Virus record (IMG/VR): IMGVR_UViG_3300034071_001075
Span: 1 to 26,497 of that record
Reading direction: 5' to 3' (one strand)
DNA length: 26,497 nt
DNA from: a virus
In this document: positions 1 to 26,497 of the stretch, piece by piece
Position numbering within the stretch: position 1 is the first letter of the stretch
Layout: every line of letters starts with the position of its first letter
Translations under genes and position numbers: made by a program
Notes under the pieces: model-generated
What the model saw: the letters and a program-made list of their open reading frames with translations, nothing else
Databases searched by the model: none
What the model was told of the DNA's origin: nothing

Positions 1-2
1 CA

Positions 3-917
3 TCAACTCATAGATCTGGAACTGGTATTGTTCTTTTAAGTAATACTGCAACTCCTATTATTAGTCACTGGGGTTCTGCATTCCTTACAGATGGAATGTT
101 TGATTCTGATAGAGGATATATCTTCAATTATCAAGCAGTTAATTTCCCAGTTTCTACTATTAAGAGCACTGCATTCTTACTCCGTCTTTCTCCAAGTGTT
201 TCTAATGCTATCATTGGGGATCTTGGTCAAAGAGAACTTATTAACAGAGCACAATTGTTACTTCAGGGTATTGAATTTACTCCAACTGGTGGAGCTGCAT
301 CTCAGTCAATTATTATTGAGGGTATTTTAAACCCACAAAACTACCCAACAAATCCAAATGATATTATTTGGACTGGTCTAAGTGCTGCTGGTAGAGGAGG
401 ACAACCATCATTTGCACAAATAGCAGAAGGATCTAGTGTTGTTTGGGTTGGTGCAACTACACCAATTGTAGCTACAAATGCTATCACCCAAAATTTTAGA
501 ACTACAAGTGTTGTTTTCAATAGACTTGCAACTGCTGGAGTTAGACAGGGTATGACCGTTTCTGGAACTGGAGTTCCTGGTGGTACTACTGTAGTTGGAT
601 TTTCAAATTTTGATGCAACAAGATGGAATATTATATTCTCTAATGGTGTCATTCCTGGAAATGCTGGATCTACATCATATACATTTGCATCTGCAGTTGC
701 TGCTCTTCCTGGTGAAACTGTGTTCTCGTTTGCTGGTGACGCAACACAAAAATCAACTCTTGATCTTACATCACTTAAAGAACTTAATAATACTCCAATT
801 GGAGGAAGAGGAACATTTCCAAACGGTCCAGATGTTCTTGCAATTAATGTTTATACTACTGGTGGTAGCGCCTTTACGGGAAGTCTTGCATTAAGATGGG
901 GTGAAGCGCAGGCATAA
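3..917 (+). CDS. C-terminal part of a large virion structural protein (5' truncated)
   Basis: The reading frame is open from the left edge of the window to a TAA at 915-917, so the gene begins outside. The visible part is rich in Gly, Thr, Ser, Val and Asn with short beta-strand-like segments and no charged coiled coil, which is typical of extended phage fibre or baseplate-decorating proteins. An internal ATG at 96 exists, but the same frame continues upstream with coherent protein sequence (a stretch like GSAFLTDGMFDSD spans the ATG), so it is not the true start. Its composition resembles the incomplete gene at the right edge of the window, and both fit the large structural proteins that cyanophage myoviruses carry near their baseplate genes. 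The exact role is not recognised. It is followed by a terminator at 963-995. Confidence 0.7.
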   Translation, partial: STHRSGTGIVLLSNTATPIISHWGSAFLTDGMFDSDRGYIFNYQAVNFPVSTIKSTAFLLRLSPSVSNAIIGDLGQRELINRAQLLLQGIEFTPTGGAASQSIIIEGILNPQNYPTNPNDIIWTGLSAAGRGGQPSFAQIAEGSSVVWVGATTPIVATNAITQNFRTTSVVFNRLATAGVRQGMTVSGTGVPGGTTVVGFSNFDATRWNIIFSNGVIPGNAGSTSYTFASAVAALPGETVFSFAGDATQKSTLDLTSLKELNNTPIGGRGTFPNGPDVLAINVYTTGGSAFTGSLALRWGEAQA

Positions 918-919
918 AC

Positions 920-949
920 TTGACTAGAGTGTAAAAAATAATATATAAT
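920..949 (+). promoter_or_regulatory. Sigma70-like promoter upstream of the glutaredoxin gene
   Basis: TTGACT at 920-925 and TATAAT at 944-949 are separated by 18 bases. The -10 is perfect and the -35 matches five of six positions. The predicted transcript start is near 956, just before the hairpin at 963-986, so the leader would open with that hairpin. It could drive the small-gene chain starting at 1019. The call rests only on motif matching in AT-rich DNA. Confidence 0.5.
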
Positions 950-962
950 TTATGAATACTTA

Positions 963-995
963 TCCTCCCATTTTAAACTGGGGGGATTTATTATT
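963..995 (+). terminator. Intrinsic terminator after the 5' structural gene
   Basis: An 8-bp stem (963-970 with 979-986, one T-G pair) has a GC-rich core (CCTCCC against GGGGGG) and an 8-base loop. It is followed by an interrupted T/A tract TTTATTATT. It ends transcription of the late structural gene that stops at 917. The U-tract is imperfect, so some read-through is likely. Confidence 0.6.
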
Positions 996-1018
996 ATCTA
1001 ACAATTAGAAATAGTATT

Positions 1019-1258
1019 ATGAGATTTACAGTTTATTCCAAAGAAGGTTGCCCTTATTGCAATAAGATTGAACAGGTGCTACAATTGTCTGGACTAGAGC
1101 ACAAGGTATATAAACTCGACGAAAATTTTAGTCGTGATGATTTTTATTCTGAGTTTGGCCTTGGATCTACTTTTCCCCAAGTTATCTTGAATGATCAAAC
1201 ACGACTTGGTGGATGCACAGAAACCGTAAAATACCTACAAGAAAACAGTATTATCTAA
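1019..1258 (+). CDS. grx: Glutaredoxin
   Basis: This 79-aa protein starts MRFTVYSKEGCPYC and has the CPYC dithiol active site at residues 11-14, preceded by the first beta strand and Lys. Later come the cis-Pro motif TFPQVIL (about 51-57) and the GG-C-T pattern of the glutathione-binding loop (about 63-67), so all glutaredoxin landmarks are present at normal length. It would reduce protein or ribonucleotide-reductase disulfides using glutathione in the host cytoplasm, and thus supply electrons for phage dNTP synthesis. Glutaredoxins are common auxiliary genes of T4-like phages and cyanophages. The ATG lies after a short AT-rich leader. The stop codon overlaps the next start (TAATG), so the gene is first in a translationally coupled chain. 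Confidence 0.93.
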   Translation: MRFTVYSKEGCPYCNKIEQVLQLSGLEHKVYKLDENFSRDDFYSEFGLGSTFPQVILNDQTRLGGCTETVKYLQENSII

Positions 1259-1617
1259 TGAACAGAACATTTCACGAAGTTTATTACGATGTGGAAAAAG
1301 CAATTGATCTTGCTTTTAAAGGTCAATTTGTTCTAAAATTTTATGACTATTTAAAAATCAAATCTGTAGTCAAAAGAGAAATTCAAGAGTTCATTGAAAG
1401 TTCTACCGCAAGCGAACTCAATAGTCTTATAATGGATCTTGATGATTATCTAGAAGGCGGTTCAGATGAAATGCACAAACAACTTCGTGAAGCATATGGA
1501 CATATTCCAAAACCACAGGCAAGAAAAATTAGAAATTATTTGTATGGCATCCTAGAAGATGCATGGAAATATAATCATGATAGAAGACCAGGAAGGCGAA
1601 AGAAAGAAACTAAATAA
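1258..1617 (+). CDS. Conserved-looking hypothetical protein, 119 aa
   Basis: The ATG at 1258 overlaps the glutaredoxin stop as TAATG. This start is preferred over an upstream in-frame ATG at 1213 that lies inside the glutaredoxin gene. The protein begins MNRTFHEVYYDVEKAI and looks mostly alpha-helical, with alternating charged and hydrophobic residues. It ends in a very basic tail (RRPGRRKKETK) that could contact nucleic acid, although this is only an inference from charge. No catalytic motif is visible. Tight coupling to glutaredoxin suggests shared early expression, not necessarily shared function. I do not recognise the family by name. Confidence 0.75.
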   Translation: MNRTFHEVYYDVEKAIDLAFKGQFVLKFYDYLKIKSVVKREIQEFIESSTASELNSLIMDLDDYLEGGSDEMHKQLREAYGHIPKPQARKIRNYLYGILEDAWKYNHDRRPGRRKKETK

Positions 1618-1654
1618 TAAAAGGGAACCGCAGATCAATCGCGGTTTCGAATTG

Positions 1655-1792
1655 ATGTTACGTCAGCATAATAGGAGGGAGAAACCATCGGAACCAAAAA
1701 CATTTTTAATTCGTTTTGGTAAGATGTTATCTCTCTTCAAACGAGAGGTACATTTTCAATTTGAATTATTTTTGGATATAAAGAAAAAGTAA
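1655..1792 (+). CDS. Small basic hypothetical protein, 45 aa
   Basis: The frame is open from within the preceding gene. I chose the ATG at 1655, giving MLRQHNRREKPSEP and ending FLDIKKK, because the upstream ATG at 1559 lies in the body of the preceding gene. The product is basic at both ends with a hydrophobic-aromatic centre (FQFELFLDI). A strong SD-like AGGAGGGAG lies at 1671-1679, inside the ORF and too far from any later in-frame ATG (1724), which makes the true start uncertain. A short hairpin (AACCGC / GCGGTT, roughly 1626-1646) precedes the chosen start. It may not be a gene. Confidence 0.4.
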   Translation: MLRQHNRREKPSEPKTFLIRFGKMLSLFKREVHFQFELFLDIKKK

Positions 1793-1809
1793 CTCTCGGG
1801 GAAAGAACA

Positions 1810-2037
1810 ATGGAAACGCCTTATATTCTCACATTCACCGTATTATTTTCCTTGATGTTTTTGATGATTGGAAGTATAATTGGGTGGATATTAAAACAAA
1901 GTCAATTTGAAAAAATTTATGGCATTCCAAACCTTCATCCAGAAATGTATGATGAACATGGCAATGTTGTTCCAGATGAAATTTTAGCAGTGAGATTTGA
2001 AAACGATTATGACTACGACGATGAAGACGAAGACTGA
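1810..2037 (+). CDS. Small single-pass membrane protein with acidic tail, 75 aa
   Basis: The ATG at 1810 follows a good ribosome-binding site (GGGGAAAG at 1798-1805). Residues about 5-28 (ILTFTVLFSLMFLMIGSIIG) form one clear hydrophobic membrane segment at the N terminus. A soluble domain follows, with GIPNLHPEMYDEHGNVVPDE, and the C-terminal tail is almost entirely Asp, Glu and Tyr (DYDYDDEDED). The likely location is the host inner or thylakoid membrane with the acidic tail in the cytoplasm. The last codons overlap the start of the next gene at 2021. No family name is recognised. Confidence 0.7.
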   Translation: METPYILTFTVLFSLMFLMIGSIIGWILKQSQFEKIYGIPNLHPEMYDEHGNVVPDEILAVRFENDYDYDDEDED

Positions 2038-2590
2038 AAAACCAATTCCTAAACTTCAACCTAATCCATTCCAGCACGAGATTCTAGAACTTGCCTCTAA
2101 GCAAAGATCTAACGCTAAGAAAGTAGAAGTTCTCAAAGAATATAGAAATGATGGATTAGTTACTATTCTTATCATGAATTTTGATGAGAGTATTATTAGT
2201 ATTCTTCCAGAAGGTTCTGTTCCTTACGCAACAGTAGATGGACAAACTTCTATCGGGGGAAATCTTACAGACCTTATTGAAAGTAAGGCAAAAAATGATG
2301 GGATGAAAAGTAACGGTTACTATGGAACCGAAGAATTTACTAATGAAACTTTGAAGACATCCATTAGGAATGAATGCCACAACTTTTACATCTATGTAAA
2401 AGGTGGCAATGAGGGTCTATCCAAACTCCGTAAGGAGACAATGTTCATTAATATGCTTCAGGGACTTCATCCTCTTGAGGCAGAACTTATGTGCCTTGTT
2501 AAAGATAAAAGACTTTCGGATAAATATAAGATAACAAAAGAAATTGTATCGGAAGCATATCCCGATATTACTTGGGGTAATCGTTCGTGA
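2021..2590 (+). CDS. Hypothetical protein, 189 aa
   Basis: The ATG at 2021 (MKTKTEKPIPKLQPNP) is chosen over one at 1997 because it gives a shorter overlap with the preceding gene; the frame itself is unambiguous. The protein has a helical N-terminal part with a Lys/Glu-rich segment. A central beta-like part contains LPEGSVPYATVDGQTS. The C-terminal region includes KGGNEGLSKLRKETMFINMLQGLHPLEAELMCLVKDK, whose helix (HPLEAELM) looks well packed. I see no catalytic motif. Its stop overlaps the next gene's GTG as GTGA, so they are translated together. It looks like a cyanophage core hypothetical, but I cannot assign a function. Confidence 0.75.
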   Translation: MKTKTEKPIPKLQPNPFQHEILELASKQRSNAKKVEVLKEYRNDGLVTILIMNFDESIISILPEGSVPYATVDGQTSIGGNLTDLIESKAKNDGMKSNGYYGTEEFTNETLKTSIRNECHNFYIYVKGGNEGLSKLRKETMFINMLQGLHPLEAELMCLVKDKRLSDKYKITKEIVSEAYPDITWGNRS

Positions 2591-2925
2591 ATGCCGTAAT
2601 TGTGGAGGAAGAGATTAAAGTGGAATGGTCACAAGAAGAAAGGAAATCTCTTCCTCCCAGATATGGTTGCGAATTGCTGATTCAAAATGCAACAATGATT
2701 CAGGCAAAAGATAGTTCTTTGCCTAGTGATGCTTATCTTATTTGGTATAAGATAAACGATAAAGTTTTTATGGACATTTGTAGATGCAGAAAAAGATCAG
2801 ATCTTTTTGATCTTTATTATGATAAGTTTGGTCCAGAATCCATTCAAAAAATTGATTTTGGATATGGTAGAGTAAATCCTAAACTTTGGGGATATAAAGC
2901 ACCAGAAGGAAAGAAGAAAAGATGA
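2587..2925 (+). CDS. Hypothetical protein, 112 aa, GTG start
   Basis: It starts with GTG at 2587 inside the stop of the previous gene (GTGA overlap). The first ATG-like triplet at 2591 is in another frame. The protein reads MNAVIVEEEIKVEWSQ, then a compact alpha/beta part with DAYLIWYKINDKVFMDICRCRKRSDLFDLYYDKFG, and a short basic C terminus (KAPEGKKKR). CRCRK contains two Cys, but there is no second pair for a zinc site. It ends in a four-base ATGA overlap with the next gene. Function is unknown. Confidence 0.72.
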   Translation: MNAVIVEEEIKVEWSQEERKSLPPRYGCELLIQNATMIQAKDSSLPSDAYLIWYKINDKVFMDICRCRKRSDLFDLYYDKFGPESIQKIDFGYGRVNPKLWGYKAPEGKKKR

Positions 2926-3119
2926 TTGGAGCAGGTGGATTTGGTGGAGGGAAAGCGAAAGTAACTCTCTATACTGATGAAGTTAATAATTTAATCAAAA
3001 AATATAAGAAGATTAAAAAATATATGAGGTCTCCATTGTATCAAGTAAAAACAATGGATGGAACAGAAGAAGTTGTGTCGGAACTTTTAAAAGAATATGA
3101 GGAAAATCCTGAACTTTAA
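2922..3119 (+). CDS. Small hypothetical protein, 65 aa
   Basis: The ATG overlaps the previous stop as ATGA. The N terminus is glycine-rich (GAGGFGGGKAK). A Lys-rich helix (NNLIKKYKKIKKYMRS) follows, and then an acidic C-terminal helix (VVSELLKEYEENPEL). The strong charge separation suggests a small helical hairpin. Its stop overlaps the speD start (TAATG), making five consecutive coupled junctions in this chain. No function can be assigned. Confidence 0.65.
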   Translation: MIGAGGFGGGKAKVTLYTDEVNNLIKKYKKIKKYMRSPLYQVKTMDGTEEVVSELLKEYEENPEL

Positions 3120-3445
3120 TGGGTAAGCATTATTTACTAAACCTTTATGGTTGTTCGTTTGTTCTCTTGGACGACGAACGTTGTCTTATAGATTTACTGG
3201 AAAATGCAGCAGCAGCGAGTGGTGCTACTGTGATTCAAACAATTTCAAAAAAGTTTGATCCTCAGGGAGTAACTGTAATATGTTTGCTTTCGGAAAGTCA
3301 TATTAGTATTCATACTTGGCCAGAAGAAGGTAAGGCAGCGGTAGATGTTTATACCTGCGGAGATTGTAATCCGAAAATAGGTTGTGATATTATTATTCAA
3401 CAACTTTATGCAACAGATCATAAATTAACCTATATTGAAAGATAG
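3119..3445 (+). CDS. speD: S-adenosylmethionine decarboxylase proenzyme
   Basis: This 108-aa protein contains the prokaryotic AdoMet decarboxylase signature LSESHISIHTWPE at about residues 57-69. In the family, the Glu-Ser bond is self-cleaved and the Ser becomes the pyruvoyl cofactor. The expected downstream Cys-containing motif (AAVDVYTCGDCNP, about 73-85) holds the catalytic Cys. The length fits the short bacterial/archaeal class. The enzyme decarboxylates AdoMet to supply aminopropyl groups for spermidine synthesis in the cytoplasm. No spermidine synthase is in this window, so it would feed the host pathway. speD is a recurrent auxiliary metabolic gene in cyanophage myoviruses. The start overlaps the preceding stop (TAATG), and a late promoter follows directly after its stop. 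Confidence 0.93.
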   Translation: MGKHYLLNLYGCSFVLLDDERCLIDLLENAAAASGATVIQTISKKFDPQGVTVICLLSESHISIHTWPEEGKAAVDVYTCGDCNPKIGCDIIIQQLYATDHKLTYIER

Positions 3446-3453
3446 AATAAATA
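3446..3453 (+). promoter_or_regulatory. T4-type late promoter
   Basis: AATAAATA immediately after the speD stop matches the late motif NATAAATA used by the gp55/gp33-programmed polymerase in T4-like phages. It sits 22 bases before the next ATG at 3475, with the SD-like GGAG between them. Confidence 0.6.
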
Positions 3454-3474
3454 TACTATATCTGGAGAGTTTTT

Positions 3475-3792
3475 ATGCTTTCAACGCAATACAGATTGCG
3501 CCTTGAGGCAATTTGTGAAAGAATCGCTAAAGGTGAAGAAGTAACTTTAGAAGATATGATATGGGCGGAAAAGCTTGCAAAAGCAAATCGTTCAGCGGCA
3601 ACTTTATTGAGGCAAGCAAGACGCCGAGCATCTAACCCAAATATGCAAGAGGGAAGTCTTGATGACTTTATGAATGCATTAGATCTCGGAGATCCAGATC
3701 CAACAAATCATCGCACAGGATTTAATAGTGCTGATGATATTATCGATTTTTTCACTGGCGATAAACCAGACGACTGGAGACAGAGAGATTAA
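3475..3792 (+). CDS. Hypothetical acidic protein, 105 aa
   Basis: The ATG follows the SD-like GGAGAG at 3463-3468. The N-terminal 55 residues are helical and basic (QYRLRLEAICERIAKGEE, LRQARRRASNP). The rest is acidic with short helices (DDFMNALDLGDPDPTNH, DDIIDFFTGDKPDDW). The bipolar charge could indicate a nucleic-acid or protein adaptor, but no family is recognised. It sits directly behind a late promoter, so it may be expressed late, possibly as a virion or assembly component. An NtcA-like palindrome begins right after its stop. Confidence 0.7.
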   Translation: MLSTQYRLRLEAICERIAKGEEVTLEDMIWAEKLAKANRSAATLLRQARRRASNPNMQEGSLDDFMNALDLGDPDPTNHRTGFNSADDIIDFFTGDKPDDWRQRD

Positions 3793-3795
3793 ATT

Positions 3796-3809
3796 GTAAC
3801 AAAAGTTAC
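3796..3809 (+). promoter_or_regulatory. NtcA-type binding site (GTA-N8-TAC)
   Basis: The sequence GTAACAAAAGTTAC matches the cyanobacterial NtcA consensus GTA-N8-TAC exactly, including the flanking T and A. It is a perfect inverted repeat with 7-base arms (TTGTAAC / GTTACAA, 3794-3811). NtcA is the host's 2-oxoglutarate-responsive nitrogen activator. The box centre lies about 50 bases before the start predicted from the TATAAT at 3841, farther than the classic -41.5 position, so activation geometry is uncertain. The alternative reading is a weak AT-rich terminator hairpin followed by TTTTT for the upstream gene. Confidence 0.55.
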
Positions 3810-3817
3810 AAAAGTTT

Positions 3818-3846
3818 TTGCATAACTATACTAACAGGTCTATAAT
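3818..3846 (+). promoter_or_regulatory. Sigma70-like promoter of the riboswitch unit
   Basis: TTGCAT at 3818-3823 and a perfect TATAAT at 3841-3846 are exactly 17 bases apart. Transcription would start near 3853, at the first base or two before the riboswitch P1 strand at 3854, which is where an aptamer leader should begin. The weak -35 is compatible with dependence on an activator at 3796-3809. Confidence 0.7.
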
Positions 3847-3853
3847 GACCTTA

Positions 3854-3950
3854 CGTTCATCTGTATTATCAGACGGAAGTAAGCCGACGCGGAACGGATC
3901 GTTCATTCGCTATTCGCAAATAGCGAACGCAAACGCCGACTGAAGGAACG
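3854..3950 (+). promoter_or_regulatory. Glutamine riboswitch (glnA / Downstream-peptide class)
   Basis: The leader reproduces the conserved core of the L-glutamine aptamer in order. P1 5' strand CGTTC (3854-3858) is followed by A, then the P2 hairpin TCTG / CAGA (3860-3863 with 3870-3873). The invariant junction CGGAAGTAAG is at 3874-3883, CTGAAG at 3940-3945, and the P1 3' strand GAACG at 3946-3950. The known aptamer has the same CGGAAGUAAG...CUGAAG core closed by a CGUU/AACG stem. The P3 arm is unusually long. Instead of one simple stem it holds two local hairpins: GAACG-GAT-CGTTC (3892-3904) and a 9-bp stem with CGCA loop (3906-3927). The ribosome-binding site AAGGAG (3969-3974) can pair with CTCTTT right after P1 (3951-3956), which suggests translational control. 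The class is known to precede short ORFs in cyanobacteria and cyanophages, as here. Confidence 0.87.
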
Positions 3951-3981
3951 CTCTTTAGCCTCAAAATTAAGGAGAAACCTA

Positions 3982-4140
3982 ATGTCACAAGTCACTTACA
4001 GGGGTTGTAAATACAACACTGAAGATGCAAAAAAAGAGTATGTATCTTGGTATAACAAAACACATGCTCCCGCTCATCCACAAAACGTATATCGTGGTGT
4101 AGCATACCGTCCTTGCAACAATCAGGAGGTAGCAAAATGA
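3982..4140 (+). CDS. DUF4278-like small protein under glutamine riboswitch control, 52 aa
   Basis: The ATG at 3982 follows AAGGAG (3969-3974). The translated protein begins MSQVTYRGCKYNTED and contains two YRG-x-x-Y units: YRGCKY near the N terminus and YRGVAYRP near the C terminus. This repeated YRG pattern, with a strand before each copy, is what I recognise from DUF4278, a small family found in cyanobacteria and cyanophages; its biochemical role is unknown. No membrane segment or catalytic motif is seen. It is the first gene after the riboswitch and lies in a discrete unit ending at the terminator at 4243-4271. A role in nitrogen or glutamine physiology is inferred only from that control region. 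The stop overlaps the next start (ATGA). Confidence 0.82.
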   Translation: MSQVTYRGCKYNTEDAKKEYVSWYNKTHAPAHPQNVYRGVAYRPCNNQEVAK

Positions 4141-4238
4141 ATACTTATTTCGTTCGTTACCTTAAGAAAAAAGCGAAGAAAGAGAATCTTCTTCGCATCG
4201 CACAACTGAATATGGCAAAGCAACCACAAGTTGCATAA
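4137..4238 (+). CDS. 33-aa basic peptide coupled to the DUF4278 gene
   Basis: The ATG at 4137 overlaps the DUF4278-like stop as ATGA and is preceded by a strong SD (CAGGAGG, about 4122-4128). The peptide MNTYFVRYLKKKAKKENLL then continues RIAQLNMAKQPQVA to a TAA at 4236-4238, just before the terminator. It would be an amphipathic helix with seven Lys and two Arg near the centre. The strong SD, coupling and position before the terminator argue for real translation. Such short basic peptides could bind a host protein or RNA, but that is speculative. Confidence 0.65.
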   Translation: MNTYFVRYLKKKAKKENLLRIAQLNMAKQPQVA

Positions 4239-4242
4239 CTCA

Positions 4243-4271
4243 GAGGGAGACTTGACTCTCCCTCTTTTTTT
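4243..4271 (+). terminator. Strong intrinsic terminator of the riboswitch unit
   Basis: A perfect 8-bp stem GAGGGAGA / TCTCCCTC (4243-4250 with 4257-4264) has the six-base loop CTTGAC and is followed directly by seven T. It closes the unit 5 bases after the 33-aa ORF stop. Confidence 0.92.
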
Positions 4272-4280
4272 ATGTAGAAT
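4252..4280 (+). promoter_or_regulatory. Sigma70-like promoter overlapping the terminator
   Basis: TTGACT (4252-4257, mostly in the terminator loop) and TAGAAT (4275-4280) are 17 bases apart. Each differs from consensus at one position. The predicted start, near 4287, is only about 13 bases before the ATG at 4300. The terminator and the next promoter therefore appear to share sequence. Confidence 0.5.
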
Positions 4281-4299
4281 TATTGAAAATACATATTCT

Positions 4300-4458
4300 A
4301 TGGATAGAGAAAAGGTAAAATTAATTATCGTCAATATGGAGTTTCTTATTCGTTCTTTAAAAGAAGAATTAGAAAATGATAAAGAATATAAGTATGAAGA
4401 GATTTCTCCTTATACTATTGATGAATATGAACCAAATTATTACGAAGAGGATGATTAG
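4300..4458 (+). CDS. Small acidic hypothetical protein, 52 aa
   Basis: I start at the ATG at 4300 (MDREKVKLIIVNMEFLIRSL); the same frame is open upstream but only through the terminator region. The N-terminal half is one amphipathic helix. The C-terminal half is acidic and tyrosine-rich (YTIDEYEPNYYEEDD). No clear SD precedes it, and the predicted leader is very short. An internal ATG at 4336 is an alternative start. The gene is followed two bases later by the next start. Function is unknown. Confidence 0.6.
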   Translation: MDREKVKLIIVNMEFLIRSLKEELENDKEYKYEEISPYTIDEYEPNYYEEDD

Positions 4459-4460
4459 AA

Positions 4461-4646
4461 ATGTATGAAACTTTAACGGAATTTGAAAGAGCACTTGCTA
4501 GATTTGGAGATAAAGTCCAGTATATTGTTGGACTTGAAATTAGCAATAAAATGAGTCCTGAAACTGCATATCAAGAAATCAAAGATATGATGAAAGAACT
4601 CAAAAAACTTCGTAAAATTGAAAAAGATACTTGGGAGAAAGAATGA
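4461..4646 (+). CDS. Small helical hypothetical protein, 61 aa
   Basis: The ATG at 4461 lies three bases after the preceding stop region. The protein begins MYETLTEFERALARFG and looks entirely alpha-helical. Its C-terminal helix is strongly charged (MMKELKKLRKIEKDTWEKE), which could form a short coiled coil. Its stop overlaps the thyX start (ATGA), so it is coupled to thyX, and the GGGAG inside its last codons serves as the thyX ribosome-binding site. Function is unknown. Confidence 0.68.
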   Translation: MYETLTEFERALARFGDKVQYIVGLEISNKMSPETAYQEIKDMMKELKKLRKIEKDTWEKE

Positions 4647-5398
4647 AACCTATTAAAGCGAAAGATCTTTTGGAACTTGATAAGCACATGAAAATTGTGC
4701 TTTTGAATAGCACTCCAAATCCACAAACTCTCGTTTGGCAAGGTGGAAAAAATGATTACAGTGAAGATGCTATTCATACTAAAACACCACCTTCAGAAAC
4801 TGATTCTGGTAAGTGGGTTATAGAGCAACTCTTAGCTAACGAGAGAGGGCACTGGGGACCTCTAGAACACCCTTCAATCTCATTTGACTGTGTGGGATTC
4901 GTTCATAACGTTATTGTTCAGGCAAGGACTCATCGTGTAGGCGTTTCGTTTGATGTTCAGTCTCAACGTTATACTGGAAGGCGTGTTTTGAAAGTTGCGA
5001 ATGATGAACTTTCTGTAGATGAAGTTTTTTATGTTCGTCCTCCTGGTCTCTATCTTGACCGTAAAGGTCACAAATATGAATGGACGCAAGATGATTACGA
5101 AAGGCAATTAAAGTTCTGTCTAGCGGCATCTGAGAGGTATGCAGAAGGTTACATGAAGAGAGGTATGGCAGAAGAGCATCTTAGAGATTATCTTCCACAA
5201 AACATTCGTCAGAATTTTGTTGCATCTTTCTCTCTTCGTGCTGCATTGCACTTTTTGGATCTTCGTGCAAAACTTGATGCTCAAGTTGAAATTCAAGCGA
5301 TGTGTGAAGGTATGATTCCAATCATGAAAAGTTGGGTTCCAGAAATATTTTCATACTATGAGGAAAAGAGACTACATAAAGCAAGACTATCTCCCTAA
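4643..5398 (+). CDS. thyX: Flavin-dependent thymidylate synthase
   Basis: This 251-aa protein contains RTHRVGVSFDVQSQRYTG at about residues 95-112. This is the ThyX signature region, in the variant seen in cyanobacterial-type enzymes, with Thr in place of the first Arg of RHR and one extra residue before the Ser. Other family marks are the substrate-contact region ERGHWGPLEHPSISF (about 67-81) and the C-terminal NFVASFSLRAALHFLDLR (about 189-206), which includes the active Ser and binding Arg. It methylates dUMP to dTMP with methylenetetrahydrofolate and FAD-transferred hydride in the cytoplasm, which suits an AT-rich phage genome. The ATG at 4643 is chosen over a TTG at 4631 because it has the ATGA overlap and GGGAG spacing. 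thyX is a common cyanophage gene. Confidence 0.95.
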   Translation: MKPIKAKDLLELDKHMKIVLLNSTPNPQTLVWQGGKNDYSEDAIHTKTPPSETDSGKWVIEQLLANERGHWGPLEHPSISFDCVGFVHNVIVQARTHRVGVSFDVQSQRYTGRRVLKVANDELSVDEVFYVRPPGLYLDRKGHKYEWTQDDYERQLKFCLAASERYAEGYMKRGMAEEHLRDYLPQNIRQNFVASFSLRAALHFLDLRAKLDAQVEIQAMCEGMIPIMKSWVPEIFSYYEEKRLHKARLSP

Positions 5399-5406
5399 TA
5401 ATAGGT

Positions 5407-5565
5407 ATGAAAAGTTATTGCATAAAAGATCATACAACTGGTCACGTTTTTAAAATACTTCTTACAGAGGAAGAGTTTCAAGAATTTTTGAGATCTAATC
5501 CAAACATAGATGAATGTATCGATTGCGTAGAATGTGACGATGCCCCTTCTCTCTGTATAGAATAA
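5407..5565 (+). CDS. Small cysteine-rich acidic protein, 52 aa
   Basis: An ATG at 5407, eight bases after the thyX stop, opens a 52-codon frame: MKSYCIKDHTTGHVFKILL, then a helix EEEFQEFLRSNPNIDE. The C terminus carries four Cys in the segment CIDCVECDDAPSLC. With the Cys at position 5 and nearby His there is enough for a small metal site, although the spacing does not match a standard zinc ribbon. The N-terminal strands followed by an FxxFLxxNP helix resemble the next gene's layout (both have a NPE/NPN motif after a helix), so a distant relationship is possible. The stop codon is embedded in a late promoter. Confidence 0.65.
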   Translation: MKSYCIKDHTTGHVFKILLTEEEFQEFLRSNPNIDECIDCVECDDAPSLCIE

Positions 5566-5568
5566 ATA
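5561..5568 (+). promoter_or_regulatory. T4-type late promoter
   Basis: AATAAATA overlaps the TAA stop (5563-5565) of the preceding small gene and lies 22 bases before the ATG at 5591, the same spacing as at 3446-3475. There is no obvious SD between it and that start. Confidence 0.6.
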
Positions 5569-5590
5569 TCTTTGAATTTTATAATAACTT

Positions 5591-5833
5591 ATGGCGATAT
5601 ATCCGATCATTCATAAAGAAACTGGTGAGAAAAAAGTCATTGAAATGAGTGTGCATGACATTACTCAATGGTATAAAGATAATCCAGAATGGCACCGCGA
5701 TTGGTCTGAAGGATGTGCTACCCCAGCAGAAGTTGGTGAGTGGAGAGATAAACTAGTTCAAAAGCATCCAGGATGGAATGAAGTTCTGGAAAAAGCATCT
5801 AAAGCACCCAAATCACAAGTGAAGAAAATCTAA
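5591..5833 (+). CDS. Hypothetical tryptophan-rich protein, 80 aa
   Basis: The ATG at 5591 gives MAIYPIIHKETGEKKVIEMS. The N-terminal beta hairpin (residues 1-20) resembles zinc-ribbon proteins of the FmdB type in shape, but the Cys pairs are absent and only one Cys is present. The remainder is helical with many Trp (QWYKDNPEWHRDWSEGC, EVGEWRDKLVQKHPGWNEVL) and a basic end (SQVKKI). It ends in a one-base overlap with phoH (TAATG). Similar small proteins accompany phoH-like genes in T4-like marine phages as far as I recall. No function is assigned. Confidence 0.7.
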   Translation: MAIYPIIHKETGEKKVIEMSVHDITQWYKDNPEWHRDWSEGCATPAEVGEWRDKLVQKHPGWNEVLEKASKAPKSQVKKI

Positions 5834-6582
5834 TGGCAAGAAAAAGCATGAAGAACCCTGTTCCATTTGGAACTAGCAATAGGCAGATGAAAAGGAAGAA
5901 GCCTATTAGTTCCGATTACATGAAGAGGATTGAACCTCTTACAGATAATCAAGAATCACTTTTTAAATCTTATAATCTACAGCAAAACCTAGTTGCATAT
6001 GGTTGTGCTGGAACTGGTAAAACTTTCATCACTTTATATAATGCTCTAAGAGACGTTCTTGATGAAAGGTCTCAATATGAAAAAATTTATATTGTTCGTT
6101 CTCTTGTAGCAACACGCGAGATTGGTTTCCTTCCTGGAGACCACGAAGATAAGTCTTCTCTTTATCAGATTCCATATAAGAATATGGTAAAGTATATGTT
6201 TGAAATGCCAGATGATGCTTCCTTTGAAATGCTTTATGGTAATTTGAAAACTCAAGGAACCATTAGTTTCTGGAGCACTTCTTTCATTCGCGGAACTACT
6301 CTCGACAATGCAATTATTATTGTCGATGAATTTCAGAACCTCAACTTCCACGAACTTGATTCTATGATTACTCGTGTTGGCGAGAATTCTAAGATTATGT
6401 TCTGTGGAGATGCAACTCAGAGCGATCTTGTCAAAACAAATGAAAAGAATGGTATTATTGATTTTATGAGAATTCTTAGGGTAATGCCATCATTTGATAT
6501 TATTGAATTCGAAGCAGAAGACATTGTTCGTTCTGGTCTGGTTAAAGAATATATTCTCGCAAAAATGGAATTGAATCTCTGA
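5833..6582 (+). CDS. phoH: PhoH-like P-loop ATPase
   Basis: This 249-aa protein has a clear Walker A motif, GCAGTGKT (about residues 57-64), preceded by the Q-motif-like LTDNQESLFKSY. Walker B is IIIVDEFQNL (about 161-170), and the helicase-like sensor is MFCGDATQSD (about 193-202). The order and spacing match the PhoH family, which is related to the ATPase core of superfamily 1 helicases. PhoH is a frequent gene in marine phages. It was named for phosphate-starvation regulation in E. coli, but its activity in phages is unsettled and an RNA- or DNA-related ATPase is likely. A basic 30-residue N-terminal extension (RQMKRKKP) is present. Both ends overlap neighbours. Confidence 0.93.
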   Translation: MARKSMKNPVPFGTSNRQMKRKKPISSDYMKRIEPLTDNQESLFKSYNLQQNLVAYGCAGTGKTFITLYNALRDVLDERSQYEKIYIVRSLVATREIGFLPGDHEDKSSLYQIPYKNMVKYMFEMPDDASFEMLYGNLKTQGTISFWSTSFIRGTTLDNAIIIVDEFQNLNFHELDSMITRVGENSKIMFCGDATQSDLVKTNEKNGIIDFMRILRVMPSFDIIEFEAEDIVRSGLVKEYILAKMELNL

Positions 6583-7247
6583 TGTTTAATCATGTTGAAT
6601 TGAATCTCCCTCAACTTCAGAGGGAGACTATAGATGGTGTTCGTTATTATAAAGTACCAAATGGAGACGAGTTAAAAAAACTCGTTTCTATTACTTCAGT
6701 TACAAGTAATTGGAAAAAAGAATTTTTTAATAACTGGAGAAAAAAGGTTGGTGTAGAAAAAGCAGATGCTATTACAAGGAAGGCAACCAGTCGTGGCACT
6801 GATATGCACACCCTTGTGGAGCATCATCTTAAAAATGAAAAACTTCCTAAGGTTCAACCTCTTTCGGAAATGCTGTTTGGTATTTCTAAACCAACTTTAA
6901 ATCGTATAAATAATATTCATGCTCTGGAAGGTTCTCTTTATAGTGAGTTTTTGGGCATTGCAGGTACAGTAGATTGTATCGCGGAATTTGATGGAGAACT
7001 TTCTATCATTGATTTTAAGACTTCAGCAAAACCAAAACCAAGAGAATGGATTGAAGGTTATTTCGTTCAATGTTGTGCATATGCATGTATGCTTCACGAA
7101 ATGACTGGACTATCTGTTAAGAAATTTGTAATCATTATGGCTTGCGAAAATGGCGAAGTCGAAGTATATGAAGAAAGAGATAAAGAAAAATATATTAGAC
7201 TTCTTGTTAAGTATATAAAAAAATTCTTAAATGATAAATTGTCTTGA
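6582..7247 (+). CDS. PD-(D/E)XK family nuclease
   Basis: This 221-aa protein shows the RecB/Cas4-like nuclease core. A helix with RGTDMHTLVEHHLKNE (about 70-85) is followed by an acidic site GTVDCIAEFDG (about 127-137). Then come IIDFKTS (about 141-147), which supplies the D-x-K catalytic pair, and a helix with Q-x-x-x-Y (FVQCCAYACML). This arrangement matches single-strand DNA exonucleases of the mitochondrial-exonuclease-1-like branch. It probably acts in phage recombination or host DNA breakdown. It sits between phoH and the gp33-gp59-gp32 operon, consistent with DNA metabolism. Its stop TGA lies inside the TTGACA of the following promoter. Confidence 0.85.
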   Translation: MFNHVELNLPQLQRETIDGVRYYKVPNGDELKKLVSITSVTSNWKKEFFNNWRKKVGVEKADAITRKATSRGTDMHTLVEHHLKNEKLPKVQPLSEMLFGISKPTLNRINNIHALEGSLYSEFLGIAGTVDCIAEFDGELSIIDFKTSAKPKPREWIEGYFVQCCAYACMLHEMTGLSVKKFVIIMACENGEVEVYEERDKEKYIRLLVKYIKKFLNDKLS

Positions 7248-7272
7248 CAATAAACATTGTTTATGTTATTCT
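7244..7272 (+). promoter_or_regulatory. Near-consensus sigma70 promoter for gp33-gp59-gp32
   Basis: Perfect TTGACA (7244-7249) and TATTCT (7267-7272) are 17 bases apart, and the predicted start near 7279 leaves a leader of about 20 bases. It overlaps the preceding stop codon. It is the strongest promoter in the window by match and would make gp33 an early or middle gene. Confidence 0.85.
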
Positions 7273-7297
7273 TTGTTAAAGTTGTTATGAGGAAAAA

Positions 7298-7591
7298 TTG
7301 TCACCATCACTAATAGAATTAATGGAGTCACAAGTAGAAAAGGAATTCGAGAAAGTACTCGAAAAAAAATTTTTCTGTCCATCTAGATTTGCTCAAGAAA
7401 TCGAAAAGTTGGTTCAAAATAATGGAGAAATGAACTATATCGATGCAATAATTTCTTTTTGTGAAATGAACAGCATCGATTTGGAATCTGTTCCTAAACT
7501 TATTTCTAAACCACTTAAGGAAAAAATTAAGTATGAAGCTATGGAACTTAATTTTCTTAAGAAAACTTCTCGTGCTAAACTTATTTTTTGA
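7298..7591 (+). CDS. 33: Late-promoter transcription accessory protein gp33
   Basis: I choose the TTG at 7298 (MSPSLIELMESQVEKE) because GAGG at 7289-7292 is correctly spaced; an ATG at 7322 is the alternative. The conserved cyanophage gp33 body is visible: MNYIDAIISFCEMNSIDLESVPKLISKPLKEKI, then EAMELNFLKKTSRAKL. The 97-aa size agrees with the family. In T4, gp33 binds the RNA polymerase flap and the sliding clamp, and together with gp55 activates late promoters. Here it would serve the NATAAATA promoters seen elsewhere in the window. The cassette order gp33-gp59-gp32 matches T4 biology. Confidence 0.85.
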   Translation: MSPSLIELMESQVEKEFEKVLEKKFFCPSRFAQEIEKLVQNNGEMNYIDAIISFCEMNSIDLESVPKLISKPLKEKIKYEAMELNFLKKTSRAKLIF

Positions 7592-7597
7592 TACTTA

Positions 7598-8188
7598 GTG
7601 AATCCATTTGAATGCTATAAAATTTACCTTTCAATAAAAAATCATTTCACAAAAGATAGTTACGATTACCACAAATATTGTGGTAAAAATAGAGCAACTA
7701 TCCAGTCTTTTTATAAGAGAAAGGATAGATTTTGGTTTGAAAAAATAAGCAGACAGAAATCCGAAAAAGAAATTTTGGATTTCTTTGTCTCTAATTTTGT
7801 ATCTTGTTCTGATCCCCAGTCTCTTTGGATTGGTGAAATAATAAGAGAGGGAGAAAGTAACTATAAAAACTGGTGCAAAAAAATTCAATCTTTATCTTAT
7901 ATTTTCAAAGAGGAGATTGATGCAGTTTTTTCAAACAAAAATTTTGATAAAGTATTTGAAATTGAAGGTGGAAGGCACCCACAACTATTGAAGGATCATT
8001 TACAAGGAAAGATTTCCTTAGAAACTATGATAATATTGGATAGAATACTAGGATACAAAAAGGAGTTTGATCAAAAACTTCAAGATCCTATTTGGACATT
8101 CGTTTCAATGAGAATTTCAAAGTATTCGTCTTTCCTACATACTGATGTATTCAAATTCAAAAAAATTCTAAAGGAGTGTGTGCTGTGA
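7598..8188 (+). CDS. 59: Replicative helicase loader gp59
   Basis: This 196-aa protein starts with GTG at 7598 (MNPFECYKIYLSIKNHF). It aligns by eye with T4 gp59 over the whole length. Matching landmarks are the N-terminal YKIYLxIKxH segment, the YxKRxDRxxFEKxS element (about 39-50), FVSNFVSCSDPQSLWIGEI (about 62-81) and the C-terminal ISLETMIILDRIL (about 136-148). gp59 binds forked DNA and gp32, and loads the gp41 helicase during recombination-dependent replication. Its partner gp32 is encoded 0.4 kb downstream. No good SD is seen before the GTG, so it may depend on coupling with gp33. It ends in a GTGA overlap with the next gene. Confidence 0.88.
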   Translation: MNPFECYKIYLSIKNHFTKDSYDYHKYCGKNRATIQSFYKRKDRFWFEKISRQKSEKEILDFFVSNFVSCSDPQSLWIGEIIREGESNYKNWCKKIQSLSYIFKEEIDAVFSNKNFDKVFEIEGGRHPQLLKDHLQGKISLETMIILDRILGYKKEFDQKLQDPIWTFVSMRISKYSSFLHTDVFKFKKILKECVL

Positions 8189-8526
8189 CTTTTTTCGATT
8201 CGGAAGTTGTAAGAGCGGAAATGGCAGAAATCTCAGAACTCCAAGAAGAAATTTATGAAAATGTGTTTCAATTTCCTCGAATGAGCAACCAAGAGAAGAT
8301 TGATCATGTTAATCTTTTACAACGACTTCTGAATAAACAACAAATTCTATATACTCGTCTTAGTCTTTCTGATGATCCAGAAGCTAAAAAGATGAAAGAA
8401 AAAATTATGGAATCTGCTTCAATGATGGGTCTTCCAGAAAATACTGATATGAATGTCATATTCAACAATATGTCGAAACTTATCGATATGATGCGGACCC
8501 AGATTGACAAAGAGATCAGAGGGTGA
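8185..8526 (+). CDS. DUF1825-like helical protein, 113 aa
   Basis: The GTG at 8185 forms a GTGA overlap with the gp59 stop and has AAGGAG (8171-8176) at good spacing, so it is preferred over the in-frame GTG at 8176. The protein begins MTFFDSEVVRAEMAEI and continues as helices, including MSNQEKIDHVNLLQRLLNKQQILYTRLSLSDD and ASMMGLPENTDMNVIFNNMSKLIDMM. The FFDSE-V start and the L-L-x-K-Q-x-x-x-Y-x-R-L-x-L-S pattern resemble DUF1825, a small cyanobacterial and cyanophage family of unknown role. Its fixed place between gp59 and gp32 suggests a role at replication forks or a shared expression need, which is inference. Confidence 0.75.
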   Translation: MTFFDSEVVRAEMAEISELQEEIYENVFQFPRMSNQEKIDHVNLLQRLLNKQQILYTRLSLSDDPEAKKMKEKIMESASMMGLPENTDMNVIFNNMSKLIDMMRTQIDKEIRG

Positions 8527-8536
8527 TATAGTTCCT

Positions 8537-8586
8537 GAGGGCTTGGCATCCCTCCATCTCGAATGGTAAAGTTGCCCACAAGCCAA
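8537..8586 (+). promoter_or_regulatory. Candidate gp32 autoregulatory pseudoknot
   Basis: The hairpin GAGGG / CCCTC (8537-8541 with 8550-8554) has loop CTTGGCAT. Loop bases TTGGC (8543-8547) can pair with GCCAA (8582-8586), giving an H-type pseudoknot that ends four bases before the gp32 ribosome-binding site GGAG (8591-8594). T4 gene 32 mRNA carries a leader pseudoknot that nucleates gp32 binding and represses its own translation. The same role is inferred here from position and foldability only. Confidence 0.45.
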
Positions 8587-8601
8587 ATACGGAGAAATCT
8601 A

Positions 8602-9573
8602 ATGTCTTTCGAAGCACTTAAAAAGCAATCTAAACTTGGTTCTCTCACCGATAAACTGGTGAAAGAAGTAGAAAAAATGAATACTACCAGCGGATCTTCT
8701 GATGATCGCTTCTGGAAACCTGAAATGGATAAGAGCGGCGTTGGTTCTGCTATTATTCGTTTCCTCCCTGCTCCTGAAGGGGAAGATCTTCCTTGGGTCA
8801 AGATGTATGCTCACGGATTCCAAGGTCCTGGTGGTTGGTATATTGAAAACTCTCTGACTACTCTTGGTCAGAAAGATCCTGTCACAGAGTATAATCGCAC
8901 TCTTTGGAACAGCGGTAACGATAAGGATAAAGAAACTGTTCGTAAGCAGAAGCGCAAACTGTCCTACTTTGCTAACATCTATGTTGTAAAGGATCCTGCA
9001 CACCCCGAAAACGAAGGTAAAGTCTTCCTGTTCAAGTTCGGTAAGAAGATCTTTGATAAGATCCTGAATGCTATGCAACCTGAATTTGATGATGAAGATC
9101 CAATCAATCCTTTTGATTTCTGGAGTGGTGCAAACTTCCGTCTGAAGATCCGTAAGGTTGAAGGTTATTGGAACTACGATAAGTCGGAGTTTGATTCTTC
9201 TTCCCCTCTTCTTTCTGATGACGATGCACTGGAAGCAATCTGGAAAAAAGAGAATTCTCTTTCTGCTCTAGTTGCTGCTGATCAATTCAAGACTTATGAA
9301 GAACTTGAAAAGCGTCTGAACTACGTTATGGGTAAAGGTGCTGTTGCTCCTAAGTCTGCATCTGCAGATGAAGAAGAAGCATACGAATCCTATATGCCTA
9401 AGAAGACTCGTGAAGATGATGTAATGGCAGAACTGGAAGAATCTTATCGTAAGAGTAAGAGTGCTCCTGAAATGCCAGAGTCTATGCGGAAGGAACTTAA
9501 CAGTCTGTCTAGTTCTTCTGATGAAGATGAAGACGATGCTATGTCATACTTCAGCAAACTTGCAGATAGTTGA
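8602..9573 (+). CDS. 32: Single-strand DNA-binding protein gp32
   Basis: The ATG at 8602 follows GGAG (8591-8594). The 323-aa protein matches T4 gp32: VGSAIIRFLPAPEGED (about 47-62), HGFQGPGGWYIENS (about 71-84), KRKLSYFANIYVVKDPAHPENEGKVF (about 117-142) and FGKKIFDKI. The C-terminal tail is acidic and Ser-rich (SSSSDEDEDDAMSYF), as in T4, where it recruits partners such as gp59. It coats single-strand DNA in replication and recombination. Notably the protein has no Cys at all. The T4 zinc-site segment containing SCPVC is replaced by one reading QKDPVTEYN, so the zinc subdomain must fold without that metal site. Codon use is slightly more GC-rich than in the neighbours, as expected for a highly expressed gene. 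Confidence 0.95.
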   Translation: MSFEALKKQSKLGSLTDKLVKEVEKMNTTSGSSDDRFWKPEMDKSGVGSAIIRFLPAPEGEDLPWVKMYAHGFQGPGGWYIENSLTTLGQKDPVTEYNRTLWNSGNDKDKETVRKQKRKLSYFANIYVVKDPAHPENEGKVFLFKFGKKIFDKILNAMQPEFDDEDPINPFDFWSGANFRLKIRKVEGYWNYDKSEFDSSSPLLSDDDALEAIWKKENSLSALVAADQFKTYEELEKRLNYVMGKGAVAPKSASADEEEAYESYMPKKTREDDVMAELEESYRKSKSAPEMPESMRKELNSLSSSSDEDEDDAMSYFSKLADS

Positions 9574-10245
9574 TCACTCGTAGATCTTAATATTATCTCC
9601 TTTCTTAAGGGTAGCACTTACATACTGAGTGCTACCTTTTTTATATGGCATAATTCTTTCAAGATCATCTAATATAATTGCAATGTATTTTGATTTCAAT
9701 AAGAATATATTTCTCTTATTATTATCTAATTTATTTTCATGTTGATAATTTGTTATTGGAACCGCAATATTTGTAACTAATACATCTTTACCAGTTGAAT
9801 AATCGTAATACTCTATTTGATAATCAATTGGAATGTGGAGACCTCTTGGAACTAATACCACTCCGTTAGATGTAGCAATTTCTCTGGATTCGTAATGATG
9901 AATATCATTTAATTTTTCATATGATCCATATTTGTTCAGAAGATATTTGTTAAATGCTACCTGCGGAAGAGGCCATTCTGATTGAACATTAATGATATTA
10001 TTGGAAATTAAAACTACCCAATCTAAATTTGGGTCTTCATAAAATTTTTCTGCTACTTGATCTGGTCTTTCGTCACCAATAATGCTATACTTTTCAAAGT
10101 AATTTAAATCAGAAAAAATATCATCAAGAAGTTTTGTTCTTTTGAATAAATTTTTAACATCAACATAATCTCCCAAAGGTGTATTTTCTTGGGGATTTCT
10201 ATTGACGTATTGAAAATTTGGAACTTTTTTGAAATACGATGACAT
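9574..10245 (-). CDS. 53: Baseplate wedge protein gp53
   Basis: This 223-aa leftward gene shows the gp53 hallmark segment GDERPDQVAEKFYEDPNLDWVVLISNNIINVQSEWPLP in residues about 57-94, the same order as T4 gp53. In T4, gp53 clamps neighbouring wedges together around the hub to form the hexagonal baseplate. The gene starts one base after the gp48 stop, so the two are co-transcribed. Its 3' end is immediately adjacent (0 bases) to the convergent gp32 gene, and it contains the rightward terminator for gp32 within its last 23 codons. Confidence 0.92.
   Translation of the reverse strand: MSSYFKKVPNFQYVNRNPQENTPLGDYVDVKNLFKRTKLLDDIFSDLNYFEKYSIIGDERPDQVAEKFYEDPNLDWVVLISNNIINVQSEWPLPQVAFNKYLLNKYGSYEKLNDIHHYESREIATSNGVVLVPRGLHIPIDYQIEYYDYSTGKDVLVTNIAVPITNYQHENKLDNNKRNIFLLKSKYIAIILDDLERIMPYKKGSTQYVSATLKKGDNIKIYE
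9610..9642 (+). terminator. Terminator of gp32, embedded in gp53 coding sequence
   Basis: A perfect 9-bp stem GGTAGCACT / AGTGCTACC (9610-9618 with 9628-9636) has a 9-base loop and is followed by six T. It extends outward by A-T and G-T pairs. It lies 37 bases after the gp32 stop, inside the antisense gp53 gene. On the minus strand there is no T-run after the stem, so it should act rightward only. Confidence 0.88.
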
Positions 10246-10246
10246 T

Positions 10247-11572
10247 TTAGTATCCTATATCGTCTGCAGCAAGTTTTGAATAATTTTTTTGATAAATTGG
10301 TTCTAATTCATTGAATGCTAAGTTTATTTCATATGAAGTCATAGTACCATCTTCATATGTCATATATGTTCCATCTGGAGTATAATTAACACTTACAGTA
10401 GTTAATGCACAAGTTTTAAATTGGTTTAATGATTTTGAGGCTCCTCCCTTTTGTTCGTATCTTATTTTAAATACATTTGGAGCTTTCAAGAAAAAGTTTT
10501 GCGCTGATGTATTTACAGCAGATCCTTCTTTAAATTGTCTTATTATTCTCCTCACTATTACAGATTCATTTGCATCTCTTGGAGAAAGTTTAAATGTAAA
10601 TGAAAATGGTCTTAATGATGGGCCATTAAAAAGTAAAGATAGATTGGAATTCAAAACTGACCCAGATGCTCTAGATAATAATCCTTGAACTCCAACAGCT
10701 TCTTGAGCAAAATAATATTTCCACATATCTCCAGTATCTCGGAATACTGCTTTTGCTTGATTTGTTGCATCATTTCCTGCGGTCATCAGATCTTTAGTTT
10801 TATCTGTATCCATTATATTAAATGCTTGTTTAGTTGCAACTATTTCAATTGGATTCATATTTGCACCGCCCCACTCAACACTACTAGTATCTGATATTCC
10901 AGATGGTATAGGTAATTGAATTGTGCTCAAAAGAGTTCCAGTGTATGGCCAAGGTTCTGTATCATTACTTAATTTTTTTGGATTGTATGTCCATCGTTCA
11001 AAAACAATTCTATCTTGCTCATCTCTCATTCCTACTGGATATACAATTGCGATATTTCCACCACCCTTTTTCGCTTTTTCGGTATCACTATAAGCTGGAT
11101 CATCTTTTGGAACTGGAACCTCTCCTAGATCTGGTGTTAAACTTTCTATTGGTGGAAGTGGTGTATCTCCTGGTGGAGTAGGAATAGCAGCATCGTCTGG
11201 ATTTTGAGCAGTATTTGATCCAGGAACATTTATTTGTTTTGCTAAATCTGGAGAACCAAATCCAGTTGAAGACCTAAATGTTTCCAATCTTGCATTATTT
11301 AAATTTGTAGTCGATACAGTATTGGAATAAAATCTTGTGTTTTGATCTCTTGTTGGACAGGTAACTCCAGGAACGCAATTTCCTGAAGTTTTCCACTTAT
11401 ATCCTTCTGATCTCTCTGATGTAAATGTTGGTTTTTGTTGTTGCCCCAATCCAACACCTTGAAACCACTCTGCATCTCCATTTTTGTTTATTAAAAGAGT
11501 TCCATTAACTGAAGACCCATTTGGTCCTATAGGTAAAGCTATAGGTCTAGTCCTTCTATCTGGATCTGCCAT
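10247..11572 (-). CDS. 48: Baseplate tail-tube cap gp48
   Basis: This 441-aa leftward gene has the conserved gp48 C-terminal block FNGPSLRPFSFTFKLSPRDANESVIVRRIIRQFKEGSA (about 312-350), followed by NFFLKAPNVFKIRYE and the terminal beta region (YEINLAFNELEPIY). The N-terminal 150 residues are low-complexity, rich in Pro, Asn and Thr, and variable-looking. In T4, gp48 sits on top of the central hub and, with gp54, starts tail-tube polymerisation. It is led by two tandem late promoters in the gap before gp4. A one-base gap separates it from gp53. Confidence 0.9.
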   Translation of the reverse strand: MADPDRRTRPIALPIGPNGSSVNGTLLINKNGDAEWFQGVGLGQQQKPTFTSERSEGYKWKTSGNCVPGVTCPTRDQNTRFYSNTVSTTNLNNARLETFRSSTGFGSPDLAKQINVPGSNTAQNPDDAAIPTPPGDTPLPPIESLTPDLGEVPVPKDDPAYSDTEKAKKGGGNIAIVYPVGMRDEQDRIVFERWTYNPKKLSNDTEPWPYTGTLLSTIQLPIPSGISDTSSVEWGGANMNPIEIVATKQAFNIMDTDKTKDLMTAGNDATNQAKAVFRDTGDMWKYYFAQEAVGVQGLLSRASGSVLNSNLSLLFNGPSLRPFSFTFKLSPRDANESVIVRRIIRQFKEGSAVNTSAQNFFLKAPNVFKIRYEQKGGASKSLNQFKTCALTTVSVNYTPDGTYMTYEDGTMTSYEINLAFNELEPIYQKNYSKLAADDIGY

Positions 11573-11628
11573 TAAAAATTCCTCTTACTAATATACTTTA
11601 TTTCTTTTTTACGCATTAGATCGGAAGA

Positions 11629-11648
11629 TATTTATAAGAATATTTATC
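11629..11648 (-). promoter_or_regulatory. Tandem T4-type late promoters for gp48-gp53 (leftward)
   Basis: On the minus strand, GATAAATA (11648 to 11641) and TATAAATA (11636 to 11629) lie 12 bases apart, both between the end of gp4 and the gp48 start at 11572. The second is a perfect match to the T4 late consensus. Confidence 0.7.
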
Positions 11649-11649
11649 A

Positions 11650-12096
11650 CTATAAATTCAAATCATCTTCTGTTATTATTTTAAATTCTATCATTCTGTC
11701 TTCACACCATTCTTTTGCTGCTTTCCACTTAGCGCAATTTTTTTCGTATGTGATTGCCTCATTAATCAAAGTCTTTTTCTTTTTATTTCCTGGAACTGGA
11801 GGTTTTGTTTGACGTTTTGGTTTAATTTCTATAAGATATCTTTTTGTATTGCCATTACTTTCCTGAACTTTAATAAAAAAATCTGGAAAATATCTTCTGA
11901 TTTTTCTAGTAGTTGGATCATAATATGGAATGAAAAATTCTTCACTTCCCCATTCCAAAATATTAGGATTTCTATCACAATATCTCATAAACTCAACTTC
12001 CCAAGAACTCCTATAAATTATATTTTTTGAGTCTCCTTTATATTTTTCTGGATTTCTTGGATTAAATCTACCTTGATGATATCTACTTTCTGCCAT
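11650..12096 (-). CDS. 4: Head completion protein gp4 (T4 gp50)
   Basis: This 148-aa leftward gene opens with YHQGRFNPRNPEKYKGD and continues NIIYRSSWEVEFMRYCDRNPNILEWGSEEFFIPY, the diagnostic T4 gp4 (also called gp50) sequence. The PDFFIKV...RYLIEIKPKRQTKPP stretch (about 71-100) carries a D...ExK arrangement, as in PD-(D/E)XK nucleases. In T4 the protein acts after DNA packaging to finish the head for tail joining, possibly by trimming DNA. Length is normal. It is read from a late promoter at 12127-12134 and is the first gene of the leftward set. Confidence 0.93.
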   Translation of the reverse strand: MAESRYHQGRFNPRNPEKYKGDSKNIIYRSSWEVEFMRYCDRNPNILEWGSEEFFIPYYDPTTRKIRRYFPDFFIKVQESNGNTKRYLIEIKPKRQTKPPVPGNKKKKTLINEAITYEKNCAKWKAAKEWCEDRMIEFKIITEDDLNL

Positions 12097-12113
12097 TTTG
12101 CGACTACATAATA

Positions 12114-12121
12114 TATAAGTA
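12114..12121 (+). promoter_or_regulatory. Possible late promoter for the gp54-like gene (one mismatch)
   Basis: TATAAGTA differs from TATAAATA at one position and points rightward. If used, transcription would begin only a few bases before the ATG at 12136, giving a nearly leaderless message; no SD is visible there either. This is a weak call. Confidence 0.3.
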
Positions 12122-12126
12122 TTTAA

Positions 12127-12134
12127 TATTTATA
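12127..12134 (-). promoter_or_regulatory. T4-type late promoter for gp4 (leftward)
   Basis: Read on the minus strand, positions 12134 to 12127 spell TATAAATA, a perfect late consensus, 31 bases before the gp4 start codon. It overlaps the upstream edge of the divergent gene at 12136. Confidence 0.75.
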
Positions 12135-12135
12135 G

Positions 12136-12936
12136 ATGGCAGCAACAGCACCAAAACCAAGAAGTATGTCGGAGATTAAGTCTAAATTACTTAATCCTGC
12201 ACTTACTTCTCATTTTGAATGTTACTTTAATCCACCAGGACCAGTTAGAGACTGGGCAAAAAATAGACAACTTGCTGGAGCTGGATCCGCATATGATGCA
12301 GATACAATAAGCATTCATTGTTCAGAAGCATCATTACCTGGATCATCACTTGTAACTCACGAGATAAACAACGATTTTACTGGTGTAACAGAAAGATTGG
12401 CGTATAGAAGATTATATGATGATAGGGCAGATTTTACATTTTATGTTGATCACGATTATAAAGTAATTCAATTTTTTGAAAATTGGTTGGCATATATTTC
12501 AAATGAACAAGTTTCTGGTGGGGTTCTCTCTGCACAGTATTCTTATAGAATGAATTATCCAAAAAACTATAGATCAGAATCTCTATATATTAAAAAATTT
12601 GAAAGAGATTATAATGGAAGATATTTACAATATCAGTTTCTTCAGGCATATCCAATCTCTATAAATTCGATGCCAATATCATATGAATCTTCTAGTTTAT
12701 TAAAATGTACAGTATCATTTACATACACTAGATATTTTGTTACTACACAACAAGGAATGATATCTAATAGTCCTACAGAATATTCTAGTATAGGCAGAGC
12801 AGGTCAAGTTAATGTTCCAGAAGGATCTAGAATTGTTGGATCTACAGATATTAATAATTCTGATAGATTATATGATTATCTGACCCCAGATGGACAGATA
12901 ATACAAGTTATTGATACAATCATACAGAACAGATAA
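12136..12936 (+). CDS. 54: Baseplate tail-tube initiator, gp54-like
   Basis: This 266-aa protein starts MAATAPKPRSMSEIK. It contains the tube-protein fold pattern FECYFNPPGPVRDWAKN (about 29-45), SIHCSEASLPGSSLVTHEINNDFTGVTERLAYRRLYDD and FTFYVDHDYKVIQFFENWLAYI (about 91-118), which recalls gp54 and the tail tube protein gp19. Position next to gp48 and before gp26 favours gp54, which in T4 completes the baseplate and nucleates tube polymerisation. A gp19 paralogue remains possible. No SD is seen. The stop TAA is part of the late promoter for gp26. Confidence 0.72.
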   Translation: MAATAPKPRSMSEIKSKLLNPALTSHFECYFNPPGPVRDWAKNRQLAGAGSAYDADTISIHCSEASLPGSSLVTHEINNDFTGVTERLAYRRLYDDRADFTFYVDHDYKVIQFFENWLAYISNEQVSGGVLSAQYSYRMNYPKNYRSESLYIKKFERDYNGRYLQYQFLQAYPISINSMPISYESSSLLKCTVSFTYTRYFVTTQQGMISNSPTEYSSIGRAGQVNVPEGSRIVGSTDINNSDRLYDYLTPDGQIIQVIDTIIQNR

Positions 12937-12939
12937 ATA
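12932..12939 (+). promoter_or_regulatory. T4-type late promoter upstream of gp26
   Basis: GATAAATA overlaps the TAA stop (12934-12936) of the gp54-like gene and lies 27 bases before the gp26 ATG at 12967. Confidence 0.65.
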
Positions 12940-12966
12940 ATCACACTGAAATTTCTATAGGACATT

Positions 12967-13683
12967 ATGCCTTTACCTACAATTTCTACACCGACATATG
13001 AGTTGGAACTTCCATCTACTGGAGAAGCAATTCAATACAGACCGTTTCTAGTTAAAGAAGAAAAACTTCTCCTTCTTGCATTAGAAAGTGAGAATACAAA
13101 AGAGATTACAACGGCAATCAAAACGGTAATCAAGAGTTGTATTAAGACAAAAAATATTAAAGTCGAAGCACTTCCTACATTCGATATTGAATACCTCTTC
13201 CTTAACATTAGAGGTAAATCTGTTGGGGAAGATATTGAAGTTAATCTTATTTGCCCAGATGATGATGAAACTGTAGTGCCGACTAAGATTAATATTGATG
13301 ATATTAAAGTTATCAAAAACGAAGATCACGAAAGAAAGATTAAAGTTGATGAAAGTATTGTGATGGAAATGAAGTATCCATCATTAGATCAATTCATCAA
13401 GAGTAATTTTGATTTAAATGATTCAAATGTAGATCAATCATTTGATCTTGTTGCATCTTGTATTGATAAAATCTATACGGACGAAGAGGTATGGGCAGCA
13501 GCAGATGTTACAAAGAAAGAACTTTTAGAGTTTCTTGAGCAAATGAATTCCGCTCAGTTTAAAAAAATTGAGCAGTTTTTTGAGACAATGCCAAAACTTT
13601 CTCACACTGTTAAGATTAAAAATCCAAATACAAAAGTTGAAAGCGAGATCGTCCTGGAGGGTCTGTCAAGTTTTTTCGTATAG
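12967..13683 (+). CDS. 26: Baseplate hub subunit / assembly protein gp26
   Basis: This 238-aa protein begins MPLPTISTPTYELELPSTG and has the T4 baseplate family core YRPFLVKEEKLLLLALESEN (about 22-41), a helix with CIKTKNIKVEALPTFDIEYLFLNIRGKSVGE, and a second helical half ending in LSHTVKIKNPNTKVESEIVLEGLSSFFV. T4 gp26 participates in hub assembly. The gene ends in a -1 frameshift signal at 13656-13704. A slip at T-TTT-TTC (13671-13677) would bypass the TAG at 13681 and join residue 237 to the following ORF, giving a 298-aa fusion. That resembles the G/GT tail-assembly chaperones of siphoviruses. Confidence 0.88.
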   Translation: MPLPTISTPTYELELPSTGEAIQYRPFLVKEEKLLLLALESENTKEITTAIKTVIKSCIKTKNIKVEALPTFDIEYLFLNIRGKSVGEDIEVNLICPDDDETVVPTKINIDDIKVIKNEDHERKIKVDESIVMEMKYPSLDQFIKSNFDLNDSNVDQSFDLVASCIDKIYTDEEVWAAADVTKKELLEFLEQMNSAQFKKIEQFFETMPKLSHTVKIKNPNTKVESEIVLEGLSSFFV

Positions 13684-13704
13684 CAATGGTCCATATGGAC
13701 CTTG
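13656..13704 (+). promoter_or_regulatory. Programmed -1 ribosomal frameshift signal at the end of gene 26
   Basis: Four elements appear in order. An SD-like GGAGGG (13656-13661) sits 9 bases upstream of the canonical slippery heptamer T-TTT-TTC (13671-13677), which is in register with the gene 26 frame (AGT TTT TTC). A six-base spacer, GTATAG, contains the zero-frame stop. A hairpin CAA-T-GGTCC / GGACC-TTG (13684-13692 with 13697-13704) follows, with loop ATAT. The internal SD, slippery site and hairpin are the same parts used by E. coli dnaX. Slippage puts ribosomes into the frame of the 58-codon ORF at 13686. Confidence 0.75.
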
Positions 13705-13862
13705 AAAATTATTATCAGTTAAATTTTTCCTTAATGCAGTATCATAAATATTCATTAACGGAGATTGAAAATATGATGCCTTGGGAAAGAGACATTTATG
13801 TAACTTTACTCAAGAATCACCTTGAAGAAGAGAAAATGAAGCAGCAACAAAATGGCGGATAA
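13686..13862 (+). CDS. 51: gp51-position baseplate hub assembly ORF, 58 codons; probably expressed as a frameshift extension of gp26
   Basis: The frame from ATG 13686 reads MVHMDLENYYQLNFSLMQ, then SLTEIENMMPWERDIYVTLL and a charged C-terminal helix (HLEEEKMKQQQNGG). The MPWERDIY-x-x-L-L motif is characteristic of C-terminal parts of phage tail assembly chaperones. In cyanophage maps a short ORF after gene 26 is usually labelled gp51 (baseplate hub assembly catalyst). It lies in the -1 frame relative to gene 26, three bases after that stop. It has no ribosome-binding site at proper distance, since the nearest GGAGG is 25 bases away. This supports expression by frameshifting. The TAA is directly followed by the next ATG. 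Independent initiation cannot be excluded. Confidence 0.75.
   Translation: MVHMDLENYYQLNFSLMQYHKYSLTEIENMMPWERDIYVTLLKNHLEEEKMKQQQNGG
13743..13750 (+). promoter_or_regulatory. Possible internal late promoter
   Basis: CATAAATA matches NATAAATA inside the gp51-position ORF, about 113 bases before the large gene at 13863. It could give extra transcripts of the hub proteins, but chance matches are expected in AT-rich DNA. Confidence 0.35.
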
Positions 13863-16619
13863 ATGGATTCAAAAGATCTGATTGCTTATAAAAAAGAAAA
13901 GATCCAGGAGGAGATATGGAAAATAGTTCCTCCTGGATTTTCGTATCAAAAAACAAAGAATGTAAGCGACAGTCTCGTTAAATTTTTTGGTGAGGACAAA
14001 GAATTTCTTAGTGAATATGGACTTTTAGTTTCAGGAAAGTATGATACTGCATTTAGTCATTTAAGATTTATTGGATTATCTGTAAAAGATTACAAACAAG
14101 CAAAGAAATTTCCTGCTTTTAAACACGATCCAGAACTTTATAAGCAATTAGAGGAAGGTTGTAAAGAAGTTATAAAATTCTTTACTAGAGTAAAGAAAGT
14201 AATTGCAGATGTCGAAGAAGAGATAGAAATAAGATTAACTTTATTACAAAAAGAAAGACAGAAGGAAAAGCAAAATCAGGAAACAGTAAAGAAACCCAAG
14301 CAACAAAAAGTTTCAGTTGGGGCAGGATCGAGAAATACTCCTCCTCCACCTAAGAAATCTTCCAATGCTTTATCTTTATACGAGGGTGTTAAAGAATCAG
14401 ATTCTGTAAATGAAAGTATTGATGAAAGAATTCTAAGACTTCTTGGTATTGATGATGTATTCGATTTAGATTACGGCACATATCAATCTCTCTTAAAAGC
14501 GAGAATGATTGAGTCTAGAATGATAGGCAAAAAACTTGCCAGTGAAGAAGATGAAATATTGCTTGGAGAATATAAAAGAGTAAGAGGGAAAGTAGGAAGA
14601 TTTAAAGTAAAGAAAAGAAAAATAAAATCTGAAAATATTGGAACTACTGGACCAGTAAAAGTATCTAAAGATAAATTCTTTTTAGTTGGAACTGCTGTAA
14701 TACCACAGAAACAACCAAAAGAAGATACAAAAATAGAAACTGATAATACATCCAATAAAACATCTCTTAATATTATTGATTCATTAAAAAAGATTTTTTC
14801 TATTCTTTCTAATCAATATAAACAATCAGTAAAGAGTTCTGAGTCCGAAAGAAAATCAAAAGAAAGGAAGGGAAGGGAGGAGAAAGAAAATGCGTTAGAA
14901 AGTTCTATACAAAAACTTTCTGGTGCGGTAAAAAAGATATTTACTCCTGTACAAGGAATACTCGATAGAATTATTAAATTTATAACTTTCACTTTACTTG
15001 GGAGATTTGTTGGACAACTATTAAATTGGTTTGGGGATCCTAAAAATAAAAAAAAGGTAGATGCATTAGGTAGATTTTTAAAAGATTGGTGGCCAACTTT
15101 ACTTGCCGCTTTTGTTCTATTTGCAACTCCATTTGGATTATTTGTAAGATCTTTTATTGGCGTTGTTGCCAGATTCATTCCTAAACTTCTTGGACTGATT
15201 CCTAAACTTAGGAATATTATTAAATTAAATAAAACTCCAAAGGGACCAAAGGGAGCAGGGGGATTACTTTCTGTTGTTTCAAACCCAATGTTCTGGTTCC
15301 CTGCTGCAATGGCTGGTGGAGCAGCTTTAGGAAATGAAATTACTGGACAAAGAAAGGCAGCAGGAGTTCAAACAGAAAATAAAGCAAGGGCACAATCTGG
15401 AACTGGATTGGGAGTTCAAGGAGTTGGTGGTGTTGGAGATATGGGTCCAACAACTCCATATGGACTTATTCAAGGTGCGAGTAATGGATCTACTATATTC
15501 AGTGGTATTGTAGATAAAAATACGGGAACAAAAATATCTGGTGCTGGTCAAGATACTCAATATCTTCCCAATATTGCTGGAGGTGGCGTTGCAGTTGCAC
15601 CTGGGGAACTTGTATTAACTAAGGAACAGCAATCTCAAATCGCTGCAGATACTGGAGTTCATCCAGCATCTTATGTTCCAAGTGGAACCAAATTTGTAGA
15701 TACCAGTAAAATACAAACAGCAGCAGGTGGAGGAAAAATTCAAGCTTTCAAAGGTGGTGGTATCATTGGTGGAATTCAAAATGCATTTTCCAACGTTGGA
15801 AATTTCTTAAAAGGCATTACTCCAGGATCTAGACCTGCATCTTCCACATCATCACCAAAACCATCATTACCATTACCAGAATTTAAACTTCCAGAAGTTC
15901 AAGCAGCACTAAGAACAATTAAAGTTGCTGAAGGAACTACAAAATCCAAAAATTCATATGATACATTATTTGGTTTTGGATCGGCACCAATTCGTCAGAT
16001 GACAGTTAAAGAAGTTATCAGTATGCAAAATACAGATAGACTTCCCAAAAGATTTGGTGGCGGAACAGTAGGATTTGGTAAAGATGGTAGCGGAAGGGTA
16101 ATGTCTGCTGCGGCTGGTGCATATCAATTTATGCCTAGCACTCTCCAGCAACTTATGAATATGAAGGTTTTGAAACCAACAGACCTTATGACTCCCGATA
16201 ATCAAGATAAGGGTGCATGGGGATTAATGAAAATGAGAGGTGTGACATTACAATCTCTCAGAACAAGTGGAATGTCCAGATCAAATATGAATTTAATGGC
16301 TCCAGAGTGGGCGTCTTTCCCGAATCTTCAGGGAGTGAGTAATTATAATCAACCAGTAAAATCACCAGAAGTTTTACAAAAAACATATAGTGATACTCTT
16401 AAACAATTAAAACTGGGTCCTCAAAGTCGTGCTACTCCACCTGGACAAAGAGTTACTACGCTTCCAGATATTGTTCGTCATATCCCTTTAAATACAAAAA
16501 GCAAACCAAAAAATTTAAGAAGTCATTCAAGTGATGTTCCAGATTTTGAAGTTTTAGATATGACTAGAAGTGCTATTGATACTAGACAAAAAATAAAAGA
16601 TTCTTTGGGGATAGGATAA
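13863..16619 (+). CDS. Large tail/hub protein with tape-measure-like centre and GH104-type lysozyme domain, 918 aa
   Basis: It starts immediately after the preceding stop. Residues 1-130 form a helical domain, 130-165 a Lys/Glu/Gln-rich linker, and 185-250 a second helical domain. Residues 320-345 are a highly charged stretch. Then comes the segment ILDRIIKFITFTLLGRF (about 366-382) and a hydrophobic region (410-450) as in tape-measure proteins. Gly-rich spacers follow, with GGGVAVAPGELVLTKEQQ. Residues about 680-850 match lambda R-type transglycosylases: KVAEGT with the catalytic-position Glu690, YDTLFGFG, AAGAYQFMPSTLQQL, NQDKGAWGLMKMRG and EWASFPNLQG. It probably cuts peptidoglycan during DNA injection and sits in the tail lumen or hub (gp29 position). 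The shared segment DRI-x-KF...LGRF with the next gene indicates a paralogous pair. Confidence 0.78.
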   Translation: MDSKDLIAYKKEKIQEEIWKIVPPGFSYQKTKNVSDSLVKFFGEDKEFLSEYGLLVSGKYDTAFSHLRFIGLSVKDYKQAKKFPAFKHDPELYKQLEEGCKEVIKFFTRVKKVIADVEEEIEIRLTLLQKERQKEKQNQETVKKPKQQKVSVGAGSRNTPPPPKKSSNALSLYEGVKESDSVNESIDERILRLLGIDDVFDLDYGTYQSLLKARMIESRMIGKKLASEEDEILLGEYKRVRGKVGRFKVKKRKIKSENIGTTGPVKVSKDKFFLVGTAVIPQKQPKEDTKIETDNTSNKTSLNIIDSLKKIFSILSNQYKQSVKSSESERKSKERKGREEKENALESSIQKLSGAVKKIFTPVQGILDRIIKFITFTLLGRFVGQLLNWFGDPKNKKKVDALGRFLKDWWPTLLAAFVLFATPFGLFVRSFIGVVARFIPKLLGLIPKLRNIIKLNKTPKGPKGAGGLLSVVSNPMFWFPAAMAGGAALGNEITGQRKAAGVQTENKARAQSGTGLGVQGVGGVGDMGPTTPYGLIQGASNGSTIFSGIVDKNTGTKISGAGQDTQYLPNIAGGGVAVAPGELVLTKEQQSQIAADTGVHPASYVPSGTKFVDTSKIQTAAGGGKIQAFKGGGIIGGIQNAFSNVGNFLKGITPGSRPASSTSSPKPSLPLPEFKLPEVQAALRTIKVAEGTTKSKNSYDTLFGFGSAPIRQMTVKEVISMQNTDRLPKRFGGGTVGFGKDGSGRVMSAAAGAYQFMPSTLQQLMNMKVLKPTDLMTPDNQDKGAWGLMKMRGVTLQSLRTSGMSRSNMNLMAPEWASFPNLQGVSNYNQPVKSPEVLQKTYSDTLKQLKLGPQSRATPPGQRVTTLPDIVRHIPLNTKSKPKNLRSHSSDVPDFEVLDMTRSAIDTRQKIKDSLGIG

Positions 16620-16620
16620 T

Positions 16621-19600
16621 ATGGCAACTATAAATTCTAAAAAATTACTACCTTCTTCCAAAGCATTTTCTTCAAGATTGAAGAACAAGAAGATTTTAAT
16701 ACCTGTAAGTAATATTCGTGTAAAAAAGAATGCAAAAACATCATCTGAAGATTTAAAAGGGGGATCATCTTCTGGAATATCTTCGGATTCACTTTTAGGA
16801 ATAAAAAATATATTTTTAAAAATAAAAGATGTATTATTAAAAAGTTCAATCTTTCAAAAGAAAGAACAAGATAATAAAAGAAAAGGTCAAGAAAAAGAAG
16901 CAAGGAAGAAAAGAGAATCAAAATTAGAAAAGAAACCAACTAATAAAAATGTAGAATCTGGAATAGCATCTTTACCCAATTTAAGTTTTATCGATAGAAT
17001 TAAAAAGTTTTTATTTTGGACGATTTTAGGAAGATTTTTTTCAGATTTATTTCCAAAGTTAATTGAATTTTCTAAAATAATACTTCCAGTTGTCAATTTT
17101 ATAGCAAATTTTGCTGGAAATATTTTGAAAGGTGTAGTTGATTTTATTGAATGGGGATACATTGCATATGATAAAGTTAGAGATTTAACAAAACAAATTG
17201 GTGGTGAAAGCGCACAAAAAGTATTTGATGATTTTTCAAAGCACTTTAATACTTTTTTAAATCTTGCTTTGATTGCCGCAATGGCAGGATCTGGAATTGG
17301 TGGTGGCGATTCAGGAAAAAAACCAGGAAAACCAGGAAAACCTGGACCATATAGTGGAAGTGGGGGAAATAAACCAACAGCAGCAGATAAAGTTAGGAAT
17401 GCTAAAATTAGAGATATACAAAGAAAATATGGACCAAATGCAAGGAAGATATATGAAAATGCTTTAAATAATGGTAAGAGTTATACGCAAGCTGAAAAAG
17501 CAGTAGAAAGGGGATTTAAAAAAGGAGTTTCTATTAGACCAGGTGCCGATTCATTAGCAGCAAAAACAGCAAAAAGTGGATCTATATTTAACAGAGGTTT
17601 AGGAAAACTTCCTTCAAGACTTGCAACAAAAACTTTTGGTAAAGTAGGAGTTAAAATTGCTGGAAAAACTTTAGGTAGAATTCCAATTATTGGTGGATTA
17701 GTTAATTTCCTATTTGCTTTATGGTCTGGAGAAAAACCAGGAAGAGCAGCAGCAAAAGCAGTAGGTGCTACTATTGGATCTGCACTAGGAACATTTATTC
17801 CTATTCCTATTGCTGGAACAATACTTGGTGGTATTCTTGGAGATATTGTTGGTGGGGCATTGTATGATACTTTGGTAGCGGGAAATAATAAGAAAACTCA
17901 AACAAAAGCAAAAGGTGGAAATATTGGTAAAGTAAAAGTAAAACCTGGAGGAAATAAGAAGAGAACAATAACAATCGCACCAAAAAAACCGAAAAAAATA
18001 GAACCACAAAAAACATCTATTGGTAAAGATATTGGTGGAAAGCGAAAGATAGAAGAAATTTACGGTAAAATTGAATTAGGTAAAAAAAGTCCATTAAGAG
18101 CTTTAGTAAAAACTTCAAATGATTTGAAGCAAATGAAACCACTTAATGGACTACCCGCCACAATGTTTAGTGCGGGAGTTGATATGACTTTAGGGCAAAA
18201 ACCAAATAAAGATTTACCAAATCAAATCGGAAATGCTTTTGGGTCAATAGTCGAGTCATCTATAAATGCAGAATTGTCATCTCTATTTGGACAAATTACA
18301 AAAACATTAACATTAGCAGAAGGAGGATCTATTACTGCACCAAGAAAACTTGATGAAGGTGGAGTGAATAATATTGGTAAGAAAATTGGCAGCAAAATAG
18401 CATCTACTCTCTCTATAGCAATAAATTCTTCAGCAACTAAAATATTTAATAATTTAAATCATGAATTTAATCTTAGACAAAATGGAGATGGAGGTCCAGG
18501 TCCCGATTCTCCTCCTATTGAACCTGGAAATATAAAAGTTAGTTCAGATAGTCCAGATTTTTGGTTATTGACTACTGCTGCACTTTTTGAAAATGGAAAA
18601 CCTAAAGATGGATATCAAGGAGCTGCTGATGTCGCTCAGGCAATTTATAATAGAGTTTCTTTGCCTGGATGGCCTAAGAGTATTAGAGGAGTAATTCTTT
18701 CACCAGGACAATTTACTCCTGTTGGAAGATATGGAACACCTGCTGAATGGTCTAAAATTAATTCCAGAGAATCTGCTATAGCATTTGCCAAAAAATACAA
18801 AGGGTATTCTGGAAATATTGTAGATCAAATTGCAGCATCTTTATTGAATAGTTCTAAACAACAAAATGCAAGAACTTTCGTAGGACCAAGAGATAACTTT
18901 AGGTCTGATTCTTATGAAAAATCAAATGATCATTTAGATGATTCAACAGAAAAAAGTAGATATGGACATACTTTTGGATTTGAACCCAGAGGAGCAAATA
19001 TAGGAAAATTTAAGAAAGGAGAAATTACTGCAGCAGAAGTTAATAAGAGTGTAGTTAAGGGAAGTGTAGAGGATTTATTAACTCGTGATGGAAAACCTAC
19101 TACTGGATCTCTTTCTGTAGTTCTTCCATATGGAAGACCTACATTTACAAGTGGATTTAGAACTAACCATAGACCAGGACATAATGGTATAGATATAGGC
19201 GTTGATGCTAATTCTCCAGTGATAGCAATTCAAGATGGAAAGGTAATTGATATATACAAAAGTTTTGGTGATTGGGGTAATGCTGTAGTAGTCAAACACT
19301 CTGATGGATCACAATACATATATGGACATATTAATGAAAGTGTTTCTACAGGAGCACCTATTAAAAAAGGTCAAGTTATTGGTAAGGTAAAATATTGGCC
19401 TAAAGGTGCAGCAGGGGCAAAATATGATAATAACACACATTTACATTTAGAAAGAAAGGATTCGAGTGGACGATGGGTAAATCCTTCTCCATTTTTAATA
19501 TCAGCATATAATACAACTCAAGCATCTAAACCTACTTCAAATCCTCAAACCCAATCTAAAAATTTTGGAGTTAAGTATCAAAGTGGTCAGTTCCAAAAAC

Positions 19601-19902
19601 TTGGACCATTTGGAATAAATCAAAGTGTTAAAGTTACAGATAAAGATAATACTTATTTAAGAGAAATTTCATCATTTGGGTTAGGTAAAGGGAAAAAAGA
19701 AGGAGAAGTTAAAACAGCTGCTGATGGAAAAAAATATCAGTGGTTTGGAAATAAATGGGTAGAGTATAATTCATCTCTATCTTCATTAAACGCATCTTTA
19801 CCAGTTTCAAATTTAAGTCAATCTGTGGCGCAAATTGGCGATTATGCACCAGGAGATATTTTGATGCAAAGAGAAATAATAATTATTGATAGAACTGCAT
19901 GA
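16621..19902 (+). CDS. Large tail/hub protein with SleB-like hydrolase and M23 peptidase domains, 1093 aa
   Basis: The ATG follows the preceding stop by one base. A Lys/Glu-rich segment (residues 80-105) precedes SFIDRIKKFLFWTILGRF (about 122-139) and a hydrophobic stretch, in the same order as the upstream protein. Residues 210-225 and 350-420 are hydrophobic and Gly/Ala-rich, as in tape-measure proteins, with a short GKPGKPGKPG run near 232-241. Residues about 645-800 resemble SleB-type cell-wall hydrolases (AALFEN...AADVAQAIYNRV...VILSPGQFTPVG). Residues about 835-965 are a complete M23 endopeptidase: H854-N-G-I-D858, YGH (902) and H940-L-H942, the zinc and catalytic positions. The N-terminal half is likely structural (tape measure or hub) and the C-terminal half opens the cell wall at infection. 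Confidence 0.8.
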   Translation: MATINSKKLLPSSKAFSSRLKNKKILIPVSNIRVKKNAKTSSEDLKGGSSSGISSDSLLGIKNIFLKIKDVLLKSSIFQKKEQDNKRKGQEKEARKKRESKLEKKPTNKNVESGIASLPNLSFIDRIKKFLFWTILGRFFSDLFPKLIEFSKIILPVVNFIANFAGNILKGVVDFIEWGYIAYDKVRDLTKQIGGESAQKVFDDFSKHFNTFLNLALIAAMAGSGIGGGDSGKKPGKPGKPGPYSGSGGNKPTAADKVRNAKIRDIQRKYGPNARKIYENALNNGKSYTQAEKAVERGFKKGVSIRPGADSLAAKTAKSGSIFNRGLGKLPSRLATKTFGKVGVKIAGKTLGRIPIIGGLVNFLFALWSGEKPGRAAAKAVGATIGSALGTFIPIPIAGTILGGILGDIVGGALYDTLVAGNNKKTQTKAKGGNIGKVKVKPGGNKKRTITIAPKKPKKIEPQKTSIGKDIGGKRKIEEIYGKIELGKKSPLRALVKTSNDLKQMKPLNGLPATMFSAGVDMTLGQKPNKDLPNQIGNAFGSIVESSINAELSSLFGQITKTLTLAEGGSITAPRKLDEGGVNNIGKKIGSKIASTLSIAINSSATKIFNNLNHEFNLRQNGDGGPGPDSPPIEPGNIKVSSDSPDFWLLTTAALFENGKPKDGYQGAADVAQAIYNRVSLPGWPKSIRGVILSPGQFTPVGRYGTPAEWSKINSRESAIAFAKKYKGYSGNIVDQIAASLLNSSKQQNARTFVGPRDNFRSDSYEKSNDHLDDSTEKSRYGHTFGFEPRGANIGKFKKGEITAAEVNKSVVKGSVEDLLTRDGKPTTGSLSVVLPYGRPTFTSGFRTNHRPGHNGIDIGVDANSPVIAIQDGKVIDIYKSFGDWGNAVVVKHSDGSQYIYGHINESVSTGAPIKKGQVIGKVKYWPKGAAGAKYDNNTHLHLERKDSSGRWVNPSPFLISAYNTTQASKPTSNPQTQSKNFGVKYQSGQFQKLGPFGINQSVKVTDKDNTYLREISSFGLGKGKKEGEVKTAADGKKYQWFGNKWVEYNSSLSSLNASLPVSNLSQSVAQIGDYAPGDILMQREIIIIDRTA

Positions 19903-19932
19903 TATTAAATACTAATAGGAAAAAATAATCTA

Positions 19933-21204
19933 ATGGCAAGTAAAGAAGCAGCACAAATAACTAAATTCGAAATTCATTCTAATGAAGGCAAAACTATTAG
20001 TTTATTAGGAAAAGGTGCTTTACCTCTGGTTGAATATCGTGAATGTATAGTAGATCATACTGTTAGAATTCGTGCTTTGTATATGGATACAGGGCAAGCA
20101 GGCGGAGATGTTGGATCAGTAGATACATTGAACTTACAAGGAGATGAGAAAATAAGTTTTTCTGTAACTCATGACGGAAAGACTATATCTTTCGATAAAA
20201 ATCTTAGAATACAAAGTTGGAGATCATATGAAGATTCGCTGAAAGTTGCCGTAGAATTGAACATTGTATCTAAAGATTTCTTTGACAACATTATAGAAGA
20301 TACTAGTGTTATTCCATTTTACAGTGGAAAAATATCAGATAGTGTAAGTAAGATACTTAAAGAATCTTTGAAAACATCATTTGAAATTGATGTAGATGAA
20401 ACTATAAACACCAAATCTTTTCATGGGAAATTTAAAGAACCTTTTGAAATATGTACAAATTTGTGTAAGTATTCCATTCCAACTGAAAATGGAAAAAAGG
20501 GGGAGACCGCAGGATACTTATTTTTTCATACATCAAAAGGATATAAATTTAAATCTGTAGATTCTCTATTTGCTTCTAAACCTGTTAGTAAATTTATTAA
20601 AAATAATAGTCCATCTGTTCCTCCAGGATTTGATGGAAAAATTTATAAGGATAATTTATCAAAAGCAGTTGATGTTGAAATGCAATTGAGAAGCGGAGCA
20701 TATGGATCTAGACTTAAAAAATGGAATCCTTTAACAATGCAATATGATACAAAAACAACTAAAACATATGAAGGGAATCCATCTGGAATAACGATTGCTG
20801 GAACAAGTTTGCCAAAGTTCCCAGACTATAGTGGGAAAATTACAAAAATAAACACAACCAATGTAGATATCGCACAAAGATTTTCTCCTGGAGATAGTGT
20901 AAAATCTCAATTTAAATCAATTCAAAAAGAAAATATTGTAGTAGATGACGTAGTAAATCAATCTGCTAGATTAAACCAAATGATTTTAAAAGAAATTAAT
21001 GTAACTACAGATGGAGATCTTGGTATAAGTGCAGGTGATGTAGTTTTTTGTGACTTCAGAGAAAATTCAATCAAACAAAATACCGAAGTTAGCAAAAAGA
21101 ATAGTGGTAAATACGTAGTTTCTGGATTATGTCACCTTTTTATTCCAAGTAATACATATACAAAAATGAATCTGATAAGAGATTCTGACGGTAGAGTCGT
21201 ATAA
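19933..21204 (+). CDS. Baseplate central hub protein, gp27-like
   Basis: The 423-aa protein begins MASKEAAQITKFEIHSNEGK. Beta-rich domains are followed by SFHGKFKEPFEICTNLCKYSIP (about 164-185) and GYLFFHTSKGYKFKSVDSLFA (about 195-215). The pattern of a helix leading into F-x-F-H/Y-T-x-x-G-Y-x-F-x-S-x-D is typical of the hub proteins of contractile tails (T4 gp27, P2 gpD), which read their own domains through this segment. T4 gp27 is 391 aa, close in size. It would form the trimeric base on which the gp5-type spike sits. Its neighbours, the gp5-like and spike genes, support this. A weak AGGA lies 15 bases before the ATG. Confidence 0.65.
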   Translation: MASKEAAQITKFEIHSNEGKTISLLGKGALPLVEYRECIVDHTVRIRALYMDTGQAGGDVGSVDTLNLQGDEKISFSVTHDGKTISFDKNLRIQSWRSYEDSLKVAVELNIVSKDFFDNIIEDTSVIPFYSGKISDSVSKILKESLKTSFEIDVDETINTKSFHGKFKEPFEICTNLCKYSIPTENGKKGETAGYLFFHTSKGYKFKSVDSLFASKPVSKFIKNNSPSVPPGFDGKIYKDNLSKAVDVEMQLRSGAYGSRLKKWNPLTMQYDTKTTKTYEGNPSGITIAGTSLPKFPDYSGKITKINTTNVDIAQRFSPGDSVKSQFKSIQKENIVVDDVVNQSARLNQMILKEINVTTDGDLGISAGDVVFCDFRENSIKQNTEVSKKNSGKYVVSGLCHLFIPSNTYTKMNLIRDSDGRVV

Positions 21205-21210
21205 AACAAC

Positions 21211-21218
21211 AATAAATA
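21211..21218 (+). promoter_or_regulatory. T4-type late promoter
   Basis: AATAAATA lies seven bases after the gp27-like stop and about 30 bases before the next ATG, with the SD-like AGAGG at 21236-21240 in between. Confidence 0.6.
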
Positions 21219-21248
21219 ATTAACAACTATTGTATAGAGGTGTTCCAA

Positions 21249-21464
21249 ATGGATAGGACACTATCACAGCATATCAATGATGATAGAAATGAACTCGACG
21301 ATCCAAATGTAAGTTCCCAAAGAAGAAGACATTTGGAAGGAGAACTTGATGATCTGCAAAGATATCAAAAGAATCATCCAAATGATGATCATGATCCAAC
21401 AGGATTAGAATTGTATTGTGACTCAAATCCAGGTGCTCTTGAATGTAGGATTTACGAAGACTGA
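21249..21464 (+). CDS. Small charged hypothetical protein, 71 aa
   Basis: I choose the ATG at 21249 (MDRTLSQHINDDRNELDD), which stands 8 bases after AGAGG, over the GTG at 21240, which overlaps that SD. The N-terminal half is one very charged helix (SSQRRRHLEGELDDLQRYQKNH). The rest is acidic and contains two Cys (YCDSNPGALECRIYED). It sits between two hub genes with a TGATG overlap to the gp5-like gene, so it may be a chaperone or minor baseplate part. No family is recognised. Confidence 0.68.
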   Translation: MDRTLSQHINDDRNELDDPNVSSQRRRHLEGELDDLQRYQKNHPNDDHDPTGLELYCDSNPGALECRIYED

Positions 21465-23755
21465 TGAGTACTCTTTTAGCGGGTGAATTAAAGTATTACA
21501 TCGCACAGATTGCCCCTCTTACGGCTTATCTGGAAGAAGGAACTGGAAAACCATCTTGTTCTATCGCTAAAGATGCAGAGAGAAATGCTCCTGGATTTTT
21601 ATATAAAATAAGAATCCCAGAACTTCATCCACCATCAAAAGTTCCCGATAAGGATCTTCCTTGGGCAGAGGATCTGATGAGTAATGGATCGTCTGGAGGG
21701 CAAGTTCAAGTAGAACGAGGCGTTCTTCTACCTTATACTTTTGTTTGGGTAAGAGTATGGGATTTGCCAGGAGAGATGAATGATCTTTATCAGATCATTT
21801 CTGTTCTCCCAAATAAACAATGCCCCGATGGCACAAAACCTACGGATGATAATCCAATCATTCCACAAAAAGTTGAAACTCAATTAGTTTATTACAAAGG
21901 GGTTCCCGAAGTTAAAGTTCCATACACAGTTATGGAACTCAAGGGTGGTGGGGTAATGTGTAGTGGAGATAAGTATCCCGCTACGAAGGAAGATGAACGT
22001 GTCCTTAAAGAGGACAAGATGAAATTTCCCACACCATGTAAGCCGATTGATACTTCGGCAATGAATGAACCAATTACAAAATTAATTAAAGATATTCAGA
22101 ATCTAAAGACTGAATTAACTGGAAGTGATTCATTTTTATCTACTAGTCAAAACTTTGTTAATGAAGTTCAATCAAGAGTAAATGCTGCAGCACAGTCTAT
22201 AGCATCTGGAGTTAAGTGGTTAATCAATTATTTGCGTGAGCAAATAATGAAAAAGGTGAATATAGTATTAAATCTTGCTGGAAGGAAGTTACAACTACAT
22301 CAAAGATTTCAATTTAATGAAGCGAAACAAACTGCATTAGATTTAATTGCATGTTTATTCAATAGAATTATTGATAATCTCGTCAATATGATTGCGGATT
22401 TCCTGAAGAAGATTATAGATCGTTATATTAATGCTCCTCTTTGTGCATTAGAATCATTCTTAACTAATATTCTTGGGCAACTTCTTGGACAATTAACGGG
22501 AGCAATTAATTCTATATTATCATCTCTCTCCAGCATAATTGGTGGAGCAATTAGCTTTATCAATTTAATTCTGGATACTATTACAAATCTACTGGACTTC
22601 TTAACTTGTAAAGTAGATCAACAATGTCCTGCAACAGAAGAATGGAATCTTCTTGATGGTGCTCCTAGCGGACCACAATTAAACTTAGATATAAATTCAA
22701 TCATACAATCTGCACTTGGAATTGCTGATTCTTTTAAAGGTGCTGTTAATCCAGGTAGTTTTAATTTCAATTTAGATTTCGGTGGAGCACTCGCCAGTTC
22801 CGTATCTGGATGTAATGTTGGACCAATTCTTTGCGGACCACCAAAAGTTTCTTTCTGGGGTGGTGGTGGATCTGGTGCATCTGGAAATCCAATTATCAGT
22901 GCAACTGGAGATATTTTAGGTGTAGATATAATTACACCAGGATCTGGTTACACCAAAGCACCTTTTGTTTCATTTGAAGATTCTTGTGGAAAAGGAAATC
23001 GTGCTGTAGGAACTGCAGTTGTTGGTAGCACTGGAGGAACAGGCGGAACTGGAGGCACAGGCGGAACAGGTGGCACTGGAGGAACAGGCGGAACTGGAGT
23101 AGGAACAACAACTGGAGTAACTGAAGTTGTAATTAATGATCCTGGATTTGGTTATCTTCCAATCTTTAATGGAGATAAAGGTGGAAGTGGAAGAGTTTGG
23201 GCCGATAGATGTCAGACAATTGTTCAAAGAGCAGATGGAACTTGGGATTCTCCTTATAATCCAGGTTCAATAATCGATGTTAGAATTGGTGATCGTGTAG
23301 AAATACCAGGTAAATTACCATATACATCTACAGTTGATGAAAAAATAACAGCGGGTCAGTGCCCACCAGAACCAGAAATTCCAACTGGTATTTCTGGTAG
23401 TGATACTTATCCAGTAACTTTAACGATAGATAGAATAGAAGTTGTTGATCCTGGATTTAATTACAATCCAAACGATAAAATTTCTATTGAAGGTGGTGGT
23501 GCAGGTGAAGGCGCAATACTAGAACCAGTATTTAATAATAATGGAAGACTCGATTCTGTTACTGTAATTGATGGTGGATTTGGATTTACGGAAAGACCAA
23601 GACTTGTTATAATTAGTGATAGCGGTTTTAATGCGGAATTAATTCCAGTATTTAAAGTCATTAAAGGCGTTGCTTTAGATGAAGTCCGAAGAATTCGTCG
23701 TAATTTAAAAGTTATTTCAGTAAGAGATTGTGTAGGAGTAGCACCGAATGTCTAA
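21464..23755 (+). CDS. 5: gp5-like baseplate hub protein (OB-fold) with repeat-rich C terminus, 763 aa
   Basis: The ATG overlaps the previous stop (TGATG). Residues about 40-130 show the gp5-type OB-fold: FLYKIRIPELHPPSK, then ERGVLLPYTFVWVRVWDLPGE and LYQIISVLPN. Residues 210-400 are helical and partly hydrophobic, with a run of Ile, Leu, Ser and Asn. From about 490, three or more beta repeats share a V-x-x-I-x-V-x-x-P-G-x-G-Y pattern (GVDIITPGSGYTKAP, EVVINDPGFGYLP, RIEVVDPGFNYNP), with a Gly-Gly-Thr linker at 524-544. T4 gp5 carries a lysozyme and a beta-helix needle. Here I see no lysozyme motif, and the needle seems to be a separate gene downstream. It ends overlapping that gene by eight bases. 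Confidence 0.68.
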   Translation: MSTLLAGELKYYIAQIAPLTAYLEEGTGKPSCSIAKDAERNAPGFLYKIRIPELHPPSKVPDKDLPWAEDLMSNGSSGGQVQVERGVLLPYTFVWVRVWDLPGEMNDLYQIISVLPNKQCPDGTKPTDDNPIIPQKVETQLVYYKGVPEVKVPYTVMELKGGGVMCSGDKYPATKEDERVLKEDKMKFPTPCKPIDTSAMNEPITKLIKDIQNLKTELTGSDSFLSTSQNFVNEVQSRVNAAAQSIASGVKWLINYLREQIMKKVNIVLNLAGRKLQLHQRFQFNEAKQTALDLIACLFNRIIDNLVNMIADFLKKIIDRYINAPLCALESFLTNILGQLLGQLTGAINSILSSLSSIIGGAISFINLILDTITNLLDFLTCKVDQQCPATEEWNLLDGAPSGPQLNLDINSIIQSALGIADSFKGAVNPGSFNFNLDFGGALASSVSGCNVGPILCGPPKVSFWGGGGSGASGNPIISATGDILGVDIITPGSGYTKAPFVSFEDSCGKGNRAVGTAVVGSTGGTGGTGGTGGTGGTGGTGGTGVGTTTGVTEVVINDPGFGYLPIFNGDKGGSGRVWADRCQTIVQRADGTWDSPYNPGSIIDVRIGDRVEIPGKLPYTSTVDEKITAGQCPPEPEIPTGISGSDTYPVTLTIDRIEVVDPGFNYNPNDKISIEGGGAGEGAILEPVFNNNGRLDSVTVIDGGFGFTERPRLVIISDSGFNAELIPVFKVIKGVALDEVRRIRRNLKVISVRDCVGVAPNV
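23033..23095 (+). repeat. Seven tandem 9-base units encoding Gly-Gly-Thr
   Basis: Seven GGN-GGN-ACN units in frame encode residues 524-544 of the gp5-like protein. The third codon positions vary between copies, so the amino-acid repeat is more regular than the DNA. It is probably a flexible linker between two beta repeats and prone to length change. Confidence 0.9.
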
Positions 23756-24350
23756 AACTAATACCCCAAATTTTTGGAGAAAAACTACTACAGATGCTGA
23801 GATTGCATTTGGTGAAGTTTTTTTGAATGGAATTAAATGTGCTGCAGTTCTTAGAAATGTTGATCCATCATTATCAAAGTCGCAATACATGGCGTATTTG
23901 AATAGTGGAAAACTCAAAGGTGGAACTGTAAATCGTTGTCCAGGGGTATATCAAATTAGATGCGGTGATAAACCAGTTAATGATACTGCATTTGTTTTAC
24001 ACGCGGACAATGGTGACATTATTATCGGAGCACCTAATGGAAGAATTAGAATGTTTGCTCAAAGTATAGATATGATTGCAAGTGGTCCAGATAATAAAAC
24101 TGGATATATTAATATTTTATCGAATACCTCTGTAGAAATTAAGACTCCTACGATTACAGCAACAGCATCAGTTGAAGCAAATATAACTGGAGAAAAGAAA
24201 GTAAATATCGCAAGTAGAGATGAAGTTAAGGTTACTGGAAATCCAAATTTCCAAAACCCTGCTGTCATAGATATTCCACCACCAGGATCTCAAACATTAA
24301 AAGAGACCTTAGAAGGAATTATAAAATTAGTAAAGGATATAGTTGGATAA
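23748..24350 (+). CDS. Baseplate spike/needle-like protein, 200 aa
   Basis: The ATG at 23748 overlaps the end of the gp5-like gene by eight bases. The N-terminal half has an FLNGIKCAAVLRNVDPSLSK region. From about residue 80 to 165 short alternating beta strands repeat with a period of about 8-10 residues: FVLHADNGDIIIGAPNGRIRMFA, SIDMIAS, INILSNTSVEIKTPTI. This is typical of triple-stranded beta-helix spikes such as the C-terminal part of T4 gp5 or phage gpV. The C-terminal helix is TLKETLEGIIKLVKDIVG. Together with the upstream protein it may form a split version of gp5. A trimeric membrane-piercing role is inferred from the repeats and context. Confidence 0.65.
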   Translation: MSKTNTPNFWRKTTTDAEIAFGEVFLNGIKCAAVLRNVDPSLSKSQYMAYLNSGKLKGGTVNRCPGVYQIRCGDKPVNDTAFVLHADNGDIIIGAPNGRIRMFAQSIDMIASGPDNKTGYINILSNTSVEIKTPTITATASVEANITGEKKVNIASRDEVKVTGNPNFQNPAVIDIPPPGSQTLKETLEGIIKLVKDIVG

Positions 24351-24353
24351 AAA

Positions 24354-25388
24354 ATGAGAGTAACCGAAGTTCATGTAGGAGGACAACTTCACGTTGAAAA
24401 AAATATACCTGGTGGAATTCCAGATCCTATATCTCCAATTTGTTTAGGTGGAGGAATTCTTCCACCTATTAATGGAACTGCTTGGATTGAAGGTCCTGCT
24501 TTAGTTGGCACTCCTTTGAGTTATCCAACTCCACGAGCACCTATGGCAACAATGATGCTCGGTAGATCTACAAATAAAACTGCTCCTTGGCCAACTGTTC
24601 CATCTATTTTAAAAGTAACTACTCTGGGTGCGGGTCCTCCAACTCCATTAGATATCTTATTGGGCGATCCTGGAGCAGGAATGGTTGGAATTACAATCAA
24701 TTCCTTAGTCATTAAAATTATTAATTCAACTCAAATAAGTATAATATCTCCGAATACAACGGGACTTGGTAATCTAACTTGGACTGGAAAAATAACTTTT
24801 GTTGGTCCAGTAAAAATGATTGGTGCCTTAACTCAAACTGGTAAATCAGTTTTCAATGGTAAAGGAACCAGAAACGGATCTGAAAACATTAATGGGAAAC
24901 TTGCAGTTGCTGGTAAAGTTTCTATTGGTGGTGTTTTAAATGTTGCTGGAGTAATTAAAAGTCCAACTATCGTAGCATTAAAAATAGCAATAAAAAGTAA
25001 AAAATCATTTGATATTCCTCACCCAACAAAAGAGAATCATAGACTTAGATATATTTGTTTGGAGGGACCATCAGCCGAAGTTTATTTTAGAGGAAAATTG
25101 AATGGAGATAATATTATAGAACTACCTGAATATTGGACAAACTTAGTCGATATAGAAACAGTTGGTGTAACTTTAACTCCAATCGGACAATATCAAGAAT
25201 TGTATGTTGAAGATATTGAATGGGGAAGAAGAATAATTATAAAAAATAATTCCGCATCAGCAATCAATTGTCATTATGTTGTATATGGCGAAAGAAAAGA
25301 TGTAGAAAAAAATATTTCTGAATATCCTGGTGTATCTCCAGAAGATTACCCAGGTGATAATAGTGAGTATGCTATAAATGTTATTTGA
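24354..25388 (+). CDS. Fibre-like structural protein, 344 aa
   Basis: The ATG starts three bases after the preceding stop. Residues 1-100 are Pro/Gly-rich and loop-like. Residues about 135-200 are a series of short beta repeats (LTWTGKITFVGPVKMIGALTQTG, KLAVAGKVSIGGVLNVAG) like a beta-solenoid or fibre shaft. Residues 215-261 carry a conserved C-terminal head motif, KKSFDIPHPTKENHRLRYICLEG, followed by AEVYFRGKL and IELPEYW. That motif recurs at the ends of cyanophage structural and fibre proteins and may be an assembly or autoprocessing domain. The last 60 residues are acidic. It probably decorates the spike or baseplate periphery, but its exact place is unknown. Confidence 0.65.
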   Translation: MRVTEVHVGGQLHVEKNIPGGIPDPISPICLGGGILPPINGTAWIEGPALVGTPLSYPTPRAPMATMMLGRSTNKTAPWPTVPSILKVTTLGAGPPTPLDILLGDPGAGMVGITINSLVIKIINSTQISIISPNTTGLGNLTWTGKITFVGPVKMIGALTQTGKSVFNGKGTRNGSENINGKLAVAGKVSIGGVLNVAGVIKSPTIVALKIAIKSKKSFDIPHPTKENHRLRYICLEGPSAEVYFRGKLNGDNIIELPEYWTNLVDIETVGVTLTPIGQYQELYVEDIEWGRRIIIKNNSASAINCHYVVYGERKDVEKNISEYPGVSPEDYPGDNSEYAINVI

Positions 25389-25394
25389 TTACAA

Positions 25395-25402
25395 AATAAA
25401 TA
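25395..25402 (+). promoter_or_regulatory. T4-type late promoter
   Basis: AATAAATA lies six bases after the previous stop and 19 bases before the ATG at 25421. Confidence 0.6.
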
Positions 25403-25420
25403 CTTTTAAAAAAATAAATC

Positions 25421-26497
25421 ATGTCTTATACTGATATAATAAATTCCTTAACAGAAAAGAAAGCGGGACAAAAAGAAGAAATAAATGAGATATTAGAAAG
25501 AATAATTGAATTGGATGGTTCAAAAATTCCATATGATGAGTCTATAAAAAAATTAGATTTAGATATTGTAAATTCTTTTGTATCAATAAACTCTGGTATT
25601 GACAGTGTAAAAGATGCATACCAAAACAGAATTAATGTAGGTTGCAGAACTGATATGTTCTGGAGAGTTGTCGGAATGACATCTACTACTTACACAGTTA
25701 GAGTAACAAAATTATCTGAAACTGGATACTCTAATGTTATTGGTTTTGGATCTGAAACTATTACAGCATTCAATGGATCTGGATTTACTACATATTCTGC
25801 TAATAATACATTTGGATTTACCACGCAGAATTATTATGGAGTAAAATATTATGATGTTCCTGTAACTAAAGATATAGAAGATACTTTTGTAACTAGTTTT
25901 ATTGGAACTATTGGTGTTGGGTCTTCTATTTTAACTGTTCTTTCTCCAGTTGGATCATCTTCCACAATTGCTATTCAATCTGGTCAGTTCGTTCAGTCTT
26001 CAAAATCTGGAGTTTTACCATCATCATCAAATATAGTAGGAATATATCAAACAACTACAACTCCTGTTGCTAGTCTTGGTATTGCGAGCACAACTTTAGT
26101 AACTGCTCTTACTTTAGATGAGGTTGCAACTGGAAGTGCAACCGCACCAGAATCGAATGGTTCTTTCGTTACATTTACTGTATTGAAATCTTCAAATCAA
26201 TTCCAATATAACTTGGCAACTTATGAAGAATTTAGTACAAAAAGTCCATCTTCACCACAAACAATTGGTGTTTTAGATAATCAAACTCTTGGAGTTGGAG
26301 TATCAGTTACATATTCCAATTCTGGTGGATATCCATACGCACAAACTTGGTATCCAGATCTTGAAGATTCTGGAGATTTAGATGATAATGTATTTCCAAC
26401 ATTAGAACCAAATGTTGGTCCTGGAGCTTCATATTATAAAGTTGGATTTGCATATTATCCAGTTGCTTTTAGTGGAACTGCAACAACTGTTAGAGCA
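25421..26497 (+). CDS. Large virion structural protein (3' truncated by the window)
   Basis: An ATG at 25421 opens a frame that stays open to the right edge (359 codons seen). The product begins MSYTDIINSLTEKKAGQKEE, a helical N terminus of about 65 residues (EILERIIELDGSKIPYDESIKKLDLDIV) that could form a trimeric coiled coil. A long Ser/Thr/Gly/Val-rich beta region follows, with TSTTYTVRVTKLSETGYSNV and GIGVGSS-type strands. Composition and layout suggest a baseplate-attached fibre or adhesin, similar in style to the protein at the left edge. A late promoter precedes it directly. No name is assigned because the C terminus is missing. Confidence 0.72.
   Translation, partial: MSYTDIINSLTEKKAGQKEEINEILERIIELDGSKIPYDESIKKLDLDIVNSFVSINSGIDSVKDAYQNRINVGCRTDMFWRVVGMTSTTYTVRVTKLSETGYSNVIGFGSETITAFNGSGFTTYSANNTFGFTTQNYYGVKYYDVPVTKDIEDTFVTSFIGTIGVGSSILTVLSPVGSSSTIAIQSGQFVQSSKSGVLPSSSNIVGIYQTTTTPVASLGIASTTLVTALTLDEVATGSATAPESNGSFVTFTVLKSSNQFQYNLATYEEFSTKSPSSPQTIGVLDNQTLGVGVSVTYSNSGGYPYAQTWYPDLEDSGDLDDNVFPTLEPNVGPGASYYKVGFAYYPVAFSGTATTVRA

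Follow-up and report, generated by a model that had tools for sequence, protein, structure and literature searches.

Results

Organization of the locus

The window, by which we mean the whole 26,497-nucleotide stretch of DNA that was analyzed, is a 26.5-kb virus record from a T4-like cyanophage, in which genes for AdoMet decarboxylase, ThyX and PhoH surround the regulatory unit laid out in Table 1. The preliminary description had read this unit as self-contained, with an NtcA-type palindrome, a 17-spaced promoter, a glutamine-type aptamer, a gene for a 52-aa DUF4278-like protein, a coupled 33-aa peptide and a terminator, and every one of these parts was found. The unit is less closed than proposed because the terminator hairpin holds a promoter-like TTGACT/TAGAAT pair, and the single aptamer core, while of glutamine type, belongs to two interlocked units and not to one. 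The gene order matches that of S-PM2 (speD, homologous element, td, phoH). Elsewhere in the window, a DUF7219 protein (E 1e-18) is encoded at 4461-4646, between the operon and ThyX, and a 1093-aa protein with Hydrolase_2 cell-wall hydrolase and M23 peptidase domains, probably a virion lysin, is encoded at 16621-19902.

Use of the 52-aa protein as query recovered 68 IMG/VR loci and the isolates S-PM2, DSL-LC03 and S-CRM01. The element itself matched 42 phage records (including P-SSM2, P-SSM4, P-HM1, S-SSM7 and S-CREM1) and the repeat-junction pattern occurred in at least 120 viral DNA stretches. The comparison set consists of 116 distinct elements with both repeats present, and L-numbers denote the loci fetched for relatives. 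That the nested form described below arose in cells was considered and set aside: a pattern scan of 84,980 bacterial and archaeal genomes, in which the pattern covers the GGAAGTA half of the elements only, gave 12 matches, about the chance number (approximately 9 by our own estimate), and none of them was cyanobacterial. Two of the fetched loci have further features. L071 (1-800 and 1741-2100) is a cyanophage-like contig with group I intron matches and an ORF judged by eye to be plastocyanin-like, close to the most divergent nested riboswitch. In L157 (1194-1242 and 1299-1496), a second, single glutamine aptamer adjoins a manA RNA about 0.5 kb from a nested element.

Table 1. Features of the regulatory unit, in positions of the window
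Feature	Position	Strand	Basis and remarks
NtcA-type palindrome GTAACAAAAGTTAC (GTAN8TAC)	3796..3809	+	Centre at about -50 from predicted start; box in 91/115 homologous upstreams
Promoter TTGCAT-17-TATAAT	3818..3846	+	TTGCAT 3818-3823, TATAAT 3841-3846; relatives share layout
Whole aptamer (predicted)	3854-3951	+	Covariation, covariance model
Outer P1 5' strand CGTTC	3854..3858	+	Partner 3946-3950; unguided RNAalifold, covariance model R1
P2a hairpin TCTGTATTATCAGA	3860..3873	+	4 pairs, two-sided changes in all; P2a ORF site in relatives
Outer core CGGAAGTA, E-loop strand	3874..3881	+	Linchpin G3876, partner C3951; covaries, 116/116; role from PMC6698751, PMC5393176
P3 5' strand AGCCGACG	3882..3889	+	Partner 3934-3941; covariation
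Inner P1 GAACG-GAT-CGTTC, capped, circularly permuted	3892..3904	+	Compensatory C-G flips in L059, L071
Inner linchpin G3897, partner C3930	within 3892..3904	+	Pairs in 114/116
P2b hairpin TTCGCTATTCGCAAATAGCGAA	3906..3927	+	4 pairs with two-sided changes; P2b ORF site in relatives
Inner core CGCAAA	3928..3933	+	Conservation across relatives
P3 3' strand CGCCGACT	3934..3941	+	Last P3 pair U-A 77, G-C 30, A-U 3 (111 elements)
J3/1 GAAG, outer P1 3' strand GAACG (3946-3950), linchpin C3951	3942..3951	+	Pair counts, covariance model
Predicted anti-SD CTCTTTAG (3951-3958) with SD stretch TTAAGGAG (3967-3974)	3951..3974	+	Folding only
52-aa DUF4278-like protein, YRG...YRG	3982..4140	+	phrog_5049, E 2.7e-11; homologous YRG protein at 109/112 elements
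33-aa basic peptide MNTYFVRYLKKKAKKENLLRIAQLNMAKQPQVA	4137..4238	+	ATGA overlap with upstream stop codon; family under purifying selection
Intrinsic terminator	4242..4271	+	Stem 4242-4265 plus T-tract; hairpin holds TTGACT 4252-4257

The NtcA-type box, the promoter and the terminator

NtcA sites are common in cyanophages (PMC3037559). Among 115 unique homologous upstreams, 91 carry GTAN8TAC, against a mean of 2.5 (maximum 7) in shuffled sequences and 1-8 for other spacings, and the palindrome keeps a set position upstream of the promoter, most commonly exactly 8 nt ahead of a TTGAC-like -35 element (47 cases). The usual activating position of NtcA is near -41.5. The box in the window is centred neither there nor at -28.5, the repressing position reported in the case of gifA (PMC6316151), and both directions of control fit its location. 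In the hosts, a shortage of nitrogen leads NtcA to repress the gif genes, and glutamine turns the riboswitch ON (PMC6316151). Given that the two host inputs agree, with nitrogen excess resulting in ON, the earlier proposal that a phage operon reading both would integrate opposite signals as a nitrogen logic gate was overstated.

The promoter-like pair in the terminator hairpin consists of the -35-like TTGACT (4252) and a TAGAAT 17 nt downstream that ends at 4280. The fetched loci yielded 240 distinct terminator hairpins. TTGAC is present in 67 of them, and in 63 of those cases a TAnnnT lies 15-19 nt downstream (for example in L074, L080, L092 and L099), so that the T-tract would serve as the promoter spacer.

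Pairing across two repeats

The element in the window contains two CGTTCA...GGAACG repeats, the first with the GGAAGTA core and lacking GAAG, and the second with GAAGGAACG present and the core CGCAAA instead of GGAAGTA. Each repeat could fold on itself, as in a tandem arrangement. In a nested arrangement, by contrast, an outer type-1 aptamer would take its first part from the 5' half of unit 1 and its second from the 3' half of unit 2, and its P3 would lead into an inner three-way junction that is circularly permuted. Comparison of the relatives shows the nested scheme to be the predicted fold. In the alignment and the pair counts, a P1-P2-P3 three-way junction with both the CGGAAGUA core and the GAAG joint was found for the outer junction only.

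The linchpin 23:60 is a contact in the glutamine-I crystal structure, in which glutamine touches neighbouring bases (PMC6698751, PMC5393176). Read as nested, the outer linchpin, in which the core of repeat 1 meets the base that follows repeat 2, is paired in all 116 elements (G-C in 53 and C-G in 63), and the inner linchpin, formed by the C of CGCAAA and the base after the GAACG of repeat 1, is paired in 114 of 116, where the C was fixed by the search pattern and the partner was free. Under the tandem reading, the corresponding bases form pairs in just 55% and 54% of the elements.

P3 covaries between the units and not within them. In addition to its last pair (Table 1), several P3 bases change together in L157 (AGTCA/TGACT), L071 (ATCGACG/CGCCGAT) and L210 (GACGACG/CGCCGTC), and two-sided changes were seen in five of the eight P3 pairs of alignment A1, the inner positions of P3 being two conserved mismatches that are mostly C.A and A.C. 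In L059 and L071, moreover, the inner hairpin reads CAACG/CGTTG, a change that disrupts the tandem P1 in each repeat and leaves the nested P1 intact. The outer P1 is invariant and thus offers no covariation of its own. RNAalifold without an imposed structure returned the outer P1 together with the inner P1, and mean pairing probabilities were 0.85 and 0.53 for the nested helices versus 0.03 and 0.01 for the tandem ones. The tandem model was rejected on the linchpin counts and the L059 and L071 flips.

By its predicted pairing, the inner junction is of the same topology as the outer one, entered via P3 rather than P1. It retains C1:G59, G2, C58, G22 and the linchpin, and its core is without the GUA of the E-loop.

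Covariance-model scoring

Rfam at gathering thresholds gave no match in the window because the RF01739 model has no room for a junction inserted in P3, and the lack of such a hit, put forward earlier as grounds for abandoning the riboswitch, would have led to the wrong conclusion. Under relaxed settings, RF01739 produced two side-by-side half-matches (3852-3900 and 3898-3954) of 32.5 and 33.1 bits, below the gathering score of 35 bits, and the element in the window is therefore classed as a variant and not as a plain member. The same model spans the entire element as one aptamer above the cut-off in L071 (45.4 bits) and L157 (40.2 bits), both of which have short P2 loops and a strong P3, and the element of L048, whose P3 is an ordinary hairpin and which precedes the same gene family, passes with 56.7 bits. 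A covariance model, R1, built from 31 relatives with the window excluded, gave the window a score of 100.2 bits (E 1.7e-23), which together with covariation that includes the ligand-site linchpin backs the assignment as a glutamine-type aptamer. Glutamine-II (RF01704) was tried and rejected for the window, with 17.7 bits versus a gathering score of 33 and covariation that favours nested three-way junctions, not a pseudoknot.

Protein genes inside the P2 loops of relatives

The P2 loops of the window copy are without an ORF. In 73 of the 116 elements, by contrast, ORFs lie in P2a (27), P2b (54) or both (8), leaving 43 with neither. Each of the 81 distinct loop proteins contains exactly two cysteines at a spacing of 31-39 residues, and the median dN/dS of 0.11-0.31 in frame versus 0.56-2.8 in shifted frames indicates that the loop ORFs are under purifying selection. 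AlphaFold predicted a confident helical hairpin (pLDDT 86) for the loop protein, and most of the best fold matches in a viral library were to cyanophage proteins that are themselves uncharacterised. Annotated loop genes include PHM1_179 and 180 of P-HM1 and 169.2 and 169.3 of P-SSM4; others are located at L001 3803-3958, in L057, at L213 716-919 and 949-1125 and at L215 700-1113, and some have signal-peptide-like starts.

The reading frames extend into the aptamer. Of the 54 P2b ORFs, 49 use the riboswitch core and P3 (ACGCAAAAGCCGACTGA) as their final codons, typically ...DAKAD-stop, and six P2a ORFs end GRK-stop, from CGCAAGTAA. Hairpin placement was compared between L177, L037 and L038 on one side and L002, the window and others on the other. 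Across the 116 elements a fixed hairpin, CTATTcgcaAATAG (TTCGCTATTCGCAAATAGCGAA in the window), lies in P2a in 13 and in P2b in 25 and never in both; it occurs 132 times inside these loops and 0 times outside; and a P2a-type ORF is located in P2b in L116, L151 and L167. The loop contents thus seem to be exchangeable cassettes.

The controlled genes

The next gene begins 28-41 nt past P1 and encodes a small YRG protein in 109 of 112 cases, 107 of them with two YRG motifs. The 52-aa protein in the window matched DUF4278 (PF14105) with 21.1 bits (E 4e-4), under the Pfam gathering score of 25.3, and hence is called DUF4278-like; its YRG...YRG pattern is common to relatives that reach 25.0 bits. 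Its structure model is of low confidence (pLDDT 63), and a PDB sequence search with the 52-aa protein and the 33-aa peptide returned nothing meaningful. The second gene is real as proposed, belonging to a family of basic peptides of 27-38 aa with a dN/dS of about 0.15, and a Pfam search of the 33-aa peptide gave no match. Because the basic peptide is fused after the YRG domain in L091 and L177 and before it in phrog_545, the YRG protein and the peptide probably act together.

Folding of the expression platform

In predicted folds, CTCTTTAG is able to pair with the SD stretch TTAAGGAG. Since C3951 also takes part in the outer linchpin, the anti-SD pairing and the linchpin may compete. Folding of the expression platform gave no consistent direction of control, with SD accessibility low either way (0.17 vs 0.12, P1 formed or absent). 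Translational ON control by glutamine is proposed from the host precedent.

Discussion

We consider it highly probable that the leader is a nested, domain-swapped type-1 (glnA) glutamine riboswitch. Comparison of the relatives shows a deeply conserved pairing scheme that precedes YRG/DUF4278-like genes, with an NtcA-type box ahead of the promoter. In this predicted fold the outer P3 would have no terminal loop and would run into a second junction with its own capped P1, P2 and linchpin pair. Glutamine would be bound by the outer junction, and the inner junction probably binds it now or did so formerly. Ligand binding would then change how accessible the start region of the 52-aa gene is, most likely turning the gene ON as in hosts, and NtcA would adjust transcription, so that the operon would follow the nitrogen status of the infected cell. 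In the weakest step, the 52-aa protein and the 33-aa basic peptide may act on host nitrogen metabolism, perhaps on glutamine synthetase.

The two junctions need not both be sensors. That glutamine is sensed by the outer aptamer only, with the inner junction a structural spacer in place of P3 and a relic of duplication, has close to an even chance. In its favour are single-aptamer relatives with a simple P3 that control the same genes (L048, L006 and L049) and the missing GUA of the inner E-loop. However, a mere spacer need not keep C1:G59, G2, C58, G22 and a linchpin paired in nearly every element, and glutamine-II binds glutamine without the glutamine-I E-loop (PMC6698751). The retention of C1:G59, G2, C58 and the linchpin therefore makes a second glutamine site in the inner junction possible. 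Pursuing that possibility, we tentatively picture a cooperative two-site glutamine sensor, in which two aptamers stand back to back via one shared P3 with the inner one permuted, the P2 loops are exchange sites for genes of small secreted or lumenal two-cysteine proteins, and, where such genes are present, the core would be both ligand site and codons, so that loop translation and glutamine binding would exclude each other.

As to the products, the preliminary description suggested that the 52-aa protein or the 33-aa peptide targets host nitrogen metabolism, which by analogy they may. IF17 of Synechocystis consists of DUF4278 and an IF7-like basic C-terminus with essential arginines; the C-terminus inhibits glutamine synthetase, and DUF4278 adds stability and is dispensable (PMC6316151). 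A split phage version of this inactivating factor, with the 52-aa protein as the DUF4278 part and the peptide as the basic helix part, is plausible in view of the fusions in both orders and of a regulatory logic that is the same as the host's (PMC6316151). We nevertheless hold it to be rather unlikely, the peptide having neither a Pfam match nor a PDB relative. The 52-aa protein ends past the YRG repeat, and the phage proteins are without an IF7-like C-terminus.

Given that CGTTC and GAACG are identical in both units, all four P1 strands are complementary and either pairing could form, and glutamine might choose between nested and tandem folds. Such a switch is improbable, since the computed probability of tandem pairing is only 0.01-0.03 and such pairing is lost through the flips seen in L059 and L071. 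Two ordinary, self-folding tandem aptamers with a steeper, pseudo-cooperative response, which the CGTTC...GAACG ends on each unit, the Rfam match to each half and a list of 157 pseudo-cooperative glutamine doublets (PMC9481103) would suggest, are very improbable in light of the linchpin and P1 pairing, the cross-unit P3, the divided GGAAGTA and GAAG and the lack of an expression platform between the units.

The nested reading bears on how glutamine riboswitches are counted. Doublets for glutamine have so far been entered as plain tandem switches of the pseudo-cooperative kind. In the large set compared here, covariation shows one interlocked fold instead, which potentially has two binding sites. 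Conserved protein genes in riboswitch loops, with the core doubling as codons, pose the question of competition between translation and ligand binding. The operon would further couple the expression of phage genes to the nitrogen status of the host, and since the element set includes the reference cyanophages P-SSM2, P-SSM4, P-HM1, S-PM2 and S-SSM7, infection systems already exist.

Comparison with known systems

An NtcA box, a glutamine riboswitch and DUF4278 have been described together for the host genes gifB and PMM1846 (PMC6316151), so that this combination, presented earlier as new, was already on record and the regulatory logic is inherited from the hosts. A literature search, incomplete on key papers, found no nested glutamine aptamer and no phage DUF4278 described; as far as the searched literature goes, what is new is the nested aptamer together with the genes in its loops. 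The phage operon shares all three ingredients and the gene family with gifB and PMM1846, yet it differs in the nested aptamer, the shorter YRG proteins, the separate gene for the basic peptide and the NtcA box at about -50.

Compared with glutamine-I (RF01739, 5DDP), the outer aptamer has the same P1, conserved A, P2, CG[G/C]AAGUA core, P3, GAAG, P1' and linchpin 23:60. Unlike glutamine-I, a whole second, permuted junction here replaces the P3 hairpin, and the P2 loops hold genes in phage relatives. Tandem glutamine riboswitches (PMC2864571, PMC9481103) likewise have two CGTTCA...GGAACG repeats before one gene, whereas the phage repeats are interlocked by cross-unit pairing. The glnA riboswitch annotated in cyanophage S-CREM1 is the same element (L207 887-979, 93.1 bits with the nested model), and in the parts of that paper available to us it appears as an Rfam match alone, structure and nesting being absent there (PMC9964418). 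For the loop genes, the nearest precedent is the metE B12 riboswitch of M. tuberculosis, in which an ORF translated within the aptamer changes the expression of the downstream gene (PMC11260477). That case concerns a short uORF in a single leader, whereas the phage relatives carry a large conserved family of two-cysteine proteins in their P2 loops.

Follow-up and report, generated by a model that had tools for sequence, protein, structure and literature searches.

A probable -1 frameshift cassette between gene 26 and the gp51-position ORF of cyanophages: sequence evidence for a tail assembly chaperone gene with two products

Background

Gene 26 of the viral DNA analysed here, which comes from a marine T4-like cyanophage (IMG/VR record IMGVR_UViG_3300034071_001075, positions 1 to 26,497; the whole stretch of 26,497 nucleotides is called the window), is followed by a short open reading frame (ORF) in the position of gp51, and the locus raises the question of whether the two encode separate proteins or a single tail assembly chaperone (TAC) with two forms. 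T4 gp51 is an essential protein that does not form part of the particle, and an older review describes gp26 and gp51 as hub assembly chaperones, with gp51 "of unknown function" (PMC3004832). A first-pass annotation of the window proposed that a -1 frameshift fuses gene 26 with the gp51-position ORF, much as in G and GT, and this proposal is strongly supported by 276 distinct junctions and a TAC-like fold. On the sequence evidence, gene 26 and the "gp51" ORF are very probably one gene that would yield two products, TAC-N and TAC-NC, by -1 programmed frameshifting.

Methods

Loci were gathered from IMG/VR, with single diverse proteins as queries, and from annotated phage records. Both domains were found by HMM in stop-to-stop ORFs, and the frames of the two were compared.

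Results

The cassette at the end of gene 26

Gene 26 (12967..13683; this and the other elements of the cassette lie on the plus strand) encodes 238 amino acids, the putative short form TAC-N, and matches PF12322 (T4_baseplate, 2e-76; 256.9 bits in the profile search, against a curated cut-off of 24.5) and phrog_150 (3e-80). Its last codons, CTG GAG GGT CTG TCA AGT TTT TTC GTA TAG, contain an internal Shine-Dalgarno (SD)-like GGAGGG at 13656..13661, 9 nt 5' of a slippery heptamer, T_TTT_TTC, that stands in the gene-26 register at 13671..13677. The 6-nt spacer GTATAG (13678-13683) includes the 0-frame stop TAG (13681..13683), one codon past the heptamer. A putative stimulatory hairpin, CAA-T-GGTCC-ATAT-GGACC-TTG, starts 6 nt after the heptamer and occupies 13684..13704, with 8 bp, one bulged T, an ATAT loop and a folding energy of -9.7 kcal/mol by RNAfold. 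The open stretch of the -1 frame runs from 40 nt before the gene 26 stop to a TAA at 13860-13862. The extension past the shift (13677..13862, 61 amino acids), the candidate TAC-C domain, matches phrog_634 (6e-32) and, at the C-terminus of phrog_150, positions 229-280 in a profile search.

Every element listed in the first-pass annotation was recovered where it had been placed: the GGAGGG, the in-register T-TTT-TTC, the 6-base spacer, the 8-bp hairpin with one bulge and the -1 ORF open through the slippery site. The 298-aa fusion that it predicted was likewise reproduced, as 237 + 61 residues. This long form, TAC-NC (12967..13862), would comprise residues 1-237 in frame 0 and then continue as FF|RIAMVHMD... 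in the -1 frame. Its predicted tryptic peptide across the frameshift junction is VESEIVLEGLSSFFR, and that of the 0-frame C-terminus is VESEIVLEGLSSFFV; the counterpart peptides of relatives end in ...SFFR after a frameshift and in ...SFFV/A in the 0 frame.

Canonical in-register heptamers are common, with 61 found over 6756 positions in the main ORFs of the window, so such a site in a lone AT-rich sequence is only suggestive. Other heptamers near stops in the window (3086, 3747, 7217 and 23704) were rejected; they are without a -1 ORF that is open through the site into a conserved gene. At 3086-3119, where T_TTA_AAA was considered as a frameshift site, the -1 frame is closed through the heptamer. 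That heptamer sits 27 nt before the stop of a 65-aa ORF, which precedes an S-adenosylmethionine decarboxylase gene with a TAATG overlap.

Conservation of frame and heptamer

All 343 loci in which the two domains share a strand had the second in the -1 frame, and none had the unrelated frames that would speak against the first-pass proposal. Eight loci remained. Two are T4 and Aeromonas phage 25, which have a different arrangement. Six had no detected second domain; five of these contigs extend no further than gene 26, ending within it or with its last base, and the sixth (L112) continues for 25 nt beyond the gene-26 match. The heptamer T_TTT_TTN was present at 275 of 276 distinct junctions (N = C in 231, T in 23, A in 20 and G in 1), a count of related sequences rather than independent events, with protein identity to the window ranging from 81% to less than 30%. 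It lies 3 nt from the stop in 223 of the 276. Because both the -1 frame and the heptamer are conserved across relatives, chance is removed as an explanation.

The six-T run might instead be ordinary coding of a conserved Phe-Phe, with a -1 ORF that is decayed or unused. Phe-Phe at the end of gp26 is indeed conserved even in T4 gp26 and in vibriophage proteins, and heptamers are many in AT-rich genomes. At the junction, however, Phe-Phe is spelled only TTT-TTC or TTT-TTT: the spellings TTC-TTT and TTC-TTC account for 196 of the 311 Phe-Phe pairs at other places in these genes and for 0 of 245 at the junction. This codon comparison contradicts chance Phe-Phe coding, and the -1 protein sequence is conserved in every locus; we consider such a reading scarcely credible.

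Selection on the internal SD and the hairpin

Frameshifting is further favoured by the elements on either side of the heptamer. Pairing with the anti-SD, taken over 12 nt in the stretch 6-18 nt before the heptamer, had a mean best energy of -6.5 kcal/mol, compared with -0.65 kcal/mol at random sites in the same genes. Where a Glu-Gly pair is present upstream, its Glu codon starts 14 nt before the heptamer in 232 of 232 cases. The codon is GAG in 172 of these, compared with a GAG share of 31% for other Glu codons; among the 60 GAA cases, 28 read GAA GGG. By these codon counts, codon choice is preserving an internal SD at fixed spacing.

The 45 nt past the heptamer had a mean folding z of -2.03 over 274 junctions when compared with synonymous shuffles of the -1 codons, and a control stretch 66 nt further gave +0.10 under the same null. 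Stems vary by lineage, being longer than the window's in P-SSM2, S-SSM7 and S-PM2, and short and GC-rich in P-HM2. A single hairpin structure common to all relatives was rejected, since stem length and position differ, and the covariation test was for this reason limited to close relatives and to the 5-bp core of their hairpin. In a set of 42 distinct close relatives, each of the five core pairs shows at least one change that affects both of its sides, with 25 such cells against 8.1 in shuffles, and the covariation score exceeded all 500 shuffles and all slid versions. Measured against the synonymous-codon null, the stability of the hairpin is in excess of coding constraint. Beyond close relatives neither element is universal, and some distant relatives have them in weak form or not at all: S-BM3 is without the SD and Astolliot is without the hairpin. 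The conservation that the first-pass annotation had proposed checking in other gene 26 ends is thus borne out for the heptamer, and for the hairpin with its absence from some distant relatives.

Runs of T can promote slippage by RNA polymerase, and a nearly invariant T6 could accordingly be read as a site of transcriptional slippage, at which part of the mRNA pool would be frameshifted. A run of six is short for the polymerase, and the codon register, the SD at fixed spacing and a covarying hairpin 6 nt downstream are features of ribosomal slippage; we regard a transcriptional origin as very improbable. Sequence comparison establishes the cassette, its conservation and selection on its parts, and we hold the cassette to be functional beyond reasonable doubt on these grounds.

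Start of the -1 ORF

The competing view that deserves somewhat more weight, though we still think it improbable, is that the gp51 ORF is a separate protein with its own ATG (e.g. 13686 or 13695), translated by ribosomes that reinitiate once gene 26 has ended. Many relatives have an ATG no more than a few codons from the stop (the first is at codon 3 in 113 of 274 junctions), and every database record that we examined either annotates separate genes or omits the second. The start is annotated directly after the gene-26 stop in S-PM2 and P-SSM2, and the second ORF is omitted in S-BM3, S-PRM1, ACG-2014b and S-MbCM7. Against reinitiation, a number of annotations place the start within the conserved domain (P-HM2, Melnitz), and the position of the first ATG is not conserved, ranging from codon 1 to codon 33 after the shift. 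Anti-SD pairing before it is -0.42 kcal/mol, that is, no SD, which agrees with the first-pass description of an ORF without a ribosome-binding site of its own and gives no sign of the good SD before gene 51 that was named there as contrary evidence. The -1 peptide is conserved from the shift point itself, upstream of any ATG, with Arg following FF in 204 of 274 junctions, and reinitiation would leave the heptamer and the internal SD unexplained.

Exceptions among vibriophages

Four Ackermannviridae-like vibriophages, D509 (L086:4546-4620), K441 (L353:1746-1820), K452 (L351:1740-1815) and VAP7 (L352:1773-1848), are without the T6 heptamer and still have the C-domain in the -1 frame; VAP7 is classed in Ackermannviridae. 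The counterparts of their slippery site are A_CTT_TTC, G_CTT_TTT or C_GTT_TTT, and a TAATG stop-start overlap lies at the junction. These phages possibly use reinitiation, or weak or single-tRNA slippage. In the KVP40-like V09 and D480 both the heptamer and TAATG are present. Bakedbeans has T_TTT_TTC, and its following gene encodes a hub/tail lysozyme, as does that of D509. We suggest tentatively, at somewhat less than even odds, that the T4-like TAC gene has moved between routes to two forms. Cyanophages would rely on a fully stimulated T6 frameshift whose hairpin varies by lineage, and some other phages on the heptamer alone; T4 has the two forms as separate paralogues. In VAP7, K452 and D509/K441, frameshifting may have given way to reinitiation or single-tRNA slippage at a degraded slippery site joined to TAATG.

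Relation to T4 gp26 and gp51 and predicted fold

Profile matches place the end of T4 gp26 (208 aa) where cyanophage TAC-N ends. T4 gp51 (249 aa) has matches to PF12322 (1-201) and to phrog_150 (13-280), the latter along its whole length including the C-domain, which in profile comparison corresponds to the cyanophage -1 ORF. The match of the -1 ORF to the C-terminus of phrog_150 is explained by T4 gp51 having a gp26-like domain and the C-domain in one polypeptide. T4 gp26 and gp51 are paralogues (BLASTP 2e-6), and the two genes are divergently transcribed from opposite strands in T4 (L090:5803-7229) and in Aeromonas phage 25 (L091:2226-3629). These comparisons establish homology of both cyanophage domains to gp26 and gp51, by which T4 gp51 is a natural in-frame homologue of the TAC-NC architecture. 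Short and long proteins sharing an N-domain are thus predicted here at 238 and 298 aa and occur in T4 as separate paralogues.

An AlphaFold model of the window's gp26 reached a pLDDT of 87.5 with a 54-sequence alignment and 34 without one. Its best structural match among 548 solved chains was the HK97 tail assembly chaperone 2ob9 (Z 7.9, just under the comparison tool's "clear" level; rmsd 4.0 over 84 residues), covering gp26 residues 1-86. The next-best matches, ahead of the other chains compared, were 3fgx and YqbN (3klu), which we take to be TAC-like themselves. Foldseek returned no significant match for the model (E 0.74), a sequence-profile search of the PDB with gp26 found no relative and no TAC, and none of the other TAC families showed a sequence-family match to gp26. 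The model therefore supports a TAC-like fold for the gp26 N-domain without being conclusive, as Foldseek alone gives nothing significant.

Neighbouring genes

Directly upstream of the TAC gene lies a tail-tube-like protein of 266 aa (12136..12936, plus strand; PF23849 Phage_TTP_2, 3e-14; phrog_45 tail tube, 3e-32), which is annotated "hypothetical" in cyanophages; relatives have a further phrog_45 protein downstream (L088:6482-7015). The minus strand at 11650-12096 encodes the head closure protein (gp4, phrog_218), which gave a match to PF08722, a TnsA-like endonuclease domain (6e-24).

An ORF of 918 aa (13863..16619, plus strand) occupies the tape-measure position, its start codon abutting the stop of TAC-C. 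The first-pass annotation called this product tape-measure-like. The description is partly supported: the phiM7 counterpart matches tape-measure PHROGs at ~2e-5 (that of Melnitz matches the phiM7 family), but a profile search with the window's own ORF gave no direct tape-measure family match, returning instead phrog_35029, of unknown function, and the endolysin-like phrog_90. It has a central hydrophobic stretch near residue 415. Two large ORFs, of 918 and 1093 aa, fill 13863-19902, both with a pI of ~10 and hydrophobic stretches; the 1093-aa ORF has Hydrolase_2 and M23 peptidase domains and weak matches to tape-measure PHROGs. Either of the two may be the tape measure. The region after the TAC gene is split variously in cyanophages (529 + 516 aa in P-SSM2, 742 aa in Melnitz).

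Discussion

We propose that most ribosomes would terminate at the TAG at 13681 and release TAC-N of 238 aa. Some would pause on the heptamer T_TTT_TTC, flanked by the internal SD upstream and the hairpin downstream. There the Phe tRNAs of the P and A sites could slip back by one base to pair with TTT TTT, and translation would go on in the -1 frame to give a minor TAC-NC of 298 aa. On the model of lambda G/GT, the role of TAC-N would be to coat the tape measure protein and that of the TAC-NC C-domain to recruit tail-tube subunits, so that the frameshift would set the ratio needed for tail assembly. We infer slippage in the cell, and its rate, from the cassette, and a division of labour between the two forms from the analogy.

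The genes annotated "baseplate hub subunit" and "baseplate hub assembly catalyst" in hundreds of cyanophage genomes would on this evidence be one frameshifted TAC gene, and the latter name is misleading for a TAC-NC, given that gp51 has a full gp26-like domain plus the C-domain. The shift is testable in existing cyanophage proteomes.

In lambda, two overlapping ORFs lie between the tail tube and tape measure genes, with a -1 shift close to the end of the first ORF and a minor long form. The likeness of the cyanophage locus lies in its two overlapping ORFs, here between a tail-tube-like gene and a candidate tape measure gene, in the predicted -1 shift at the end of the first and in the predicted minor long form. 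The lambda arrangement is one that Xu, Hendrix and Duda reportedly described in 2004 as a conserved tail frameshift. The cyanophage locus differs in its T_TTT_TTC with SD and hairpin, in a second domain of only ~60 aa, and in an N-protein with an extra C-terminal half beyond the TAC-like domain. In E. coli dnaX, the cassette consists of an SD ~10 nt upstream, an in-register heptamer and a hairpin 5-9 nt downstream. The same three elements are found here, whereas the dnaX heptamer is A_AAA_AAG and its shift yields the shorter product.

In T4, as in the cyanophage, PF12322 is common to both proteins, and the genes differ in being separate and divergent; the short and long forms of Aeromonas phage 25 are separate, divergent paralogous genes as in T4. 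T4 gp51 holds a whole gp26-like domain together with the C-domain, and T4 therefore has as two genes what the cyanophage has as one; with this gp51 encoded on the opposite strand from gene 26, it needs no frameshift. T4 genes 26 and 51 can thus be read as a split version of the cyanophage TAC gene. In 2022 Vladimirov and colleagues reportedly described frameshifting as a conserved feature of several T4-like groups, with T4 relying on genes 26 and 51. The first-pass recasting of gp26 and gp51 as a frameshift chaperone pair accordingly agrees with the cyanophage junctions, does not extend to T4 itself, and is not new.

The TAC locus of Vandenendeviridae/Andersonviridae (Pakpunavirus Adele) also has a poly-T slippery motif at the end of TAC-N, a -1 frame open in every genome and a "hypothetical" second ORF, and differs in its motif, GTTTTT, and in belonging to other phage families (PMC12846349). 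TAC genes of T4-like phages were identified by Vladimirov, Gautam and Davidson (Virology 2022;566:9-15, doi 10.1016/j.virol.2021.11.003). In passages citing that work, it is credited with poly-T slippery signals in the TAC-N genes of T4-like phages (PMC12846349) and with T4-like phages that have one short and one long TAC gene and no frameshifting (PMC10885494). As far as the accessible parts of these sources go, the family (gp26/gp51) and the TAC-N/TAC-NC proposal are the same as ours, with a frameshift or two genes depending on the group, and the frameshifted TAC arrangement of T4-like phages was in substance already known and proposed in print in 2022. To it the present analysis adds confirmation, quantification (276 distinct junctions, covariation and a synonymous-codon null) and one exception lineage.
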